Of a stretch of DNA of 64,000 nucleotides, positions 1-64,000 are shown in pieces. This DNA comes from Streptomyces sp. AM 2-1-1 (GTDB taxonomy: Bacteria; Actinomycetota; Actinomycetes; Streptomycetales; Streptomycetaceae). The position numbers were made by a program, and so were the translations under genes. Position 1 is the first letter of the stretch, and each line of letters opens with the position of its first letter. The DNA lies in assembly GCF_029167645.1 (NCBI RefSeq), contig NZ_CP119147.1, positions 3,348,001 through 3,412,000 on the forward strand, in the 5' to 3' direction. Below the pieces are notes generated by a model that saw only the letters and a program-made list of their open reading frames with translations, had not been told where the DNA came from and searched no databases.

Positions 1-797
1 AAGCGGGTGGCCATCTCGCGGTAGGACAGGGCGGGCGTCTCGCTGTGACGGATGCGGTCCACCAGATCGTCCAGGGCCTCATCCGTGAGCGCGGTACCGG
101 ACTCCAGCGCGAACGCGGAGACCGGCTCGGTGGGGCCCCAGACGGGGAGTTCCCATCGGGATGTGACGCCGGGCGTGACGCGGGTGGTCACGCTGGTCAG
201 GGCCCGTCCGGTGCCCTCCCCCTCCCGTGTCGTCTCCAGCGTCGACCAGGCGCGGGAGAGGGTGTCGGCAGTGCGGGCCTGGACGTGTGCGACGCGGGCT
301 CCGGCCTGCGTTACGGCCGTCAGCCGCGTCTCCTCCGTGGACGCTTCCGCCCGGAGGCGGGCGCGTGCAACGGCTGCTTCGTCGCGGGCTTCCTGCTGGA
401 TGCCCTGGATCGCGTCGAGGGCTTCCGCGGTGAGCGCGGTGCGCTCCCACATGCCGTGGACCAACCACAGGGCTTTGGCGGCGATGGGGAGCCAGGCGAC
501 CGCGAGCCACGCGCCGGCCGAGTGCTCCGCGGTCAGGGCGTGGGCGATCAGGACGCCGGTGGCGACCGCGCCGAATCCCCAGCCGACGCCGGTGACCGTG
601 GTGCTGTGGTCGCCCTGAGCGGCCAGGCGGCGTTCGTAGGCGAGCGTGGCGAGCCACCCGCCGTCGATGCCCAAACCGACGACCAGCGCGACCGGCCACG
701 GCATCGCCGTGCCCAGCCACATCATCACCACGGCCAGCGTGAGAACCATGGACACCGCCGTCATAGCGACAGCGGGAAGAACTGTCTTGACGTTCAC
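1..797 (-). CDS. SpdB-like transfer-associated membrane protein (3' end cut by window edge)
   Basis: The reading frame is open from a GTG at 797 to the left edge (265 codons). Translation begins MNVKTVLPAVAMTAV and has three to four hydrophobic segments in the first 115 residues, then a charged, probably coiled-coil stretch rich in Ala, Glu and Arg. The last visible residues (ALSYREMATRF) look like the start of a helix-turn-helix. Proteins of this build lie in the spread (spd) operons of Streptomyces plasmids and AICEs, where Spd proteins help plasmid movement between hyphal compartments. The GTG overlaps the stop of the upstream 110-aa gene by 4 bases, so the two are probably translationally coupled. 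The SpdB name rests on architecture and context only. Confidence 0.6.
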   Translation of the reverse strand, partial: MNVKTVLPAVAMTAVSMVLTLAVVMMWLGTAMPWPVALVVGLGIDGGWLATLAYERRLAAQGDHSTTVTGVGWGFGAVATGVLIAHALTAEHSAGAWLAVAWLPIAAKALWLVHGMWERTALTAEALDAIQGIQQEARDEAAVARARLRAEASTEETRLTAVTQAGARVAHVQARTADTLSRAWSTLETTREGEGTGRALTSVTTRVTPGVTSRWELPVWGPTEPVSAFALESGTALTDEALDDLVDRIRHSETPALSYREMATR

Positions 798-1126
798 GCC
801 GCTTCACCCCCGCGCGTCTCGTCGGCGGTGGGGACGTCCGCGAAGCCGGTCAGGTGCACCTCGGCACCGCCGTATTCGGTGTGGACCTTCAGCACGGCGG
901 TCCGGCCGCCGGACTGAACGCCGTAGGAGACGCCCGCCGGGTCGATGCCCAGCGCGTCCCGCCACGCCTCGAACCCGGCGAAGTCGTCGTGGAACGTCAG
1001 CTCCAACCGGTCGGGGAACCAGGTGGACAGCGCCACGTCCGGGGCCGGGAGCTCCGCGTGTTCCACGGCGAGCAGCCGCAGCAGCCGCAGCGGGGCGGCA
1101 AAGTCGGTGAGCGTCTGCGCCGTCAC
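794..1126 (-). CDS. Conserved AICE protein of unknown function, 110 aa
   Basis: This small soluble protein begins MTAQTLTDFAAPLRLLRLLA and has no membrane segment. It has GTGA-type 4-base overlaps on both sides: its GTG overlaps the stop of the DUF6284 gene, and its stop overlaps the start of the SpdB-like gene. The three form one translationally coupled unit. I recognise no catalytic motif. The pattern of alternating short strands and helices (LELTFHDDF, TAVLKVHTEY, AEVHLTGF) suggests a compact alpha/beta fold. It probably acts with the spd genes, but no function can be read from the sequence. Confidence 0.7.
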   Translation of the reverse strand: MTAQTLTDFAAPLRLLRLLAVEHAELPAPDVALSTWFPDRLELTFHDDFAGFEAWRDALGIDPAGVSYGVQSGGRTAVLKVHTEYGGAEVHLTGFADVPTADETRGGEAA

Positions 1127-1389
1127 GCGGCACCACCCGACTGCACCGTGCCGGTGCGGTTGGTCAGGTCGCGGCGGGCGGCCAGCACCCGGCGCCGGGC
1201 CCGGCGGACCCGCCGGGCGTCCAGCTCGCTGACCGGCCGGTCGATGGTCACGATCTCCGCGTCCAACAGGTCAATCTCCGCCCGGATGAGCGGCATCTCC
1301 CAGTCGATCGCGTCCAGCTCCGCCGGCGTCGGCTCGAAATCGAGCGACGCCGCCGTAACGAGGCTGTGAAGTGCTCCGATGGTCTTCAT
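1123..1389 (-). CDS. DUF6284 family protein, 88 aa
   Basis: The ATG at 1389 was chosen over an upstream extension because GGAG precedes it at good spacing and the protein then starts MKTIGALHSLVTAASLDFEP, the usual beginning for the family. The centre (PTPAELDAIDWEMPLI, then LLDAEIVTIDRPVSELDARR) and the Arg-rich helix RRARRRVLAARRDL match the DUF6284 pattern found in Streptomyces integrative elements. The function of the family is not known; the basic helix could contact nucleic acid. The stop overlaps the next gene's GTG by 4 bases, making this the first gene of a three-gene coupled unit. A strong hairpin lies 36 bases upstream of the start. Confidence 0.8.
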   Translation of the reverse strand: MKTIGALHSLVTAASLDFEPTPAELDAIDWEMPLIRAEIDLLDAEIVTIDRPVSELDARRVRRARRRVLAARRDLTNRTGTVQSGGAA

Positions 1390-1424
1390 GGGTCGTTTTC
1401 TCCTTGCAGTGGAACGGCCCACCA

Positions 1425-1458
1425 GAACGGCCCCCGGGGTGCATCCCGGGGGCCGTTC
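1425..1458 (-). terminator. GC-rich hairpin, terminator or attenuator upstream of DUF6284 gene
   Basis: Perfect 14-bp arms (1425-1438 and 1445-1458) enclose a 6-base loop. It lies between the 52-aa gene and the DUF6284 gene and has no T-run on the minus-strand side, so it may work as a transcriptional attenuator or RNA-end stabiliser inside the operon rather than a full terminator. Confidence 0.6.
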
Positions 1459-1483
1459 GCTTCCTGTGGGGCCACCTCGTACG

Positions 1484-1527
1484 GGTGGCAGTGCCCCAGG
1501 CTGAATTCGATCCGGCGCCCTCACGGC
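1484..1527 (-). repeat. Intercistronic repeat, copy A
   Basis: This copy aligns to 1744-1788 with 35 identities over 44 columns plus one gap. It starts 24 bases after the stop of the 52-aa gene in the minus-strand sense. Both copies occupy the same place, just past a stop codon in the same transcription unit. Confidence 0.6.
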
Positions 1528-1550
1528 GTGATCCGGGGCGGTGACGCGAG

Positions 1551-1709
1551 CTAGCGGGTGCTGCGACTGCCGTGGCTTCCGTGGCAGCCGTAGGTGGCGT
1601 CCTGGTAGTCCGTGGGCCCGTTGGCGGCCTTCCATGCGGCCTGGGCCGCGTCGTCCTCGGCCGCAGCCTCGGCGGCGAGTTGGGCGCGAAGGTCCTCGTT
1701 ACTCTGCAC
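1551..1709 (-). CDS. Small acidic AICE protein, 52 aa
   Basis: A GTG at 1709 preceded by AGAGGAA opens a 52-codon frame ending in TAG. The product starts MQSNEDLRAQLAAEAAAEDD, is Ala-rich and acidic in its first half, and ends with a short Cys-His-Ser-Arg tail (YGCHGSHGSRSTR). It sits between the Nudix gene and the DUF6284 gene in the same orientation, each separated by a copy of an intercistronic repeat. No family is recognised; the ribosome site, the codon usage and the position in a compact operon support that it is real. Confidence 0.6.
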   Translation of the reverse strand: MQSNEDLRAQLAAEAAAEDDAAQAAWKAANGPTDYQDATYGCHGSHGSRSTR

Positions 1710-1743
1710 AGCGATTCCTCTCGTCTGACCGCCCGCCGCTGGG

Positions 1744-1788
1744 GGTGGCTCGTGCCCCGGGCCCGAGTCGATCGGGCACCCTCGCGGC
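1744..1788 (-). repeat. Intercistronic repeat, copy B
   Basis: This is the second copy of the element described at 1484-1527. It begins 21 bases after the Nudix stop in the minus-strand sense and is followed by the ribosome site of the 52-aa gene. Its ends can partly pair (GTGCCC with GGGCAC), so a weak stem-loop is possible. Confidence 0.6.
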
Positions 1789-1808
1789 TAGATACCGGGG
1801 CTGGTGGA

Positions 1809-2231
1809 TCAGACGGTCGACGCCGTGACGGCGGCGATGATGTCGGCGTGGTCGAACGCCAGCGGCGGCAGGTCGGTGAGCGGCCACCACCGGACGTTGA
1901 CCGCGTCGTCCCCGGCCTCGGCGGGCAGGCCGGAGATGACGGTCAGGTGATAGGCGACGGTGACGTACCGGCCGCGGGGGTCGCGGTCGGGGGCGTCCCA
2001 GGTCCCGACCTGGGTCAGTTCCTCCGGCGCCGCGTACACACCGGCTTCCTCGGCCAGCTCGCGGGCGGCGGCGGCGCGGCTGGTCTCGCCGGGGTCGACG
2101 TGCCCGCCGGGCAGCGCCCACTGGCCGGCGTGCGGGTCCCAGCCCCGCTCGATCAGCAGGACGCGCCTGTCGGTCGTGGTGACGACCACGTCGGCGGTGT
2201 AGCGGATGGTCTCGAACGTCTCGGTGCTCAT
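1809..2231 (-). CDS. Nudix hydrolase, Pif-like (AICE immunity factor candidate)
   Basis: Translation from the ATG at 2231 (GGGAG upstream) gives 140 aa. A complete Nudix box runs at residues 43-65: GHVDPGE, seven residues, then REL-AEE-AGV, which carries the Mg2+-binding glutamates. Nudix enzymes cleave nucleoside diphosphates linked to other groups. In pSAM2 the pif gene, next to korSA, encodes a Nudix-signature protein that blocks redundant transfer into cells already carrying the element. The same pairing is seen here: this gene is divergent from a KorSA-like GntR gene across a palindromic operator region. I infer Pif function from family and position; a general MutT-like housekeeping role is the alternative. 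Confidence 0.75.
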   Translation of the reverse strand: MSTETFETIRYTADVVVTTTDRRVLLIERGWDPHAGQWALPGGHVDPGETSRAAAARELAEEAGVYAAPEELTQVGTWDAPDRDPRGRYVTVAYHLTVISGLPAEAGDDAVNVRWWPLTDLPPLAFDHADIIAAVTASTV

Positions 2232-2511
2232 GTCGCTCCCTCGAATGCGGTTCCGGATAGTCCGGCTCCCCTCTGCCCCGCCCGTACGGCACCCCGAGGG
2301 GGCCGGACGGGCGGGGGAGGCAACCGGCCGCAGTGCCAACTGCGGAGGTGGATGCGCCATGTCTCTGCCTGGCGCTGAGCAGGGCAGCTCACTGCGGGTG
2401 GCACCCGAGGGTGTTCTCCAGGGCCGCAGGACCGTACGCACGACGCCGACGCGCCGTACCGCTACCGACGGCTCACCCGGCCGTCTCGGGGGCAAGGTCT
2501 CTCACCTCGCC

Positions 2512-2540
2512 TTTGTTCACTGTTCAGTTCTCAAGGAACC
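2512..2540 (-). promoter_or_regulatory. rRNA boxA-like sequence in the Nudix/spd leader
   Basis: Read on the minus strand this is GGTTCCTTGAGAACTGAACA followed by GTGAACAAA. It closely resembles the boxA antitermination region of Streptomyces rRNA leaders and spacers (TTTGAGAACT...CAG). It lies about 280 bases upstream of the Nudix start and would be transcribed in its leader. Function is inferred from resemblance only. Confidence 0.4.
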
Positions 2541-2621
2541 ACCGCTTCCTTCGGGCTCACTCCCTCGCGGGACCCTCCGGGCTTAGGTCGAAGCAGCCCA
2601 AGGAAGGGCTTTCCGCTCACG

Positions 2622-2697
2622 CTGTCCTAGGACTGCGGTGCGTCTGAGATGACAATGACGCACAGTCCCAGGACTGTCAACAGTCCTGGGACTGTGT
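2622..2697. promoter_or_regulatory. Palindromic operators of the KorSA-like GntR repressor
   Basis: Two 16-bp sites, ACAGTCCCAGGACTGT (2662-2677) and ACAGTCCTGGGACTGT (2680-2695), are exact reverse complements and together make a 36-bp palindrome. A third related core, GTCCTAGGAC, lies at 2624-2633. The cluster sits immediately upstream of the GntR gene and between it and the divergent Nudix operon. Paired inverted repeats next to the gene are typical of autoregulated GntR repressors. Confidence 0.75.
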
Positions 2698-2725
2698 TTC
2701 ACTGAAGCTGTTGAGAGGAGCGCGC

Positions 2726-3514
2726 GTGGCACCCAAGTGGCGCGAGCTGGCGGACAAGCTGGCCGAGCAGATCAAGAGCGGTGAGCTGCCCCCCGGCAGG
2801 CAGTTGCCGCACATTCGAGACCTGGTGGAAGCCGGTGAGGGATCGAAGTCCACGGTTCACGCGGCATATAAGGCGCTTGAAGCTGAAGGGCTGGTGACGT
2901 CCTCGCGCGGTCACGGCACGGTGGTCAAGCAGCAGGCGCCGCTTAAGCGGCTTGGTATCGCTCGCTACGACAAGGCCAAGTGGCGGGACGGCGACGAAGT
3001 CGCCTTCATCGCCGACCGGGTCGCTTCCGGACGCGCGCACAAGCGCGGTGAGCAGACGCAAAACGTCAGCCTCGTGCCGGCGCCGCCTCTGGTGGCCGCA
3101 GCCCACGGTTTGGCCGAGGGTGCAGAGGTGTATGCACGTGCTCGCCTCGTGAAGGAGGGACATCAGCCGACACATACCCTGACCAGCTATTACCGCCCGG
3201 AGCATGTCGAGGGCACCCGTCTTGTGGACCCGACGCCCGGCCCCGCGGGCAAGGGCGGAGGCTATCGCGTGCTGTACGACGCGGGGTACGAGATCGACCA
3301 CATGCGGGAGGAACTGTTCGCGCGCCCCGCATCCTCCGAAGAGGCAGTGCTACTTCAGCTGACGCCCGGAGAGTGGGTCGTAGAACTTCACCGCACTACC
3401 CGCACCGCTGATGGCACCGTGGTGGAGTTCGCCATTGGCATCCACGCCGCCAGCCGGTTCGCGTGGGCGTACGACTTCAAGGTCCCTGATTCAGCGGAGG
3501 AAGCAACCCAGTGA
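2726..3514 (+). CDS. GntR-family repressor, KorSA-like, with UTRA-type domain
   Basis: The GTG at 2726 was chosen over a TTG at 2711 because GAGAGGAG sits just upstream of it. The 262-aa product has a GntR winged helix-turn-helix at about residues 1-68 (WRELADKLAEQIKSGELPPG, then STVHAAYKALEAEGLV and RGHGTVV). The C-terminal domain at about 85-255 has the look of a UTRA effector domain. In pSAM2, KorSA of this family represses the activator gene and holds the element integrated. The palindromic operators directly upstream support autorepression, and control of the divergent Nudix-spd operon is likely. The gene overlaps the YdcF gene by 4 bases. Confidence 0.85.
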   Translation: MAPKWRELADKLAEQIKSGELPPGRQLPHIRDLVEAGEGSKSTVHAAYKALEAEGLVTSSRGHGTVVKQQAPLKRLGIARYDKAKWRDGDEVAFIADRVASGRAHKRGEQTQNVSLVPAPPLVAAAHGLAEGAEVYARARLVKEGHQPTHTLTSYYRPEHVEGTRLVDPTPGPAGKGGGYRVLYDAGYEIDHMREELFARPASSEEAVLLQLTPGEWVVELHRTTRTADGTVVEFAIGIHAASRFAWAYDFKVPDSAEEATQ

Positions 3515-4164
3515 TCCCAGCACGAGCGTGGTCTGACGCCCAGTTGTTGTGGGACTTTCAGCAGATGCACCACGACCTGCGCCCTTGCTCGGTCGGTATC
3601 GGTCTCGGTAGCCACGACCTGGGTGTAGCGGATGTGACTGCTGACCTGTATCAGCGTGGCATGTTCCCGTTGATCGTCTTCACTGGTGCAACCAGCCGCA
3701 CTACGCGCGAGCGGATGCCGAGGGGGGAAGCTGAGCACTACCGTGAGCGGGCCATAGAGCTGGGTGTCCCCGCAGGCGCGATCCTCGTGGAGCCGGAAGC
3801 GCGCAACACGGGCGAGAACATCATCCTGTCCCGTGCCGCGCTGGCTCAGCGCGGCATTGACGTGACTTCGGTGCTGCTGGTCAGCAAGCCGTACGAGGAG
3901 CGGCGAGCGTATGCGACAGCCTGCAAGCTTTGGCCGAGAGTCGAATTCATCAGCGCATCAGCAGCGATGACGCTCGCAGAGTATGTCGACACGCTCCAGG
4001 ACCCGCGCCTCGTACTGGACATGCTCGTGGGAGCGCAGCAGCGGTTGGTCGTCTACCCGAAGCAAGGTTTCATGATTGACCAGGAAGTTCCTCGCGCAGT
4101 CGCCGCTGCATACGAGCGCCTTTGCGCGGACGGGTTCACGAGCCGTCTCGCCCCGGAGGGGTAG
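3511..4164 (+). CDS. YdcF/ElyC-type DUF218 protein, 217 aa
   Basis: The protein has the DUF218 order: GIGLGSHDLGVAD near residue 30, LIVFTGATSRTTRERMPRGE near 54-73, AEHYRERAIELGVPAGAILVE near 74-94, then EARNTGENI near 95-103, and a Rossmann-like core. Members include E. coli YdcF, SanA and ElyC; the substrate is mostly unknown, and nucleotide or envelope precursor binding has been proposed. No signal peptide or membrane segment is present, so a cytoplasmic role is likely. Its GTG overlaps the repressor stop (GTGA), so the two are co-translated. YdcF-like genes recur as cargo next to GntR genes in Streptomyces integrative elements. Confidence 0.8.
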   Translation: MIPARAWSDAQLLWDFQQMHHDLRPCSVGIGLGSHDLGVADVTADLYQRGMFPLIVFTGATSRTTRERMPRGEAEHYRERAIELGVPAGAILVEPEARNTGENIILSRAALAQRGIDVTSVLLVSKPYEERRAYATACKLWPRVEFISASAAMTLAEYVDTLQDPRLVLDMLVGAQQRLVVYPKQGFMIDQEVPRAVAAAYERLCADGFTSRLAPEG

Positions 4165-4215
4165 CACGCCCAGTCTCATTCGCAGTCAGTTGACTCGTTG
4201 TCCGTGACCGTCCAC

Positions 4216-4262
4216 CCTCATCCGCCCTGGTCGCTCAAATGCGCTGACCAGGGCGGATGAGG
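4216..4262 (+). terminator. Terminator of the gntR-ydcF operon
   Basis: Perfect 17-bp arms (4216-4232 and 4246-4262) enclose a 13-base loop, starting 52 bases after the YdcF stop. No poly-T follows, as is usual for many Streptomyces terminators. Confidence 0.75.
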
Positions 4263-4306
4263 TTACGGCGGACGACGATGGACGGCTACGGATTGAGATC
4301 CGACAA

Positions 4307-4350
4307 CTTGTAATGCGTAGGTCGTCGGTTCGCATTCGACTTGGGGCTCA
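4307..4350 (+). other. tRNA-Thr(UGU) 3' half, attachment-site scar
   Basis: From CTTGTAA (anticodon loop, anticodon TGT, 4307-4313) the sequence reads as the 3' half of a tRNA: T-arm GTCGG-TTCGCAT-TCGAC (4324-4340), acceptor strand TTGGGGC (4341-4347) and TCA. The expected 5' side of the anticodon stem is absent, so identity stops at the anticodon loop, where integrative elements usually recombine. A hairpin terminator follows at once, as at real tRNA ends. Confidence 0.6.
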
Positions 4351-4356
4351 GCGCGA

Positions 4357-4387
4357 AGCCCAGGTCAGATACGCTCTGAGCTGGGCT
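4357..4387 (+). terminator. Terminator following the tRNA-Thr fragment
   Basis: The 13-bp arms (4357-4369 and 4375-4387) have one mismatch and a 5-base loop, followed by AATTTCT. Placement directly after a tRNA 3' end suggests it is the tRNA gene's own terminator. Confidence 0.6.
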
Positions 4388-4544
4388 AATTTCTGTTCAG
4401 CGGGTGCGGCGGCGAAGCTGTGAGCCTACGAGGGCTGACCCGTTGCGATGCCTGTTCTCCCTATGTCCTCGCCTGTCCTGACCTCCCAAGACGCCCGCGC
4501 CTTTCTGTGCAAACAAGGCTAGGTATGAGAGTGGTGCCGGCTCC

Positions 4545-5441
4545 TCACTCTCCGGACTGTCGCGCATCAAGTTCCCGTTTCTTCAACTTTTCTGGTTCCT
4601 GTGAAATTTTAGCTACCACAGCTTCACTGAAGAGAAGTACGCGTTCCTGTAGATAGCGCTCCAGCGCTGGGAAGGCTACCACGTCCAGATTGAAGAGCCC
4701 TTTCATGGACCTCATGTCGACGTCTCGTTCTAGTGATACCCAATCGGTTCGCTCGGAGATAGGGGTTTCAGACTCTCCGTTGACATAGAAAAGTTCACCG
4801 CTCGTGACAACGATAGGGAAAGATAGGCACAAGTGTGCGGATTTTGGCTCCGGGTTGCGGTCTCTTTGGGGCCGGAAGGCCTCGACTGCCTTCATGAGGG
4901 GCAGAGTCAGTGACTCGAATATAGAAGAGTTATCCGCAACCCATTCCTTTCCCCTTAGGTTCATCCGGATCAGTTGAAGGCCTTTCCGAATATCAAGATT
5001 CGGACTTCCCGGCAATTCATGGAAACCCAGCCAGCCCCACGATTGCATCCCCCGCTGACGAGCTGCGCCATCTGGCAGGAATTCTAACCAGCGAATGAAT
5101 TCTACTGGCATCGTGTGCGAGTGCGGCTGGCGGTACTTATCTACAGCTTCCGGGTCTCTCCCAAGTGCAACGTAGGGTCCATCGGAACGTTTGCATTCGA
5201 TCACCAGCTGGAGGGATACGACGATGCGCTGTGCAGAGTCTTCCCACAACTTCTTTACGGCGAAAATATCGATCTCTCGTGACTTCCCCTCGTCGGGGTC
5301 CATAAAAGCTTTGCCTGTGATAGTTGTAAATCCTGCGGATCGAACTTTGCTGGCCACACGTTGCTCGAGGAGGTATCCGGTCCGCTCAAGGGCTCCGATC
5401 ACTTCGTCACTTGCAGGGGAGGGGAACGGGCGGCTGCTCAT
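4545..5441 (-). CDS. Putative PD-(D/E)XK nuclease-like protein, lone cargo gene
   Basis: The ATG at 5441 gives 298 aa; a longer frame exists to 5525 but looks less coding-like, and neither start has a good ribosome site. An N-terminal domain of about 110 residues shows the PD-(D/E)XK pattern: E26 in the first helix (LEQRVASKVR), D58 in EGKSREIDIFAV and E82-x-K84 in LVIECKRSDG. This fold is found in restriction and Mrr-like nucleases. The other 190 residues match nothing I know. Base composition is clearly less GC-rich than the neighbours, with A/T-ending codons, pointing to recent transfer. It stands alone between two tRNA-derived att scars. A defence function is plausible but not shown. Confidence 0.6.
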   Translation of the reverse strand: MSSRPFPSPASDEVIGALERTGYLLEQRVASKVRSAGFTTITGKAFMDPDEGKSREIDIFAVKKLWEDSAQRIVVSLQLVIECKRSDGPYVALGRDPEAVDKYRQPHSHTMPVEFIRWLEFLPDGAARQRGMQSWGWLGFHELPGSPNLDIRKGLQLIRMNLRGKEWVADNSSIFESLTLPLMKAVEAFRPQRDRNPEPKSAHLCLSFPIVVTSGELFYVNGESETPISERTDWVSLERDVDMRSMKGLFNLDVVAFPALERYLQERVLLFSEAVVAKISQEPEKLKKRELDARQSGE

Positions 5442-5648
5442 GCTGTACAGCCTAGTAAGAAGCCGGTGCCCAGACAGCGAAAGCGCCATAGAGAGCCTGA
5501 CCCTCACGGACCGGGCGCGCACCACCTACGCACCACCTAGGGCGGACAGCCAGGGTCAATCAAAGGGCTGCCCATAGGCTGCCCGTGTTTCCGCTAGAGG
5601 ACCGTCAGCGCAGGCCAGAGTAGGTGGTTGGAGGCTGAGGGGCGCAGA

Positions 5649-5692
5649 TTCCCAAGCTCAGAGCGCGAGTTCGATTCTCGTCACCCGCTCCA
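5649..5692 (+). other. tRNA-Gly(CCC) 3' half, element attachment site
   Basis: From TTCCCAA (anticodon loop, anticodon CCC, 5649-5655) the sequence matches the 3' half of an actinobacterial tRNA-Gly: variable region, T-arm GCGAG-TTCGATT-CTCGT and acceptor CACCCGC-T-CCA. The 5' side of the anticodon stem is missing. This is the classic scar left when an element integrates into a tRNA 3' end. Short direct repeats upstream (GGCTGCCC twice near 5566-5584) could be integrase arm sites, which is a guess. Confidence 0.8.
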
Positions 5693-5707
5693 TTCACGTC
5701 ACACGAG

Positions 5708-5737
5708 AGCCCCAGGCCGATCAGCCAGGGGCTTTTT
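5708..5737 (+). terminator. Terminator following the tRNA-Gly fragment
   Basis: AGCCCCAGGC and GCCAGGGGCT pair around a 6-base loop with one internal mismatch and run into TTTTT. It is a canonical intrinsic terminator 16 bases past the tRNA 3' end. Confidence 0.85.
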
Positions 5738-5757
5738 CGCTGCTCGGGCCACAGCGT

Positions 5758-6057
5758 TCACGGCGTGGCCGCCACCCTCGGCGTGAGCAGGTCGAGTGCT
5801 TCCTCCCAGTGGAAGCGGTCCGCCTCGCCACCCGCCTCGGGGCGGCGAGGCTCGTAGGAGCCGATGAGGATGCCCATGGCGCGCAGCTTCCGCAGGCTCT
5901 CGGCGTACGCGAGGCGGGCCGCCTGCGCGGAGTTCACGTAGGGCAGAGCGGCGGTCGGAATACCGAGGCAGTACGACTCGCAGAGGATGCCGAGCGCGGT
6001 GTGTGGGTCGGAGACGCCCGACCCACACACCACAACGTAGAGAAAGGGCTTCTTGTC
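5758..6057 (-). pseudogene. Flavoprotein (HFCD-type) remnant with internal deletion
   Basis: The frame reads KKPFLYVVVCGSG and then directly TALGILCESYCLGIPTAALPY and AYAESLRKLRAMGIL. The first piece matches the N-terminus and the second the C-terminus of Streptomyces flavoprotein domains of the phosphopantothenoylcysteine decarboxylase type. The normal middle, with the cofactor-contacting part, is missing. The join contains a perfect 13-bp inverted repeat. A clean start is also absent. I read this as an inactivated gene beside the integration site; the family assignment comes from remembered sequence patterns. Confidence 0.6.
5998..6031. repeat. Perfect 13-bp inverted repeat at the flavoprotein deletion joint
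   Basis: GGTGTGTGGGTCG (5998-6010) and CGACCCACACACC (6019-6031) are exact reverse complements around an 8-base centre. The palindrome lies exactly where the flavoprotein frame has lost its middle. Confidence 0.8.
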
Positions 6058-6174
6058 GAGACGGCCTGGCTGGCTGTAGGCGCGGGCTGTCTCGACCCGC
6101 CCTCGAAAACCCCCTCGGGTGCGGCGGTCAGTCTTCGTCGCCCTCGTCCACCGGATCGGTTGTGGGGTACCCAC

Positions 6175-6428
6175 ATGCATCGTGTGAACTGGGTCCTGTC
6201 CCGGATCAAGGTGGAGCAAGTCACCGAGCAAGCCGCCGAAGCAGCGGCGGAGTTACTCAAAGTCCCTGAGCTGCACGGGCACGAGCGCGCCATCGACGCA
6301 CGGTCGCCCAGGTCGCGCGGCGTCAGCCGAAACTGATCGCTCTCCTGACGTCCGACAGCGACGACATGGCCCCGCTCGGCGGCAACCAGGTCCGCACCAT
6401 CCCTCTCCGACCCGCCCGCCAACCCTGA
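6175..6428 (+). pseudogene. PIN-domain toxin-like remnant, frameshifted
   Basis: One frame gives AAAELLKVPELHGHERAIDA, and a frame change near 6298 continues VAQVARRQPKLIALLTSDSD and DMAPLGGNQVRTIPL to a TGA at 6428. Together they match the last third of Streptomyces PIN-domain proteins, with the conserved HGH-AIDA helix and TSD-DD motif. PIN domains are Mg2+-dependent RNases, often toxins. The N-terminal catalytic half is absent and no antitoxin is present, so this is a dead fragment. Confidence 0.6.
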
Positions 6429-6553
6429 ACACGGGTGCACCCCGGCAGATTCCCGTCGCCCTGCCGGCGTTGTGTTCCATCCGTGCCCGGCGGAGAAGGC
6501 AACAACGTCCGTCGCCGTACGGGCAGGCGTTCGCGGCACGGCATCATGCAGGC

Positions 6554-6865
6554 ATGGTCACCATTCACCTGAAGTACGAGATCGACGCCGACAAGCTCGA
6601 GGATTTCGAGGAGTACGGGCGCCGCTGGGTCCGGCTCGTCAACCGGTTCGGCGGGACGCACCACGGTTACTTCCTGCCGAGCGAAGGAGACAGCGACATC
6701 GCGTACGCCCTGTTCTCCTTCCCCAGTCTGGCCGTGTACGAGCAGTACCGCACGGACAGCTTCTCCGACCCGGAGTGCCAGGCGGCGTTCGCACTGGCCC
6801 GTGAGACCCGCTGCATCAAGCGCTACGAGCGTCGCTTTCTGAGGCCGCTGGACGACCTCTCCTGA
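6554..6865 (+). CDS. NIPSNAP family protein
   Basis: The 103-aa protein starts MVTIHLKYEIDADKLEDFEE and contains the NIPSNAP-type dimeric alpha/beta-barrel pattern: GRRWVRLVNRFGGTHHGYFLP, FSFPSLAVYEQYR and a C-terminal ALARETRCIKRYERRFLR. It is a single short domain with no membrane segment. Bacterial members are small ferredoxin-like-fold dimers of unknown function, sometimes fused to oxygenases. It stands alone; the 700 bases that follow hold no convincing gene. Start chosen at ATG 6554 because the family begins immediately at the first strand. Confidence 0.8.
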   Translation: MVTIHLKYEIDADKLEDFEEYGRRWVRLVNRFGGTHHGYFLPSEGDSDIAYALFSFPSLAVYEQYRTDSFSDPECQAAFALARETRCIKRYERRFLRPLDDLS

Positions 6866-7566
6866 GGCGGCGGGAAGCGGGGGTGCGGTCCCGCGACACG
6901 GCTGGTCCCAGCGCTGCGACGACGGCTGCGGTCGCGGGGGCCGCCGTCTCGGTGTGACGCGTCGCCGCGAACAATCGGCTCGGCCGGCCCGAGTGTCGTC
7001 CCGCTCCCGCCCCTGCGATCGCCCGGCGGCAACGTGCCGAGCAGCCCACCGACGAGCTGTCGGCGCCGTGCGGTAATCGCCTCGACGGGACGGGGGAAGT
7101 CGGCGCACTGACGGCTGGTCCATGCGGTGTACAGCCCCCCGGCCTCGCGAACCCCTGACCCGGTGGCCCGGCCGTTCGTCCCGCCCCTCCCCCGGACCGG
7201 GACGCCGTCGGGCCCTGCGGCGCGGCGCGGCTCGTCCTCGGTGCGTCCTCCGCCTGTTCCCGCTCGGTGTCCCGGAGGTAGGTCTCGGGGCGGTCGCGCG
7301 TGTAGGTCGTTCGCGTTGTATCGGGGACGTCCCGAAGGCCGAGCGGTCGCGCCGGGAACAGTCGGACCGGCCGAAACGGTTGCATCGAACGAAGGACCGG
7401 CACCCCACCGGCTGGGCACCCGGAGACCTGAGTCCCCGGGGCTTCGGCTCTGCCCGGATTCGGCCCTGCCACGAATCGGCCCTGCCAGGATTCGGTCCCC
7501 CGGGGATCACGGGGCGCCGGCCGTCTCTTCCGACCACGACGTACTTCTGCTGGAGGACTGTTTCTC
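6866..7566. other. Gene-free stretch upstream of the PIG-L gene
   Basis: Several long open frames cross this stretch on both strands, but their products are Arg/Pro/Gly-rich and match no family, as expected of random frames in GC-rich DNA. The only structure I see is a 3-copy 16-bp repeat at 7445-7492. The last 30 bases carry the ribosome site of the next gene (GGAGG). Confidence 0.6.
7445..7492. repeat. Tandem repeat, 16 bp x 3
   Basis: Three head-to-tail units close to CGGCCCTGCCAGGATT start at 7445, 7461 and 7477 and differ at two to three positions. They lie about 75 bases upstream of the PIG-L start. Confidence 0.7.
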
Positions 7567-8400
7567 ATGAACGACCGCCCCCTGACGCTCATGGCAGTGC
7601 ACGCCCACCCCGACGACGAGGCCACCAGTACCGGAGGCGTGCTCGCGCGGTACGCGGCGGAAGGAATCCGTACGGTGCTCGTGACGTGTACCGACGGCGG
7701 TTGTGGTGACGGTCCGGGAGGCGTCAAGCCGGGGGATCCCGGTCACGATCCGGCGGCCGTCGCCGCGATGCGCCGCCAGGAATTGGGGGCGAGCTGCGAC
7801 GTCCTGAAGATCAGCGATCTGGAGATGCTGGACTACGCCGACTCCGGGATGGTCGGGTGGCCGACCAACGACGCCCCCGGGTCCTTCTGGAAGACCCCGG
7901 TGGCGGAGAGCGCCGCCCGCCTCGCGGAGCTGATGCGCGAGTACCGCCCCGATGTGGTGGTCACCTACGACGAGAACGGCTTCTACGGTCACCCCGACCA
8001 CATCCAGGCCCACCGCATCACCATGGCGGCGCTGGAGATGACCGAGCTGACACCGAAGGTGTACTGGACGACCATGCCCCGCTCCAGGATGCAGCAGTTC
8101 GGGGAGACCATGCGCGAGTTCCAGGAGGACATGCCGGAGCCGGATCCCGCCGAGGTCGCCGCGATGGCCGAGATCGGCCTCCCCGACGAGGAGATCACCA
8201 CCTGGGTGGACACCACGGCCTTCAGCGGTCAGAAGTTCGACTCACTGGCCGCGCACGCCAGTCAGGGCGAGAACATCTTCTTCCTCAAGATGGGCAAGGA
8301 GCGGTTCGCCGACATCATGGGCATGGAGACCTTCGTACGGGTCAAGGACACCACCGGCGCGGCCGTACCCGAGAACGATCTCTTCGCCGGGCTGCGCTGA
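7567..8400 (+). CDS. PIG-L/LmbE-family zinc deacetylase
   Basis: The 277-aa protein has the LmbE signature AHPDDE at residues 13-18 and the second metal motif GHPDH at 141-145 with H149, together giving the zinc site. A GGVLARYA helix and the TDGGCGDG loop follow the first motif. Family members remove N-acetyl groups from sugar conjugates or hydrolyse amides; in actinobacteria they include MshB and Mca of mycothiol metabolism. The length and the C-terminal region (DEEITTWVDTTAFSGQKFDS and LAAHASQGENIFF) resemble the MshB/Mca branch more than antibiotic-cluster LmbE enzymes. It is monocistronic with GGAGG upstream of the ATG. The exact substrate is not determined. Confidence 0.85.
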   Translation: MNDRPLTLMAVHAHPDDEATSTGGVLARYAAEGIRTVLVTCTDGGCGDGPGGVKPGDPGHDPAAVAAMRRQELGASCDVLKISDLEMLDYADSGMVGWPTNDAPGSFWKTPVAESAARLAELMREYRPDVVVTYDENGFYGHPDHIQAHRITMAALEMTELTPKVYWTTMPRSRMQQFGETMREFQEDMPEPDPAEVAAMAEIGLPDEEITTWVDTTAFSGQKFDSLAAHASQGENIFFLKMGKERFADIMGMETFVRVKDTTGAAVPENDLFAGLR

Positions 8401-8469
8401 CCCTCCAGAGCGGCCGGCTCGTACCCGCCGGGCCCCCGCCCCCGGACCGTCGGCTCCGCCCCGGACCGT

Positions 8470-8549
8470 CGGCTCGGGCTCAGGGTGCTCGGCTCGGGCT
8501 CAAGGCGTTCGGCTCGGGCTCAGGGTGCTCGGCTCGGGCTCAGGGCGTT
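8470..8549. repeat. Tandem repeat, 20 bp x 4
   Basis: Four head-to-tail 20-bp units begin CGGCTCGGGCTCA. Units 1 and 3 are identical (ending GGGTGCT), and units 2 and 4 end in GCGTT. The array lies between the PIG-L stop and the next, convergent gene and covers the last codon or so of the latter. Confidence 0.9.
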
Positions 8550-9028
8550 CGGTCCGGCGGCGGCGCGAGGCCGGCGCGGGCTGCGGTCATGAAGGCGGTC
8601 TTGTGCTCCTCGACGTGCTCGTTGACCTCGATGTCGCCGATCTCGCGCCACACCGCCTGGTTGAGCGCGCGGGCGTAGGTGTGGACGGGGCCGTGCAGGC
8701 CCGGATCGCAGAGCAGCACGAGGTGTCGTTCGGCGATCCAGAGTGCGGTCATGGCCGCGGACGCGGATCCGCTCCACCCGTCGTCGTCGCCGCCCCACGG
8801 CTCGGGGCGGCGGTAGGCCGCCCGCTCGGCTTCCTGGGCGCAGGCGATGAATTCCTTGATCGCCTGCAGTTGTTCGGCCCGGCGGGCCTCACCGGTGGCC
8901 GTTTTAAGCCGGCGTTCCTCGGCCCGTTCGGCGGATCGTTGGGTGGCGCGCTGGGAGAGGGTCGTCAGCCCGCCACCCAGTGCGACGCCCGTGAGCGAGA
9001 GGACGGAAGTCCACACGTCCACGGCCAT
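8540..9028 (-). CDS. Membrane-anchored coiled-coil protein, KilB-like
   Basis: Translation from ATG 9028 (GAGGAG upstream) gives 162 aa. A hydrophobic N-terminus (WTSVLSLTGVALGGGLTTL, about residues 5-23) is followed by a charged helix SQRATQRSAERAEERRLKTA and then a helical bundle. This build resembles the KilB family known from Streptomyces plasmids and chromosomes, small anchored proteins of uncertain function. The gene is followed by the GNAT gene upstream on the same strand with a 20-base gap, so the two probably form an operon with this one second. I recognise no catalytic residues. Confidence 0.65.
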   Translation of the reverse strand: MAVDVWTSVLSLTGVALGGGLTTLSQRATQRSAERAEERRLKTATGEARRAEQLQAIKEFIACAQEAERAAYRRPEPWGGDDDGWSGSASAAMTALWIAERHLVLLCDPGLHGPVHTYARALNQAVWREIGDIEVNEHVEEHKTAFMTAARAGLAPPPDRTP

Positions 9029-9048
9029 GCCGACTCCTCGGGGTGGTT

Positions 9049-9564
9049 TCAGGGGAGGGTCTTGCGCATCAGCGTGCACATGGTTTCGTACCGGCTCAGC
9101 GAGCCGTCCGCGGCCTCCACGTCCCAGCCGTCCGGCTGGCTGTCGTAGGCCACGTACCCCAGGCGTTCGTACAGTGCGCGGGCGCGGGGGTTGCTCTCCT
9201 CCACGCCGAGCTCCGCACGGCGCAGACCGCGTGACGTGATGCGGTCCTCCGCGGCGCGGACGAGCGCGGTGCCCAGGCCGCACGACTGGAGGGCCGGAAG
9301 GACCGCGAGCTGCCACAGCGTGCCGGCGCCGGGGGCGGCCTGGTAGTCGATGCCGCCGATCGCCACCGGCAGGTCCGCGGAGGCGCAGACCGCCAGGTAC
9401 TCCACTTCTCCGGCCGCCGCGCGTGCCAACTCGGCTTCCACGTGGCGCATGTGGGTCGCCGAGCCGGCCCATCCGCAGGACGGCAGATCAGCGGCTGTCA
9501 GGTCACGGACGCGGACCGGGACGACGACGTGGGGCGCCTCCCGCCGCGCGGATAAGAGACTCAT
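9049..9564 (-). CDS. GNAT-family N-acetyltransferase
   Basis: The ATG at 9564 (GGATAGGAG upstream) gives 171 aa. The GNAT core is clear: LWQLAVLPALQSCGLGTALV, carrying the acetyl-CoA-binding Q-x-x-G-L-G-T loop, then the helix RAAEDRITSRGLRRAELGV and the motif B region ESNPRARALYERLGYVAYD. The acceptor is unknown. Sequence upstream of this start stays open but lacks family similarity. It is the first gene of a likely two-gene operon with the KilB-like gene. Confidence 0.85.
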   Translation of the reverse strand: MSLLSARREAPHVVVPVRVRDLTAADLPSCGWAGSATHMRHVEAELARAAAGEVEYLAVCASADLPVAIGGIDYQAAPGAGTLWQLAVLPALQSCGLGTALVRAAEDRITSRGLRRAELGVEESNPRARALYERLGYVAYDSQPDGWDVEAADGSLSRYETMCTLMRKTLP

Positions 9565-10217
9565 GCTCCTATCCCAGCACTCCGCAGGGGATCGGCACAG
9601 TGGTTTTCGCGGGAGCGTGACGTACGAGCACCGAGCGGCGCCCGCCCTCACGGGCCCCTCGTGCGGGAAGCCGCCCGGGTCACGCCATCGGTCCGCCGCA
9701 TTTCCCTGCACCCGCCGCGTACGTGTGCCTCTTCGCGGCCTGAACGTCGGAACATGGTTGCCGTCGAGGGCGACGAGTTCGAGCACGGGCCGGCTCCGCG
9801 TACCACGCCGGCCGGCGAAAGCACTGTGCGGGCGGCATTCCGCACTCGACTGGGCAGCACCGTGATGAGCTGTCAGGTGGTTTTTCGCGGGCGGGAGACG
9901 AATCGTCCCGCACGGGACGGGGCGCGCAGGGTGGCGCGGAGTGATCCGCCCCCGCGCGACGGGGTGCGAGGCGGGGTCGGGCGGAACGCGGCCCCGGACC
10001 CGGGCCCGGAGGGAGCCGTGCGCGTGCGGACACGACTCCCTCTGCGGTCAGCGCCCGGCACCGGCTCCGGGCCGGACAGCCGGACCGACAACCGGACCGG
10101 ACCGGACCGACAACCGGACCGGACCGTCGGACCGGACCGCCGACCGTCGGACCGGACCGTCGGACCGGAGAGACGAGTGGGTCGGCCGGGTGGGTCAGCC
10201 GGACCGGAACCGACGGA
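9565..10217. other. Gene-free stretch with GGACCG repeats
   Basis: No open frame here resembles a protein family. The left end should contain the GNAT promoter. The right end (about 10070-10170) is low-complexity DNA built from GGACCG units. I see nothing else. Confidence 0.6.
10070..10170. repeat. GGACCG low-complexity repeat tract
   Basis: The tract is an irregular array of GGACCG, CGACAACCGGACC and GTCGGACC units on the downstream side of the 199-aa gene. Repeat length is not constant, so it looks like a degenerating satellite. Confidence 0.7.
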
Positions 10218-10817
10218 TCAGATCGTCGGGGTGTCGTCCACGATCTCCTGATGCGGCTCGACGACGAACTTCCAGCCCTCGCTGGGCTCCAAGAACCGCA
10301 CGCGGGTGGGGTAGATGTCCAGGGCCCGGCGGTCGCGGTTCTGGCCGTTCGTGTTCTTCCGCGCCCGGGCCGGCTCCTCGTAGAGGTCGACCTTGACGTC
10401 CGGTACCGCGACGGCTTCCTCGCTCCAGCGCTGGACCACTCCCGCGCCGAACGCCTCCCGGGCGGCGGCGTAGAGGGCGTCCAGGGAATCCTTGTTCCCC
10501 TGGGGAACGAAGAGAGCGAGGTTGAGGAGGACGCCGGCGCTCTGCAGGACCTCGATCACCTCGCCCGCCTTGTCGGCGACCCAGATGCCGCCCTCTTCGG
10601 TGTTCTCGGGGAGGACGTGGACTTCCTCGCCGAAGACCGTCCGCGCGACGAAGGAACCGCCTTCGAAGCTCTTGCCCGGCGCGGTGAGGAAAGCCGGGGC
10701 GTAGCTGTCGAGGGAAAGGCCTTCCACTCCCGCCGGGACGAAGACGGCGTCCTGGGGCCCCAAGCCTGTGATCTCCTCGGCCGTAAGACGTCGAGCAGTG
10801 ACCTTCTCGGTGTTCAC
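10218..10817 (-). CDS. Conserved Streptomyces protein of unknown function, 199 aa
   Basis: The GTG at 10817 has GGGGAA upstream. The product starts MNTEKVTARRLTAEEITGLG and is soluble, rich in Val, Glu and Ala, with no signal peptide. Segments such as DAVFVPAGVEGLSLDSYAPA and GIWVADKAGEVIEVLQSAGV suggest a globular alpha/beta fold. No motif is recognised. It is monocistronic and followed by repeat-rich DNA. The codon usage and clean start make it a real gene. Confidence 0.7.
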   Translation of the reverse strand: MNTEKVTARRLTAEEITGLGPQDAVFVPAGVEGLSLDSYAPAFLTAPGKSFEGGSFVARTVFGEEVHVLPENTEEGGIWVADKAGEVIEVLQSAGVLLNLALFVPQGNKDSLDALYAAAREAFGAGVVQRWSEEAVAVPDVKVDLYEEPARARKNTNGQNRDRRALDIYPTRVRFLEPSEGWKFVVEPHQEIVDDTPTI

Positions 10818-11111
10818 GCCATTCCCCTTTTGATCGTGCCGTCCTGCGAATTCACGGGAATTCTATCACGGAGGCATCAACTGGCCTGCACAAAGGGGGA
10901 TTTAGCCGTGGGTGCAATGGCGAACGGACTTTCCGTCAGATGATTGCGGTCAAGGCCCCTTTTCGATACGGAAGGTATGGCCCGCTTCCTGGCGACCGGC
11001 CCGTACTGCCGGGAAATGTTTCCCGGACCGATACCGGCCCCGGTTGCCTGCCGGTGGATCGCTCCCCGGTCGGGTGTGTGCCGGATCAGCTGCCGGTCCC
11101 CGCTCCCCCGC

Positions 11112-11873
11112 TCAGCGCACCGGGAAGCCGAAGGAGTACCCCTGCTCCTCCAGCCAGGGCAGCACCTCGCGCAGGGCGTCCAGGGTCTGGGCGCGGTCGC
11201 CCCCCGCGTCGTGGAAGAGGATGGTCGGCCCGCTGCTGATCTCGCTCTTGACGGTCGCGACGATGGCCTCGACGCCGGGGTGTTCGAAGTCCTTGGTGTC
11301 GACGTTCCAGCCGAGGGGCCGCATCCCCCGGGACGCGGCGAGCTGACGGCTGTACGGGGTGAACGCTCCTCCCGGGGCTCGGTAGTACTGCGGCCGTACG
11401 CCCCCGGACGCCTCGGTGATCATGCGCTCGGCGTCCAGGATCTGCTGGGACTGGAAGGACTCGGGCTTCTTGTCCATGGTGGTGTCGTGGGAGACCGTGT
11501 GGTCGCAGAGCCGGTGTCCGTCCGCGACGACCGCCTTGACCAGGTCGGGGTATGCCTGGGCCTGCGTGCCCACCATGCAGAACGTCGCCTTCACGCCGTT
11601 CTCCTTGAGCAGCTGCAGCACCTTCGGCGTCCAGACCGGGTCCGGTCCGTCGTCGATGGTGATGTTGACGCCCCGGGCACCCTGGTCCGAGGCGTGCACG
11701 ATGCCCACCGCCACGGGGTGGACGGCCGGCGCAGAGGCGTGGGCCGCCGGCTTCCGCTCCACGGTGGTGTCGGCCTGCGCGGTCCAGACCGAGGCGGCGG
11801 CGGCCACCGCCGTCACCCCCAGGGACACGGCCAGGACCTTGCCGTGCCATCCCTTTCCCTTGTGCTTCGCCAT
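11112..11873 (-). CDS. Secreted polysaccharide deacetylase (NodB domain)
   Basis: From ATG 11873 the 253-aa product has a basic N-terminus and a hydrophobic stretch (VLAVSLGVTAVAAAASVWTA, residues 13-32) forming a signal peptide or anchor. The NodB catalytic domain spans about 67-250: TIDDGPD (D74, D75), DHTVSHD (metal ligands H125, H129), YYRAPGG (R165) and LFHDAGGD (H221). These are the five carbohydrate esterase 4 motifs, although the first motif reads TIDDGPD rather than the common TFDDGP. It removes acetyl groups from peptidoglycan or chitin-like polymers outside the membrane. It stands alone. Confidence 0.88.
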   Translation of the reverse strand: MAKHKGKGWHGKVLAVSLGVTAVAAAASVWTAQADTTVERKPAAHASAPAVHPVAVGIVHASDQGARGVNITIDDGPDPVWTPKVLQLLKENGVKATFCMVGTQAQAYPDLVKAVVADGHRLCDHTVSHDTTMDKKPESFQSQQILDAERMITEASGGVRPQYYRAPGGAFTPYSRQLAASRGMRPLGWNVDTKDFEHPGVEAIVATVKSEISSGPTILFHDAGGDRAQTLDALREVLPWLEEQGYSFGFPVR

Positions 11874-12123
11874 GTCCGCCCGCCCCTTTGCCGTCTCCAC
11901 CGATACGGTGCCCGCTGCCGTGCACTCATCAAGGCATACGAACACCCGCGCGAGACAGCGCGGTTACCGATCGAGGACACAGCTGCAGGTGGCCGGCGAC
12001 AAACGCAGGGATTCCGCGACAGGAGCGGGCGGCGCAGCGGCGCAGGACGCGGCCCGGACGGTCATCTCCTGCCGCTGAAGACCGGCCGGGCTCCCGGACC
12101 ACGGCCCGCACCCCACACGCAGG

Positions 12124-12169
12124 AGCCCCGCCGCACCGCCGGATCGGGTCCGGTCGGTGCGGCGGGGCT
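12124..12169 (-). terminator. Strong hairpin terminator downstream of the histone-like gene
   Basis: Perfect 14-bp arms, AGCCCCGCCGCACC (12124-12137) and GGTGCGGCGGGGCT (12156-12169), enclose an 18-base loop 38 bases past the stop of the 132-aa gene. Confidence 0.75.
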
Positions 12170-12206
12170 CGTGACGGCCGTACGCCGGGGGCGCGGCCGC
12201 CGGGGC

Positions 12207-12605
12207 TCACTTCAGTGCGTGGGCCGCGGCCTGGGCGAGGGTGCTCGCCGCTTCGGAGCGCTCCGCCTTGGTCGACTTCTTGTCCGCCAGCACCTTGGCC
12301 GCGGCGGTGAGGATCTTCTTGCCGGGCCTGCGCTTCGACGACGCGGCCGGAGTCTGGGCCAGCGCGCTGGCCGCTGCGCTCTTCTCGGTCTTCGACCGCT
12401 TACCGGCCCGCACGGTCTTGCCGGCCGCGGAGGCCGGCGCCGACTTGGTCGTCTTGGCGCCGGCCGAACCCGCCTTGCCGGAGGTCTGCGACAGCGCGCT
12501 CGCCGCGGCCGTCCGGCTGCTCTTCGACTTACCGCCCTTGGCGGCCCGGCCCGCCGCGGAGGCGGCCTTCGGATGCGTGGTGCCGGATGCCCTCGTCTTC
12601 GCCAT
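12207..12605 (-). CDS. Lys/Ala-rich histone-like protein with internal repeats
   Basis: The 132-aa product is about half Ala, Lys and Ser and strongly basic, with no hydrophobic core. A motif recurs three times: RTAAASALSQT, KSAAASALAQTP and RSEAASTLAQA, separated by Lys/Ser/Gly linkers such as GKAGSAGAKTTKSAPAS. This resembles histone H1-like tails and the C-terminal extension of actinobacterial HupS-type proteins, which condense DNA. The canonical HU domain is absent. A role in nucleoid packing, perhaps in spores, is inferred from composition. The start ATG has CAGGGAGAG upstream. A 16-bp repeat array lies about 120 bases upstream of it. Confidence 0.7.
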   Translation of the reverse strand: MAKTRASGTTHPKAASAAGRAAKGGKSKSSRTAAASALSQTSGKAGSAGAKTTKSAPASAAGKTVRAGKRSKTEKSAAASALAQTPAASSKRRPGKKILTAAAKVLADKKSTKAERSEAASTLAQAAAHALK

Positions 12606-12724
12606 GGCGCTCTCCCTGCTGGTCCGTCGGATCGGTCGTTCCGTTCGGGTACCCGAACTTCGGCTCCTGGAACGGCTGGAGGGCGGAACGGCTCCGGGAG
12701 GGAACGGCCGCGGGGACGGAAGAA

Positions 12725-12820
12725 GCTCCGGGACGGAGCGGCTCCGGGACGGAGCGGCTCCGGGACGGAGCGGCTCCGGGACGGAGCGGCTCCGGGACGG
12801 AGCGGCTCCGGGACGGAAGA
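12725..12820. repeat. Self-complementary tandem repeat, 16 bp x 6
   Basis: Six units of GCTCCGGGACGGAGCG stand head to tail; the last differs at its 3' end. Each unit holds a 6-bp inverted repeat (GCTCCG and CGGAGC around GGA), so each could fold as a hairpin. The array lies between two minus-strand genes. Confidence 0.92.
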
Positions 12821-12856
12821 GGCCGGAGCGGGACGGGGCATCGGCCCCGCCCGGGG

Positions 12857-15160
12857 TCAGCCCCGGCCGAACACCCCCCGGCTCGAACCGAGCCGCAGGA
12901 ACACCGTCTCGCCGGTGGCGTCCGCGAGGCCGTCGTTGTCGGTGACGGCGTAGACCTGGCCGTCACCGCCCACGGTCAGTCCTTCGAGCTTCTCCTGGGT
13001 CCAGCCGCGGGAGGCCCGCAGGTCGGGCAGGACGTCCCTGGCGAGCGTCTTGGGCAGGACCCGCAGCGCCCCGACCGGGGCGGCCGACGAGGGCAGGTCC
13101 ACGGTGTACACCCGCTTGATCCTGGCCGCCGGCCCGTTGAGCTTGTCGCGCTCGATCAGGGCCAACCGGTCGCCGACCACGGTGATTTCGGAGAGACCGA
13201 CCCAGTCGCCCGGGGTGGTCGTGGTGGCGATCCGGTAGCCGTACCAGCTCCAGGTGCCGGCCTGGACGTCGTACCGGCCGAGACGGACGACTCCGGTGGG
13301 GTCGCCCTTGACCTCGCGCTGCAGGGTGGCCCAGAGGATCTCGTGGCCCTGGCGGTCGGTGGTGGCGGTGACGCCTTCGAAGCCCTGCTTCGTGAGCCCC
13401 GCGGCGACGTCCGACGGGAGCGGGACGACCTGCCGGGTGACGCCGTCGCGGTCGAGCCGGACGAGCTGGTTGCCGGCGCCCGTCGTACCCTCCACCGCGA
13501 GCCAGAAGCCGCCCCGGGGGCGGGCGTAGAGGCCTTCGGCGTCGTAGCCGGCCGGCTTGCCCGCCGCGTCCTTCACGGTGAGGGACCGGGTGATGACGGC
13601 CGGGCGGCGGGCCGTGTCGATGGTCATGATCCGGGTGACGGAATAGGCCGCGTCGGTCACGGTGTACAGCGCGTGCGGCTCGCCGGGGACGGCGGACAGG
13701 GCGCCGAGCGCGCCCCAGCCGATCGGCGCGCCGGTGGAGTCCGGGGCCGAGACGATGCCGGGGAAGGCGGGGGTGCCGGTACCCAGCCGGAAGAGGCTCA
13801 CCGAGGCCCGTACGTGGACCGAGGCGTCGTCCTCCTCGCTGGAGACGGCGAGCAGGTCCCGTGACGGGATCGGCAGCAGTCCCTCGGGGCCGTTGGTGGT
13901 GGGGAGGATCTGGCGGAAGACCGGCCGGGTCGGTCGGCTCAGGTCGTAGACGGCGACGAAGTTGCTCCGCTCCGAGCCGACGAAGGCGTACCGCACCCCG
14001 TGGTAGGTGGCGACGGCCACGCCCTCGGGCTCGCTGCCCTTCTTCGCCGAGCGGTCGTCGTCGTGGAGGCCGTGGCGGACGGCGAGGCGTTCGAAGCTGT
14101 TGCCCGCGTCCCAGGCGACCTTCCCGGTGCGGCTGTCGAAGACGGACCAGCCCCGGGTGCCGCCCGTCCAGTCGCCCTCGTTGGCGGTCGCCAGGTAGCG
14201 GTCGTCGATCCAGCTGATCGCGTCGGGCTCGCGCGGCACGTCGGTGAGGGAGCCGGTCTGGTCGATCACCCCGTCCTTGGCGGTGTCGATGCCGTGGACC
14301 GTGTCGGTACCGGCGCTGAAGGCCCGGGTGATCCGGCCCGTGGGCAGATCGACGAGGACGACGCCGTTGTTCTCCTGCAGGGTGACGGCGAGCTGGTCGC
14401 GGCTGTTGACGGAGACGTACTCGGGCTCCGGGTCGGTGGGCTCGGTGACACCGGCGTCGGCCAGCACGGGGAGGGCGCTGCCGTCGGGCCGGGTGAACGG
14501 TACGGCGCGGGTGCGCCACTGCTGCGGCGAGCCGCCCCCGAGGTCGACGATCTGCACGAATCCGGCCGGGGCCTGCGGCAGGTCGCCCTCCTCACCGCCG
14601 GGCGGGGTCGCCTCCTCGTCGCGCTCGTTCTCGATCGCGACGGCGGCGTACCGCCCGTCGGCGGTGACCGCGACGGAGTCGGGCTGCCCACCCAGGTCGA
14701 AGCTGTTCACCCGGCGGCGGTCGCGCAGCGAGACGACGTCGAGGCGGCCGGAGGGGTGCGCGTGATCGGCGCTGGTGTTGACGACGACGAGGACGTGACC
14801 GCCGACCACGGCCACCGAGGTCGGTTCGTCCTCGGTGTCGCCGAGCTCGGTCAGGGAGAGCGTGCCGAGTCCGCGCGGCGCGCCGGGGTCGCTGATGTCG
14901 AGGAAGCCGATGCGGTGCGCCAGGGCGTCGGTGTACACCAGGGTCCGGCCGTCCTCGCTCGTCGCGGAGATCTCGGCGACGGTGGCGGTGGCGGGGTCCT
15001 CCCCGGCCGGGCGGTTCTGGAACACCGGGTAGGTCGCGGTGCGCTGGAAGGCGACCGGCCCCCGCGGCTGCTGGTGCGCGTCCGCCGCGCCGGTATGGGC
15101 CGGCAGGCCGACGACCACGACCAGGGCCGCGAGTGCGGCGTACGTTCTCTTCGGGGGCAT
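12857..15160 (-). CDS. Secreted esterase-like/phytase-like beta-propeller protein
   Basis: The ATG at 15160 with GGAGG upstream gives 767 aa. The N-terminus (MPPKRTYAALAALVVVVGLP) is a signal peptide ending near HTGAADA. The body holds repeated propeller-like blades (VYTDALAHRIGFLDISDPGA, DSVAVTADGRYAAVAIENE, GVAVATYHGVRYAFVGSERS) and a C-terminal third with the pattern of the esterase-like activity of phytase domain (YDAEGLYARPRGGFWLAVEG, KLEGLTVGGDGQVYAVTDND). Such proteins are exported and thought to act on phosphate esters, but activity varies. It is monocistronic, divergent from the 396-aa gene, and followed by a repeat array. Confidence 0.75.
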   Translation of the reverse strand: MPPKRTYAALAALVVVVGLPAHTGAADAHQQPRGPVAFQRTATYPVFQNRPAGEDPATATVAEISATSEDGRTLVYTDALAHRIGFLDISDPGAPRGLGTLSLTELGDTEDEPTSVAVVGGHVLVVVNTSADHAHPSGRLDVVSLRDRRRVNSFDLGGQPDSVAVTADGRYAAVAIENERDEEATPPGGEEGDLPQAPAGFVQIVDLGGGSPQQWRTRAVPFTRPDGSALPVLADAGVTEPTDPEPEYVSVNSRDQLAVTLQENNGVVLVDLPTGRITRAFSAGTDTVHGIDTAKDGVIDQTGSLTDVPREPDAISWIDDRYLATANEGDWTGGTRGWSVFDSRTGKVAWDAGNSFERLAVRHGLHDDDRSAKKGSEPEGVAVATYHGVRYAFVGSERSNFVAVYDLSRPTRPVFRQILPTTNGPEGLLPIPSRDLLAVSSEEDDASVHVRASVSLFRLGTGTPAFPGIVSAPDSTGAPIGWGALGALSAVPGEPHALYTVTDAAYSVTRIMTIDTARRPAVITRSLTVKDAAGKPAGYDAEGLYARPRGGFWLAVEGTTGAGNQLVRLDRDGVTRQVVPLPSDVAAGLTKQGFEGVTATTDRQGHEILWATLQREVKGDPTGVVRLGRYDVQAGTWSWYGYRIATTTTPGDWVGLSEITVVGDRLALIERDKLNGPAARIKRVYTVDLPSSAAPVGALRVLPKTLARDVLPDLRASRGWTQEKLEGLTVGGDGQVYAVTDNDGLADATGETVFLRLGSSRGVFGRG

Positions 15161-15513
15161 CGGTCCTCCGTTGCGCGACTGTGCGCGGTAGTGCACGACC
15201 GCGCGCGACCGTGCGGGGGGACGCACGACGGGGCGGGGTGGTGTGCGGCAGTGACGGCCGCGATGGTCCCAGCCGCGGGCGAGCGGGAGGCGGCGGCCAC
15301 GTGAACGTACGCCCAACGCGACGGCGACCCGTCCCTGTCGGAGGAAGTCTCCGACAGGCCACCGTCCCCGGTCCGGTCACCGTCCGCGGCCCGGCCACCG
15401 TCCCCGGTCCGGCCACCGTCCGCGGAGGCGGCCGAGGCGCCCTGGCTACGATCGCGGTCCGCGGTCCGTACGGAAGAACCGGTGACGGGCCGGCGGTGGA
15501 ACGGAGGTGGCCG

Positions 15514-16704
15514 GTGGGCAGGACGAGGTGGCTGGGGCGGTTGCGACGGAGCCGGACGGACGCGTCGGCGCTCCTCGGCATCGACGCGGACATCACCGCG
15601 TTCGGTGAGGAACTCGGCCGTCATGTACTGGCCGTGGCGGGACTCGAGCCCCAGGTGGCGGCGCTCGCGCTCCAGGACTACGAGCGCGCGCTGGAGGCGT
15701 ACGAGCGGGCGAAGCGCGAGTTCACCGGTGACCGGGACCTCGAGGACGCGGCGGACGTGATCCGCACCCTGGCGGAGGGCCGGCACGCGCTGGCGTGCGC
15801 CTCGGCACGGGCGGCGGCCCTCCCGCTGCCGGTTGGCCGACCGCCGTGCTTCTTCGATCCGCGCCATGGCCCCTCCACCACCGACGTGAGCTGGGCGCCG
15901 CCCGGGGGCGCGCCCCGGCGGGTCGCGGTGTGCGCGGCGGACGCGGTGCGCATCGGCGAAGGGGAGGCGCCGATCGCCACCGGCCGCACCCGGGAACCGG
16001 TGCCCGCGGTCCGCCCCGCGGCGGGGGGAGCCCGCGGGGGACGGGCCGCCGTGCCCCGCGATGTACGGGCCGTTGACCGGGTGGATCCACGCCCCGTACC
16101 GGGCCCGCCGCCCGCGGCCGGCCGGGGGGCGAACTGGCGGCCGTACCGGAACTGGCCTCCCGGAAACCTCCCCGGGCAACGTGCGGAGGGGGCCCGGGAC
16201 CGGATCGTCGACCTGATCCGGCCCGACGCCTCGCGACCGGTGATCCTCGTGGTCCGGCTCTCGACGAGCGGGGCGGTGCACCTCCCCTCCCGGGGCGGCC
16301 GCTCGGGTGGACGGCCGCTGCTCAAGCAGGGCGGTAGTCTGCGGCGGACCGTCGTGCCGCTCCCTCCGGACGGCGCCGGTTCGGTCCGCGTCGCGGTGCA
16401 GACGCACGGCACATGGCGCATGTGGCTCGCCCCCTTCGACGAACATGTCGCTCCGCTGGCCGACGGGTTGCACAACCGGGGTTCGTACGTCTTCCGTCAT
16501 GACGGCGGCCCGGCCACCGTCCGGGTCGACCAGCACGACGGAGGCGCCTTCTGGCTCGACGAGTTGTCGGAGGAGGGAATTCCCGGACGCCGACTGGTCA
16601 CGGGCAAGGGCTCGTTCACCGAAGAGTGCCGGCTTCACGGGCCGGGGCTCCTCCATGTCCACTCGGCCTCGGAGTGGCGGGTGCGCCTGGTCCGGTCCGA
16701 CTGA
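15514..16704 (+). CDS. Conserved actinobacterial protein with CFFDPRHG motif, 396 aa
   Basis: The GTG at 15514 was chosen for its GGAGG ribosome site; the frame stays open upstream but reads as Arg/Pro/Gly-rich noise. The N-terminal 110 residues form a helical region (LEPQVAALALQDYERALEAY, then DAADVIRTLAEGRHALACAS) followed by PPCFFDPRHGPS, a motif I know from many Streptomyces proteins without assigned function. A Pro/Arg/Gly-rich linker leads to a beta-rich C-terminal half (VILVVRLSTSGAVHLPSRGG, GTWRMWLAPF, GLLHVHSASEWRVRLV). No membrane segment or signal is seen. Function unknown. Confidence 0.7.
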   Translation: MGRTRWLGRLRRSRTDASALLGIDADITAFGEELGRHVLAVAGLEPQVAALALQDYERALEAYERAKREFTGDRDLEDAADVIRTLAEGRHALACASARAAALPLPVGRPPCFFDPRHGPSTTDVSWAPPGGAPRRVAVCAADAVRIGEGEAPIATGRTREPVPAVRPAAGGARGGRAAVPRDVRAVDRVDPRPVPGPPPAAGRGANWRPYRNWPPGNLPGQRAEGARDRIVDLIRPDASRPVILVVRLSTSGAVHLPSRGGRSGGRPLLKQGGSLRRTVVPLPPDGAGSVRVAVQTHGTWRMWLAPFDEHVAPLADGLHNRGSYVFRHDGGPATVRVDQHDGGAFWLDELSEEGIPGRRLVTGKGSFTEECRLHGPGLLHVHSASEWRVRLVRSD

Positions 16705-16798
16705 CGCCCCCCTGTGGCAGCGGGTGGGGCAGCCGGTCCGGACCACGCCGTCCTGACGTCGCGGTGCGTCGGAGCGTCAGGCGGTCACCCCGCGTCGT

Positions 16799-18898
16799 TC
16801 ACCAGGTGGACGGTGCCGGAGGTGCGACGACCGGGGGGCGGTCGTCGCAGGTGAGCGTGTTCGGGAGCTGCCAGGCGCCGAACCAGGGGCCGGTGGTGCC
16901 GCCTCCGTCGTTGCCGCCGAGATCGTCCAGCGCGAACTCCGACCCGGTGGCGGGGAAGTTGAACGCCCCGCAGTTGTTGATGCCGACCGCGCCGACGTTG
17001 CGGGCGTCCACGTTCTCGAAGGAGGCGGAGCCGGCGGCGCGGGCGCTGACCACCGAGGTGCCGGTGCCGTCGACCCGGATGTCCTTGAAGTGCACGCCGT
17101 TGATGGCGTAAAGGTCCTTCACCGGCCAGTCGGCGACCAGCATCACCGCGTTGTAGGTGCTGTCGAGATAGGTGTCGCCGGTGACCCGGACGTCCGCGTC
17201 GATGTCCCGCTCCAGCGCGTAGAACCAGAGGGCGCCGAGCCCGATGTTCCAGTTCAGCTCGTACGTACCGGCGCGGACGGTGGTGTTGCCGGTGATCCGC
17301 AGGTGTCCGGTGAAGGGCTCGGAGCCGAAGCGGGAGCCGACGTGCAGGGCGCTGCCCTCTCGGACGGGGTCGGCGACGAGGTTGTGGGAGACGGTGGTGT
17401 CGGCGCCGCCGTAGACCGCGATGCCGTTGGCGAGCACGGGCGACTGCACGGTGTTGTGGTCGACGGTGTTGCGGGCGTTGGCGCTCTTCTCCGACCACAG
17501 GGCGAGGGCGTCGTCGCCGGAGTTGCGCACGAAGTTGTTCCGTACGACCGAATCCACCACGCCGGTGTGGAAGTTGAGGCCGTCCGCGATCTGGTCGGTG
17601 ATGACGTTGCCGGTGATGCGCAGGTTCGCCATCGGGCCGTCGAACCACATGCCCACCTTGGTGTGGTGGACGTGGAGTCCTTCGATCACGGAGTCGGAGA
17701 GTGCCCCGCCGACGCCGTTCACCTGGTCGGTGTCGATGCGCTCGCGCACGTCGCCCTCGATGGTGAAGCCGGAGAGGCGGACGTTGCGGCTGCCGCCCTC
17801 GGATGCGGGTCTGCCGTAGAAGCCGACCCCGGTGTGCACGGAGCCGTCGTCGGCGGGGGTGTCCAGGGTGATCTGGCGCCCCCGGAAGACCGTGTACCAG
17901 TTCCCGGCGCCCTCGATCGTGACGTCGTCCACGACGATGTGGCGGTTCACCTGGTACGTGCCCGGCGGGACGTAGACGGTGAGGTGGGCGCGGCGGGCGA
18001 AGGCGATGGCCCGGTCGAGGGCGGCCGCCGAGTCGCGGCGCCCGGTCGGGTCGGCGCCGAAGGCGAGTACGTTCGCGGCGACGGGCACGATCCGCGGCGG
18101 TGCCACCAGTTGGGAGTCGAGGACGTCGACGGTGGTCGCCACGGCCCCGGTCCGCACGGGAACGGTCAGCCGGACGGTGTCGCCGGCCCGGTACGTACGG
18201 CCCAGCGCGAGGCGCTGTTCGTCGTAGAAGTGGCTCGGCCGGAACGGTCGGGCGATCACCGGGGCCGGGCTGGTGGCGGCGGGCACGCAGCCGCACTCGG
18301 TGATCCACCAGTCGTCGTGCAGCAGACCGGCGCCGGGGTCGTTGGAGAACGGGTACTGGTTGTACAGCCAGGAGTACCGCGACGTGAGCGTGAGCGTCTT
18401 CTTCACGGCGGGCGTACGGCCCCGGGCGCCCGCCGTCACGTCGAGCGGGGCGGTGATGCCGCCCCCGCCCGGCGCGTCGGGAATGCTGTACCGCACGGTG
18501 ATCGCGTTGGCGGCGCTCGGCAGCGTGAACTCGACGTACTGGCCCGGCTCCAGGGTCACCGCCCGCCGCCCGGACGCCTCCGCGGGGAGGGTGTACGCGT
18601 TCCGGTCGGGACCGATGACGGTGCCGTCGGTGACGGCGTTCTCCGCTTCCTGCTCGTCGAACCCGAGCTCCGCGCCCGCTCCGGCGACCAGCGCGGGATC
18701 GAGTCCGGCGCGGGTCACCACGGGGGCGGCTCCTCCCGCACCCGCGTGGGCCCCGCCGGTGAGGGCCGCGCCGGCGGTGTCCGCCCGAGCCGTGCCGCCG
18801 GCGAGTCCGAGGCAGATCCCCGCGGCGACGACCGCCGCCACGGTTCTCCGCCCCACCGTTCCCCTGCCGCTCCGTGCTGTCCGTGCCATGCGTGCCAT
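16799..18898 (-). CDS. Secreted right-handed beta-helix glycosidase, GH87/mycodextranase-like
   Basis: From ATG 18898 (a second ATG lies 9 bases in) the 699-aa product has a signal peptide (VGRRTVAAVVAAGICLGLAG, cut near TARA). Residues about 90-150 form a carbohydrate-binding-type beta-sandwich (EPGQYVEFTLPSAANAITVR). A linker with WLYNQYPFSNDPGAGLLHDD and ITECGC follows, then a pectate-lyase-like beta-helix from about 285 onward (GTYQVNRHIVVDDVTIEGAG and NVITDQIADGLNFHTG). This order matches the mycodextranase/alpha-1,3-glucanase group (GH87), which degrade fungal cell-wall or dental alpha-glucans. Substrate is inferred. Monocistronic. Confidence 0.7.
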   Translation of the reverse strand: MARMARTARSGRGTVGRRTVAAVVAAGICLGLAGGTARADTAGAALTGGAHAGAGGAAPVVTRAGLDPALVAGAGAELGFDEQEAENAVTDGTVIGPDRNAYTLPAEASGRRAVTLEPGQYVEFTLPSAANAITVRYSIPDAPGGGGITAPLDVTAGARGRTPAVKKTLTLTSRYSWLYNQYPFSNDPGAGLLHDDWWITECGCVPAATSPAPVIARPFRPSHFYDEQRLALGRTYRAGDTVRLTVPVRTGAVATTVDVLDSQLVAPPRIVPVAANVLAFGADPTGRRDSAAALDRAIAFARRAHLTVYVPPGTYQVNRHIVVDDVTIEGAGNWYTVFRGRQITLDTPADDGSVHTGVGFYGRPASEGGSRNVRLSGFTIEGDVRERIDTDQVNGVGGALSDSVIEGLHVHHTKVGMWFDGPMANLRITGNVITDQIADGLNFHTGVVDSVVRNNFVRNSGDDALALWSEKSANARNTVDHNTVQSPVLANGIAVYGGADTTVSHNLVADPVREGSALHVGSRFGSEPFTGHLRITGNTTVRAGTYELNWNIGLGALWFYALERDIDADVRVTGDTYLDSTYNAVMLVADWPVKDLYAINGVHFKDIRVDGTGTSVVSARAAGSASFENVDARNVGAVGINNCGAFNFPATGSEFALDDLGGNDGGGTTGPWFGAWQLPNTLTCDDRPPVVAPPAPSTW

Positions 18899-19188
18899 CC
18901 CCAGCTCGATTCTCGTGTCGGGCGCGAACCATCCCGGTCGTCGGACCGCCGCGTACGGAGCGGTGTCGTGAGTGAGGCGACAGTAAGGACCGGGCGGGAG
19001 GCTCCACAAGGCTCGCGCGAGGAGTTTTTCTGTGATGCCACGCGTTATTGACGGATCATCATTGATTTTTTGCGCAGCAATCATCGCTGATTGCGAGGGG
19101 CAGGATCCTTCGTTGCGGAGAGGGCACGCTCGGGCACGCGGAGGCCGCCGGGACGGGTGGACACCCCCGGACCTGGCGGAGCACCGGC

Positions 19189-19968
19189 CTACCGCGGGTC
19201 GAAGCGGCGCCTGGTCGCGTCGTCGGCCGGCAGGAAGGTCTCCAGGTGCAGCCCTTCCAGGGCGGCATCGGTGGTGGTGCTGAGCGTGGCGGAGACGCTG
19301 AAGAACCGGAGCGGCGCGCCGTCCACGTCGATGTCGAGGGTGATCACCGGCCCGACGAGGGGGGCGGCGGGGTCGAGGGGGCCGCAGTGTCCGGCAGCCT
19401 CCTCGGCGAGTTGGCGGTGGCGCCGGTCGTGGGTGCGCTCGGCGCGGTGCGTCACCTGCCGCAGGAGGTGACCGCCCCACTCGGCCCGGTTGCGGATCCG
19501 TCCGGCCAGGCCCTCCGGGTGGAGCGAGATCCGGACCACGTTGACCGGCGGCTCCAGCAGCTCCGGTGCGCAGCCGGCCAGCAGCGGAGCGACGGCGGCG
19601 TTGGCGTCCACCACGTCCCAGTGGTCGTCCAACAGCAGTGCGGGGTACGGGAGATGGGCATCCAGCAGATGGCGCAGGCCCTCCATCACCAGGGCGAGCG
19701 ACGCGTCGCCCCAGGGGCGCTCCTGGTAACGCGGTGCGTAACCCGCCGCCAGCAGGAGCCGGTTGCGGTCCCGCAGCGGCACCTCCAGGACCTCGGAGAG
19801 GTGCATGAGCATCTCGGGGGTCGGGGACGCCCGTCCTGTCTCCACCCGGCTGAGGTGCCGGGTGGAGACCAGCGACCGGTTGGACAACTCCTGCTGACTG
19901 AAACGGCGCCGCGTCCGCCAGGACCTCAACAGGATTCCCACGGGCGGCACTTCCGCGACGGCGCTCAT
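19189..19968 (-). CDS. XRE-family regulator with MmyB-like ligand domain
   Basis: The 259-aa protein has an N-terminal helix-turn-helix (GILLRSWRTRRRFSQQELSN, TRHLSRVETGRASPTPEML, residues 10-65) and a C-terminal MmyB-type PAS-like domain at about 95-250 (LLDDHWDVVDANAAVAPLLA, NVVRISLHPEGLAGRIRNRA). Such regulators in Streptomyces bind small ligands in the C-terminal domain and usually control a neighbouring gene. The neighbour is the divergent NTF2-like gene at 20158 with its DUF1330 partner, so those are the likely targets. About 190 bases separate the two starts. Confidence 0.85.
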   Translation of the reverse strand: MSAVAEVPPVGILLRSWRTRRRFSQQELSNRSLVSTRHLSRVETGRASPTPEMLMHLSEVLEVPLRDRNRLLLAAGYAPRYQERPWGDASLALVMEGLRHLLDAHLPYPALLLDDHWDVVDANAAVAPLLAGCAPELLEPPVNVVRISLHPEGLAGRIRNRAEWGGHLLRQVTHRAERTHDRRHRQLAEEAAGHCGPLDPAAPLVGPVITLDIDVDGAPLRFFSVSATLSTTTDAALEGLHLETFLPADDATRRRFDPR

Positions 19969-20157
19969 GCAAAAACTCTAGACGCGGCGCTCCGGCGGCA
20001 CCGCGCGGCACCGCGCACGGCTCCGCGCCCGGGCGCCATGACCTCATGGGTCATGGCCCGGGCGCCCGTCCCGGGCCAGGCTTCTCGCACGAACCGGCCG
20101 GCACCCCGGCCGGACGTCCCGCCGGCCGACCCGGCGCCCGCACGAGGGAGCAGAGAA

Positions 20158-20508
20158 GTGAAGGACATCGTCCAGCAGTACCTCGCCACCTGGAACGCGA
20201 CCGGCGAGGAGCGCGCCGCCCTGCTCCGCGCGCACTGGTCGCCCGGAGTGACGTACACCGACCCGATGGCGGAGACGACCGGTCACGACGGAATCGCGGC
20301 GCTCGTCGACGGCGTCCGCGCCCAGTTCCCCGGGCACGTGTTCACCCAGGTCGGTGAGGCGGACGTGCACCACCGTCAGACGCGGTTCCGCTGGGGCCTC
20401 GGGCCCCAGGGTGCCGAGCCGCCGGTGATCGGCTTCGACGTCCTGGTGCTGGACGAGTCGGGCCGGATCCAGGACGTGCGCGGCTTCCTGGACGAGGTGC
20501 CGGCGTGA
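20158..20508 (+). CDS. SnoaL/NTF2-like small protein
   Basis: From GTG 20158 (GGGAG upstream) the 116-aa protein shows the NTF2-like layout: helix KDIVQQYLATWNATGEERAA, then WSPGVTYTDPMAETTGHDGI, FTQVGEADVHHRQTRFRWGL and a final strand VLVLDESGRIQDVRGFLDE. The fold forms a conical cavity used by SnoaL cyclases, isomerases and many orphan proteins, so the reaction is open. It overlaps the DUF1330 gene by 4 bases (GTGA) and is divergent from the MmyB-type regulator. Confidence 0.85.
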   Translation: MKDIVQQYLATWNATGEERAALLRAHWSPGVTYTDPMAETTGHDGIAALVDGVRAQFPGHVFTQVGEADVHHRQTRFRWGLGPQGAEPPVIGFDVLVLDESGRIQDVRGFLDEVPA

Positions 20509-20999
20509 CGGCGCCGCGCGGGTATGCGATCGCCCGCCTGGAGGGCGTCGAACTCGGCCCGGAGATCGCGGAGTACATCGGGCGGATCGAGGAGACGATG
20601 ACACCGTTCGGTGGACGCTTCCTCGTGCACGGAGGGCGGCTCGTCCCCGTGGAGGGGGCCTGGGGCGGTGACCTCGTGATGCTGGAGTTCCCGGACCTGG
20701 CTCGCGCCGAGGAGTGGTACCGGTCGCCCGGGTACCAGGCGATCCTGCCGCTCCGGACCGGGCACGCGGCCTCGACGGTCGTGCTGGTGGAGGGGGTGTC
20801 CGACGGCCACCACGCCTCCGACAAGCTCGCCCGGCTCTTTTCCGGATGGCGCCCCGCTCTCCGGGCGCTGAGCCGTGCGCGCCGGGGGCGGCGCCCGCCG
20901 ATCCGACGCGCACGGCCGGACACGGCCCCGGGCGGTAGGGGCGCGGTGGGCCGATCCGGATCCCGCCCCACCGCCCCCTGTCCACGGCGCCCCACTTAG
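20505..20999 (+). CDS. DUF1330 family protein with basic C-terminal tail
   Basis: The N-terminal 97 residues form a dimeric ferredoxin-like domain of the DUF1330 type: YAIARLEGVELGPEIAEYIG, GGRFLVHGGRLVPVEG and VMLEFPDLARAEEWYRSPGY then ILPLRTGHAASTVVLVEGV. The remaining 60 residues are Arg/Pro-rich and not part of the family, so the natural stop may have been lost, or the tail is a lineage-specific addition. It is translationally coupled to the NTF2-like gene. Its stop codon overlaps the iron box of the next gene. Function unknown. Confidence 0.8.
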   Translation: MTAPRGYAIARLEGVELGPEIAEYIGRIEETMTPFGGRFLVHGGRLVPVEGAWGGDLVMLEFPDLARAEEWYRSPGYQAILPLRTGHAASTVVLVEGVSDGHHASDKLARLFSGWRPALRALSRARRGRRPPIRRARPDTAPGGRGAVGRSGSRPTAPCPRRPT

Positions 21000-21014
21000 G
21001 TTAGCCTTCCCTTT
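20996..21014 (+). promoter_or_regulatory. Iron box (DmdR/IdeR-type) and promoter of the SIP gene
   Basis: TTAGGTTAGCCTTCCCTTT matches the DmdR/IdeR consensus TTAGGTTAGGCTCACCTAA at 14 of 19 positions. The strong left half TTAGGTTAG contains a TAGGTT that can serve as the -10 box. The site ends at the base before the GTG start, so the mRNA is probably leaderless and repressed by the iron-loaded regulator. Confidence 0.75.
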
Positions 21015-21845
21015 GTGGCGAAAACCCCCAGGCTGATGCCCAAGCACCCCGTCCTCTTCCGCGGTGAAGTGCTCCGCAGCGAGCGCTTCTCCCCGTCGAT
21101 GCAGCGGGTGACGATCACCGGTGCCAACCTCGACGACTTCCCGTGGCTGGGGTACGACCACTGGTTCCGCCTCTTCCTGCGGCAGCCGCACCAGACGGAG
21201 TTCGTCCTCCCGGAGCTCGCCGGTGCCAAGCGGTGGTGGGACCCCTACTACGCCCTGCCCGAGGACGTACGGCCGCACTGCGCCAACTACACCGTCGCCG
21301 GCTTCCGTCGCGAGGCGTCCGAGATGGACATCGACTTCGTGGTGCACTGCGGCCCGCAGGGCGAGCCCGAGGGCGCCGCGGCGATCTGGGCGTGCACGAC
21401 CCGTCCCGGCGACCCGCTGGCCCTGCTCGACCAGGGACTCATCTTCGACCGGCCCGACGACGCCACCGAGGTGCTGGTGGTCGCCGACGAGAGCGGGCTG
21501 CCCTCGACGGCCGGCATCCTCCGCTCACTCCCGCGCGACACGGTGGGGCGGGTCGTCCAGGAGATCCCGGCCGCCGGTGACCGCCGCCCCCTCGACGCGC
21601 CGGAGGGCGTGTCGGTGACCTGGGTGGTCCGGGACGACCCGGCCGCCGTACCCGGGGCCGCAGCCCTGGAAGAGCTGCGCCGCCACGACACCGTCGACCC
21701 GGCGGGGTACGCCTTCGTCGTCGGCGAGTCGACGCTCGCCACCGAGGGCCGCCGCCACCTGGTCCGCGCGGGCCTCCCGAAGGACCGGATCACCTTCTCC
21801 GGCTTCTGGAAGAGCGAGAAGACGGAGAAGCTCGTACGCGTCTGA
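21015..21845 (+). CDS. Siderophore-interacting protein, FAD-dependent ferric reductase
   Basis: The 276-aa protein follows the SIP family plan. An N-terminal FAD-binding beta-barrel has the strand pair GEVLRSERFSPSMQRVTITG and the FAD motif, here replaced by PHCANYTVAGFRREASEMDI (usual R-x-Y-T-x-R pattern is altered to ANYTVAGFR). A NAD(P)H-type C-terminal domain has VLVVADESGLPSTAGILRSL, AFVVGESTLATEGRRHLV and the terminal SGFWKSEKTEKLV. It reduces Fe3+ in siderophores to release iron in the cytoplasm. The start GTG abuts an iron box, which fits iron repression. Unusual FAD motif aside, the assignment is firm. Confidence 0.88.
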   Translation: MAKTPRLMPKHPVLFRGEVLRSERFSPSMQRVTITGANLDDFPWLGYDHWFRLFLRQPHQTEFVLPELAGAKRWWDPYYALPEDVRPHCANYTVAGFRREASEMDIDFVVHCGPQGEPEGAAAIWACTTRPGDPLALLDQGLIFDRPDDATEVLVVADESGLPSTAGILRSLPRDTVGRVVQEIPAAGDRRPLDAPEGVSVTWVVRDDPAAVPGAAALEELRRHDTVDPAGYAFVVGESTLATEGRRHLVRAGLPKDRITFSGFWKSEKTEKLVRV

Positions 21846-21865
21846 CCCGGGCACTGACCGGAGCC

Positions 21866-21965
21866 GGGCGGCTCCCGGACGGAGCGCCGGGCACGGAACG
21901 GAAACGGGCGGCTCCCGGTCGGGGCGCCGGGCACGGAACGGAAGCGGGCGGCTCCCGGTCGGGGC
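21866..21965. repeat. Tandem repeat, 40 bp x 2.5
   Basis: Two full 40-bp units (21866-21905, 21906-21945) beginning GGGCGGCTCCCGG and ending GGCACGGAACGGAA plus two bases are followed by a 20-bp partial copy. They fill the gap after the SIP gene. Confidence 0.9.
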
Positions 21966-22073
21966 GGGGCCGCCGGAGAGGTCTTGGCCACATCCGGCCG
22001 GACCCGGGAAGCCGCGGTCCGGTGCGCGCGTTGGCGTCAGGAGGACCTGATCAGCCGACGAAGAGGACATGAC

Positions 22074-23225
22074 GTGACCGACGTGACCGACGTGACCGAC
22101 GTGGCCGCCGCCCGCCCCGATGCAGTCCGCGCGACGGAAGCACTCTCCCGCCCGTTCTCCGTGCGCGGGCTGACCTCGCGCAACCGGATCGCGATGGCGC
22201 CCATGACACGGGAGTTCTCGCCGGGCGGGATTCCCGGCCAGGACGTGGCGGAGTACTACGCCCGCCGGGCCGCCGGCGGGGTGGGGCTGATCATCACCGA
22301 GGGCACCTACGTCGACCACGACTCCGCCGGGACCAGCGACCGGGTGCCGCGCTTCCACGGCGCGGACGCCCTCGCCGGCTGGGCCGGTGTCGTGGACTCC
22401 GTGCACCGCGAGGGCGGCGCGATCATTCCCCAGCTGTGGCACGTGGGCGTGACCCGCGCCGAAGGCGCTCCGCCGGTCACCGGTGCGGAGCCGGTCGGCC
22501 CTTCCGGCGTCTCCCTCACGGGCGAGCCCAAGGGGCGGCCCATGACGCAGCAGGACCTCGACGACGTGATCGCGGCCTTCGCCGACGCGGCCGCCGCGGC
22601 CGAACGCCTCGGCTTCGACGGTGTCGAGCTGCACGGCGCCCACGGCTACCTCGTCGACCAGTTCCTCTGGGCCGGCACCAACCACCGTACGGACGCCTAC
22701 GGGGGCGACATCGCCGCGCGCACCCGCTTCGCGGCCGAGATCGTCGCGGCCTGCCGTGCGGCCGTGTCCAACTCCTTCCCCCTCTTCTTCCGCATGTCGC
22801 AGTGGAAGATGGGGGCGTACGACGCGAAGCTCGCGCAGTCGCCCGAGGAGCTGGACACCCTGCTCACCCCGCTCGCCGAGGCCGGTGTCGACGTCTTCCA
22901 CGCGTCCACCCGCCGTTACTGGCTGCCGGAGTTCGACGACTCCGACCTGAACCTCGCCGGCTGGGTGAAGAAGATCAGCGGCCGCCCCGCCGTCACCGTC
23001 GGTTCGGTCGGCCTGGACGGGGAGTTCTTCCAGGCGTTCCAGGGCAAGGGATCCCCCGTCGCCGGCATCGAGCAGTTGCTGGAGCGGATCGAGCGCGACG
23101 AGTTCGACATGGTGGCCGTCGGCCGCGCCCTGATCGCCGACCCCGAGTGGGCGGCGAAGACGCTCGCCGGGCGGACGAGGGACATCGACCCGTTCAGCGC
23201 GGAGATGCTCAAGTCGCTGCGCTGA
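22074..23225 (+). CDS. NADH:flavin oxidoreductase, Old Yellow Enzyme family
   Basis: From GTG 22074 (AGAGGA upstream) the product has 383 aa. OYE-family signatures are clear: NRIAMAPMTREFSPGGIPGQ (FMN-binding), GLIITEGTYVDHDSAGTSDR, IPQLWHVG, GVELHGAHGYLVDQFLW (catalytic/ligand His region), YGGDIAARTRFAAEIVAACR, and the C-terminal phosphate loop MVAVGRALIADPEW. These TIM-barrel enzymes reduce activated C=C bonds using NAD(P)H. The first codons are a 9-bp tandem repeat giving VTDVTDVTD, so the true start may shift by one repeat unit. Monocistronic, ending in a strong terminator. Confidence 0.9.
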   Translation: MTDVTDVTDVAAARPDAVRATEALSRPFSVRGLTSRNRIAMAPMTREFSPGGIPGQDVAEYYARRAAGGVGLIITEGTYVDHDSAGTSDRVPRFHGADALAGWAGVVDSVHREGGAIIPQLWHVGVTRAEGAPPVTGAEPVGPSGVSLTGEPKGRPMTQQDLDDVIAAFADAAAAAERLGFDGVELHGAHGYLVDQFLWAGTNHRTDAYGGDIAARTRFAAEIVAACRAAVSNSFPLFFRMSQWKMGAYDAKLAQSPEELDTLLTPLAEAGVDVFHASTRRYWLPEFDDSDLNLAGWVKKISGRPAVTVGSVGLDGEFFQAFQGKGSPVAGIEQLLERIERDEFDMVAVGRALIADPEWAAKTLAGRTRDIDPFSAEMLKSLR

Positions 23226-23280
23226 CCGACCGGTCCGGACCCGGCACGACGGCGGGACGGGCCCGGAGCGCCCTCGCGGG

Positions 23281-23326
23281 AACACGCCCCCGCGGCACCG
23301 GACGGCCGGTGCCGCGGGGGCGTGTT
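23281..23326. terminator. Bidirectional terminator between OYE and subtilase genes
   Basis: Perfect 20-bp arms (23281-23300 and 23307-23326) enclose a 6-base loop between converging genes, making it likely that it serves both. Confidence 0.85.
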
Positions 23327-23392
23327 CCGTGACGTGTGTTCCGTAGCGCCCGTTCCGTGACGCGTGTTCTCCGGGGACGTGTCGGTGGCTGC

Positions 23393-24658
23393 TCAGAGGC
23401 CGCCGGTGAAGAGAAGGCGGTTGGGGCTGCCGGTGCTCAGGGAGGAGAGGCGGTCCTTGCTCGACCCGGTCAGCAGGGCCGAGTAGATCTCCTGCGGGTC
23501 GGCCGTCGGGTGCGTCTGCTTGTACAGCACGGCGGCCCCCGCGACGTGCGGGGCGGCCATCGACGTCCCGTCCGCCGCGACCGTGCCGCCGCCGATGCGG
23601 GCCGAGACGATGCCCTGCCCGGGGGCGTAGACGTCGACACAGCTGCCGTAGTTGGAGAAGCCGGTCTCGCCGTCGTAGCGGTCGCTCGCTGCGACGGCCA
23701 GGACGCGCCCCGCCGAGGCCGGCGAGACCTGGCAGGCGTCACGGTTGTCGTTGCCCGCCGCGATGACCGGCAGCACGCCCGCGAGGGAGAGGCTGTTCGC
23801 GGCGTCGTTCACCGCCTGGGAGAACCCGCCGCCGAGCGAGCCGTTCAGGACGGCCGGCTGCCGGGCGTTGCGGGCCACCCAGTCGAGGCCCGCGACGAGT
23901 CCGGAGTAGGCGCCCTTGCTGTCGCAGCCGAGGACGCGGACGCTGACCAGGCTCGCCTTGGTCGCGACGCCGTAGGTGCGGCCGGCGACGGTGCCCGCCA
24001 CGTGCGTGCCGTGGCCGTTGCAGTCCGCACCCCGGCGGCCGTCGCCCATCGCGTCGAAGCCGAAGGTGGCCCGTCCGCCGAACTCGTCGTGGGTGTAGTC
24101 GATGCCGGTGTCGAGGATGTAGGCGGTCACGCCCGCGCCGCTGCTCGCGACGGTGAAGTCGTTGTCCAGCGGCAGGTCGCGCTGGTCGATGCGGTCCAGC
24201 CCCCACGAGCTGGACGGTGCCCGCACGGCCGGGGCCGCCGCCGAAAACGCCGGAGCCAGGTCGGCCGCCGCCGAAGACGCCGGAGCCAGGTCGGCCGCCG
24301 CCCAGGACGCCGGAGCCGGGGTCGCGGACACCGTCGCGTCCTCCTCGACCGCCCTCACCCCGGGCGAGACCCTGAGGGCGTCCAGCTGGAGCGCGGTCAG
24401 CGGGGCGGCGAAGCCGTTGAGGGCCTCGGAGTACACGTGGGACGGCGTCAGCCCCAGCGTGCGCGCCAGGGGTGCCGCGTCGGTCCCCCCGTCCAGGGTG
24501 ACGATGTAGCGGCCGGGCAGGGCGTTGGCCCCGGCGGTGCGGAGCGGGGCCGGGGTGGGCGGCGGGGTGTCGGCGACGGCGGCGCCACCGGCCAGGGCCG
24601 GGACGGCCACGAGGACGGCGGCGACGGCGGCGACGGCCAGACGGACGGGCATGCGCAT
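23393..24658 (-). CDS. Secreted S8 subtilisin-like serine protease with I9 propeptide
   Basis: From ATG 24658 (GAGGAG upstream) the 421-aa product has a signal peptide (residues 1-30), an I9 inhibitor/propeptide domain (about 47-107: GRYIVTLDGGTDAAPLARTL), a low-complexity linker, and the catalytic domain (about 150-415). The triad is D183 (AYILDTGIDY), H216 (NGHGTHVAGT) and S366 (GTSMAAPHVAGAA), with oxyanion Asn in AAGNDN. The linker is a 10-residue repeat, SAAADLAPAS-like, encoded by 30-bp DNA repeats. It matches the actinobacterial proteinase K-like secreted enzymes. Autocleavage of the propeptide is expected after secretion. Confidence 0.93.
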   Translation of the reverse strand: MRMPVRLAVAAVAAVLVAVPALAGGAAVADTPPPTPAPLRTAGANALPGRYIVTLDGGTDAAPLARTLGLTPSHVYSEALNGFAAPLTALQLDALRVSPGVRAVEEDATVSATPAPASWAAADLAPASSAAADLAPAFSAAAPAVRAPSSSWGLDRIDQRDLPLDNDFTVASSGAGVTAYILDTGIDYTHDEFGGRATFGFDAMGDGRRGADCNGHGTHVAGTVAGRTYGVATKASLVSVRVLGCDSKGAYSGLVAGLDWVARNARQPAVLNGSLGGGFSQAVNDAANSLSLAGVLPVIAAGNDNRDACQVSPASAGRVLAVAASDRYDGETGFSNYGSCVDVYAPGQGIVSARIGGGTVAADGTSMAAPHVAGAAVLYKQTHPTADPQEIYSALLTGSSKDRLSSLSTGSPNRLLFTGGL

Positions 24659-24920
24659 GGGGACGGCTCCTCGGACTGGGCGGGACACGGGGACGGGCGG
24701 CGCGTCCCCGCCCGCGCGCGAGCCTCGGGGAACGGCCTTCCCGGTACATCGGCTCCCGGCCCGGACGGACTTGAACCCCTCCGGCCACCTGGCCTCCCGC
24801 CACCTGGCCGACGACCGCCCCCGGCGCGGTCGGCGCGCCGCGTACCGCGCGGAGCGGGCAGCTCCGCACCGGCCACCGCGCGTTGTGCCGTCGGTCACCC
24901 TCCGGCAAGGAAATGCGCCG

Positions 24921-24948
24921 GAAACCTAACCGGTACCGCGTACGTAAC
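24921..24948. promoter_or_regulatory. Possible GlnR-type site upstream of amtB
   Basis: On the minus strand GTTAC, six bases, GGTAC, seven bases, GTTTC resembles the GlnR a/b box pattern (gTnAc-n6-GaAAc) only partly. The site lies 62 bases before the amtB start, and amtB-glnK operons of Streptomyces are GlnR targets. The match is imperfect. Confidence 0.35.
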
Positions 24949-25009
24949 GCACGCCCGCGACCCTCTCCTTCGCCGGAACCCCGCGCCGCCCCGAGGAAGG
25001 ACCCCCCTC

Positions 25010-26688
<1,679 letters not shown>

Positions 26689-26768
26689 TCCCGGCGTGGG
26701 CGGCCGGGCGGGCCGGCCCGGCCCCGCTGATCCGGTCCGGCTGACCCCGCCCCGTCGCCCCGCCCCGG

Positions 26769-27656
26769 TCAGCGCGCGGGAGCCGGTGCGGCGACCGGGG
26801 CGGCGGCAGCGTCCAGGACGCCGAGGAAGGCCGTGACGGTACGGCTCATCGCCGTGCGGCCGGGGCCGAGGTAGCCGCGCGGGTCCACGGCCCGGGGGTT
26901 CTCGGCGAGGTGGGCCCGCACCGCGCCGGTCATGGCGGTGTTGAGCGCCGTACCGATGTTGATCTTCGAGAGACCGCCGGTGACGGCCTGCCGCAGCTCC
27001 TCGTCGGGTACGCCCGAGGAGCCGTGCAGCACCAGGGGGAGGTCCAGGGCCTCGCTCAACCGGCCCAGCAGGGCGTGGTCGAGGCGGGCGGTGCGGGTGG
27101 TCATGGCGTGGGAGCTGCCGACCGCCACCGCGAGGGCGTCGACACCGGTGGCGGCCACGTAGGCGCGTGCCTCGTCCGGGTCGGTACGGGCGCCGGGGGC
27201 GTGCGCGTCCAGCGGCGCGGCCCCGTCCTTGCCGCCCACCTGTCCGAGTTCCGCCTCCACCCACAGGCCGTGCTGATGGGCCCAGAGCACGGCGGCCCGG
27301 GTGGCCGCCACGTTCTCCTCGTACGGCAGCCGGGACGCGTCGAACATCACCGAGCCGAACCCGCAGTCGGCGGCCTGGTGGAGCAGCGACGTGCTGTGCA
27401 CGTGGTCGAGGTGGAGCGCCACGGGGACGCCGGCGGCACGGGCCGTTTCCAGCGCGGCGCGGGCCAGCGGTCCGGGGCGGCCGTGGTGGAACGCCACCGC
27501 GTTCTCGCTGATCTGGAGGATCACCGGTGATCCGGCCCGCTCGGCGCCCTCGACGATCGCTTCGGCGTGCTCCAGGGTGATGACGTTGAAGGCCGCGACG
27601 GCGCGGCGCTCGGCGGCTGCGGTGGCGACCAGGTCGCCGGTGGCTGCGAGGGGCAT
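26769..27656 (-). CDS. Class II fructose/tagatose-bisphosphate aldolase family protein
   Basis: The 295-aa product shows class II aldolase motifs: AFNVITLEHAEAIVEGAERA, catalytic D84 and zinc ligand H85 in LHLDHVHS, EAELGQVGGKDG, AVAVGSSHAM, HGSSGVP and KINIGTALN. It is closer to the KbaY/GatY/AgaY (tagatose bisphosphate) group by length and context than to the long glycolytic enzyme. It splits a ketose bisphosphate into triose phosphates. It follows the SIS gene on the same strand with 95 bases between, facing a DeoR-type regulator, which supports a dedicated sugar catabolic role. Confidence 0.85.
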   Translation of the reverse strand: MPLAATGDLVATAAAERRAVAAFNVITLEHAEAIVEGAERAGSPVILQISENAVAFHHGRPGPLARAALETARAAGVPVALHLDHVHSTSLLHQAADCGFGSVMFDASRLPYEENVAATRAAVLWAHQHGLWVEAELGQVGGKDGAAPLDAHAPGARTDPDEARAYVAATGVDALAVAVGSSHAMTTRTARLDHALLGRLSEALDLPLVLHGSSGVPDEELRQAVTGGLSKINIGTALNTAMTGAVRAHLAENPRAVDPRGYLGPGRTAMSRTVTAFLGVLDAAAAPVAAPAPAR

Positions 27657-27751
27657 GGGCGTGTCTCCAGAACGGTGTGGTGCCGGTCCCGGTCGCCGTC
27701 GTGGACGGTGCCCCGGCCCGCGCGTGGACCTCGTGTCAGGCGCTCAGGCGC

Positions 27752-28636
27752 TCAGGCGTCGTGGAGGACCACCGAGCGCGTCAGGTGACGCGGCCGGTCG
27801 GGGTCGAGGCCGGCGGCGACCGCGCGGGCGACGGCGAGGCGCTGGACCCGGATCAGATCCGCGAGCGGGTCCAGCCCGCTCTCCACCCAGCGCGCCCCGG
27901 TGGCGCGCACCTGCTCCGCCAGGCCGGTGGGGGCCGGGCCGAACATCCAGGTCGCGGTGGTGTCGGTGGCGATGCTGATCGGGCCGTGGCGGTACTCCAT
28001 CGCCGGGTAGGACTCGGTCCAGGCCAGCGAGGCCTCCTTCATCTTGAGCGCCGCCTCGTTGGCGAGGCCCACCGTCCAGCCGCGTCCCAGGAAGGAGAGC
28101 TGGGTGGCGTCGGTCAGGCCTTCGGGCAGCGGTTCGGCCAAGGCGCTCTCGGCGTCGCTCACCGCGGCGTCGGTGTGCAGTCCCAGGTGGGCACGGAAGA
28201 GGGTGAGCGCGGTGGTGGCGAACCGGGTCTGCACCACCGACTCCTCGTCCGCGAAGCCGAGTTCGACGAGGTCGTCGGTGACGGCGCGCACGGCGGCGCC
28301 GGGCACGGCGGTGACGGTGACGGTACGGGTGGTGCCGTGCGACCGTCCGAGCAGTTCCAGCACCTCGGTGGTGGTACCGGAACGGGTGAGCGCGACGACC
28401 CGGTCGTAGCGGCGTCCTGTCGGGAACTCGGAGGCGGCGAAGGCGTCGGACTCCCCGAGGCCGTTGCTCTCGCGCAGCGCCGCGTAGGCCTGCGCCATGT
28501 AGAAGGAGGTGCCGCAGCCCACGACGGCGATGCGCTCGCCGTGGGCGGGGAGGGCATCGGCCCGTACGGTCGCCAGCTCGGCGGCACGCCGCCAGCAGTC
28601 GGGCTGACTGGCGATCTCGGCTTCGACGAAGGTCAC
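27752..28636 (-). CDS. SIS-domain sugar isomerase/deaminase (AgaS/GlmS-like)
   Basis: The GTG at 28636 with AGGAG upstream gives 294 aa. Two SIS domains are recognisable: the first has GCGTSFYMAQAYAALRESNG and ALTRSGTTTEVLELLGRSHG; the second has FLGRGWTVGLANEAALKMKE. The helix TESYPAMEYRHGPISIA carries the E-x-x-H-GP motif typical of GlmS/AgaS-like isomerases. Such enzymes interconvert or deaminate phospho-amino sugars. It is the first gene of the aldolase operon, and the divergent DeoR gene probably controls it. Substrate unknown: galactosamine- or glucosamine-derived sugar phosphates are plausible. Confidence 0.85.
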   Translation of the reverse strand: MTFVEAEIASQPDCWRRAAELATVRADALPAHGERIAVVGCGTSFYMAQAYAALRESNGLGESDAFAASEFPTGRRYDRVVALTRSGTTTEVLELLGRSHGTTRTVTVTAVPGAAVRAVTDDLVELGFADEESVVQTRFATTALTLFRAHLGLHTDAAVSDAESALAEPLPEGLTDATQLSFLGRGWTVGLANEAALKMKEASLAWTESYPAMEYRHGPISIATDTTATWMFGPAPTGLAEQVRATGARWVESGLDPLADLIRVQRLAVARAVAAGLDPDRPRHLTRSVVLHDA

Positions 28637-28748
28637 GGGGGTGCGCTCCTGGGTGACGGGGGATGCTCGGCCGGCCGGTCCCGCGCGCACGGCCCTCGGG
28701 CCGACACGAGGAGACGCGTGCTCTTTTCTGCACGTTAGCGGCTCTCAG

Positions 28749-28799
28749 CGAGCATCTTCAAGCATGCGGGGATGCCTTTCTTTCACCGTTCGAGCATCT
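28749..28799. promoter_or_regulatory. Possible DeoR operator, paired CGAGCATCT repeats
   Basis: CGAGCATCT occurs at 28749-28757 and again at 28791-28799, 42 bases apart (about four helical turns), in the divergent gap between the SIS gene and the DeoR gene. A related AGCATG lies between. Direct repeats are common in DeoR-family operators, but this is only an inference. Confidence 0.3.
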
Positions 28800-28906
28800 C
28801 TTCTCCCTCGTGACACGCTGGTCCCCGTCCGGTGGGCTCGTCCGGCCCTTCCCCGGGGGAGCCCGGCCGCCACCCCCGCACACCCCCACATCCGAGGAGA
28901 GCGCCT

Positions 28907-29707
28907 GTGTCCAGGGACGCCCGGTGGAACGCCCTGCTGGAACTGCTCGCCGCCCACGGCCGGGTGGAGGTGGAGGAGGCCGCGACGGCGCTGGAGGTGT
29001 CGGCCGCGACCATCCGCCGGGACCTGGACCAGCTCGCCGAGCAGCAGATGCTCACCCGGACGCGGGGCGGCGCGGTCGCCCACGGGGTCTCCTACGAACT
29101 CCCGCTGCGCTACAAGACGGCCCGCCACGCCCCGGAGAAGCAGCGCATCGGCCGCGCCGTCGCCGATCTGGTGCCGGTGGGCGGCGTGGTGGGCCTGACC
29201 GGCGGCACGACGGTCACCGAGGTCGCGCGCGGGCTCGCCGTACGGGCGGACATCGGCGGCGACGGCACGGCCGGCGGCGGTGCTCCGCCCGCGCTGACCG
29301 TGGTCACCAACGCCCTGAACATCGCGAACGAGCTGGTGATCCGGCCGCAGATCAAGACCGTGGTGACCGGAGGAGTCGCCCGCCCCCAGTCGTACGAGCT
29401 GACGGGACCGCTGGCCCACGGGGTGCTGGAGGAGATCACGCTCGACGTCGCCGTCCTGGGCGTCAACGCGATCGACGTGCGGGACGGTGCCTACGTCCAC
29501 CACGAGGGCGAGGCGGCCGTCAACCGGCTGCTGGCCGAACGGGCGCAGCGGGTGGTCGTGGCCGCCGACTCCTCGAAGATCGGCCGCCGGGCCTTCGCCC
29601 GGGTCTGCCCCCCGCACCGGATCGACGTACTGGTGACCGACACCGGCATCTCGGACGAGGACGCGGCCGCCTTCCGCGAAGCGGGCGTCACCGTCCTCGC
29701 CGTCTGA
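28907..29707 (+). CDS. DeoR-family transcriptional regulator
   Basis: From GTG 28907 (GAGGAGAG upstream) the 266-aa protein has a DeoR helix-turn-helix (NALLELLAAHGRVEVEEAAT, AATIRRDLDQLAEQQMLTRT, residues 7-57) and a sugar-phosphate-sensing ISOCOT-type domain (GGVVGLTGGTTVTEVARGLA, VVTNALNIANELV, HEGEAAVNRLLAERAQRVVV, DSSKIGRRAFARVCP). The family represses sugar operons until a phosphorylated sugar binds. It is divergent from the SIS-aldolase operon. Paired 9-bp repeats in the gap are candidate operators. Confidence 0.9.
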   Translation: MSRDARWNALLELLAAHGRVEVEEAATALEVSAATIRRDLDQLAEQQMLTRTRGGAVAHGVSYELPLRYKTARHAPEKQRIGRAVADLVPVGGVVGLTGGTTVTEVARGLAVRADIGGDGTAGGGAPPALTVVTNALNIANELVIRPQIKTVVTGGVARPQSYELTGPLAHGVLEEITLDVAVLGVNAIDVRDGAYVHHEGEAAVNRLLAERAQRVVVAADSSKIGRRAFARVCPPHRIDVLVTDTGISDEDAAAFREAGVTVLAV

Positions 29708-30137
29708 ACCGGGCGCCGCCCACCGCGGAACGGCGCTCCCCGCGCGGCGGACGGCCTTCCCGCACCGGAAGGGCGCCGCGCCGTTCGAGTGAGGAAAATA
29801 AAATTTTCCTCACTCCGAAAAAGCCCCCCGCAGGCCCCGGTTCACCACGCCCCGTACCCCTCCGGTCACCCGGAGGTCTCGTCGGCACGTGTCACCACCG
29901 CCTCGCCGCTCCGCCGTGCGTCGACACCACCCGTACGCCCTCCGTACGCCACCCGCATATGACGGAGGATCATAAACGCGCATACATGGTCGAGAGTGTG
30001 CAACTGCCGTTCCCGAATTCACACTTACTTATCCGCCCCATGTAAGATCAACTGACTTCCAGTGGGCTGATGGCGTATGGGGGGCGTCCCGTGAGGGGCG
30101 GCATCCTCGGCCCCGACTTCGGAGGGGCATTCCCTGC
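29708..30137. other. Gene-free, less GC-rich stretch before the conservon
   Basis: No coding frame is convincing. It contains a perfect AT-rich palindrome at 29787-29815 and, from about 29950, an AT-richer section (CATATGACGGAGGATCATAA and later TTATCCGCCCCATGTAAGAT) that likely carries the conservon promoter. Confidence 0.5.
29787..29815. promoter_or_regulatory. Perfect AT-rich palindrome
   Basis: GAGTGAGGAAAAT and ATTTTCCTCACTC (13 bp each) surround AAA. It lies 79 bases after the DeoR stop. It has no trailing T-run outside the stem, so it could be an operator as easily as a terminator. Confidence 0.6.
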
Positions 30138-30206
30138 ATGGCGCGGTCCAGGGCTCGTCGAGCCAGGGGATGCGACCGGCACGGGAACGTCAAGCCGTAT
30201 CCGTAG
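30138..30206 (+). CDS. Possible 22-aa leader peptide upstream of cvnA
   Basis: An ATG at 30138 preceded by GGAGGGG opens a 22-codon frame (MARSRARRARGCDRHG and six more) that ends in TAG at 30204-30206, two bases before the ATG proposed for cvnA. The product is Arg-rich. It may exist only to couple translation into cvnA or to attenuate it; conservation would have to be shown. Confidence 0.35.
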   Translation: MARSRARRARGCDRHGNVKPYP

Positions 30207-30208
30207 CC

Positions 30209-31483
30209 ATGGCACTTGAAGTGAGTCTCATGACATTTCCACAGGACGCTGTCCTCTGGGCACTGTTGGTCGTAGCACTGGTCGCCGTCGGCGCGGTGCT
30301 GCGGGCTCGTAAAACCAATATCAGGCTGCGCAGGCAGGCCTCCGAACTCAGAGCCGAGCGTGAAGGGCTCTGGCGGCAGCGTGACGAGTGGCAGGCGGCG
30401 CAGACCGGCCTCCTGCACCGGCACGCCGCGGAGCTGGCCGACGTCCGCAGGGACGCCGAGGAGGAGACCAAGGCCGTCCTCAAGGCGGCCGTGCGTACCC
30501 TTCAGGGTCTCGCCGACCAGCAGCAGGTCGTCATCGAGAAGGCCCAGACGAAGTACGGCGACGACCCGCAGATCCTCGCCGACCTCATGGCGATCGACCA
30601 CGCCAACAGCCAGTTCGGACGCCGCGCGCAGGGCATCGCCGTGCTCTGCGGTGGCTGGCTCGGCCGCCGCGAGACCGTCGCCTCCGTCTTCGACGTGGCC
30701 CGCAGCGCCCAGGGCCGCATCCGGCACTTCGACCGGGTCCGGATCAACGGGCAGGTGAACTTCTCCGTGGTCAGCAAGGCCGTGGAGCCGGTCGCCGTGG
30801 TCCTCGCCGAACTGATGGCCAACGCCACCAACTACTCCGCCCCCGGCACCCCGGTCGAGATCAACATCCAGGCCGTGCCCTCGGGCGTCTGCCTCATCGT
30901 CGACGACGCCGGTCTCGGCATGGGCCAGGAGGAGAAGGACCGCGCGGGCGCCCTCCTCGACCCCCGGGCCGAGATCAGCGTCTCGAGCCTGGGCATTCCC
31001 CCTCAATTCGGGTTCGCCGTCTCCGGCCTCCTGGCCGCCCGGTACGGGTTCAAGGTGTCGGTGGACTCCGTATCCCCCTACGGAGGTGTACGCGCGGTGA
31101 TCCTGCTCCCCGACGAGCTGCTGACCGGCGACGTGCCGCCGGCCCCGGTGCCGGTCACCCGGGACACCGCGGTGCCGGCGGCCGCGCCGCCGCTCCCCGG
31201 CCGGTCGGCCCGGACCGCGCCGACCCCCCTGTTCCCCGACGCCGTACGGCACGAGCCCGTCGCCCCCGCCGCGACGCAGCCCACCACCACGGCGGGCGGC
31301 CTGCCCAAGCGCCGCCGCCAGAGCCCGGTCTCCGTCCTGCCCACGGCGACGGCGGAAGCGGCCCCGGCCGAAGTGCCGCCGGTGCGCAGCAACCAGGAGA
31401 CGGCCTCCCGGCTGGGCGCGTTCCAGCGGGGCACCAGGTCCGGACGTGACACGACGACGATGGAAGGACCCGAGAACCAGTGA
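30209..31483 (+). CDS. cvnA: Conservon sensor-like ATPase, CvnA
   Basis: Start candidates are ATG 30209 (just after a 22-codon leader frame) and ATG 30230; neither has a strong ribosome site, so 30209 is chosen for possible coupling. The 424-aa product has one N-terminal membrane anchor (AVLWALLVVALVAVGAVLRA), a coiled-coil (about 45-100), and a histidine-kinase-like ATPase domain with ELMANATNYS (N box), VDDAGLGMGQEE (G1) and a GLAARYGFKV-type G2 region. The C-terminus is a Pro/Thr-rich tail. CvnA proteins assemble with CvnB, C and D at the membrane; they resemble sensors of a GPCR-like G-protein system. Confidence 0.88.
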   Translation: MALEVSLMTFPQDAVLWALLVVALVAVGAVLRARKTNIRLRRQASELRAEREGLWRQRDEWQAAQTGLLHRHAAELADVRRDAEEETKAVLKAAVRTLQGLADQQQVVIEKAQTKYGDDPQILADLMAIDHANSQFGRRAQGIAVLCGGWLGRRETVASVFDVARSAQGRIRHFDRVRINGQVNFSVVSKAVEPVAVVLAELMANATNYSAPGTPVEINIQAVPSGVCLIVDDAGLGMGQEEKDRAGALLDPRAEISVSSLGIPPQFGFAVSGLLAARYGFKVSVDSVSPYGGVRAVILLPDELLTGDVPPAPVPVTRDTAVPAAAPPLPGRSARTAPTPLFPDAVRHEPVAPAATQPTTTAGGLPKRRRQSPVSVLPTATAEAAPAEVPPVRSNQETASRLGAFQRGTRSGRDTTTMEGPENQ

Positions 31484-31884
31484 ACCCCGACCTGTCGTGG
31501 GTACTCGACGACGTGCTCCAGGTACCCGGCGCCCGACACGCGATCCTCGTGTCCGCCGACGGCCTGCTGCTGGCCAGTTCGGCCGACATCGGCCGTGACG
31601 ACGCCGAGACCGTCGCCGCGGCCATGAGCTCGATGCAGTCGCTGAGCCGGGCCGTCGCTCCCTTCATCGGCACCCGGACGCCCGGCCAGTGGCGGCAGAC
31701 GCTGCTGGAGTACGAGGACGGCTGGATCTTCCTCATAGCGGCCGGCAGCGGTGCCTACCTGGCCGCCGCGGCGGCCGCGGACGTGGACATGGAAGCCATG
31801 TCGTTCCGCATGCAGCAGCAGGTCGGCGCGGTCGGAAAGGCGATGACCACACCTCCTCGCCAGACGGCGGGAAGCGACGCATGA
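31480..31884 (+). CDS. cvnB: Roadblock/LC7 protein, CvnB
   Basis: The 134-aa product has the roadblock/LC7 fold pattern: SWVLDDVLQVPGARHAILVS, DGLLLASSADIGRDDAETVA and GWIFLIAAGSGAYLAAAAAA. In conservons this protein binds CvnA and the GTPase and may act as a GTPase-regulatory partner, as LC7/MglB proteins do. It overlaps cvnA and cvnC by 4 bases each, so expression is coupled. Confidence 0.92.
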   Translation: MNPDLSWVLDDVLQVPGARHAILVSADGLLLASSADIGRDDAETVAAAMSSMQSLSRAVAPFIGTRTPGQWRQTLLEYEDGWIFLIAAGSGAYLAAAAAADVDMEAMSFRMQQQVGAVGKAMTTPPRQTAGSDA

Positions 31885-32255
31885 CGGCCCGGGGCGAGGA
31901 AGAGGCCGTCTCCAGCGGATTCGTCCGCTCGTACGTCATCACCGGCGGGCGCGGTCTGCCCGACGCGGATGCGCTCTCCCTCGTCACGCTCGTCACCATC
32001 GCGCCGGACCGGGAGATGCCCGCCCACGCGGGCCCCGAGGTCCGGGCGATCTGGGAGCTGTGTTCCGGCGGCTACCTCTCGGTCGCGGAGGTGGCCGGCC
32101 ATCTCCGGCAGCCCGTGGGGGTGGCCCGGCTGCTGCTCCAGGATTTAGCGGAACAGGGTCACCTGATCCGGCGCAAGGCACCGCCGGCCGCCCAGCTCGT
32201 CGACCGGAAGATCCTCGAAGAGGTGTTGCATGGACTCCACGTCCGCTTCGGCTGA
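31881..32255 (+). CDS. cvnC: DUF742 protein, CvnC
   Basis: The 124-aa product contains the DUF742 pattern: FVRSYVITGGRGLPDADALS, IWELCSGGYLSVAEVAGHLR (winged-helix-like) and PVGVARLLLQDLAEQGHLIR. CvnC is always found between CvnB and the GTPase. Its winged-helix look suggests protein or DNA contact, but its role in the complex is not settled. ATGA overlap with cvnB; the last 26 bases overlap cvnD. Confidence 0.92.
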   Translation: MTARGEEEAVSSGFVRSYVITGGRGLPDADALSLVTLVTIAPDREMPAHAGPEVRAIWELCSGGYLSVAEVAGHLRQPVGVARLLLQDLAEQGHLIRRKAPPAAQLVDRKILEEVLHGLHVRFG

Positions 32256-32820
32256 GAACATCTATGTGCCGGACGCGGTGCAGCGTGCGGCGAAGATCCT
32301 CGTCGTCGGACACTTCGCCGTGGGCAAGACCACGCTCATCGGCACGCTCTCCGAGATCGCCCCGCTGCGGACCGAGGAGCGGATGACGCAGGCCGCCGCC
32401 CACCTCGACGACCTGCGGAGCGCTCCCGGCAAGGAGACCACGACGGTCGCCCTGGACTTCGGCCGTCTGACCCTCAGCGACGAGCTGGTGCTGTACCTCT
32501 TCGGGACCCCGGGGCAGCAGCGGTTCGTCCAGTTGTGGGAGGACATGGCCCGCGGGTCGCTCGGCGCGCTGCTGCTGGTCGACCCGGGCCGGCTGGCCGA
32601 CACCTTCCCGGTCATCGACCTGGTCGAACGGTACGGCCTCGAGTACGCGGTCGCGGTGAACAGCTTCGACCCGGCGACGCAGCACGCCGAGGACGAGCTC
32701 CGCGAGGCGCTCGACCTGCTGCCGGACACCCCGGTGATCCACTGCGACGCCCGTGACCAGAAGTCGTCCGCGAAGGCCCTGATCACGCTGGTCCAGCACC
32801 TCCTCACCCGCGTCGCCTGA
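32230..32820 (+). CDS. cvnD: Small Ras-like GTPase, CvnD
   Basis: The 196-aa product has a P-loop GHFAVGKTT (residues 27-35), a switch region with LYLFGTPGQQRF (G3, with the DxxG replaced by FGTPG), and NSFDPATQ in place of NKxD (G4). These departures are typical of the MglA/CvnD-like branch of prokaryotic GTPases. It cycles between GTP and GDP states as the output of the conservon. The overlap of 26 bases with cvnC is unusually long for this cluster. Confidence 0.92.
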   Translation: MDSTSASAENIYVPDAVQRAAKILVVGHFAVGKTTLIGTLSEIAPLRTEERMTQAAAHLDDLRSAPGKETTTVALDFGRLTLSDELVLYLFGTPGQQRFVQLWEDMARGSLGALLLVDPGRLADTFPVIDLVERYGLEYAVAVNSFDPATQHAEDELREALDLLPDTPVIHCDARDQKSSAKALITLVQHLLTRVA

Positions 32821-32891
32821 CCCTCCCCGCCCCTTCGAGCCCCACCCTTTGACGGGCCGACCCCGGCCCGCACTCACACCGAGGAAGAGAC

Positions 32892-34280
32892 ATGGACCCG
32901 TCGCCGGGATCCCACCCGCACGGCGCCCCCTCCGGGTGCCCGATGCACCAGGGCCAGCAGACGTCGCTCTACGGCCCGGAGTTCGCGGCCGATCCGCACC
33001 GCGTGTACGAGGCGCTGCGCGCCCACGGGGCCGCGGCACCGATCGAGCTCTCCCCCGGTGTGGAGGCCACCCTGGTGGTCCAGCACGAGGCGGCGCTCCG
33101 GGTCCTGCAGAACCCGTCGCTCTTCGCGCGGGACTCCCGGCGCTGGGTCGCGCTGCGCGAGGGCCAGGTGCCGCTCGACAGCCCGGTCCTGCCGATGATG
33201 GCGTACCGCCCCAACTGCCTCTTCACGGACGGCACCGAGCATCTGCGGCTGCGCAAGGCGGTCACCGAGAGCCTCGCCCGCCTCAACCCCAGCCGGCTGC
33301 GGCGGGACGTGGAGCGCATCGGTGACTACCTCGTCGACCAGTTCATCGAGCGGGGCAGCGCCGACCTCCTCGGCGACTACGCGAAGCTGCTGCCGCTGCT
33401 CCTCTTCAACCAGCTCTTCGGCTGCCCCGGCGACATCGGCGACCGGCTGACCCGCGACATGTCCGCCATCTTCGACGGCCACGACGTGCTGCGGGCCAAC
33501 GCCCGGCTCACCGAGTGCCTGATGGAGCTCGTCTCGCTCAAGCGGCGCCAGCCCGGCGAGGACATCACCTCCTGGCTCATCCAGCACCCGGCCGGTCTCA
33601 CCGACGAGGAGCTGAAGGACCAGCTCGTCATGTTGATGGGCGCGGGCGTCGAGCCGGAACGCAACCTGATCGCCAACGCCCTCCTCGCCATGCTCTCCGG
33701 CGACCCGGGCCAGAACGGTCATCGCGGTGGCGGGCTCCTCGTCGAGGACGCCATCGACGGGGTGCTCTGGAACAACCCGCCGATCGCCAACTACGCGACG
33801 CACTTCCCCGTCCAGGACGTCGACCTGAACGGCATGATCCTGCGCGCCGGTACGCCCGTGCTGATCAGCTTCGCCGCGGCCAACACCGACCCCGACCTGA
33901 GCGCCGCGCGCGAGACCATGGCCAAGGGCGCCCACCTCGCCTGGGGTGCCGGACCGCACGTCTGCCCGGCGAAGTCCCCGGCCCAGCTGATCGCCCTCAC
34001 CGCGATCGAGAAGGTCCTCAACTCCGTGCCGGACATCGCTCTGGCGGTGCACCCCTCGGCCGTCGAGTGGCGGCCGGGGCCGTTCCACCGCGCGCTCACC
34101 TCCCTCCCGGTGGTCTTCACCCCGACGGCCGCCCGTCACGCGGTGACGCACCACCAGGCGACTGCCGCCCCCCGCACCGCCCAGGAGGCGGTCCAGGTGA
34201 CGCCACGTCACCACGCGGCCGACACGCCGAAGAAGAGCAAGGGGTGGTGGAGTTCCTTCCTCGACGTCTTCCGCGTGTGA
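32892..34280 (+). CDS. cvnE: Conservon cytochrome P450 without ExxR, CYP157-like
   Basis: The 462-aa protein is a P450: I-helix LVMLMGAGVEPERNLIANAL (A251, E254), and heme-thiolate loop WGAGPHVCPAKS with C358. The K-helix reads VEDAIDGVLWNNPP (residues 284-297) and has no ExxR motif. Loss of ExxR is a known mark of the CYP157 family, which sits in conservons. A 60-residue C-terminal extension ends in a basic, aromatic tail (PKKSKGWWSSFLDVFRV) that may bind membranes or partners. It follows cvnD by 71 bases. Catalysis may be weak or absent; a sensing role is possible. Confidence in the family is high, in the function low. Confidence 0.85.
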   Translation: MDPSPGSHPHGAPSGCPMHQGQQTSLYGPEFAADPHRVYEALRAHGAAAPIELSPGVEATLVVQHEAALRVLQNPSLFARDSRRWVALREGQVPLDSPVLPMMAYRPNCLFTDGTEHLRLRKAVTESLARLNPSRLRRDVERIGDYLVDQFIERGSADLLGDYAKLLPLLLFNQLFGCPGDIGDRLTRDMSAIFDGHDVLRANARLTECLMELVSLKRRQPGEDITSWLIQHPAGLTDEELKDQLVMLMGAGVEPERNLIANALLAMLSGDPGQNGHRGGGLLVEDAIDGVLWNNPPIANYATHFPVQDVDLNGMILRAGTPVLISFAAANTDPDLSAARETMAKGAHLAWGAGPHVCPAKSPAQLIALTAIEKVLNSVPDIALAVHPSAVEWRPGPFHRALTSLPVVFTPTAARHAVTHHQATAAPRTAQEAVQVTPRHHAADTPKKSKGWWSSFLDVFRV

Positions 34281-34407
34281 GGCGCACGAATTGACCATTC
34301 CTGAGGCATATACCTGTGACATGGACAACACGGATGGTCGCATGCGTGGGACATGCACATGGGTAGGTTCCGGGCGGTAACCATGAGCCCAGGACAAGGA
34401 ACTCTCC

Positions 34408-35667
34408 GTGAGCGCGAGCAGTGGCATATCCAAGCCCGTCGTCGATCGCCGGGCCTTGATCTCGCTCCTGAGGAAACTCAAATCACCGGACGGGCAGGGG
34501 GACCCCTATCCCCTGCTCGCCGAGTTGAGAGCCATGGGCGACGTCGTCCCCGCTCCGTGGGGCGGGTACTTCGTCACCGGTTTCGACGCGGCGAACCAGG
34601 TGCTCAAGGGCCGCGGCTGGCTGGCCCCCGACTTCGCCTGGCAGGAACGACAGGAGGACGCCGGGCGCTGGGACGCCGTCGCCACCCAGGAGATGACCAA
34701 GACCCTCGCCCGCCTCAACGCTCCCGAGCACACCTGCCAGCGGCGCAGCCTCGGCAACCTCTTCGACCGGTCGACGATCGAGCGCCTCACCCCGCAGGTC
34801 GAGGAGCACACCGGACGGCTCCTCGACGACCTCGCCCGGGCGCTCGAAGGGGGCCGCGAGGCCGACTTCGTCTCCCTGGTCGGCGACCGGCTCCCCATCT
34901 CCACCATCGGCGGGTGGCTCGGCATACCCGCCGAGGACTACGACCACATCCTGGAGATCACCCACAACCAGGTGCACGCACAGGAGTTGCTGCCCAACCG
35001 CAGCGAGCTGGCCATCTCCGCCGACGCCACCTCCCATCTGCGCACGTACTTCACGCAGATGGTGCGGGAGCGCCGCGACCGGCCCCGCAACGACGTCCTC
35101 ACCGGCTGGATCCACACCTGGGACGCGCGCGAACCGGACCGGGAGACGGCCGACGAGATCCTCTACCGGCTCACCATGTTCGTCACCCTCGCCTCCCTGG
35201 AGACCACCGCCACGCTGCTCTCCTCCCTCGTGTCCCTGCTGGCCGGCGACCCCGAGCGCTGGGCGACGCTGCGCGCCCACCCCGAGCGGATCGACGACGC
35301 GCTGGAAGAGGTGCTCCGCTACGACCCGCCGATCCACATCAACACCCGGGTCGCCGCCGGGGAGACCGAGCTCGCGGGCGTCACCGTCCCGAAGGACGCC
35401 ATGGTCCACGTCATGTACGGGGCGGCCAACCACGACCCGCGCCGCAACGAGGACCCCTTCACCTTCGACATCGGCCGCCGGGGCACCCACCTCACCTTCG
35501 GCGGCGGAGTCCACTACTGCCTGGGCGCGGCCCTCGCCCGCCTGGAGGCCCGTTCGCTCCTCGTCCGGCTCCTCGACCGCTTCCCGGACCTCCGGGTCAC
35601 CACCCCCGCCACGTACGCGTCCCGGATGGTCTTCCGGCGCGTGACCTCCCTCGGCGTGACCACATGA
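34408..35667 (+). CDS. Cytochrome P450, CYP154-like
   Basis: The 419-aa protein has a complete P450 set: I-helix TMFVTLASLETTATLLSSLV with the acid-alcohol-type E265-T266, ExxR motif E301-V-L-R304, and heme loop FGGGVHYCLGAALAR with C371. In Streptomyces, CYP154 members pair with the CYP157 gene in conservons and hydroxylate steroids or other hydrophobic compounds. The GTG at 34408 has AAGGAA upstream. The gap of 128 bases after cvnE may hold its own promoter. The family call is by context and motif. Confidence 0.85.
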   Translation: MSASSGISKPVVDRRALISLLRKLKSPDGQGDPYPLLAELRAMGDVVPAPWGGYFVTGFDAANQVLKGRGWLAPDFAWQERQEDAGRWDAVATQEMTKTLARLNAPEHTCQRRSLGNLFDRSTIERLTPQVEEHTGRLLDDLARALEGGREADFVSLVGDRLPISTIGGWLGIPAEDYDHILEITHNQVHAQELLPNRSELAISADATSHLRTYFTQMVRERRDRPRNDVLTGWIHTWDAREPDRETADEILYRLTMFVTLASLETTATLLSSLVSLLAGDPERWATLRAHPERIDDALEEVLRYDPPIHINTRVAAGETELAGVTVPKDAMVHVMYGAANHDPRRNEDPFTFDIGRRGTHLTFGGGVHYCLGAALARLEARSLLVRLLDRFPDLRVTTPATYASRMVFRRVTSLGVTT

Positions 35668-35677
35668 ATGTGACGGC

Positions 35678-36499
35678 ATGAAACTCCCCCTCTCCGACTT
35701 CCTCGCCCCCTACGGGCGGCGCACCGGCACGGTCCGCACGCACCGCGACGGCCCCGTCCTCCGGGTGGAGCTGGACCGGCCCGAGGAGGGGAACGCGGTC
35801 AACGAGACGATGCTCGACGACCTGCTGGGCGTCCTCGCGGTCCCGGACCCGGAGGTACGCGTCCTCGTCCTCGGCGGTGCCGGGCCCGACTTCAGCCTCG
35901 GCGGCGACCGCAACGAGTTCGGCGACTGGCTCGACGAGGACCCCACCGGGCGCGGCATCCGGATCGCCGCGGACAAGGCCCGCCGCGTCTGCGACGCCCT
36001 CAGCTCCCACCCCGCGGTCACCGTCGCCCGCGTCCAGGGCAAGGTCATCGGCGCCGGCCTCGCGCTCGCCCTCGCCTGCGACCTGCGGGTCGGCGCGGAC
36101 ACCACGACCTTCCGCCTCCCCGAGCTGGCCCTCGGCCTGCCCACCGCCTGGGGCGGTGTGCTCCCCAGACTGATCAACGAGACAGGCGCCGCCCGCGCCC
36201 GTGAACTCATCCTCACCGGCCGCGTCTTCGACGCCCAGGAGGCGTACGGGCTCTCCGTCCTCCAGAAGGTCGTGCCCGAGGCCGAACTCGACCGGGCCGT
36301 GAGCGACTGGACCCGGCCGATCGTCCGCCGCCCCGAGGCCGCCCTGCGCGTGACCAAGGCCCTCTTCGCCTCGTACGCGGCCCCGACCCGCCTCGCCGAC
36401 CCGTCTCTCCTGGACGCCGAACTCCTGGCCTCGGTCGCCGCAGCCCACCACCACGCCCGCAGCCGCGGCACCGGCGAACGCGGGACCCGGCCGCGGTGA
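35678..36499 (+). CDS. Enoyl-CoA hydratase/isomerase family protein
   Basis: The 273-aa protein has the crotonase fold: LRVELDRPEEGNAVNETMLD, DFSLGGDRNEFGDW (CoA-binding oxyanion loop, usually FSAGGD), KVIGAGLALALACDLRVGAD (second oxyanion strand) and FRLPELALGLPTAWGGVLPR. Crotonases hydrate, isomerise or cleave acyl-CoA thioesters. The start ATG is 10 bases past the P450 stop, so the gene is probably co-transcribed with the conservon P450s. The acyl-CoA substrate is unknown. Confidence 0.85.
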   Translation: MKLPLSDFLAPYGRRTGTVRTHRDGPVLRVELDRPEEGNAVNETMLDDLLGVLAVPDPEVRVLVLGGAGPDFSLGGDRNEFGDWLDEDPTGRGIRIAADKARRVCDALSSHPAVTVARVQGKVIGAGLALALACDLRVGADTTTFRLPELALGLPTAWGGVLPRLINETGAARARELILTGRVFDAQEAYGLSVLQKVVPEAELDRAVSDWTRPIVRRPEAALRVTKALFASYAAPTRLADPSLLDAELLASVAAAHHHARSRGTGERGTRPR

Positions 36500-36580
36500 A
36501 CGCGCGCCCGGGGTGAGCGGGCGAGGACCCTGTCCCGAGCGTCCCTTGCGCTTCCGCGCCCACCGTAGTCGGGTACTCCC

Positions 36581-36958
36581 ATGACCTCCGTGATACGCCA
36601 CCTCACCGTCGGCTGCGCCGATCCGTACGTCCTCGCCGGCTTCTGGGCCGCCGCGTTGGGCGGCTCGCTCGCCGAGGACGACTTTCCGGGGGACCCGGAG
36701 GCGACGGTCACGGCCGGCGCGCACGCGCTGCTCTTCGTCGCGGTCGAGGAGGAGAGAGCCGTGAAGAACGGACTGCACCTCGACCTCCAGCCCCAGGACC
36801 GCACCCGGGACGAGGAGGTGGACCGGCTGATCGCCCTCGACGCCACACTCCACGAGGACCACCGCAACCCCGACGGCACCGGCTGGGTCACTCTGCTCGA
36901 CCCCGGGGGCCACGCGTTCTGCGTCGAGCGCGGCGCGGCCGAACGCGCGGCGGGCTGA
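36581..36958 (+). CDS. VOC/glyoxalase-like protein
   Basis: The 125-aa protein begins MTSVIRHLTVGCADPYVLAG, the usual first strand and helix of VOC domains, and ends with WVTLLDPGGHAFCVERGAA, the last strand holding a metal-ligand-type Glu. The pattern DVELDxxP is replaced by GLHLDLQPQDRTRDEEV. Fold is a paired beta-alpha-beta-beta-beta unit that makes a metal site in dioxygenases, lyases and resistance proteins. A short member like this is probably a dimer. No operon partner; function unknown. Confidence 0.8.
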   Translation: MTSVIRHLTVGCADPYVLAGFWAAALGGSLAEDDFPGDPEATVTAGAHALLFVAVEEERAVKNGLHLDLQPQDRTRDEEVDRLIALDATLHEDHRNPDGTGWVTLLDPGGHAFCVERGAAERAAG

Positions 36959-36969
36959 CGGCGGGCTCC

Positions 36970-37764
36970 TCACCGCCCCGCGGGGTGTTTCCGCGCCACC
37001 GTCGTGGCCGGGAGGAGGTCCGGGCTGCCGCTGACGGCCCTGCGCAGGGCGGCGGTCCTCTCGCGGATCTCGGGGAGCTTGGCGTACAGCGCGTCGCCGG
37101 GGCAGTCGGTGCCGTAACTGTCACGGTGGCCCGAAATGACCTGCAGGTCCGCGGAGTTGCCCTTGGGGTAGAGGCTCTCGCTGTTGGTGGAGACGAGGAC
37201 CACCTCACCGCGCGGGTCGGTACCGGGGCGCAGCTTCCACGCGGCGATGCGCTCGATGGCGTCGAGCATGGGCTGCGGTACGGGGGTGGCCGGGTCGGTG
37301 AAGGTGCCGAGGGCGGCTATCCCGACGGTGTCCGCGTTGAAGCCCTTGGTGTGGGCACCGCGCACCGGGCGGGTGGTTCCGCCGGCGCGGCCTTCGTAGA
37401 TGGTGCCGCAGCGGTCGACGACGAAGTTGTAGCCGATGTCGTCCCAGCCCTCGTCGTTGACGTGGTCGGACTGGACGGCCCGCAGCATCTCGGGGGCGTC
37501 GTCGCAGTCGTACCGGTTGCCGTTGTTCGTGTGGTGGATGAAGACGGCGCGGGCGGCTCCGGTGTACTGCGCCTCCTCCTTCACGATCGACTCGTCGGCG
37601 TGCCAGGCGGCGCGGCTGACGATCGCGGGCTGGGCGGGCACCCGTATCCGCTCCGGGGCGACGGCGGCGCGCACCGGAGGGGGGTGCCCTGTCGGACCGT
37701 CCCGGAATATCAGGAAGGCCAGCGACAGGAGTACGGCTCCTATGGCCAAGCGGCGGGACCACAT
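36970..37764 (-). CDS. PGRP-type N-acetylmuramoyl-L-alanine amidase, exported
   Basis: From ATG 37764 the 264-aa product has an N-terminal signal/anchor (LAIGAVLLSLAFLIF) then an amidase_2/PGRP domain (about 50-225): AVFIHHTNNGNRYDC (zinc His), GWDDIGYNFVVDRCGTIYEG and VQVISGHRDSYGTDCPGDAL with the second zinc His and Cys. It cleaves the bond between muramic acid and the stem peptide outside the membrane. The upstream frame stays open through the antiporter and a hydrolase remnant for nearly 1000 codons, but that extension is not real. Monocistronic. Confidence 0.9.
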   Translation of the reverse strand: MWSRRLAIGAVLLSLAFLIFRDGPTGHPPPVRAAVAPERIRVPAQPAIVSRAAWHADESIVKEEAQYTGAARAVFIHHTNNGNRYDCDDAPEMLRAVQSDHVNDEGWDDIGYNFVVDRCGTIYEGRAGGTTRPVRGAHTKGFNADTVGIAALGTFTDPATPVPQPMLDAIERIAAWKLRPGTDPRGEVVLVSTNSESLYPKGNSADLQVISGHRDSYGTDCPGDALYAKLPEIRERTAALRRAVSGSPDLLPATTVARKHPAGR

Positions 37765-37910
37765 GAGGTCCACCCTGCGTCGCCCCGCCGCACTTCGCAG
37801 GGGGGCCGGGCAACCGGGTGACGCGAGGGCCGGACCCGGAGGCCACCGCACCCCCGCTGACCTGCGGGGTCGTACGGACCAGGGCCGCCACGTCCGCCCC
37901 GGGCCCGGCT

Positions 37911-39146
37911 TCACCAGGTCTCGCCGCCCCGGTCCGCCCGTGCTCCCCCGGCTCCCGCCCCCGGGCCTTCGCGCCGCCCCAGCAGCCACGGCGCCAGCAG
38001 CGGGAACACCAGGACGGAGACCATCGCGGCGCCGACCAGGGCGGCGCCCTCCCCGCTGCCGATCACCTTCTCGTCGAGTCCGATGGTGGTGATCGCGACG
38101 ACGAGCGGCAGGCAGGTGGCCGCGTACAGGGCCAGAGCCCCGCGCTCCGCGCCCGAGGGCAGGTCGCGAGGCGCGAGGAGGTACACCGGGCCGCCGCGCA
38201 CCAGCAGGAAGAGGAGCAGGAAGACCGGGAGCAGCGCGAGGGACCGTCCGCCGTCGAGCAGGGCCGCCAGGTCGAAGTCGATGCCGGTGACCACGTAGAA
38301 AAAGGGCACGAGGAAGCCGAAACCGATGGCTTCCGCCTTGGAGAGGATCACCTCGCTGCTCTCCGGCACCGAGCCCGTCAGGACGAGTCGGGTCAGCATG
38401 CCGGCGGCGAACGCGCCGAGGAGGGTGTCCAGGCCGAAGAGGTCGGACAGGCCCAGCATCGCGGCGAGCAGCAGCATCACGAAACGCACCGCGAACTGGG
38501 CGCTGCTGTGCAGGGTCCGGGCGACGATCCGGCCGAACCAGGGGGGCCGGGGCCGGGACGCCCACCACACGGCACCGGCCGTCACCACCGCGAACAGGAT
38601 CAGCACCACGCCCGCCGCCCCGGGGCTCCGCCCGCTGAACAGCAGGGCCATCGCGATGATCGGGCCGAACTCGCCGACGGCGCAGAACCCGGTGACCACC
38701 GTCCCGAAGCGGCCCTCCAGTCGCCCCGAGTCCCGCAGGATCGGCAGGACGGCGCCGAGCGCGGTGCTCGTCAGGGCGGTGCCGATGACCAGGCTCCGGG
38801 CCAGGTCCCCTCCGTCGACCGCCAGGGAGACGCCCAGCCCGAGGGCGAGGGAGATCAGCCAGGCGCCGCCGGCCCGGCGCAGCACCGGGACGCCGACGTC
38901 GCCGAACCGGATCTCGTATCCGGCGAGGAAGATCAGCATCGACAGGCCCAGGTCGGAGAGGGCGTCGATCACCTGGTCGTGGTGGGCCAGGCCGAGGACG
39001 TCCGGGCCGACCACGATCCCCAGCAGGATTTCGAAGATCACCACGGGCACGGAGAGCAGCCGTGAGACGGAGGCGGTGAGCAGCGGCGCCAGGGCGGCCA
39101 TGGCCATGATCAGGACGAGGGTGCCGGGGTTCTCCACCGTTCGCAT
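37911..39146 (-). CDS. Cation:proton antiporter (CPA2/NapA-like)
   Basis: The 411-aa product has about twelve hydrophobic segments and the antiporter motifs: VPVVIFEILLGIVVGPDVLG, LSDLGLSMLIFLAGYEI, and LLGAFAAGMLTRLV, with FLVPFFYVVTGIDFDLAAL carrying the ion-path residues. It lacks an obvious C-terminal TrkA domain. The family exchanges Na+ or K+ for protons across the membrane. The start ATG 39146 has only a weak site (GCAGG), and its 5' end lies just past a hydrolase remnant; a co-transcribed amidase follows 147 bases later. Confidence 0.88.
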   Translation of the reverse strand: MRTVENPGTLVLIMAMAALAPLLTASVSRLLSVPVVIFEILLGIVVGPDVLGLAHHDQVIDALSDLGLSMLIFLAGYEIRFGDVGVPVLRRAGGAWLISLALGLGVSLAVDGGDLARSLVIGTALTSTALGAVLPILRDSGRLEGRFGTVVTGFCAVGEFGPIIAMALLFSGRSPGAAGVVLILFAVVTAGAVWWASRPRPPWFGRIVARTLHSSAQFAVRFVMLLLAAMLGLSDLFGLDTLLGAFAAGMLTRLVLTGSVPESSEVILSKAEAIGFGFLVPFFYVVTGIDFDLAALLDGGRSLALLPVFLLLFLLVRGGPVYLLAPRDLPSGAERGALALYAATCLPLVVAITTIGLDEKVIGSGEGAALVGAAMVSVLVFPLLAPWLLGRREGPGAGAGGARADRGGETW

Positions 39147-39228
39147 CCTGCAAGAGCTGGCCGCCCGAGCCCGGGACGAACACGCCCCGGACGGGAACGG
39201 TCGGACACGGCCCGGCGGGTCGGTCCAC

Positions 39229-39864
39229 CTGGTTCGGGCAGAAGGCGTCCTTCGCCGGACGCCGTCCCGTGGTGAGGAAGGTGGTCACGGTCCGGTCGCC
39301 GCAGGCGTTGCCGTTGCCCAGGTACATCCCGTGGCCGCCCTGTCCGACGGTGACCGTGCGGGCCTTCGCACCGAGCGCCGCGCGCATCCGCAGGGCGCCG
39401 CCGTAGGGGGTGGCGGGGTCGCGGAGGCTCTGGATCATCAGGATGTTCGAAGGGCCGTCGCCGGTGAGCGTCACCGGCCGGTCGGCGGGCGGGTGCGGCC
39501 AGAACGCGCAGGGCGTGATGTTGGCGGGCATCCCCGCGGTCAGCGGGTACCGCTCCCGGTCGGCGGCGACCTCCGCCCGGTACCCCGCCACGTCCGCGGG
39601 CCACCGCACGTCGTTGCGGATCACCGCGACCATCAGCGCCGCGTCCTGGTCCGGCAGCGGGTGCGCCGGCTCCGGCGGCAGGACGGGCACGGCGTCCGGG
39701 TCCCGCACGGCCCGCACCAGCGCGGCGAACCCGGCGAACGCGTCATCGCAGTAGAGGGCGTTCCGGAGCGCCTGGCGCAGGCCGTTCCCGGTGAGCGGGG
39801 CGCCCGGGACGCTCGACTCCCCGGGCGCGCGGTCGAGTCGGGAGGCGAGGTCCAGGACAGGCAT
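39229..39864 (-). pseudogene. TAP-type alpha/beta hydrolase, truncated C-terminal half
   Basis: Translation from 39864 reads MPVLDLASRLDRAPG, then LRQALRNALYCDDAFAGFAA, YPLTAGMPANITPCAFW, NILMIQSLRDPATPYGGALR and TVTVGQGGHGMYLGNGNACG. This is the C-terminal (TAP-like) region of secreted tripeptidyl aminopeptidase-type hydrolases, with the catalytic His region GHGMYLGN. The N-terminal half with the nucleophile serine is absent: instead MMPL sequence begins at 39987. The stop is lost too; the frame runs on. This is a deletion remnant. Confidence 0.75.
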
Positions 39865-39986
39865 CCCGGCGCGGTCCGTCGGGCGGCCGCTCCGGCGGAC
39901 ATCACCCGTTCCCCCGCCCCCGCGTGCCGCCACCACCCCGCCCCGCTTTCAATGACATGTCGTCCCGGAGGTGTCCAGGAGGCCCC

Positions 39987-42287
39987 ATGCCGTCGTCGCC
40001 TGCCCCGCCGTTCGTCCCGTCCCCGCGTCGTGAGCGGGCGCCGCACCCCACGGGCCGGCCGCGCCGCCTCGGCGGGTGGTGCGCACGGCACTCCGTGGGC
40101 GTGCTCCTGCTCTGGGCGGTGGCGCTCGCGGGGCTCCAGGGGCTGGTCCACGCGTACGGCGGTGACTACTCGGACGACTTCTCGCTCCCCGGCACCCAGT
40201 CCCAGGACGGGCTGGACGTCCTGCGCGCCCACGCGCCGTCCGCCGGCGGTCACAGCGCCCAGATCGTCCTGCACGACGGCGAGCCCCTCACCGACCTCTC
40301 CGACCAGGTCTCCTCGGCGGTCACCGGCCTCCGGAAGCTGCCCGACGTCCTCGTGGTCCAGAACCCGCTGCCACCGCCGGGCAGCACCCCTCCCCCGCCG
40401 CCGACCGGTACCCCGGACACCGGCCCGCTCTCCGCGGACGGGAGGACGGCGTACGTCACGGTCCGTTTCGACGTGCGGCCCTCGACGCTCGGCGCCGAGT
40501 ACCTGCACGGGGTGGACCGGGCGGTTCAGCCGCTGCGTGCGGCGGGGGTGCGCGTGGAGTACGGGGGCCCGCTGGGCGAACTCGCGCGGCCGGGGGCCGG
40601 CGACCGCACCGGCGAGGCGATCGGTTTCGGGGTGGCGTTCCTGGTGCTGCTGATCGGCTTCGGCAGCCTGCTCGCCGCCCTGTTGCCCCTGGTCACGGCG
40701 GTGTTCTGCGCGGTGGTCGGCGTGGCGCTGCTGGGGCTGCTCGCCTCGGTGTGGACCTTCGCCACGGTCTCCCCGACGCTCGCCACGATGATCGGTACCG
40801 GCGTCGGCATCGACTACGCGCTCTTCCTGGTGACCCGGCACCGGCAGAACCTTCTGGACGGCCGGGATCCGGCCACCGTCGCCGGGAACGCCGCCGCGAC
40901 CAGCGGGCGCGCGGTCCTGCTCTCCGGCTGCACGGTGGTCCTCGCGCTCTCCGGCCTCTGGGTCTGCGGTATCGGCTTCATCGGCAGGCTCGGACTGGCC
41001 GCTGCCGTCACCGTCGTCACGGCGGTGATCGGCGCCCTCACCCTGGTCCCCGCGCTCCTGGGGCTGATCGGCCGCCGCATCGACCGCCTCCGGGTCCGTA
41101 CCCCGGTCGCCGAGACGGACGCCACGCCCGGCGGGAACACGCGCGGCGGGAACATGTCCGGCGGGAGCACGCACAGCGGTTGGCACCGGTACGCCCGGCG
41201 GGTGGAGCGGCGTCCCTGGTGGTTCCTGGCGGGCGGGGTGGTGGTGCTGGCGGTGCTCGCCTTCCCGCTCCTCTCCCTCCGGTCGGGGCACATCGGCGAC
41301 GGGGCGGACCCGGAGTCGTTCACCGACCGGCGGGCCTACGACCTGATGTCGTCCGCCTTCGGGCCCGGTTCCAACGGCCCGCTGACGCTGGTGATCGACC
41401 GGAGCGACGTGCCGCAGGCGGACCGGCCGGCACTCGCCTCCCAGGCGGGCAAGGCCCTCACCGGGGTGCCCGACGCGGCGACGATCACGCCGCTCACCGC
41501 CACCTCGGACGGCGACGTGCTGACCGCGACCGCCTACTCGGTCGCGGGCCCGCAGGACGAGCGGACCACCGCGCTCACCGACGACCTGACCGACACCGTG
41601 CTCCCGAAGGCGGTGGAAGGCTACGAGGCCCGGACGTACGTCACCGGCACCACCGCCGCCCAGGTCGACTTCCTCGGCGTCGTCGCCGGCCGGCTGCCGC
41701 TGGTCGTCGCGGTGGTGGTGGCCCTCGCGTTCCTGGTGGTCCTGGTCGTCTTCCGGGGTCCGCTCGTCGCCGTGAAGGCCGCGGTTCTCGGCGTGCTCTC
41801 GATCTCCGCCTCGTACGGGGTCGTGGTCGCCGTCTTCCAGTGGGGCTGGGGCGGACCGGCGCTCGGTGTCCCGGGGGACGTGCCGATCGAGAGCTACGTC
41901 CCGGTGATGATGTTCGCGATCGTCTTCGGGTGGGGCATGGACCACGAGATCTTCCTGCTCTCCCGCATCCACGAGGCGTGGCTGCGCACCGGTGACCCCC
42001 GGGGGAGCGTCGCGCACGCGCTGGGAATCACCGCCCGGGTCATCACCTGCGCGGCACTGATCATGGTCAGCGTCTTCGCGGCGTTCCTGATCAGCGACAG
42101 CATCGTGGTGAAGATGCTGGGCCTCGGCCTCGCCGCCGGCGTGCTCATCGACGCGTCGGTCGTCCGCCTGCTCCTGGTGCCTGCCGTCATGACCCTGCTC
42201 GGCCGGGCCGCCTGGTGGACCCCCCGGTGGCTGGACCGCGCGCTGCCGCGCCCGGGCACGGAGGGAACCGCCGGCCGGAAGCCCTGA
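39987..42287 (+). CDS. MMPL/RND-type lipid or drug exporter
   Basis: From ATG 39987 (AGGAGG upstream) the 766-aa product has two MMPL repeats, each with one anchor, an extracytoplasmic loop, and five to six membrane segments. The first proton-relay site, MIGTGVGIDYALFLVTRHRQ, is standard (D-Y). The second reads FGWGMDHEIFLLSRIHE: the family Tyr is His. MMPL proteins move lipids or small molecules out, driven by protons. A Gly/Asn/Thr-rich linker (PGGNTRGGNMSGGST) joins the halves. The gene faces away from the hydrolase remnant. Substrate unknown. Confidence 0.88.
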   Translation: MPSSPAPPFVPSPRRERAPHPTGRPRRLGGWCARHSVGVLLLWAVALAGLQGLVHAYGGDYSDDFSLPGTQSQDGLDVLRAHAPSAGGHSAQIVLHDGEPLTDLSDQVSSAVTGLRKLPDVLVVQNPLPPPGSTPPPPPTGTPDTGPLSADGRTAYVTVRFDVRPSTLGAEYLHGVDRAVQPLRAAGVRVEYGGPLGELARPGAGDRTGEAIGFGVAFLVLLIGFGSLLAALLPLVTAVFCAVVGVALLGLLASVWTFATVSPTLATMIGTGVGIDYALFLVTRHRQNLLDGRDPATVAGNAAATSGRAVLLSGCTVVLALSGLWVCGIGFIGRLGLAAAVTVVTAVIGALTLVPALLGLIGRRIDRLRVRTPVAETDATPGGNTRGGNMSGGSTHSGWHRYARRVERRPWWFLAGGVVVLAVLAFPLLSLRSGHIGDGADPESFTDRRAYDLMSSAFGPGSNGPLTLVIDRSDVPQADRPALASQAGKALTGVPDAATITPLTATSDGDVLTATAYSVAGPQDERTTALTDDLTDTVLPKAVEGYEARTYVTGTTAAQVDFLGVVAGRLPLVVAVVVALAFLVVLVVFRGPLVAVKAAVLGVLSISASYGVVVAVFQWGWGGPALGVPGDVPIESYVPVMMFAIVFGWGMDHEIFLLSRIHEAWLRTGDPRGSVAHALGITARVITCAALIMVSVFAAFLISDSIVVKMLGLGLAAGVLIDASVVRLLLVPAVMTLLGRAAWWTPRWLDRALPRPGTEGTAGRKP

Positions 42288-42322
42288 CACCTGTCGCGGG
42301 AGCCGCCCGGAGAACGACGAAA

Positions 42323-42359
42323 CCCCCGCCCACCGGTCGCGCGGACCGGAGGGCGGGGG
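42323..42359. terminator. Terminator between MMPL and helicase genes
   Basis: CCCCCGCCC (42323-42331) pairs with GGGCGGGGG (42351-42359) around a 19-base loop between converging genes. Confidence 0.65.
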
Positions 42360-42392
42360 CGCTGTCGTGCGTGGCGGGTCGTGCCGGAGCGC

Positions 42393-44006
42393 TTACGCCG
42401 CGCGGTTGGCGCGGCGCACCGCGGCGGCGGCGCGGGCCTCCGGCGTCGCCAGGTCGGTGCGGCGGGGCCGGCCGGCACCCGAGCGGGCACCCGCGCCAGG
42501 ACCGCGGCCACGGCCCATGAAGGCCCCGCCCCGCGACTTGCCGGAGGACTTGGCGCGCTCGGACGGCGGGCTGCTGATGACGACGGGGACGCCGGACGGG
42601 GTCCGGGCGCCGGTGATCCGGCTCAGCTCGGCCTCGCCGGACCGGACCTGGGCGATCTGCGGGGTGATGCCCGCGTCCATCATCAGGCGGGACATCTCGC
42701 GTCGCTGGTTGGGCAGCACCAGCGTGACCACGCTGCCGGACTCGCCGGCCCGCGCGGTGCGCCCGCCCCGGTGGAGGTAGTCCTTGTGGTCGCTCGGCGG
42801 GTCGACGTTCACCACGAGGTCGAGGTTGTCGACGTGGATGCCGCGCGCCGCGACGTTGGTGGCGACCAGCACGGTGACGTGCCCGGTCTTGAAGCGGTCC
42901 AGGGTGCGGGTGCGCTGCGGCTGCGACTTGCCGCCGTGCAGCGCGGCGGCCCGGACGCCGCTGGCCAGCAGGTGGTCGGTGAGCCGGTCCACCGCGTGCT
43001 TGGTGTCCAGGAACATGATCACCCGTCCCTCGCGGGCGGCGATCTCCGTGGTGGTCGCGTACTTGTCGGCGCCCTGCACGTAGAGCACGTGGTGCTCCAT
43101 CGTGGTGACGGCACCGGCGGCCGGGTCGACGGAGTGCACGACCGGGTCGTGCAGGTAGCGCCGGACCAGCAGGTCGACGTTCTTGTCGAGGGTGGCCGAG
43201 AAGAGCATCCGCTGCCCCTCCGGGTTGACCTGGTCCAGCAACTCGGTGACCTGCGGCATGAAGCCCATGTCGGCCATCTGGTCGGCCTCGTCGAGCACCG
43301 TGATGGTGACCCGGTCCAGCTTGCAGTCACCGCGCTCGATGAGGTCCTTGAGCCGGCCCGGCGTGGCGACGACGACCTCGGCACCGCCCCGCAGCGCGCT
43401 GGCCTGCCGGCCGATCGACATGCCGCCGACGACGGTGGCGAGCCGCAGCTTCAGCGACCGGGCGTACGGGGTGAGCGCGTCGGTCACCTGCTGGGCCAGC
43501 TCACGGGTGGGCACGAGGACCAGGGCGAGCGGGCGGCGGGCGTCCGCACGGCGGCCTTCGGTACGGGCCAGCAGCGCGAGGCCGAAGGCCAGCGTCTTGC
43601 CGGAGCCGGTACGGCCGCGCCCGAGGACGTCGCGTCCGGCGAGCGAGTTGGGGAGGGTGGCCGCCTGGATCGGGAACGGCACGGTGACGCCCTCGGCGAC
43701 GAGCGTCGCCTTCAGGGGCGCGGGCAGCTCCATGGCCTCGAAGGTCTCGATCGCCGGGAGACCCGGGTTGATCGTGACCGGCAGGGCGAACTCGCTCCGG
43801 CCCGCGGACGGCCTGCGGCTGCCCTGGCCACCGGAGCGGCGCGGTCCGCCGCCGGAGCCGGCGGGGCGGCCCCCGCCGGAGTACCTCGAGCCACCGCCGA
43901 AGCCGGATCCGGAACCGCCGCCGAAGCCGGAGCCACCGGAACCGGGGCCACCGGAGCGGGTGCGGGAAAACCTGTCGTTCGAGCGGGGCGTGCGATCGCG
44001 GTTCAT
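42393..44006 (-). CDS. DEAD-box RNA helicase
   Basis: The ATG at 44006 with GGAAAGG upstream gives 537 aa. A Gly/Ser/Arg-rich N-terminal tail (to about residue 68) is followed by the helicase core: Q motif FPIQAATLP (111), GRTGSGKT (131-138), PTRELA (165), TPGRLK (215), DEAD (239-242), SAT (270-272), and HRGGRTARAG late in the core. The C-terminal 70 residues are basic and Gly-rich and probably bind RNA. Location beside cspA, 283 bases away on the same strand, suggests a cold or RNA-structure role, as with CsdA/DeaD-like helicases. Confidence 0.93.
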   Translation of the reverse strand: MNRDRTPRSNDRFSRTRSGGPGSGGSGFGGGSGSGFGGGSRYSGGGRPAGSGGGPRRSGGQGSRRPSAGRSEFALPVTINPGLPAIETFEAMELPAPLKATLVAEGVTVPFPIQAATLPNSLAGRDVLGRGRTGSGKTLAFGLALLARTEGRRADARRPLALVLVPTRELAQQVTDALTPYARSLKLRLATVVGGMSIGRQASALRGGAEVVVATPGRLKDLIERGDCKLDRVTITVLDEADQMADMGFMPQVTELLDQVNPEGQRMLFSATLDKNVDLLVRRYLHDPVVHSVDPAAGAVTTMEHHVLYVQGADKYATTTEIAAREGRVIMFLDTKHAVDRLTDHLLASGVRAAALHGGKSQPQRTRTLDRFKTGHVTVLVATNVAARGIHVDNLDLVVNVDPPSDHKDYLHRGGRTARAGESGSVVTLVLPNQRREMSRLMMDAGITPQIAQVRSGEAELSRITGARTPSGVPVVISSPPSERAKSSGKSRGGAFMGRGRGPGAGARSGAGRPRRTDLATPEARAAAAVRRANRAA

Positions 44007-44235
44007 GCAGAACCTTTCCTCGATGGGCACGTATCGAGGGATTCTCTGTGCAGAGCGACGACCGACAGGGCGCCCAGAATCGCAAGAACGAGCCGATGAA
44101 TGAAACACAAACGGAAACAGGAGAACCGGAATCGGAACTCCTGTTGAAGAACGGGAAACAACGGGCGGACGGACGTGCTGACAATCCGGTCCGCCGACAT
44201 CATCCCGCAGCGTCGGCCGGGAACGCCAACGAGCC

Positions 44236-44263
44236 GGGGCCCGCACCCCTAGGTGCGGGCCCC
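44236..44263 (-). terminator. Terminator of the cold-shock gene
   Basis: GGGGCCCGCACC and GGTGCGGGCCCC (12 bp) pair around CCTA. The hairpin lies 25 bases after the cspA stop on the minus strand. Confidence 0.85.
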
Positions 44264-44288
44264 AGCTGCGTGGAACGACTGTGCGAGA

Positions 44289-44492
44289 TCAGGCGGGAAC
44301 GATGTTCTCGGCCTGCGGGCCCTTCTGGCCCTGCGTGATGTCGAAGTTCACCTTCTGGCCCTCCTGCAGCTCACGGAAGCCCTGGGCGGCGATGTTCGAG
44401 TAGTGGGCGAACACGTCCGGGCCGCCACCCTCCTGCTCGATGAAGCCGAAGCCCTTTTCCGAGTTGAACCACTTCACGGTTCCAGTAGCCAT
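44289..44492 (-). CDS. cspA: Cold-shock protein (CspA family)
   Basis: The 67-aa product is a complete [23 protein letters not shown] with RNP1 (KGFGFI) and VFAHYSNI (RNP2) and [20 protein letters not shown]. It binds single-stranded RNA and melts structure. The start has AAGGAG upstream. A palindrome in its leader may form RNA structure. It ends in a strong terminator. Confidence 0.97.
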
Positions 44493-44519
44493 GTCAGTCT
44501 CCTTGGGGGCATAACCCGC

Positions 44520-44540
44520 GGATGCGCACTGTGCGCATCC
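44520..44540 (-). promoter_or_regulatory. Perfect palindrome in the cspA leader
   Basis: GGATGCGCAC and GTGCGCATCC are 10-bp reverse complements around a single T, centred 38 bases upstream of the ATG. As RNA it can fold into a small hairpin close to the ribosome site; as DNA it could be an operator. Confidence 0.5.
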
Positions 44541-44771
44541 AACGTCGCCGCGATGATTACCCCGTCCGGGATGAATACCGGAAATACAAACCGCACCCCG
44601 CCGGCATACAACTGGCAAGAGCGCGTGAAGTTCTTGGGAACCACAACTGCAACTGGATCAACCGTAGCACGATGCAAGCGAAAGGGGGCGGTACGTAATT
44701 ACGCTCCGCCCGGGGTGTCATAAATTCTCCTCGCGCATTGTCCGCAAATCTGCTTCGACGGAAGCAGATAT

Positions 44772-45188
44772 TCAGGATCCACCGGACCGAACGGACCCGC
44801 CGGACCGAACGGACCCCGCGGACCCAACGGACGAGTCGGACCGGCCGGCCCCGTCGGGCCGCCCGCCGCCCGGGGAGGTGCGCAGCTCCTCGTTGAGCCG
44901 GAGCGCCTCTTCGAGCTGGTCCTCCAGGATCACGATCCGGCAGGCGGCCTCCACCGGCGTCCCGCTGTCGACCAGCTCGCGGGCGCGGGCCGCGATGCGG
45001 AGCTGGTAGCGGGAGTAACGGCGGTGGCCGCCGCCGGACCGCAGGGGGGTGATCAGCCGGGCGTCTCCGAGCGCCCGGAGGAAAGCGGGCGTCGCGCCGA
45101 TCATCTCCGCCGCCCTCCCCATCGTGTACGCGGGGTAGTCGTCGTCGTCGAGGCGGTCGACGACGTGCGGTGTGGCTTCCGGGGGCAT
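44772..45188 (-). CDS. MerR-family regulator
   Basis: The ATG at 45188 has AGAGG upstream and gives 138 aa. The MerR winged helix is present (YTMGRAAEMIGATPAFLRAL, then GDARLITPLRSGGGHRRYSR), followed by the dimerisation helix (ARARELVDSGTPVEAACRIV). There is no C-terminal ligand domain beyond a Gly/Ser tail made of repeats (SVGSAGSVRSGGSVRSGGS). It lies upstream of cspA on the same strand, with 279 bases between. Its own near-palindrome GAACACTTGTGTCC (45266-45279) could be an operator. Target unknown. Confidence 0.85.
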   Translation of the reverse strand: MPPEATPHVVDRLDDDDYPAYTMGRAAEMIGATPAFLRALGDARLITPLRSGGGHRRYSRYQLRIAARARELVDSGTPVEAACRIVILEDQLEEALRLNEELRTSPGGGRPDGAGRSDSSVGSAGSVRSGGSVRSGGS

Positions 45189-45789
45189 AGCACCTCTTCC
45201 GGGACCGCGAGGGAGCGGGACCGGGGGGCGGCCTGTCCGCTCCCCGGGGACGCTGGCGAGTCCCAGAACACTTGTGTCCAGATCAGTCACGTCTATCGTA
45301 GCCGCGACAGTTTTTCCCGTCTCGTGGAGCGAGGCTTTCTGCCCCTCCCGCACGGATCGGGCAGCTGCCCGGGCGCGCCACGCGGCGTGGCCCGGGCCGG
45401 AGGCCGGCCCTGTGGGAGGGGCGCCCACCGCCGGCCCGCGCGCACCCCGGCGACCGACCGTTCGTGCGAACTGATCCGGGCTACCGGTCAGTTGTCGCCG
45501 GAGCCGGGGGCGGTCCATAATGCACGCGTAGCCCTTCGCGCATCCCCCGTCGTGAAGGGCTACGTCATGTCTCCGGCCCGAATCCGGCCGCGCCCGGGGC
45601 GACTTCGCGCGACCGCCCCGGTGCCGGGCCGCCCGGCGGAGCTCGCGCCGGACCGGCCGCCGCCGTCCCTCCTCCCTCCACCGGCTCCCGCTGCGTTTGC
45701 GGGCCGTACGCCCAGCCGGTTACGTGGAAGCGTCACGAGTCCGGGCCGCGCGCACGGGTCCGGCCGGCGCCACCAGGAGGGACAGGCAG
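45189..45789. other. Gene-free stretch between merR and the 90-aa membrane protein
   Basis: I find no convincing coding frame. The left end holds the near-palindrome upstream of the MerR gene. A stem-loop at 45528-45563 pairs GTAGCCCTTC with GAAGGGCTAC. The right end carries the ribosome site of the following gene. Confidence 0.5.
45528..45563. other. Stem-loop of unknown role
   Basis: Ten-bp perfect arms (GTAGCCCTTC at 45528-45537; GAAGGGCTAC at 45554-45563) enclose 16 bases. No T-run follows on either strand. It could be a weak terminator or part of an untranslated leader. Confidence 0.4.
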
Positions 45790-46062
45790 ATGTCCGGAAA
45801 GAGCTCCCGGAAGTCCCCGGAGGCCGGGACGTCCGGCACGGCCGGGGCGGCGGGCCCGTCCAAGGCGCGCCTGCTGCTGAAGATCGGTACCAGCACTCTC
45901 GCCGTCGTCCGCGCGGTGAAGCGGGTGCGCCACGTCACCGGCCGGGCCGACAAGCTGATCGCGGCCGACGCCGTGGCGGGCCTGCTGCCGATGATCACCG
46001 CCGTCGCGATCGTCGTGCGTCAGCTCCGGCGTAAACCGCACGCCGCCCACGCCACTCATTAG
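45790..46062 (+). CDS. Small basic membrane protein, 90 aa
   Basis: The ATG at 45790 with AGGAGGG upstream gives 90 aa. The N-terminal third is Ser/Gly/Ala-rich (KSSRKSPEAGTSGTAGAAGP), followed by basic helices (KIGTSTLAVVRAVKRVRHVT) and a hydrophobic stretch (IAADAVAGLLPMITAVAIVV) with a basic tail. It probably anchors at the inner leaflet. No family is recognised. It is followed by the GNAT gene after 87 bases. Confidence 0.6.
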   Translation: MSGKSSRKSPEAGTSGTAGAAGPSKARLLLKIGTSTLAVVRAVKRVRHVTGRADKLIAADAVAGLLPMITAVAIVVRQLRRKPHAAHATH

Positions 46063-46149
46063 GGCAGTTTCCCGGGCAGGGAGGGCCGTCGGGCACGGGA
46101 TCCGGCGAAACCGCCCCGGTGAGCCCGTCCGGCCGGGTACGACTGGTCC

Positions 46150-47004
46150 GTGTCCACCTTCGAGATCACCACCGCGAGCGCCGACGACATGCCCCTTCTC
46201 GCCGCCTGGGCCCACGAGGAGGGGTGGAACCCGGGCCTCGCCGACGAGGGGCCCTTCTTCGCCGCCGACCCGTGCGGGTTCCTCTTCGGCCGGCTCGACG
46301 GTGAGCCCGTCACCTCGGTGTCGGTCGTGCGCTACGGCTCCGGCTACGCCTTCCTCGGCTTCTACCTCACCCGTCCCCATCTGCGCGGCCGGGGATACGG
46401 GCTGTCGACCTGGCGGGCGGGCACCGCGCGCCTGAGCGGGCGCACCATCGGGCTCGACGGCGTACCCGACCAGCAGGACAACTACCGCAGGTCGGGTTTC
46501 CGTACGGAGTGGCGGAACGCCCGCTACGAGGGTTTCGTGGCGGCAGGGACCGCGCTGCCGCCGGGCCTGCGCCTGGTCGACGCCCGGACGGTGCCGTTCG
46601 AGCGGCTGGCCGCGTACGACCGCCGGTTCTTCCCCGCGCCGCGCGACGCCTTCCTCGCGGCGTGGATCACCGCCCCGCGGCGGGCCGCGCTCGCGGTGGT
46701 GCGGGAGGAGGACGGCGCGGTCGAGGGGTTCGGGGTGTTGCGCGCCTGCCGCGCGGCCTCCCGGGTCGGCCCGCTGTTCGCGGGTTCGCCGGAGGTGGCG
46801 GCGGCGCTGCTCGGCGCACTCGCGGCCACCGCGCCGGGGGTCCCGGTGGCGATGGACGTGCCCGACATCAACCCGGTGGCGGTGCGGCTGGCGGAGCAGC
46901 TGGGGCTGACCCCGTCGTTCGGGACGGCCCGGATGTACGCGGGGCCGGTGCCGGAGTTCGACCGCTCCGGCGTCTACGGCCTCACCAGTCTGGAGCTGGG
47001 CTGA
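46150..47004 (+). CDS. GNAT acetyltransferase with C-terminal GNAT-like extension
   Basis: The 284-aa protein starts MSTFEITTASADDMPLLAAW and carries a first GNAT core at about 50-130 with FLGFYLTRPHLRGRGYGLST (acetyl-CoA loop R-G-x-G-Y-G) and GVPDQQDNYRRSGFR. A second, weaker GNAT-like half follows (GFGVLRACRAASRVGPLFAG then MDVPDINPVAVRLAEQLGLT). Two-domain GNATs of this length are common in actinobacteria and acetylate small molecules or proteins. Monocistronic or with the 90-aa gene. Confidence 0.85.
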   Translation: MSTFEITTASADDMPLLAAWAHEEGWNPGLADEGPFFAADPCGFLFGRLDGEPVTSVSVVRYGSGYAFLGFYLTRPHLRGRGYGLSTWRAGTARLSGRTIGLDGVPDQQDNYRRSGFRTEWRNARYEGFVAAGTALPPGLRLVDARTVPFERLAAYDRRFFPAPRDAFLAAWITAPRRAALAVVREEDGAVEGFGVLRACRAASRVGPLFAGSPEVAAALLGALAATAPGVPVAMDVPDINPVAVRLAEQLGLTPSFGTARMYAGPVPEFDRSGVYGLTSLELG

Positions 47005-47031
47005 CGCACGGGTCACCGGCGCCCCGGACGG

Positions 47032-48924
47032 TCAGCGGCGTGGGCGGGGGTGGGGATGCGGTCCCGGGCCCGCCGCGAGCCGGGGTCCGGTGACGGGGCG
47101 GGGGCCGTCGATCAGCTCCGGTCCGGTGGGGCGGAAGGGCCTGCCCCTCCGGGTGGAGCCGGCCACCGGGCCGTCGAGACCGACGTCCTCCCGGATGCGC
47201 GAGGCGAGGACGGCGATGTCGTCGTCGGCGCCCTCGCCGAACCGGTCCAGCGCCGCGTCCAGCAGGTCTTCCAGGTCGCCGCTCTCCGGCATGGTGAGCG
47301 TGGAGAGCCGCCGCAGGGAGACGTCGATGTCCTCGCCCCGGCGTTCCACCAGCCCGTCGGTGTACATGAAGAGGACGGTGCCGGGCGGGCAGGGCACGAC
47401 CTCGGTGCGGTAGCCGCCGAAGCCCATGCCGAGCGGGGGCCCGGGGTTCACCGGTATCACCCGGGAGCGGGGCTGTCCCGGATCGATGAAGACGGGCGGC
47501 AGGTGTCCCGCGCTCGCCACCTCGCAGGTACCGGCGAAGCGGTCGACGACGGCGAGCAGGCAGGTGGCGGCCCGGTCCAGACCCGATCGCTGCACCATCG
47601 CGTCGAGCTGTTCCAGGATGCGGTGCGGGGGCAGGTCCTCGCCGGCCAGCAGCCGCAGCAGCGAGCGGTAGTGGCTCATGGCCACCGCCGCGTCGACGCC
47701 GTGCCCCATGACGTCCCCCATCGCCTTGAGGTGGCGCCCGTCGTGCAGCGGGACCACGTCGAACCAGTCGCCGCCCACCACCGCCCCCCGGTCGGCGGGC
47801 AGGTAGCGGGTGGCGACCTCCACGTGCGGGTGGGATCCGCGGGGTTCGGAGAGCAGCGACGCCTGGAGTTCGCGGGCGATGGTGTGTTCGCTGGCGTAGC
47901 GGCGGGCGTGGTCGAGGTCGACCGCGGCCCGGCCGGCGAGCTGCCCCGCGACGAGGACGTCCTCGTCGTCGAAGGGCTCCGAGTGTTCCGAGCGGACCAG
48001 GCTCAGCACTCCGAGGGACGCCCCGCGTGCGGCGAGCGGCACGACGAGGGCGGAGCGCAGACCGGAGGCCCGGTAGGCGGCGATCAGTTCGGCGGTGGCG
48101 CCGGAGCGGCCGAACTCGCTCCCCTCGCCCAGATCCTTGACGACGGGTTCACCGGCCGCGATGCACTGGGCGACGACCGCGTCCTCCTCGAAATCGATGT
48201 AGTCGCCCGTGTGGGTGAAGAGCTCCGCTCCCGCCCGGTACTCGGGGGCGGCGGCGAACCCGGCCCGGCGCATCCGCAGGATGCCCGGCGGGGCGCGGCG
48301 GACGGTGTGCCCGATCTCGGGCGGGAAGACCTCCACCGCGGCGAAGTCGGCGAGGGCGGGGACGACGAACTCGGCGAGCTCCCGGCAGGTGGTGTCCATG
48401 TCGAGGGTGGTGCCGATGTGGACGGCTGCGGTGGCGAGGAGGGCCAGGTGCCGGCGGGCGCGCACCAGCTCCCGCTCCTCGTTCTTGACCTCGCTCATCT
48501 CCACCAGGACGGCGACGATTCCGAGCGGCACGCCGTCGCGCTCCAGCCGGTGGTAGGCGGCCTGCCAGTAGCGCTCCTCGTGGCGCGAGACGCTCCAGGT
48601 CTGGCCCCGGGTCACGGTCTCGCGTGGTCTCCCGTCGCGCAGGACGAGCCGCATGACGTGGGTGCGGGCGTCGAGGTGGGGCAGCACCTCGCGGACCGTG
48701 CGGCCGAGGTGGGCGTCGGCGGAGAGGCCGTTGAACCCGGCGAGGGCCGGGTTCACGTAGGCGTAGCGCAGGCGGGTGTCGAAGACGGCCACTCCGGCGG
48801 GGCTGCCCTCGGCGAACGCGGCGAGCGCGGCCAGCTCGGCCTCGGGGACCGTCGCGGGCGGCTGTGCGCCGGATCTGCCCTCCACCGGAGTCTCCCGCCG
48901 TCGCTCGGCCCGCCCGCTCGTCAC
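47032..48924 (-). CDS. PAS-GAF-SpoIIE serine phosphatase
   Basis: The 630-aa protein has a PAS domain (about 30-150; FAEGSPAGVAVFDTRLRYAY, VNPALAGFNGLSADAHLGRT), a GAF domain (about 165-335; ATAAVHIGTTLDMDTTCREL), and a SpoIIE-type PP2C phosphatase (about 370-580) with VGGDWFDVVPL, MGDVMGHGVDAAVAMSHYRS and FMYTDGLVERRGEDID (Mg2+ ligands). A Pro/Arg-rich tail follows. Such proteins dephosphorylate anti-sigma antagonists and so turn on stress or development sigma factors after a PAS/GAF signal. It has no kinase domain here. Stand-alone; target unknown. Confidence 0.92.
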   Translation of the reverse strand: MTSGRAERRRETPVEGRSGAQPPATVPEAELAALAAFAEGSPAGVAVFDTRLRYAYVNPALAGFNGLSADAHLGRTVREVLPHLDARTHVMRLVLRDGRPRETVTRGQTWSVSRHEERYWQAAYHRLERDGVPLGIVAVLVEMSEVKNEERELVRARRHLALLATAAVHIGTTLDMDTTCRELAEFVVPALADFAAVEVFPPEIGHTVRRAPPGILRMRRAGFAAAPEYRAGAELFTHTGDYIDFEEDAVVAQCIAAGEPVVKDLGEGSEFGRSGATAELIAAYRASGLRSALVVPLAARGASLGVLSLVRSEHSEPFDDEDVLVAGQLAGRAAVDLDHARRYASEHTIARELQASLLSEPRGSHPHVEVATRYLPADRGAVVGGDWFDVVPLHDGRHLKAMGDVMGHGVDAAVAMSHYRSLLRLLAGEDLPPHRILEQLDAMVQRSGLDRAATCLLAVVDRFAGTCEVASAGHLPPVFIDPGQPRSRVIPVNPGPPLGMGFGGYRTEVVPCPPGTVLFMYTDGLVERRGEDIDVSLRRLSTLTMPESGDLEDLLDAALDRFGEGADDDIAVLASRIREDVGLDGPVAGSTRRGRPFRPTGPELIDGPRPVTGPRLAAGPGPHPHPRPRR

Positions 48925-49003
48925 CCGCGGGGTTCCCCTCCCATCCTCTGCCGCTCCCCGGTGCCCCGCATCCGGGAGACCCGGCCGGAGACTGCGGCCC
49001 GCT

Positions 49004-49753
49004 CTAGCCGGTGGGGAGCCCGTCGAAGTCGAGCGTTCCGGCGGTCGCCTCCGCGTTCACCGGGAGCCGCAGCACCTCGTCGACCGGCCCCGGCACCGGG
49101 TTCAGCCCCAGCAGTCCGGTGACCAGCGTGGTCGTCGTGCGGTGCCAGGCGGGGGCGCGGCGCAGCATCGCGTGGTCGCTGCCCCGCACGGTGATCAGGC
49201 AGGTACGGGCCCCGGCGCGGCGGGCGCGGGTGACGAGGGACTGGGTGGCCTGGGGGCTGGTGACCCGGTCGCGGGTGCTGTGCAGCAGGACGACGTCCCG
49301 GCCGGCGAGCTGGGTGACCGGGTCCCCGGGCGGGCACCACGGGGCGAGCCCGACGACCCCGCGCACCAGCGGGTGTCCGCCGGCGCGCAGCGCGGCGCGG
49401 GCGCCCATGGAGTGGCCGAGCAGGATCACCGGCAGGTCCCCGGCCTCGTCCTGGAGCCTGTCCAGGGCGTGCACCGCGTCGTGGAAGGCGTCGTCGCGCT
49501 CGCCGTTCCACCCCCGGTGGCCGTACCGCACTCCCCGGACCCACACCGGGCCGGTACCGTCACCCCGCGGCCCGCCGGTCGCCCGTACGAGGGACCGGAT
49601 GAAGGGCCACATCCGCAGGCCGGGCAGGTTGAGGAGTCCGGGCGGCGGGGGTCCGGTCCCCTGGGCCCGGCCGCCGTGCAGGACGAGCACCGCCGCGGAG
49701 GGCGGTTGCGGGGGTGTCCGCGGGGACATCCGCGGGGGCATTCGTGACGCCAT
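49004..49753 (-). CDS. Alpha/beta hydrolase (serine hydrolase)
   Basis: The ATG at 49753 with AGGAGG upstream gives 249 aa. The fold motifs are clear: VLVLHGGRAQGTGPPPPGL (oxyanion loop), nucleophile elbow LGHSMGARAAL, LLHSTRDRVTSPQATQSLV (acid strand) and GSDHAMLRRAPAWH (catalytic His). Family includes esterases and dienelactone hydrolase-like enzymes. Divergent from the peroxiredoxin gene, with about 150 bases between starts. Substrate unknown. Confidence 0.85.
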   Translation of the reverse strand: MASRMPPRMSPRTPPQPPSAAVLVLHGGRAQGTGPPPPGLLNLPGLRMWPFIRSLVRATGGPRGDGTGPVWVRGVRYGHRGWNGERDDAFHDAVHALDRLQDEAGDLPVILLGHSMGARAALRAGGHPLVRGVVGLAPWCPPGDPVTQLAGRDVVLLHSTRDRVTSPQATQSLVTRARRAGARTCLITVRGSDHAMLRRAPAWHRTTTTLVTGLLGLNPVPGPVDEVLRLPVNAEATAGTLDFDGLPTG

Positions 49754-49904
49754 GCGCACCTCCTGGTTCCTGAAGCACCCCGGCGCCGCCAGGGTTCGCC
49801 CGTACGAGGAGCATGCTCGTGCGGAGCCACTGGGCACATTCTCGTAGGAACCGCCGCGCGGCGGGCACTTCGGCCGCGAACACCCCTGGAACGAAGGAGT
49901 CATC

Positions 49905-50390
49905 ATGGCATCAGGCCCGCAGATCGGCGCTCCGGCACCGGAGTTCACCCTCCCCGGCGGAGCTCTCGTGGGGGAGGAGTTCGTGCGGCGCGACTACGTC
50001 CGGGACGGCGCACCCGGCCGCGCGCTGATCCTGGCGTTCTACCCCGGGGACAACACGGCGGTCTGCACCCGGCAGCTGTGCTCGTACTCCTCGGGTCTGG
50101 AGGTCTTCGAGGGGCTCGGCGCGGACGTGTGGGGAATCAGTCCACAGGGTGTGGACAGTCACGAGAACTTCGCCCGCGTCCGTGGGCTGCGGATGCCGCT
50201 CCTCGTCGACGAGGACCGCCGGGTCGCCCGGAAGTACGGGGTCGCCGCCCCGGGTATCGGGGTGCGCCGCTCGGTCTTCCTGATCGGCCCGGACGGCGTA
50301 CTGCGCTGGAAGCACGTGGCGTTGATCGGCGCGACCTTCCAGTCGGTGGACAAGCTGGCGGAGCAGGTGGCCGCCCTCGCGGCCGCCTGA
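49905..50390 (+). CDS. Peroxiredoxin, AhpE/BCP-like
   Basis: The 161-aa protein has the thioredoxin-fold peroxiredoxin plan: ILAFYPGDNTAVCTRQLCSY with peroxidatic C54 and C59, GISPQGVDSHENFARVRGLR and GIGVRRSVFLIGPDGVLRWK. The second Cys five residues after the first is the BCP-type resolving position. It reduces hydroperoxides with thioredoxin or mycothiol help. The substituted active site T-x-x-C is standard. Gene is monocistronic. Confidence 0.92.
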   Translation: MASGPQIGAPAPEFTLPGGALVGEEFVRRDYVRDGAPGRALILAFYPGDNTAVCTRQLCSYSSGLEVFEGLGADVWGISPQGVDSHENFARVRGLRMPLLVDEDRRVARKYGVAAPGIGVRRSVFLIGPDGVLRWKHVALIGATFQSVDKLAEQVAALAAA

Positions 50391-50434
50391 CGGACCCCGG
50401 GAACCCGGCTCCGGGAAGGCCGGCCCAGGGAGGC

Positions 50435-51328
50435 TCAGGCGGCCCAGCTCCGCAGCTTCTCCGGGTTGCGGACCACCCAGATCCGGGTGACGCGGCCGTC
50501 GGCGACCTCGAAGGAGGCGACCGTCAGGACGGTGCCGCCGCTCCGGGCCACCAGACCCGGGGCCCCGTTGACCGACCGCACCAGGAGTTCCGGGCCCGGG
50601 GCCGCACCGGCGAGGGCCATCAGGTACGCGGCGATGCGGGCTCCGCCCTCGACCGGGCGGAGGACGGCCTGCGCGAGGCCGCCCCCGTCGGCGGTCATCA
50701 CGGCGGCCGGGTCGAGGAGGTCGACGAGGGCGGCGATGTCCCTCGTCTCCCACGCCTCCTTGACCCGCCGCACCGCGTCGGCCTGCCCGGCCGCCGCCAC
50801 CGGCGCGCGCCCGGTCCGCAGCCGCCGCCGTCCGGAGGCCGCGAGCTGCTTGCAGGCGGCGGGGGTCCGGCCGAGGATGCCCGCGATCTCGGCGAACGGG
50901 TAGCGGAACACGTCGTGCAGCACCAGCGCGACCCGCTCGGCGGGGGTCATCACCTCCAGCACGACGAGGAAGGCCATGGTCACGGATTCGTCCAGGACCA
51001 TCAGATCGGCGGGGTCGGTGCCGCCGGTGCGGCCCCACTCGGTACCGTCGGGCAGCGGCTCGGGCAGCCAGGAGCCGACATAGCGTTCGCGCCGCGCCCG
51101 TGCGGAGCCGAGCACGTCCAGACAGATGCGTCCGGTCACGGTCGTCAGCCAGGCGCCGGGGGCGAGGATCTCCTCCCGCCGGGCCGGCGGGAGGGCGTAC
51201 CAGCGCGCGTACGCCTCCTGCACGGCGTCCTCGGCTTCGGCGAGTGACCCGAGCAACCGATAGGCCACGTTGAGCAGTTGACGCCGTTCCACTGCCGTCC
51301 CGTCGTCGTGCGCCTGCGCCGTCGCCAT
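50435..51328 (-). CDS. ECF41-type sigma factor with SnoaL-like C-terminal domain
   Basis: The 297-aa protein has sigma-2 (LLNVAYRLLGSLAEAEDAVQ), sigma-4 (MTPAERVALVLHDVFRYPFA, then KQLAASGRRRL) and a long NTF2-like C-terminal domain. The three ECF41 hallmarks are present: WLPEP (87-91), DGGG (214-217) and NPEKL (288-292). In this group the fused domain, not a separate anti-sigma factor, controls activity. ECF41 genes usually neighbour oxidoreductase or carboxymuconolactone-type genes; the nearest partner here is a divergent small membrane protein gene. Confidence 0.93.
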   Translation of the reverse strand: MATAQAHDDGTAVERRQLLNVAYRLLGSLAEAEDAVQEAYARWYALPPARREEILAPGAWLTTVTGRICLDVLGSARARRERYVGSWLPEPLPDGTEWGRTGGTDPADLMVLDESVTMAFLVVLEVMTPAERVALVLHDVFRYPFAEIAGILGRTPAACKQLAASGRRRLRTGRAPVAAAGQADAVRRVKEAWETRDIAALVDLLDPAAVMTADGGGLAQAVLRPVEGGARIAAYLMALAGAAPGPELLVRSVNGAPGLVARSGGTVLTVASFEVADGRVTRIWVVRNPEKLRSWAA

Positions 51329-51425
51329 TCCGGCCGCCCCCTCGCCTTACCTTCCGCGGGCCCACGTCGTCGGGCTGTCGAGAGCCTATCGACCGACCGC
51401 CCACCGGGCGGACACAAGGGGGACC

Positions 51426-51794
51426 GTGGCCATGGCCATCCGGATGACGGCGCACCACCGCTTCTCGTTCCTGCGGATCGCGATCGGTCTGCAGACACTG
51501 ACCATTTTCCTCCAAGCCGTCTCCGCCGGGCTGCTGTTGACCGCTTCGTACGGGGAGACGCTGCACGGCGTCGGAGCGCGCGTGATGTACGCGGCGTCGA
51601 TGGTGTACGTCCTGGCGGCGGTGCTGGCGTGGAAGCCGGGCGGCGGTTCGCCCCGGCCGATCGGGCAGGCGGGCGGCTTCCTGGTCCTCGCCTCGGTCCA
51701 GGTCGTGCTGGGCATCGCCCACGTACCCTCGGTCCATCTCCCGCTGGGCGTCGCGATGTTCGGGCTGAGCCTGGTGGCGTGGGTACGGCGGTGA
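51426..51794 (+). CDS. Small four-helix membrane protein
   Basis: The GTG at 51426 with AAGGGGA upstream (MAMAIRMTAHHRFSFLRIAI) gives 122 aa. Four hydrophobic segments (IGLQTLTIFLQAVSAGLLLT, VMYAASMVYVLAAVLAWK, GGFLVLASVQVVLGIAHV and LGVAMFGLSLVAWVRR) fill most of the protein. The pattern resembles small DoxX-like or cytochrome-b561-like helices but I cannot place it. It diverges from the ECF41 gene (98 bases between starts), which probably controls it. Confidence 0.7.
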   Translation: MAMAIRMTAHHRFSFLRIAIGLQTLTIFLQAVSAGLLLTASYGETLHGVGARVMYAASMVYVLAAVLAWKPGGGSPRPIGQAGGFLVLASVQVVLGIAHVPSVHLPLGVAMFGLSLVAWVRR

Positions 51795-51851
51795 GTGCCG
51801 GGCGGCCCCGGATGCGGTGCGCCGCGCCGTGGGCGGTCGAGGCCGCGGGGC

Positions 51852-52739
51852 TCACGACACCGGGTCGGCCGGCACCGATCCGCCGGTGGAGGGGTGGGAG
51901 CCACGGGCCCGTGCGTTCTCCCCAGGGCGTGCGCCGTCCGCGCCGAGGCGGGCGAGCAGGCGCACTCCGTCCTCGGCGGGGCTGCCGGGAGCGGGGGAGA
52001 GGATCAGCAGCTCCCGGCCCGCTTCGCCGGGCAGGGCGAAGTTCTCCTGGTGCAGCTCCAGCAGTCCGACCAGCGGGTGACGGTACGCCTTGCGGCCGTG
52101 GGTGCGGGCACGCACGTCGGCGCGGGCCCAGAGGCGGCGGAACCGCTCGCTGCCCATGGCGAGTTCGCCGATGAGCGAGGCGAGGCGGGGATCGTCGGGG
52201 TGGTGGCCGGCCGCCAGCCGCAGGTGCCCGACCACGTCGAGGGTGCACTGCTCCCACTCCGCGTAGAGACCGCGCTCGGCCTCCTCCAGGAAGATGTGCC
52301 GGGCGGTGTTGAGACCCGGTATCGGCCGGCCGAAGAGGAGCCCGGCGAGGCGGTTCCCGGCGAGCACGTCCAGCCGGTGGTTCATGATCAGCGCGGGCGC
52401 GTCGGTGACCAGGTCGAGGACGCGCAGCAGCTCCGGCCGGACCCGGCCGGAGGGCGCCGTCCCGCGTCGGCGGCGCTGGCAGGCGAGCCGGGAGAGGTGT
52501 TCGCGTTCGGTCCCGTCGAGGCCGAGGACCCGGGCGAGGGCGTCGAGGACCTGTTCGGAGGGCTGGGTGGCGCGGCCCTGCTCCAGGCGTACGTAGTAGT
52601 CGACGCTGACTCCGGAGAGGTGCGCGACCTCCTCGCGGCGCAGTCCCTCGACCCGGCGCCTGCTGTCGGTGGGGATGCCCACGGACGCCGGATCGACCCG
52701 GGAGCGCCGGGTCCGCAAGAAGCCCGCGAGATCGTCCAT
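51852..52739 (-). CDS. XRE-family regulator with MmyB-like ligand domain
   Basis: Translation from ATG 52739 gives 295 aa with an XRE helix-turn-helix (LRTRRSRVDPASVGI, RRVEGLRREEVAHLSGVS, VDYYVRLEQGRATQPSEQ, residues 7-75) and an MmyB-type ligand-binding PAS-like domain (about 105-260; LITDAPALIMNHRLDVLAGN, GRKAYRHPLVGLLELHQENF). The nearest target is the divergent quinone-reductase-like gene at 52880, with 140 bases between starts. These regulators bind fatty-acid-like ligands in the best-studied relative. Pro/Ser tail beyond the domain. Confidence 0.88.
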   Translation of the reverse strand: MDDLAGFLRTRRSRVDPASVGIPTDSRRRVEGLRREEVAHLSGVSVDYYVRLEQGRATQPSEQVLDALARVLGLDGTEREHLSRLACQRRRRGTAPSGRVRPELLRVLDLVTDAPALIMNHRLDVLAGNRLAGLLFGRPIPGLNTARHIFLEEAERGLYAEWEQCTLDVVGHLRLAAGHHPDDPRLASLIGELAMGSERFRRLWARADVRARTHGRKAYRHPLVGLLELHQENFALPGEAGRELLILSPAPGSPAEDGVRLLARLGADGARPGENARARGSHPSTGGSVPADPVS

Positions 52740-52879
52740 GGCTCCGAGTATGGGTGCGGAGGCCGCCCGGGAGGGTGGCCCTGCCGGTACCAGGAACCCC
52801 GGTCCGACGGAAACGGCGCCCCTGAACGCCGGGCCCGGGTGGCGCCCAGAATCCGGGGCACCGACCCGAAGGAGTTCCC

Positions 52880-53659
52880 GTGAAGACACTGATCGTCCAC
52901 GCCCACCCCGAGCCGCAGTCGCTCAACGGCTCGTTGACCGGCCTCGCGGTGGCCACCCTGGAGAGCGCCGGGCACGAGGTGCGGGTGAGCGACCTGTACG
53001 CGATGGGGTGGAAGGCGGTCGTGGACGCCGCGGACTACGGACCCCACGCGTCGAGCCCGCTGCTGGTCGCCCGCGACTCGGGCCGGGCCTTCGACGCCGG
53101 GGACCTGACCCCGGACGTCCGGGCGGAGCAGGAGAAGCTGCTCTGGGCGGACACGGTCATCCTCCAGTTCCCGCTGTGGTGGTACTCGATGCCCGCGATC
53201 CTCAAGGGGTGGGTGGACCGGGTGTTCACCTTCCACTTCGCGTACGGGGTCGGGGAGCACAGCGCCACCCGGTACGGCGACCGCTTCGGCGAGGGCACGC
53301 TCGCGGGCCGCAGGGCGCTGCTCTCGGTGACCGTCGGCGGCCCGGAGTCGCATTACGCCGCCCGCGGGATCAACGGCCCCATCGAGGACCTGCTCTTCCC
53401 GATCCACCACGGCATCCTCTACTACCCCGGCATCGAGGTCCTGCCGCCGTTCGTGGTGCACGGCACCGACCGGCTGACCGCCGAGGAGTACGCGGACGTC
53501 GCCAAGGCCTGGGAACAGCGCCTGCTCACCCTGGAGTCGACCGAACCGATCGCCTTCCGGCGGCAGAACTCCGGCGACTACGAGATCCCGTCGCTGCACC
53601 TGAGGGAAGGGCTGGAGCCCGGGGGCCGCAGCGGCTTCGGGCTCCACGTGCGGGGCTGA
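52880..53659 (+). CDS. NAD(P)H:quinone oxidoreductase-like flavoprotein
   Basis: The 259-aa product has the flavodoxin-like NQO1 plan: MKTLIVHAHPEPQSLNGSLT (phosphate loop), VILQFPLWWYSMPAILKGWV (FMN contact, FPLWWYSMPA) and DRVFTFHFAYG. Members reduce quinones and nitro compounds with NAD(P)H. The gene is divergent from an MmyB-like XRE regulator, a common pairing in Streptomyces in which the regulator represses the reductase until a ligand binds. Start is GTG 52880 with AAGGAG upstream. Confidence 0.9.
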   Translation: MKTLIVHAHPEPQSLNGSLTGLAVATLESAGHEVRVSDLYAMGWKAVVDAADYGPHASSPLLVARDSGRAFDAGDLTPDVRAEQEKLLWADTVILQFPLWWYSMPAILKGWVDRVFTFHFAYGVGEHSATRYGDRFGEGTLAGRRALLSVTVGGPESHYAARGINGPIEDLLFPIHHGILYYPGIEVLPPFVVHGTDRLTAEEYADVAKAWEQRLLTLESTEPIAFRRQNSGDYEIPSLHLREGLEPGGRSGFGLHVRG

Positions 53660-53851
53660 CCGGCGCCCGCCGGAACCATCCGCCCGACGGGGTTCGTCCC
53701 CCTCTTCGGCTGGGCAGTTCTCCGGCATCGAGGTCGTCCGAAGACTGCCGGGTTCCGGCAGTGACGGTGGGCCGCGGGGCGTGAGACGCTCCGCTCGGTT
53801 CGCCACGGAGCGGGGCATGGTGGGCCCGATGGGCTCAAAGGGGGGTACGAC

Positions 53852-54376
53852 GTGACGATTCTCCTCGCGCTGGGTGTGGCGGGACTCGCCCTGCTCGCCC
53901 TGTCGTTGCTCTTCGACGGCATCCTGGAAGGGATCTTCGGCGGCCTCTTCGGTGGCCTGCTGAACGGATTCTTCGACGGCCTGCTGTCCCTTCCGGTGCT
54001 CGCCGGGTTCCTCTCGATGCTCGGCTTCGGCGGAGCGATCGTGCAGGGGACCACCGGCGCGGGGCTCGCCGTCGCGCTGGCGGGCGGAGGGCTGGCCGGG
54101 CTGGTCGTGGCCTGGCTGACCTGGAGGTTCGGCCGGGTCCTGATGCAGGACCGCGGGGACCCGGCGCCGCGCGGCGACGACCTGATCGGGACCACCGGTT
54201 CCGTCGTCACCCCGATCCCGGCGAACGGATACGGCGAGGTCCTGCTGCGCCTCGCCGGCCACACCGTGAAGTACGCGGCAAAAAGCGCCGCGCCCGTGGC
54301 ACGGGGCACCGAGATCTGGGTGGAGGGCACCCTCTCCACCACCTCGGTCACCGTGCGACCGGTCGAACGGCCGTAA
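53852..54376 (+). CDS. NfeD-like membrane protein with OB-fold domain
   Basis: The 174-aa product has three hydrophobic segments in its first 105 residues (TILLALGVAGLALLALSLLF, LLSLPVLAGFLSMLGFGGAI, AVALAGGGLAGLVVAWLTW) and a C-terminal OB-like domain (GDDLIGTTGSVVTPIPANGY, GEVLLRLAGHTVKYAA and GTEIWVEGTLSTTSVTVRPV). NfeD proteins partner with stomatin/flotillin SPFH proteins, organising membrane domains. It precedes a flotillin gene by 63 bases on the same strand, so they form one operon. Confidence 0.85.
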   Translation: MTILLALGVAGLALLALSLLFDGILEGIFGGLFGGLLNGFFDGLLSLPVLAGFLSMLGFGGAIVQGTTGAGLAVALAGGGLAGLVVAWLTWRFGRVLMQDRGDPAPRGDDLIGTTGSVVTPIPANGYGEVLLRLAGHTVKYAAKSAAPVARGTEIWVEGTLSTTSVTVRPVERP

Positions 54377-54439
54377 GGAATACGGCCGTTGAACAACTCC
54401 GCCGCCCGGATGGACGGCGGGCCAGGGGGTCATCACCGT

Positions 54440-55945
54440 ATGGATCTGAGTCCAGTCGTCCTCGCCGTCGTCGGCGTCGTCGTCCTCGTCGTCTTTCTCG
54501 CCCTCGCCGTCGTCACCCGCTACAAGGTCGCGGGTCCCAGCGAGGCGTTCATCATCACCGGCCGCCGGGGCAAGAAGCACACGGACCCGGTGACCGGCCA
54601 CACCAGCATCGACAACAGCGGCCAGAAGGTCGTCGTCGGTGGCGGGGTCTTCGTGGTGCCGTTCGTGCAGCAGCGGTTCACCCTCGACCTCTCCAGCCGG
54701 CAGATCCCCGTCAAGGTGCGCGGGGCGGTCACCCTGCGCGGGGTGAAGGCGAACCTCGAAGGGGTCGCGATCGTCAAGGTCGGCGGCAGCGAGGACGCGA
54801 TCCGCGCCTCCGCGCAGCGCTTCCTGCGCCAGCAGACGGGCATCGCGGGGTTCACCCAGGAGGTGCTCTCGGGTTCGCTGCGCGCGATCGTCGGCCGGAT
54901 GTCGGTCGAGGACATCATCCGCGACCGTGCCGCGTTCGCCAGTCAGGTCGCGGAGGAGGCGGAGGCCAGCCTCTCCGGCCAGGGGCTGATCCTGGACGCC
55001 TTCCAGATCCACGACATCACCACCGAGGGCACCTACCTGGAGGACCTCGGCCGCCCGGAGGCCGCCCGCGCCAAGCAGGAGGCGGACATCGCCGAGGCCA
55101 ACTCCAGGCGGATCTCGGAGCAGGCCCGGTTGAAGGCGGCGGAGGAGATCGCCATCGCCGAGCGGACGTTCTACCTGAAGCAGGCGGAGATCCGGGTGGA
55201 GACCGAGGCGGCGGCCGCCCAGGCCAACGCTGCGGGTCCGCTCGCCGAGGCCGCCCGCCAGCAGGAGGTACTCCAGGAGCAGGAGAAGGTGGCCCAGCGT
55301 CAGGCGGCTCTGACCGACCGCGAACTGGACACCCGCGTCCGCAAGCCCGCCGACGCGGCCCGGTACCAGGCCGAGCAGGAGGCCGAGGCCCGCCGCATCG
55401 CCCAGGTCAAGGAGGCGGAAGCCATCGCCGACCGCGCCCGGCTGACCGGTGAGGGCGAGAAGCTCCAGCGTTCCGCCCTGGCTGCGGCGGTACGGATCGA
55501 GGGCGAGGCCCAGGCCGCCGCCATCGCCGCGCGGGGTGCGGCGGAGGCCGAGGCCATGCAGAAGAAGGCCGACGCCTTCGCACAGTACGGTGACGCGGCC
55601 GTCCTCCAGATGCTGGTGGAGGTGCTGCCCCAGGTCGTCGCGAAGGCGGCCGAGCCGCTCAGCGCCATCGACAAGCTCACGGTCATCTCCACGGACGGTG
55701 CGAGCCGGTTGACCCGTACGGTCAGCGACAACGTCGCCCAGGGGATGGAGCTGCTCACCTCCACCACCGGTGTGGACCTGTCCGCACTCCTCCAGAACCT
55801 CACCGCCTCCCGGACCGGCGCTCCCGCCGTCACCGGGACCGCCGGGACGTCCGGAACCGCCGAGCAGTCGGCCTCCGCGAGCGGCGGCAAGAGCGGCGGC
55901 CAGGGCAGCGGCACGGGTGACGGGCGGATCGAGGTCACGGACTGA
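54440..55945 (+). CDS. Flotillin-like SPFH protein
   Basis: The ATG at 54440 has GGGGG upstream and puts an N-terminal membrane hairpin at the start (LSPVVLAVVGVVVLVVFLAL). The SPFH domain (about 25-190) has AFIITGRRGKKHTDPVTGHT and VRGAVTLRGVKANLEGVAIV. The rest is a long Ala/Glu/Gln coiled-coil (to about 400), then a TTGVDLSALLQNLTA segment and a Ser/Gly tail. 501 aa in all. Flotillins form oligomeric scaffolds in fluid membrane patches. Upstream TTG 54389 and ATG 54410 are alternatives. Operon with NfeD. Confidence 0.9.
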   Translation: MDLSPVVLAVVGVVVLVVFLALAVVTRYKVAGPSEAFIITGRRGKKHTDPVTGHTSIDNSGQKVVVGGGVFVVPFVQQRFTLDLSSRQIPVKVRGAVTLRGVKANLEGVAIVKVGGSEDAIRASAQRFLRQQTGIAGFTQEVLSGSLRAIVGRMSVEDIIRDRAAFASQVAEEAEASLSGQGLILDAFQIHDITTEGTYLEDLGRPEAARAKQEADIAEANSRRISEQARLKAAEEIAIAERTFYLKQAEIRVETEAAAAQANAAGPLAEAARQQEVLQEQEKVAQRQAALTDRELDTRVRKPADAARYQAEQEAEARRIAQVKEAEAIADRARLTGEGEKLQRSALAAAVRIEGEAQAAAIAARGAAEAEAMQKKADAFAQYGDAAVLQMLVEVLPQVVAKAAEPLSAIDKLTVISTDGASRLTRTVSDNVAQGMELLTSTTGVDLSALLQNLTASRTGAPAVTGTAGTSGTAEQSASASGGKSGGQGSGTGDGRIEVTD

Positions 55946-56032
55946 GGTTCCGAGGTTCCGTTTCCGCTTCCGATGCGGTGGACCGGTGAACCGGTGCACG
56001 AGAGGCCGTCCGCGCGAGACGCGTGGGCGGCC

Positions 56033-57811
56033 TCAGCCGTCACCGGAGTGGACGGGCCGGCGGGTGTGCGCGGCCATGTCTGTGCCCGTGTCCTCGATAG
56101 TGCAGGCGTCCGTGTCCGTGCTGCTCTCCGTGCTGGTGGGGGTGCTGCCGTCCGTGCTGGTGTCCTTGCTGCTGTCTGCCGGGGTGGCGAGTTCGGCGAG
56201 GTGGTCGCGCCAGCCGCCCTTGCCGTCGCCGGTCAGCCCGTCCTCGCCCCGTGCCCGTGCCGCGGCCGCTCTGGAGGCCGCCCACCGCGCGTACGCCTCG
56301 TCGCGCTGACACTGCCCGCACTTCGTCTCACCGCCGTACGCCCGGAACATGTGATCGTTGCCCGGCCCCTCACACAGCACCAGCGGAACCACCACCGGCA
56401 CCGGATCATCCACCCGCTCCCCGACCCCGTCCACACCCTGGGGACACGACGCCCCCGGCGCCACCACACCCACGGTCGCTTCACGCCGGAAACCCGGCTC
56501 CGGCGGCATCTTCGTGATCAGCCGGTTCGCGACGAACCCCGGCGCCGACCGCACGACATCCGGCAACGACGCACTCAGCACGTACTGCATCTCCGACGCC
56601 GTCATACCGCGCCGCAACCACTCCGCACCCCTGTCCACCAGCCTGCGCACCTCGTACTCCCCCATGCGCAACTTCCGCGACACGCTCCCGAGCGACAACA
56701 ACACCCTCTCCGCCGCGACCATCTCCTTCGTCCACCCCTTCCCCCGCGCCTCCTGCTCCTTCACGGTCTCCTCCACCTCCCCACCGGACACGACAGCCAC
56801 GGGAGCAGGAGCAGGAGCGATAACTGGTACGGCTGCGGGAACGGGCTCGCCTACCGGAGCGGACTCGCCTGCGGGTGCGGCCAGGGGAGCACCTACGGCT
56901 ACGGGAACGGGCACGGGAACGCGTTCGGGCGCCGGGACGCATTCGGGTGCAGGAGCGACAACCGCCACCGGCACCGGACCGGGCGCCGGCTCCGGTACGG
57001 AAGCCGCTACGGGCAGGGGCTCAGGGACCGGAGCGGTCCTCGGCCAAGGGATCCCCACCGGCTGCACCGGCTCCACCGACGCCCCGCGCCGCACCGGCTC
57101 CGGGGTGCCTGCCGGGTCCTGGTCGGCCATCCACTCCGGCGGCTCCGACCAGAAACCACGGTCCCACTCGTCCGCCCGCAACGGCCCCGGCCCGAACTGG
57201 CTTCCGCCCGGAAATCGTTCAGCTTTCGACTCAGCCCGCCCGCAGGTAGGTAGGTGGGTCGTGCTCGCCATCAGTTGTCCGTCAGGTGGGTAACCGCCGC
57301 CCGTCCAACGACCCGGACCACCGACCGCCGGAACCACATCACTCGGTCCCACCTGCGACGATCCACCCTCCGACCCACCCCGTCCCCACACCCGGGCCCG
57401 CACCGAAGCAAAGCCCAGGCCCTCACCCGGACCCTCCTCCGGCGCCTCGCCCCGCCACCCCGCCCGCTGCTCCCGCGCATCCCAGAACGCCACCGCCTCC
57501 TGCCGCGTCGACGGCCCGTTCGACAAAATCTGCGCCGTCGCCCACCGACCCCCCGCATACGCATACCTCCACGCGTGGAGATACCCCTCACGCATCAGAA
57601 ACCGCTTGGCCTTCTTGTACGGACCAGGCTCGATACCCGCCGCCCGCGCGTAATCCCACAACGGCTTCAACCACCCCAGACGCTCAGCCTCCGGAAGCCC
57701 CTCCATGTACAACACAATGATCTTCGCGTCACTGTTCATCCGACGCGAACCCACCAACGACCTCGAACGCCCACCAGCGTCCGACACCGGCGAGATAGCA
57801 TGCCAAAGCAT
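56033..57811 (-). CDS. Long HTH protein with Pro/Val-rich middle, 592 aa
   Basis: Translation from ATG 57811 (GAAGGG upstream) or ATG 57739 (MNSDAKIIVLYMEG) gives about 570-592 aa. The N-terminal 95 residues have a helix-turn-helix-like pattern (WLKPLWDYARAAGIEPGPYK, KRFLMREGYLHAWRYAYAGG). A Pro/Val/Glu-rich middle (VPVPVPVAVGAPLAAPAGES) separates it from a helical C-terminal region (VEETVKEQEARGKGWTKEMV, LLSLGSVSRKLRMGEYEV) and a putative Cys-His cluster (CGQCQRDEAYARWAAS). I know similar Streptomyces proteins only as helix-turn-helix proteins of unknown role. The region around it is broken-gene territory, which hints at accessory DNA. Confidence 0.6.
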   Translation of the reverse strand: MLWHAISPVSDAGGRSRSLVGSRRMNSDAKIIVLYMEGLPEAERLGWLKPLWDYARAAGIEPGPYKKAKRFLMREGYLHAWRYAYAGGRWATAQILSNGPSTRQEAVAFWDAREQRAGWRGEAPEEGPGEGLGFASVRARVWGRGGSEGGSSQVGPSDVVPAVGGPGRWTGGGYPPDGQLMASTTHLPTCGRAESKAERFPGGSQFGPGPLRADEWDRGFWSEPPEWMADQDPAGTPEPVRRGASVEPVQPVGIPWPRTAPVPEPLPVAASVPEPAPGPVPVAVVAPAPECVPAPERVPVPVPVAVGAPLAAPAGESAPVGEPVPAAVPVIAPAPAPVAVVSGGEVEETVKEQEARGKGWTKEMVAAERVLLSLGSVSRKLRMGEYEVRRLVDRGAEWLRRGMTASEMQYVLSASLPDVVRSAPGFVANRLITKMPPEPGFRREATVGVVAPGASCPQGVDGVGERVDDPVPVVVPLVLCEGPGNDHMFRAYGGETKCGQCQRDEAYARWAASRAAAARARGEDGLTGDGKGGWRDHLAELATPADSSKDTSTDGSTPTSTESSTDTDACTIEDTGTDMAAHTRRPVHSGDG

Positions 57812-58033
57812 CCCTGTGGACCCTTCTCTGTCTAGTCCATAGCGGTGAAGGCCCTCGGAACGGTGCTGAGTACACCTCCGGGGGCCGCGCTATGTGCACG
57901 GGTGCGCACAGAGCGTGCTGACGCGATCACCGTACAACACCCGTAACCCCCCTCACCACACGAACGGCACGCCACCGGACAGACGCACGCAGACACCCCA
58001 ACTGCCGCTTGGGTCACGGGGGCCGACGGGTCA

Positions 58034-58450
58034 TCAGTTCGAGGGGGTGGCGGCGTACTGCGCCTCGCCGACGGGCTCCCGCCAAGTGGTTCCGTCGCCG
58101 TTGCTGCCGCCGATCACCCACGCGAGGTGCGCCATCAACGCGGTGCCGGTCGCGCCGTGCCAATGCTCCTCCCTCGTGGGGCACTTGACCGTCTCACCAG
58201 CGCTCACGCCAACGACGCTCCCGTCCCGCGTACCGACGAGGCCGACGCCGTCGGTGACGTACCGGACCTGACCGAGCACGTGGGAGTGCCCGTGGGTGCG
58301 CGCGCCGGGGGTGAGGCGCACCAGGCCGACCGCGAGGCGGGCGGGCTCGGTGGGCGCCTCGACGAGATTGAGGTGGACGTCGCCGGTGAAGCGGGCCGCG
58401 GGGGTCTTGACGGCAGGGGAGGGGTGGAGACGACGGTGATCGGCCGGTGC
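58034..58450 (-). pseudogene. Cupin protein lacking a start codon (frameshift upstream)
   Basis: From about 58450 the minus-strand frame reads AVKTPAARFTGDVHLNLVEA, VRLTPGARTHGHSHVLGQVR and EEHWHGATGTALMAHLAWVI. This is a one-domain cupin with metal ligands HGHSH and HWHG, complete except for the first residues. A TGA stands at 58451-58453, and no ATG or GTG precedes the conserved part; a frame shift in the run of C near 58415 joins it to the upstream frame. The only in-frame start, a GTG at 58321, would drop the first strand. Either inactivated or the sequence has an indel error. Confidence 0.55.
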
Positions 58451-58683
58451 TCAGTTCGTCGGCGGGCTGCTTGCCTCGGCCATGGCCACGAGTCCTGGAG
58501 GCTCTCGTTTCCGTGCGGTGCGCGGAGGGCGGGCGGGGGTGCGGGGTGCGCGGAGTGGGGTGCGTACGCGCCGGAAGCGCCACTCCCTCGAAGCAGCAGC
58601 CCGGATCTGAGAAACTGCGCGGAGCCCCCGACACAGCCGTCGCGCAGCAGCACGACCCGCACCGGACAGGGTCTCCGGGTGGG

Positions 58684-58788
58684 TCGTCGGTTGCGGACCG
58701 GCTCGGCACACCGGCAGTTCTGCGCGATCAAGGAGTGCCGAGTCCGCAGGAGTTCGATCAGCGGAAAGCTCGGCTTCTCGGGGTCTGA
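58684..58788 (+). pseudogene. SHOCT-domain remnant
   Basis: The frame ending at 58788 closes with SVADRLGTPAVLRDQGVPSP and EFDQRKARLLGV. This is the C-terminal SHOCT domain (LRDQGVxTxEEFxxxKxRLL), normally the last 30 residues of a longer actinobacterial protein. Upstream codons are Arg/Pro/Gly-rich and match nothing, so the rest of the gene has been lost or lies in another frame. Confidence 0.5.
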
Positions 58789-58863
58789 CGCCACATCCCT
58801 ATGGGGCCGCACACCCGCCTGCTGTCAGCGAACACCCTTTGGCCCGCTCCCCCGGAGGAACCC

Positions 58864-59253
58864 GTGTCACACCCGCAGCCGCCCACCCCCGAGGAGAGGC
58901 TCGCCGACGCGAAGCAGTTGCTGAGCCTCCCGCGCATCGTCGTGATCTGCGGCTCCACCCGCTTCATGCACGAGATGAACGAGGCCGATGTGCGGGAGAC
59001 CGGGGCCGGGAAGATCGTCGTCAAGCCGGGCTGCGACCTGAAGTCGCCGCACCCACTCTGGGCCGACCCTGCCGAGGCGGGGGCGCTGAAGGTGCGGCTC
59101 GACGATCTGCACCGGGCGAAGATCCGGCTCGCCGACGAGGTGCTCGTGGTGGGCGACTACATCGGAGACAGCACCCGAGCCGAAATCGCCTATGCCCGGT
59201 CGTTGGGCAAGCCGATGCGGTTCTGCCACCCCGAAGTCGACCCTGACGCCTGA
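58864..59253 (+). CDS. Nucleoside 2-deoxyribosyltransferase-like small protein
   Basis: The GTG at 58864 with GGAGG upstream gives 129 aa. The Rossmann-like pattern VVICGSTRFMHEMNEADVRE and KPGCDLKSPHPLWADPAEAG, then RLADEVLVVGDYIGDSTRAE and IAYARSLGKPMRFCHPEVD resembles the DUF4406/nucleoside deoxyribosyltransferase fold. Members cleave N-glycosidic bonds or bind nucleotides. The glycine loop CGSTRFM and the acidic DYIGDSTRAEI are the likely active-site parts. Start upstream in the frame is less likely. Function not proven. Confidence 0.75.
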   Translation: MSHPQPPTPEERLADAKQLLSLPRIVVICGSTRFMHEMNEADVRETGAGKIVVKPGCDLKSPHPLWADPAEAGALKVRLDDLHRAKIRLADEVLVVGDYIGDSTRAEIAYARSLGKPMRFCHPEVDPDA

Positions 59254-59292
59254 CCGCCCGCTGCCGCCTCGACCATTCAGGGTTGTCCCGCC

Positions 59293-59868
59293 CTACCGGC
59301 GGGTGGGAGTGGTGCTCGGGACGACCGTGGCCGCGTCGGCGGGAACCTGACGGCGAGGGCTGGTGGGGGACGGGGACGGCACGGCCGAGGACGGGGAGCC
59401 GACCGGGTCCTCCGTCCGGGCGGCGGACGGGGACGGAGCGCGGGTCGCCCTCGGGTCGGCCACCGGATCGGAGCGCGTAGGAATGGGTTCCGCTGTGGGC
59501 GCCCGCGCGGTCGTGGGTTCCTCCCCGGGCGACACGGTCGCCGACGGCGGCGGGGTCGGCGCGGGGGTGGCCGGGGGTGTCGTCGGCGGGGTGGGGGGGA
59601 CGGGAGAGGCCGGGGAGGCGGGCAGCACCGGTGTGCCCGGCGAGTCCGGTCCCGCCGCCAGGCGGAACGGCAGCACGGCCAGCCCCACCACCGCACACGC
59701 GAGGCCGACCCCGGCGGCGGTCCGGCGGTACCTCCGGCCGGCCGCGCTGCGGCGGATCTCCTCGTACCGGCCCGGGGGCGGCCCGAGACGGTCGTGGGTG
59801 GGGCGCAGGATGACGGCGAGAGGGTCGTCGGGTTCGAACTCCGGCTCCTCGTCAACGCGTGTGATCAA
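59293..59868 (-). CDS. Anti-sigma-like membrane protein, last gene of the sortase module
   Basis: A TTG at 59868 has GAGGAG at good spacing (GGAGAAGCC-TTG) and overlaps the sigma gene by 17 bases. The 191-aa product has a short cytoplasmic N-terminus (MITRVDEEPEFEPDD), one membrane segment (GVGLACAVVGLAVLPF) and a Pro/Thr/Ser-rich extracytoplasmic tail. Position after an ECF sigma gene is typical of an anti-sigma factor, but the usual zinc-binding anti-sigma motif (HxxxCxxC) is not present. It may instead be a cell-envelope partner. Confidence 0.65.
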   Translation of the reverse strand: MITRVDEEPEFEPDDPLAVILRPTHDRLGPPPGRYEEIRRSAAGRRYRRTAAGVGLACAVVGLAVLPFRLAAGPDSPGTPVLPASPASPVPPTPPTTPPATPAPTPPPSATVSPGEEPTTARAPTAEPIPTRSDPVADPRATRAPSPSAARTEDPVGSPSSAVPSPSPTSPRRQVPADAATVVPSTTPTRR

Positions 59869-60370
59869 GGCTTCTCCTCAGATGGGCGCGGAGCAGTTCG
59901 CGGGCCGCGTGGAGGTCGGCCTTGACGGTCCCTTCCTTCCGCCCGGTCAGCGCGGACACCTCCCGGATCGGCATGTCCGCGTAGTAATGCAACAGGATCG
60001 GCACCCGCAACCGTTCGGGCAACGACTGCACCAGCATCCGCACCGACGGATCGGCCTGCTCGGCGTGGCCGACGACGGCCGTCTCGGTCACCACCCGGCG
60101 GACGGCCCGGCGTTCACGCTCCAGCTTGCGCCAGTGGTCGCGTACGAGATTGGCGGCGGTGACGTAGAGGAACCCGCCCGGCTCCTCCACCGAGGTCCAC
60201 CGCGCCCAGAGCCGGGTGAACGCCTCCGAGGCGATCTCGTGCGCCGTCCCGTCGTCGTCGACCAGCCGACGGCACCACCCGGCGAGGCGCGGATAGAGGA
60301 CGGCGAAGAGTTCCGAGGCAGCCTGGTCCTGCCCGCCGCGCCGGTCGCCCCCCGCGCGCGCCCGCTTCAC
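59852..60370 (-). CDS. ECF sigma factor of the sortase module
   Basis: The 172-aa product has sigma-2 (LVDDDGTAHEIASEAFTRLW) and sigma-4 (SLPERLRVPILLHYYADMPI, ALTGRKEGTVKADLHAARE, ending near LRAHLRR). The -10 recognition helix and the HTH are intact. The GTG at 60370 overlaps the sortase stop by 4 bases, so sigma and sortase are made together. The target promoter is probably the module's own or cell-envelope genes; no matching promoter sequence is recognised. Confidence 0.88.
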   Translation of the reverse strand: MKRARAGGDRRGGQDQAASELFAVLYPRLAGWCRRLVDDDGTAHEIASEAFTRLWARWTSVEEPGGFLYVTAANLVRDHWRKLERERRAVRRVVTETAVVGHAEQADPSVRMLVQSLPERLRVPILLHYYADMPIREVSALTGRKEGTVKADLHAARELLRAHLRRSLDHTR

Positions 60371-61047
60371 CGGTCTCCCGGGTTCGGGTGCGCCGCATCC
60401 GGCCCCGCCGGGGACGACTCTGCCAGGGTGGCGAAGACGATCACGTTGTCCTGGTAGCCGCCGTCACCGGTACGGGCTCCGCCGCAGGTGATGAGCCGCA
60501 ACTCCGGCCGCTCCACGTTGCCGTAGACCTCCTCGGTCGGGAAGTGGGCCTTCGCCACCGTCCGGGTGGCCGAGACCGCGAACTCCACCGTCGTACCGTC
60601 TTTCAGGCGCGTCACGACCCGGTCCCCCGTGCGCAGCCGGCCGAGGTGCCGGAACACCCCGTCACCGTACGGCCCGACCGTCACATGCCCCAGGATCACC
60701 GCCGGACCGGCCTGGCCCGGAGCGGGCCCGTGCACGTACCAGCCCGCCCGGTCGTGTGCCGTGATCGCGGGCACCTCCACCGTGCCGTCCGCCTCAAGTC
60801 CCAGCCGTACGAGCGGAGTGTCCACCCCGATCGCCGGGATCTCCAGCCGGAGCGGCACCGACCGGGCCACCTCCCCCGCGGGAGCCGCCGTCGGCGTCAC
60901 CCCGGGGCGGGGAGGCGCGGTGGTGGCGGTGCTCCCGCCGTCGGGCCGCCCCCCGGCCCCGTCGCCGGTCCCGGCCCCGGGGCGGCAGCCGGCCAGCAGG
61001 GCGGCCGCGGCGGCCGCCCCGAAGGCCCGCCTGGAGTACGAGGTCAC
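60367..61047 (-). CDS. Class F sortase, Tat-type lipoprotein
   Basis: From GTG 61047 the 226-aa product starts MTSYSRRAFGAAAAAALLAG with C21: the SRRAF motif looks like a twin-arginine signal and LLAGC is a lipobox, so it may be exported by Tat and lipidated. The sortase barrel follows (about 60-220): H121 (VILGHVT), C188 (LRLITCGG) and R192 are the catalytic trio. Class F enzymes join LPxTG-like proteins to the wall in actinobacteria. It overlaps the substrate gene upstream and the sigma gene downstream by 4 bases each. The likely substrate is the preceding 138-aa protein. Confidence 0.9.
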   Translation of the reverse strand: MTSYSRRAFGAAAAAALLAGCRPGAGTGDGAGGRPDGGSTATTAPPRPGVTPTAAPAGEVARSVPLRLEIPAIGVDTPLVRLGLEADGTVEVPAITAHDRAGWYVHGPAPGQAGPAVILGHVTVGPYGDGVFRHLGRLRTGDRVVTRLKDGTTVEFAVSATRTVAKAHFPTEEVYGNVERPELRLITCGGARTGDGGYQDNVIVFATLAESSPAGPDAAHPNPGDR

Positions 61048-61460
61048 GCCCCGGTCGCCCGCCGACGCCGTACGACGTACACCGCCAGGCCACCCGCCAG
61101 CACCACGGCGGCACCACCCCCGCCGAGCAGCACTCCGCTGCTCCCCTCCCCCTGCTCCGCCGCGGACGAACCGGTGTCGGGAGCACCGGACGGCACTACG
61201 GACACCTGGTCGTCCGAGGTGGGCACGGGGCGCGGCGCCGAGGTCGGTGCCGTGCTCGGCGGCTCGGTGGCGGCCGGCGTCGCGGCAGGTTCCTGGGCGG
61301 GGGCCTCGGTCGCTTCCCTGGTGGGGGCGGCGGACGGGGTCCGGGAGGCGGTCGTGGCCGGCTGCGGGTCGTCCGCGAGGGCCGGTCCGGCACCCACCGC
61401 GAGCACGGCGACGCAGGCAACTCCCAGCGTGGCCAGCGCACTTCTGTTGAATCGGCGCAT
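61044..61460 (-). CDS. Sortase-substrate-like surface protein with APDTG motif
   Basis: From ATG 61460 (GAAGGAG upstream) the 138-aa product has a signal peptide (LGVACVAVLAVGAGPALADD), a Pro/Thr/Ala-rich stalk, a sorting-type motif APDTG at residues 93-97, then a hydrophobic segment (LLGGGGAAVVLAGGLAVYVV) and an RRRR tail. This is the LPxTG-like layout with a substituted motif, common in Streptomyces class F sortase substrates. It overlaps the sortase start by 4 bases. It is the first gene of the four-gene module. Confidence 0.85.
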   Translation of the reverse strand: MRRFNRSALATLGVACVAVLAVGAGPALADDPQPATTASRTPSAAPTREATEAPAQEPAATPAATEPPSTAPTSAPRPVPTSDDQVSVVPSGAPDTGSSAAEQGEGSSGVLLGGGGAAVVLAGGLAVYVVRRRRATGA

Positions 61461-61611
61461 GATCGGCTCTCCTTCGTCGTCGGCCCGCCGCAGGGGCGGG
61501 CCGGGATACGGAACGTGCGGAGAGACGAGGCAGCAGCACCTCAGGTTGTAAAGGAATGGCAAAGTCGCGTCGCGGTCGGCTCACACCCGCCGCAGCGACG
61601 GCGACAGGTGC

Positions 61612-62289
61612 TCAACAGGCCCCCGACTGCTCGCCGTCCACCGGAGCCATGTGGCGCGCGGCCGCCGCGTACCGGGCGAGATGGTCCACGGCCTTCGCCA
61701 ACAGCCTCAGGTTGACGGCCGGGTCCTGCCCCGGATCCTGCGCGACGGCCCAGGCGTGGCAGACCATGTGCGTGACGATCTCCCGCGCCCGCGAGTCGGC
61801 GAGTTGAGCGGCGTACGCGTCGGCCTGCGGCGCGAAGGCGACGATCGCACGGCGGAGCCGGGCCCGCAGGGCGTCCGCCGCCTCACCCGTCGCCCGCCCC
61901 CGGGCCAGGTCGAGCGCCAGCCGCACATCGGCGGCCAGCTCCGCCCGGCTCATCGGCACCCCGCCGCCACCCGGACCACCGGCCGTCCCGCCGTCGTACG
62001 GAGCGACGCCGTACGTCCCCGGGCCGGCGGTGTACGCCGGCGCGGCGGTGTACACCGGGCCGCCGTAGGGTGCCGGGCCGCCGTACACCGCACTGCCGCA
62101 GGCCGCCCCGTACGCCCCCTCGCCGTCCTCGCCGGCCCCGCCCGTCCGGTTCACTCCGACCGACCTGCCGGACCTGCCCGACCCGCCCGTTCCACTCGTC
62201 CCACTGGTCCCGCTCGTTCTGCCCGTCCTGCTCGTCGCGCCCGTTCCGCTCGTCCCACTGGTTCCGTCGGTGCCGCTGGCTGAGCTCAT
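61612..62289 (-). CDS. DUF6415-like protein with Ser/Gly/Thr repeat N-terminus
   Basis: From ATG 62289 the 225-aa product opens with a low-complexity stretch (SGTSGTSGT, then TSGTSGTGGSGRSG) and a Tyr/Gly/Pro-rich zone, and ends with a helical domain at about 112-220 (MSRAELAADVRLALDLARGR, DPAVNLRLLAKAVDHLARYA). The domain fits DUF6415, found near biosynthetic and regulatory genes in Streptomyces; its function is unknown. An internal ATG at that domain (about 61955) could be the true start. It is divergent from the XRE-TPR gene. Confidence 0.65.
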   Translation of the reverse strand: MSSASGTDGTSGTSGTGATSRTGRTSGTSGTSGTGGSGRSGRSVGVNRTGGAGEDGEGAYGAACGSAVYGGPAPYGGPVYTAAPAYTAGPGTYGVAPYDGGTAGGPGGGGVPMSRAELAADVRLALDLARGRATGEAADALRARLRRAIVAFAPQADAYAAQLADSRAREIVTHMVCHAWAVAQDPGQDPAVNLRLLAKAVDHLARYAAAARHMAPVDGEQSGAC

Positions 62290-62455
62290 TGCGGACTCAC
62301 CTCTTTCATCGTGAAGGGTGGATCTGAACTCCCGGAGGGATGCCTTTCAGTGAACGTGTGAACACACACAGTGAGGAGATGCCAGGCTGTGGGCCCCCTG
62401 TAGTCCCGCGTAGGCCAGGCCGGGCGGACCGCCCTGGTGAAGGAGTGAGCGCAAG

Positions 62456-63817
62456 GTGCCCGAATCCCCGGAGATCGGCGAGTTGATCCGCCAGGCGTGC
62501 GCGGCACGTGGCTGGGGGCCGACCAAACTCGCCCGTGAGCTGGGAATCGCCGAGGGACGGGGACCCAACGGCCTCGACCGCCAGTCGGTCCGGCGCTGGA
62601 TGGCCGGCCGCCGGAAGCCCGACTACTGGCTCCCCTACATCGCCGAAGTACTCGGCCTGGACACCGCGCCGGTGCCCTCCGTACCCGCTCAACGAAGTGC
62701 CTCTCGCTCCCTTGCGGGCCTCGATACCGTGGCGTCAGTAGTCGAGTTGGGGAGGAACGACGTGCTTCGGCGAAACTTCCTGGCCGCCTCGGGCGCCCAC
62801 GCTCTGGGCGCTCTGAACCTGCCCGACCCCGAGAGCGTCACCCGCCGGACCAACCGCGCCGGCGGCGTACGGGTCGGCTCCGGCGAGGTGGCCGCCGTAC
62901 GGCAGATGACCCGTGCCCTCGGCGACAGCGCCGCCGAACTCGGCGGTGGCCACGCCCGCCACCTCGCCGTCCGCTACCTCACCGAGGACGTCGCCCCCTG
63001 GCTCGACGGCACCTACACCGAGGCGATCGGCGTCGAGTTGTTCGCCGCGACCTCCCAACTCGTGCACCTGGCGGGTTGGATGGCCCAGGACGAGGGCAAC
63101 CAGGGCATGGCCCAGCAGTACTACGCCCACGCGCACGCCCTCGCCGTCGCCGCCGGCGAACCCGAACTCTCCGCGACAGCGCTACGGGGACTGGCCGTTC
63201 AGGCGATCGACCTCGGGCCGAAGTACGGCGCCGTGGCGCTGCGCCTCTCCGAACGCTGTGTCGACACCGCGAAGGCCCTGGACGACCCGCGCGCGATCTC
63301 GTACTACCAGACCACCCTGGCGGACGCCGCCGCCCTCGACGGTGACCACCGCCTCGCCACCCGGGCCCTCACCGCCGCCCAGTCCGCGATCGAGAAGAAC
63401 CCCGACCCGACCCCCGGCGAATCCTGGGCCTCGCACTTCAGCATCGGCCGCTGGGCCCACCACTCCGGGATGATCCTCGCCCGCCTCGGCGACCTCGACA
63501 GCGCCTCCGGCCACCTCCGCGAATCCCTGGAGATCCACGGCATCGACCGCCGCCGCAGCCGCGCCATCGTCCTCGCCGACCTCGGCCAGATCCACCTCCG
63601 CCGGGGCCACCTCGACGCCGCCCTCGCCACCTGGACCGATTTCCTCGACTGCGCGGACGGCATCCGCTCCGTCAAGGTCACCGAGGCCGCCGAGGACATG
63701 CGCACCCGGCTGGACAAGTACCGCAAGATCCCGGGCGTCGAGGAGCTGCGCACCCGGGCGGAGAGCCGCCTGGCGACAGGGGTGGGCGCGGCCGCGGGTG
63801 CTTCCGCGAGCGGGTGA
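62456..63817 (+). CDS. XRE-family regulator with TPR-like domain, 453 aa
   Basis: The GTG at 62456 gives 453 aa. The helix-turn-helix is at about 8-70 (IRQACAARGWGPTKLARELG, DRQSVRRWMAGRRKPDYWLP). The rest is a chain of helical repeats of the TPR type (YAHAHALAVAAGEPELSATA, AVALRLSERCVDTAKALDDP, LGDLDSASGHLRESLEIHGI). Such XRE-TPR proteins in Streptomyces often control development or antibiotic genes and bind peptide signals. It is divergent from the DUF6415 gene at 166 bases, which may be its partner. No C-terminal domain beyond the repeats. Confidence 0.85.
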   Translation: MPESPEIGELIRQACAARGWGPTKLARELGIAEGRGPNGLDRQSVRRWMAGRRKPDYWLPYIAEVLGLDTAPVPSVPAQRSASRSLAGLDTVASVVELGRNDVLRRNFLAASGAHALGALNLPDPESVTRRTNRAGGVRVGSGEVAAVRQMTRALGDSAAELGGGHARHLAVRYLTEDVAPWLDGTYTEAIGVELFAATSQLVHLAGWMAQDEGNQGMAQQYYAHAHALAVAAGEPELSATALRGLAVQAIDLGPKYGAVALRLSERCVDTAKALDDPRAISYYQTTLADAAALDGDHRLATRALTAAQSAIEKNPDPTPGESWASHFSIGRWAHHSGMILARLGDLDSASGHLRESLEIHGIDRRRSRAIVLADLGQIHLRRGHLDAALATWTDFLDCADGIRSVKVTEAAEDMRTRLDKYRKIPGVEELRTRAESRLATGVGAAAGASASG

Positions 63818-63915
63818 CGGGTGGGGCGGAGTGCGGGCACGGCGTCAGGGGCAGCCGGAAGGCCGGTGCGCGGTCGCGTCCGGCGGGCGGGAACGGGCCC
63901 CCGAGGCCCTCATCG

Positions 63916-63937
63916 GCACCCGCTCAGGAGCGGGTGC
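63916..63937 (+). terminator. Hairpin terminator after the XRE-TPR gene
   Basis: GCACCCGCTC pairs with GAGCGGGTGC (10 bp) around AG, about 99 bases past the stop. Confidence 0.6.
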
Positions 63938-64000
63938 GCGCCGCATGCGCCCGCGCCCCCGCCGCGTACGCCCGCGCTCCTCACACCCGCGGCCGCGCCC

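Follow-up and report, generated by a model that had tools for sequence, protein, structure and literature searches.

The AICEs of Actinobacteria, as characterized in the part of PMC3218068 considered here, possess a tyrosine integrase and an FtsK/SpoIIIE-type Tra protein, insert at tRNA 3' ends and exchange modules between elements; an element with an internal foreign tRNA half is not described in that part. In AICE family 03 of a Streptomyces rhizosphere population, the same transfer genes occur with different integrase/excisionase genes, located at tRNA-Val versus rlmN, and integrase switching has been proposed as a route to site diversity in AICEs (PMC9513070, in the sections at hand). There, the switch was inferred across elements, and the same sections describe neither a leftover att site nor an integrase stub. 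Cargo between att halves beside a mobile element is likewise known from accretion arrays (PMC9513070, PMC3146451) and cis-mobilizable elements (CIMEs; PMC3146451), the halves being of one specificity in the portions of these papers considered.

In contrast, the stretch of DNA analysed here (C1:3348001-3412000 of a 7.2-Mb genome, apparently from Streptomyces, like the named close relatives of its nuclease; 64 kb, termed the window, to which unprefixed positions refer) harbours halves of two different tRNAs, and a single element appears to carry the trace of its own former site. The ICESt1 family of Streptococcus, reportedly the subject of Burrus et al. 2002, is said to differ from this element in conjugation type and host. 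Integrase and site switching in AICEs is already published, and an attP scar within an element appears to be new; no published description of leftover attP scars was found in a search conducted mostly at the level of titles and abstracts. Very probably, one AICE-like element changed its landing site from tRNA-Thr to tRNA-Gly through recombination between a Thr and a Gly element, with loss of the Thr integrase.

The tRNA-Gly(CCC) element and its two tRNA halves

The original prediction had read positions 4307-5692 as two tRNA 3' halves of different specificity, both starting exactly at the anticodon loop on the plus strand and both followed by a hairpin, with a less GC-rich nuclease-like gene between them, and these observations are all confirmed by the following features:

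1-5692, no strand assigned: rightmost 5.7 kb of an AICE-like element of 15,262 bp at tRNA-Gly(CCC), which continues left of the window to C1:3338387
1123-1635, minus strand: DUF6284 gene, element backbone (PF19801, 8.7e-37)
1809-2495, minus strand: NUDIX-domain gene (PF00293, 4.4e-25)
2711-3514, plus strand: GntR/UTRA regulator gene (PF00392 and PF07702)
3511-4164, plus strand: DUF218 gene, the last before the presumed old attachment site (PF02698, 2e-16)
4307-4349, plus strand: tRNA-Thr(UGU) 3' half, putative scar of an attP core (4 differences in 42)
4357-4387, plus strand: terminator-like hairpin, probably of a Thr-site element left end (-21.8 kcal/mol; aligns with Thr-site left ends)
4397-4414, minus strand: probable stub of a former Thr integrase gene, comprising the stop codon and about the last 5 codons (DNA level only)
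4545-5441, minus strand: gene for a 298-aa PD-(D/E)XK-like nuclease, the single cargo gene and the one long minus-strand ORF between the halves
5649-5692, plus strand: attR, the displaced tRNA-Gly(CCC) 3' half at the element right end (first 42 nt identical to the intact gene)
5708-5733, plus strand: terminator-like hairpin just outside attR (-20.2 kcal/mol)

Overall, the Thr and Gly halves are the only tRNA halves in the whole window (33 tRNA species scanned, at most 10 mismatches in 40), and no intact tRNA was detected in these 64 kb by ARAGORN. Chance matches were rejected by means of 15 random 64-kb sequences of the window's dinucleotide content, against which 56 halves were tried: the best match to any half had at least 10 mismatches in 40 and the best match to tRNA-Thr at least 15, versus 0 (Gly) and 4 (Thr) in the window.

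The leftward search for an intact tRNA-Gly(CCC) with an adjoining integrase gene, as suggested in the original prediction, was successful 15.3 kb to the left, where an excisionase gene was found as well. The two tRNA-Gly halves form an exact 42-nt direct repeat, 15,262 bp apart, with the intact tRNA-Gly(CCC) at L034:2358-2429 (C1:3338357 on) representing the left end of the element. Located beside it are genes for a 389-aa tyrosine integrase reading toward the tRNA (PF00589, 1.1e-12), the adjoining excisionase (TIGR01764 excise, 7.2e-13, above its cut-off), and next a 490-aa Rep-like and a 709-aa Tra-like protein, both left of the genes in the window. Comparison with 13 other Gly-site integrases reveals invariant Arg, His and Tyr residues, presumably the catalytic ones, at positions fitting such a function. 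Like AICEs, the element thus combines a tyrosine integrase beside a tRNA, an excisionase gene next to int and direct repeats of the tRNA 3' end as bounds, and the Gly half is attR of one 15,262-bp AICE-like element; it can presumably still excise. With regard to the other AICE genes, Tra scores just below the Pfam FtsK cut-off (PF01580, E 5.7e-5, 23.1 bits, cut-off 24; NCBIfam plasmid_TraB, E 9.3e-4, 17.8 bits, cut-off 800) and no Rep family is recognised: the 490-aa protein has no Pfam/NCBIfam match at E <= 0.001, and its homolog in G147 has a VapE-like match only (E 0.14). A DUF6284 match is present in 43 of 45 tra709-family loci (the window's own included), and copies of the GntR/UTRA regulator with 80-91 % identity occur in Thr-, Ser-, Tyr- and Arg-site elements.

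Right of attR, clear synteny with the G082 chromosome (right of its Gly halves) begins at position 7476 (87 % over 934 nt). The sequence at 6167-6488 is similar to that flanking a Gly half on its right in two other genomes (L076 and L082) but on its left in a third (L091). The DNA between 5693 and about 7470 could therefore represent a worn slice of older date, which leaves the 42-nt repeat defining the element untouched.

The tRNA-Thr(UGU) half and its flanks

Of 42 bases in the Thr half, 38 agree with the tRNA-Thr of this genome; the other four lie in the T arm and the 3' strand of the acceptor, with the anticodon-loop part unchanged. Neither a second Thr half nor a tRNA-Thr was found within the element. 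An intact tRNA-Thr(UGU) adjoining an integrase gene had likewise been sought following the original prediction: the tRNA exists, the only intact copy found in the genome residing 618 kb off (C1:3970795-3970869) at a different island, and an integrase was not recognised there. This tRNA bears its own 12.8-kb island with a matching half (L040, G000 C1:3968500-3986000), which contains radical SAM, phosphorylase and TPR/HTH genes. The island was rejected as source of the Thr half, because its right-end sequence differs (different left flank of attR) and it lacks a recognised integrase; moreover, none of the 15 element proteins matched.

To the left, the Thr half is flanked by sequence similar to right ends of Thr-site elements from other genomes (score 50; background maximum 32), and to the right by sequence similar to their left ends (score 67; background maximum 44), the latter with a moderate margin, as right flanks of some orphan Thr halves score 53 and 50, although orphan halves in tandem arrays can likewise precede element left ends. 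The half aligns with the joined ends of six Thr-site elements, in one of which (L166) the chromosome-side flank scores above the element-side flank (23 versus 16). At the left ends of Thr-site elements, the tRNA precedes a terminator, with the Thr integrase gene adjoining by its 3' end. Correspondingly, positions 4397-4414 probably represent the last codons of a Thr integrase, judged from an 18-nt stretch with 1 mismatch to a consensus of Thr-integrase tails that was composed after viewing the window and is nearer to the tails of L175 and L178 than to others. This stretch begins 46 nt after the Thr half (41-46 nt in seven Thr-site elements), and one other match to the consensus with at most 3 mismatches occurs in the 64 kb. 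The Thr half is accordingly bordered on both sides by element-end-like sequence, resembling the right end of its own element type at left and the left end at right. In a chromosome junction, one of the two flanks would be target DNA; the Thr half is therefore most plausibly an attP-type junction within a single hybrid element, neither attL nor attR.

The DUF218 gene provides a further landmark. A survey yielded 16 such genes with at least 60 % identity in 87 loci. The distance from the DUF218 stop codon to the next tRNA half is 113, 113 and 133 bp in L170, L207 and L239, respectively (all Ser(TGA) halves), 142 bp in the window (Thr scar) and 143 bp in L215 (Ser(CGA) scar); for eight other genes the nearest half is 1.5-4.3 kb away, and for three no half was found. 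The scars of the window and L215 occupy the position of the att half in L170, L207 and L239, with DUF218 marking the old edge.

Mosaic composition and alternative readings

The integrase is 95 % identical to that of a Gly-site element in G082, 63-77 % identical to those of 12 other loci with intact tRNA-Gly(CCC) and 26-27 % identical to the integrases of three Thr-site loci; among 19 integrase loci from other genomes, 13 locate beside an intact tRNA-Gly(CCC) and 6 do not. Identity to the G082 element amounts to 89-95 % per 100 nt at L034:3001-3800 and then decreases to 80 % and 62 % up to position 4000, a drop that falls across the 5' part of xis, and identity to L190 (tra709 family, tRNA-Ser(GGA) site) increases from 71 % at L034:3901-4000 to 96 % at 4001-4100. 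Tra homologs with 68-85 % identity occur in loci at Thr, Ser, Tyr, Arg, Val, Cys and Pro tRNAs, and a search for Tra near relatives of the Gly integrase retrieved one 29 % match in 20 regions and none in 27 more. The int/xis genes and the transfer genes are thus related to elements with different sites, and the stretch shared with other-site elements, extending from Rep and Tra through to the scar, represents the main backbone. Out of 63 Tra matches, 45 loci, including that of the window, were tabulated by site, and 13 of the remaining 18 matches were scanned for halves outside this table. An intact tRNA or orphan half allowed assignment of 38 of the 45 loci to 12 tRNA species, with 7 unassigned and the window's own as sole Gly(CCC)-site locus, and this range of tRNA species therefore indicates that the tra709 family often changes site. 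The replication region is nearest to that of the Ser(GGA)-site element L190 rather than to a Thr-site element, which makes more than one exchange in the element's past likely.

Tyrosine integrases can use secondary sites. A secondary site for SGI1 is reportedly the subject of one paper (PMC2297512). A Thr integrase could accordingly have put a Thr element at a non-tRNA site of the Gly element, most of the insert being deleted later from its left end, and the foreign half of L215, which retains its left flank only, would agree with such a course. This is unlikely, since insertion would give an attR-type junction with target DNA at right, whereas the half in the window precedes Thr left-end-like sequence, and since the stretch shared with other-site elements is the main backbone and not an insert.

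The slice of 1.3 kb between both halves has a GC content of 53.6 % at 4545-5438 (72.2 % for the window). Its 298-aa protein carries invariant residues which we take to be the PD-(D/E)XK motif of nucleases; Foldseek returned no match for it at E <= 0.001. In searches of 150 and of 392 genomes of the genus, a full-length relative was found in no genome except the window's own, besides two weak partial matches. Out of 11 nuclease loci in named genomes, 2 are from Streptomyces, with no Thr or Gly half in the 20.7 kb analysed; a role of the nuclease as a cassette travelling with these att sites is not supported. In S. toyocaensis (L154), a 4.8-kb stretch contains an integrase fragment and a relative of the nuclease; it is flanked by a 97-nt duplicated sequence (L154:6154-6250 and 10945-11041), taken for the end of a glutamine synthetase gene, and harbours a 193-nt direct repeat with 97 % identity (L154:7939-8131 and 9229-9421).

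With respect to this slice, the original prediction had proposed that elements with two different tRNA targets are stacked or nested, and that the DNA in between is a separate small island or the ruin of one. The two tRNA-targeting element types have been substantiated; nesting, in which a Thr-site element would have inserted into the Gly element or next to it, with a mini-island of its own (1.3 kb) remaining between the halves, is quite unlikely. Two different halves around a GC-poor single-gene slice are what nested islands would produce, arrays with several halves of one tRNA do occur at these tRNAs, and in G082 a slice of 1.35 kb with an AbiEii-like gene lies between two Gly halves. The element contains only one Thr half, however, in the absence of a tRNA-Thr here; Thr-end-like sequence is present on both sides, where an attR would have target DNA at right; and recombination between a Thr and a Gly half is not expected of any one integrase, nor, given their different specificity (Thr at left, Gly at right), is excision of the slice, in contrast to a CIME or mini-island with both halves of one specificity. 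Located between what are taken to be a dead and a live att site, the slice amounts to a single nuclease-like gene rather than an island, and the word ruin comes near the truth insofar as it would be that of a former attP and integrase gene. The G082 slice (L074:16142-17535), enclosed by two Gly(CCC) halves, lies at the right margin of a Gly-site element and contains one gene, for the AbiEii-like nucleotidyltransferase (16627-17298; PF08843, 3.6e-15).

Use of the Thr half as a live second attP, by which a helper Thr integrase would provide the element with a second target, is very improbable: the anticodon-loop core is unchanged, all four differences lying further 3', and ARAGORN still calls a tRNA-Thr rebuilt with the scar half, but the rebuilt tRNA has two acceptor-stem mismatches, for which reason use of the old site would probably be harmful with one intact tRNA-Thr(UGU) found in the genome, and the half has drifted, whereas every paired half in the site table matches its tRNA over 40 nt with zero mismatches.

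Foreign halves in other loci and proposed history

Foreign halves were scanned for in 125 loci (2.37 Mb, 33 tRNA species; not all independent elements), among which only those showing halves of two tRNA species were examined; a reversed-sequence control gave 0 matches. Left out were five tRNA-Ala(GGC) matches with 6-9 mismatches (L078, L084, L258, L260, L273), which were absent with a smaller library (in L266, ARAGORN calls a tRNA-Ala near the same position), as well as rows due to neighbouring tRNA genes, including L247 (Ser(GCT) half itself not called a gene). After these exclusions, nine foreign halves were retained, four of which (the window's included) have matching flanks. The second is a Gly(CCC) half (C1:4800618-4800662) in an 8.3-kb tRNA-Arg(UCU) island of the same genome, with scores of 136 for the right flank (background maximum 32) and 53 versus 47 for the left (a narrow margin), and a 24-aa stub of a Gly-type integrase (75 % identity). 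In the third case, an element of G024 at Arg(ACG) contains a Ser(CGA) half with a left-flank score of 142 versus 53, the right flank being lost; in the fourth, a Gly-site array of G108 contains an Arg(CCT) half (101 versus 54 at left, 42 versus 37 at right). All four scars are in the orientation of the host element, 1.3 (window), 5.3, 1.0 and 3.3 kb inside attR; two of them have a stub of the old integrase gene, and two reside in one genome. The foreign halves Arg(ACG) of L175 and Pro(CGG) of L080 consist of the core only, with no matching flank. Three Ser(TGA) halves (L179:16730, L259:9650, L264:12895) in host islands at other tRNAs were not counted as scars, as they are in opposite orientation and have only a chromosome-type right flank, resembling that of Ser attR sites.

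The Arg(UCU) island (G000 C1:4795312-4803700; L036, L231) has an apparently truncated integrase beside the tRNA. The G108 array (C1:5246600-5306300; L252, L275, L276) comprises an intact tRNA-Gly(CCC) and three more Gly halves within about 40 kb, with a perfect Arg(CCT) half in the first unit. Orphan halves were also catalogued for the genome of the window, from 100 listed out of 106 matches; the catalogue, into whose pattern Gly-type halves do not fit and which is thus incomplete, includes an orphan tRNA-Ile half (G000 C1:3540596-3540622) with an integrase at 3540866-3541495 and the intact tRNA-Ile 56 kb off at 3596538, which probably delimit a large integrated element.

The observations comprise the two halves, the matches on either side of the Thr half, the boundary within the mosaic and the further foreign halves whose flanks match; the order of events and the route by crossover plus deletion would be as follows. 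The ancestor would have resided at tRNA-Thr(UGU), with a right end composed of GntR-DUF218 and then attP (the Thr half), followed by the terminator and the Thr integrase gene reading toward attP. Recombination of the Thr-site circle with a tRNA-Gly(CCC) element, in the simplest case through a single crossover near where the excisionase gene starts, next to the shared replication region, would have generated a composite with two integrases and two attPs; no strain with this intermediate was found. A deletion from inside the last Thr-integrase codons up to the nuclease gene could then have eliminated the Thr integrase together with its excisionase and the duplicate of the backbone. The circle would now read DUF218 - old attP(Thr) - integrase stub - nuclease - new attP(Gly) - Gly integrase - Xis - Rep ... 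Tra, with the element on tRNA-Gly and the unused Thr half drifted at four positions.

The element is ordinary as an AICE and unusual in bearing its own history: one element has two addresses, the current tRNA-Gly and a dead tRNA-Thr, apparently with the end of the old integrase. Both edges of the exchanged module are marked, one near the start of xis and the other within the last codons of the old int, and the scar suggests crossover plus deletion as a retargeting route. It also advises caution, as tRNA-half repeats in islands need not be the edges of stacked elements. Site history could be traced by a simple search for a foreign tRNA half inside an element together with matching flanks. The balance tips slightly towards foreign attP scars by attR recording retargeting generally, and in readable form, among integrative elements of Streptomyces; if so, the old attP would remain after exchange of the integrase module, and past landing sites would be readable from single genomes.
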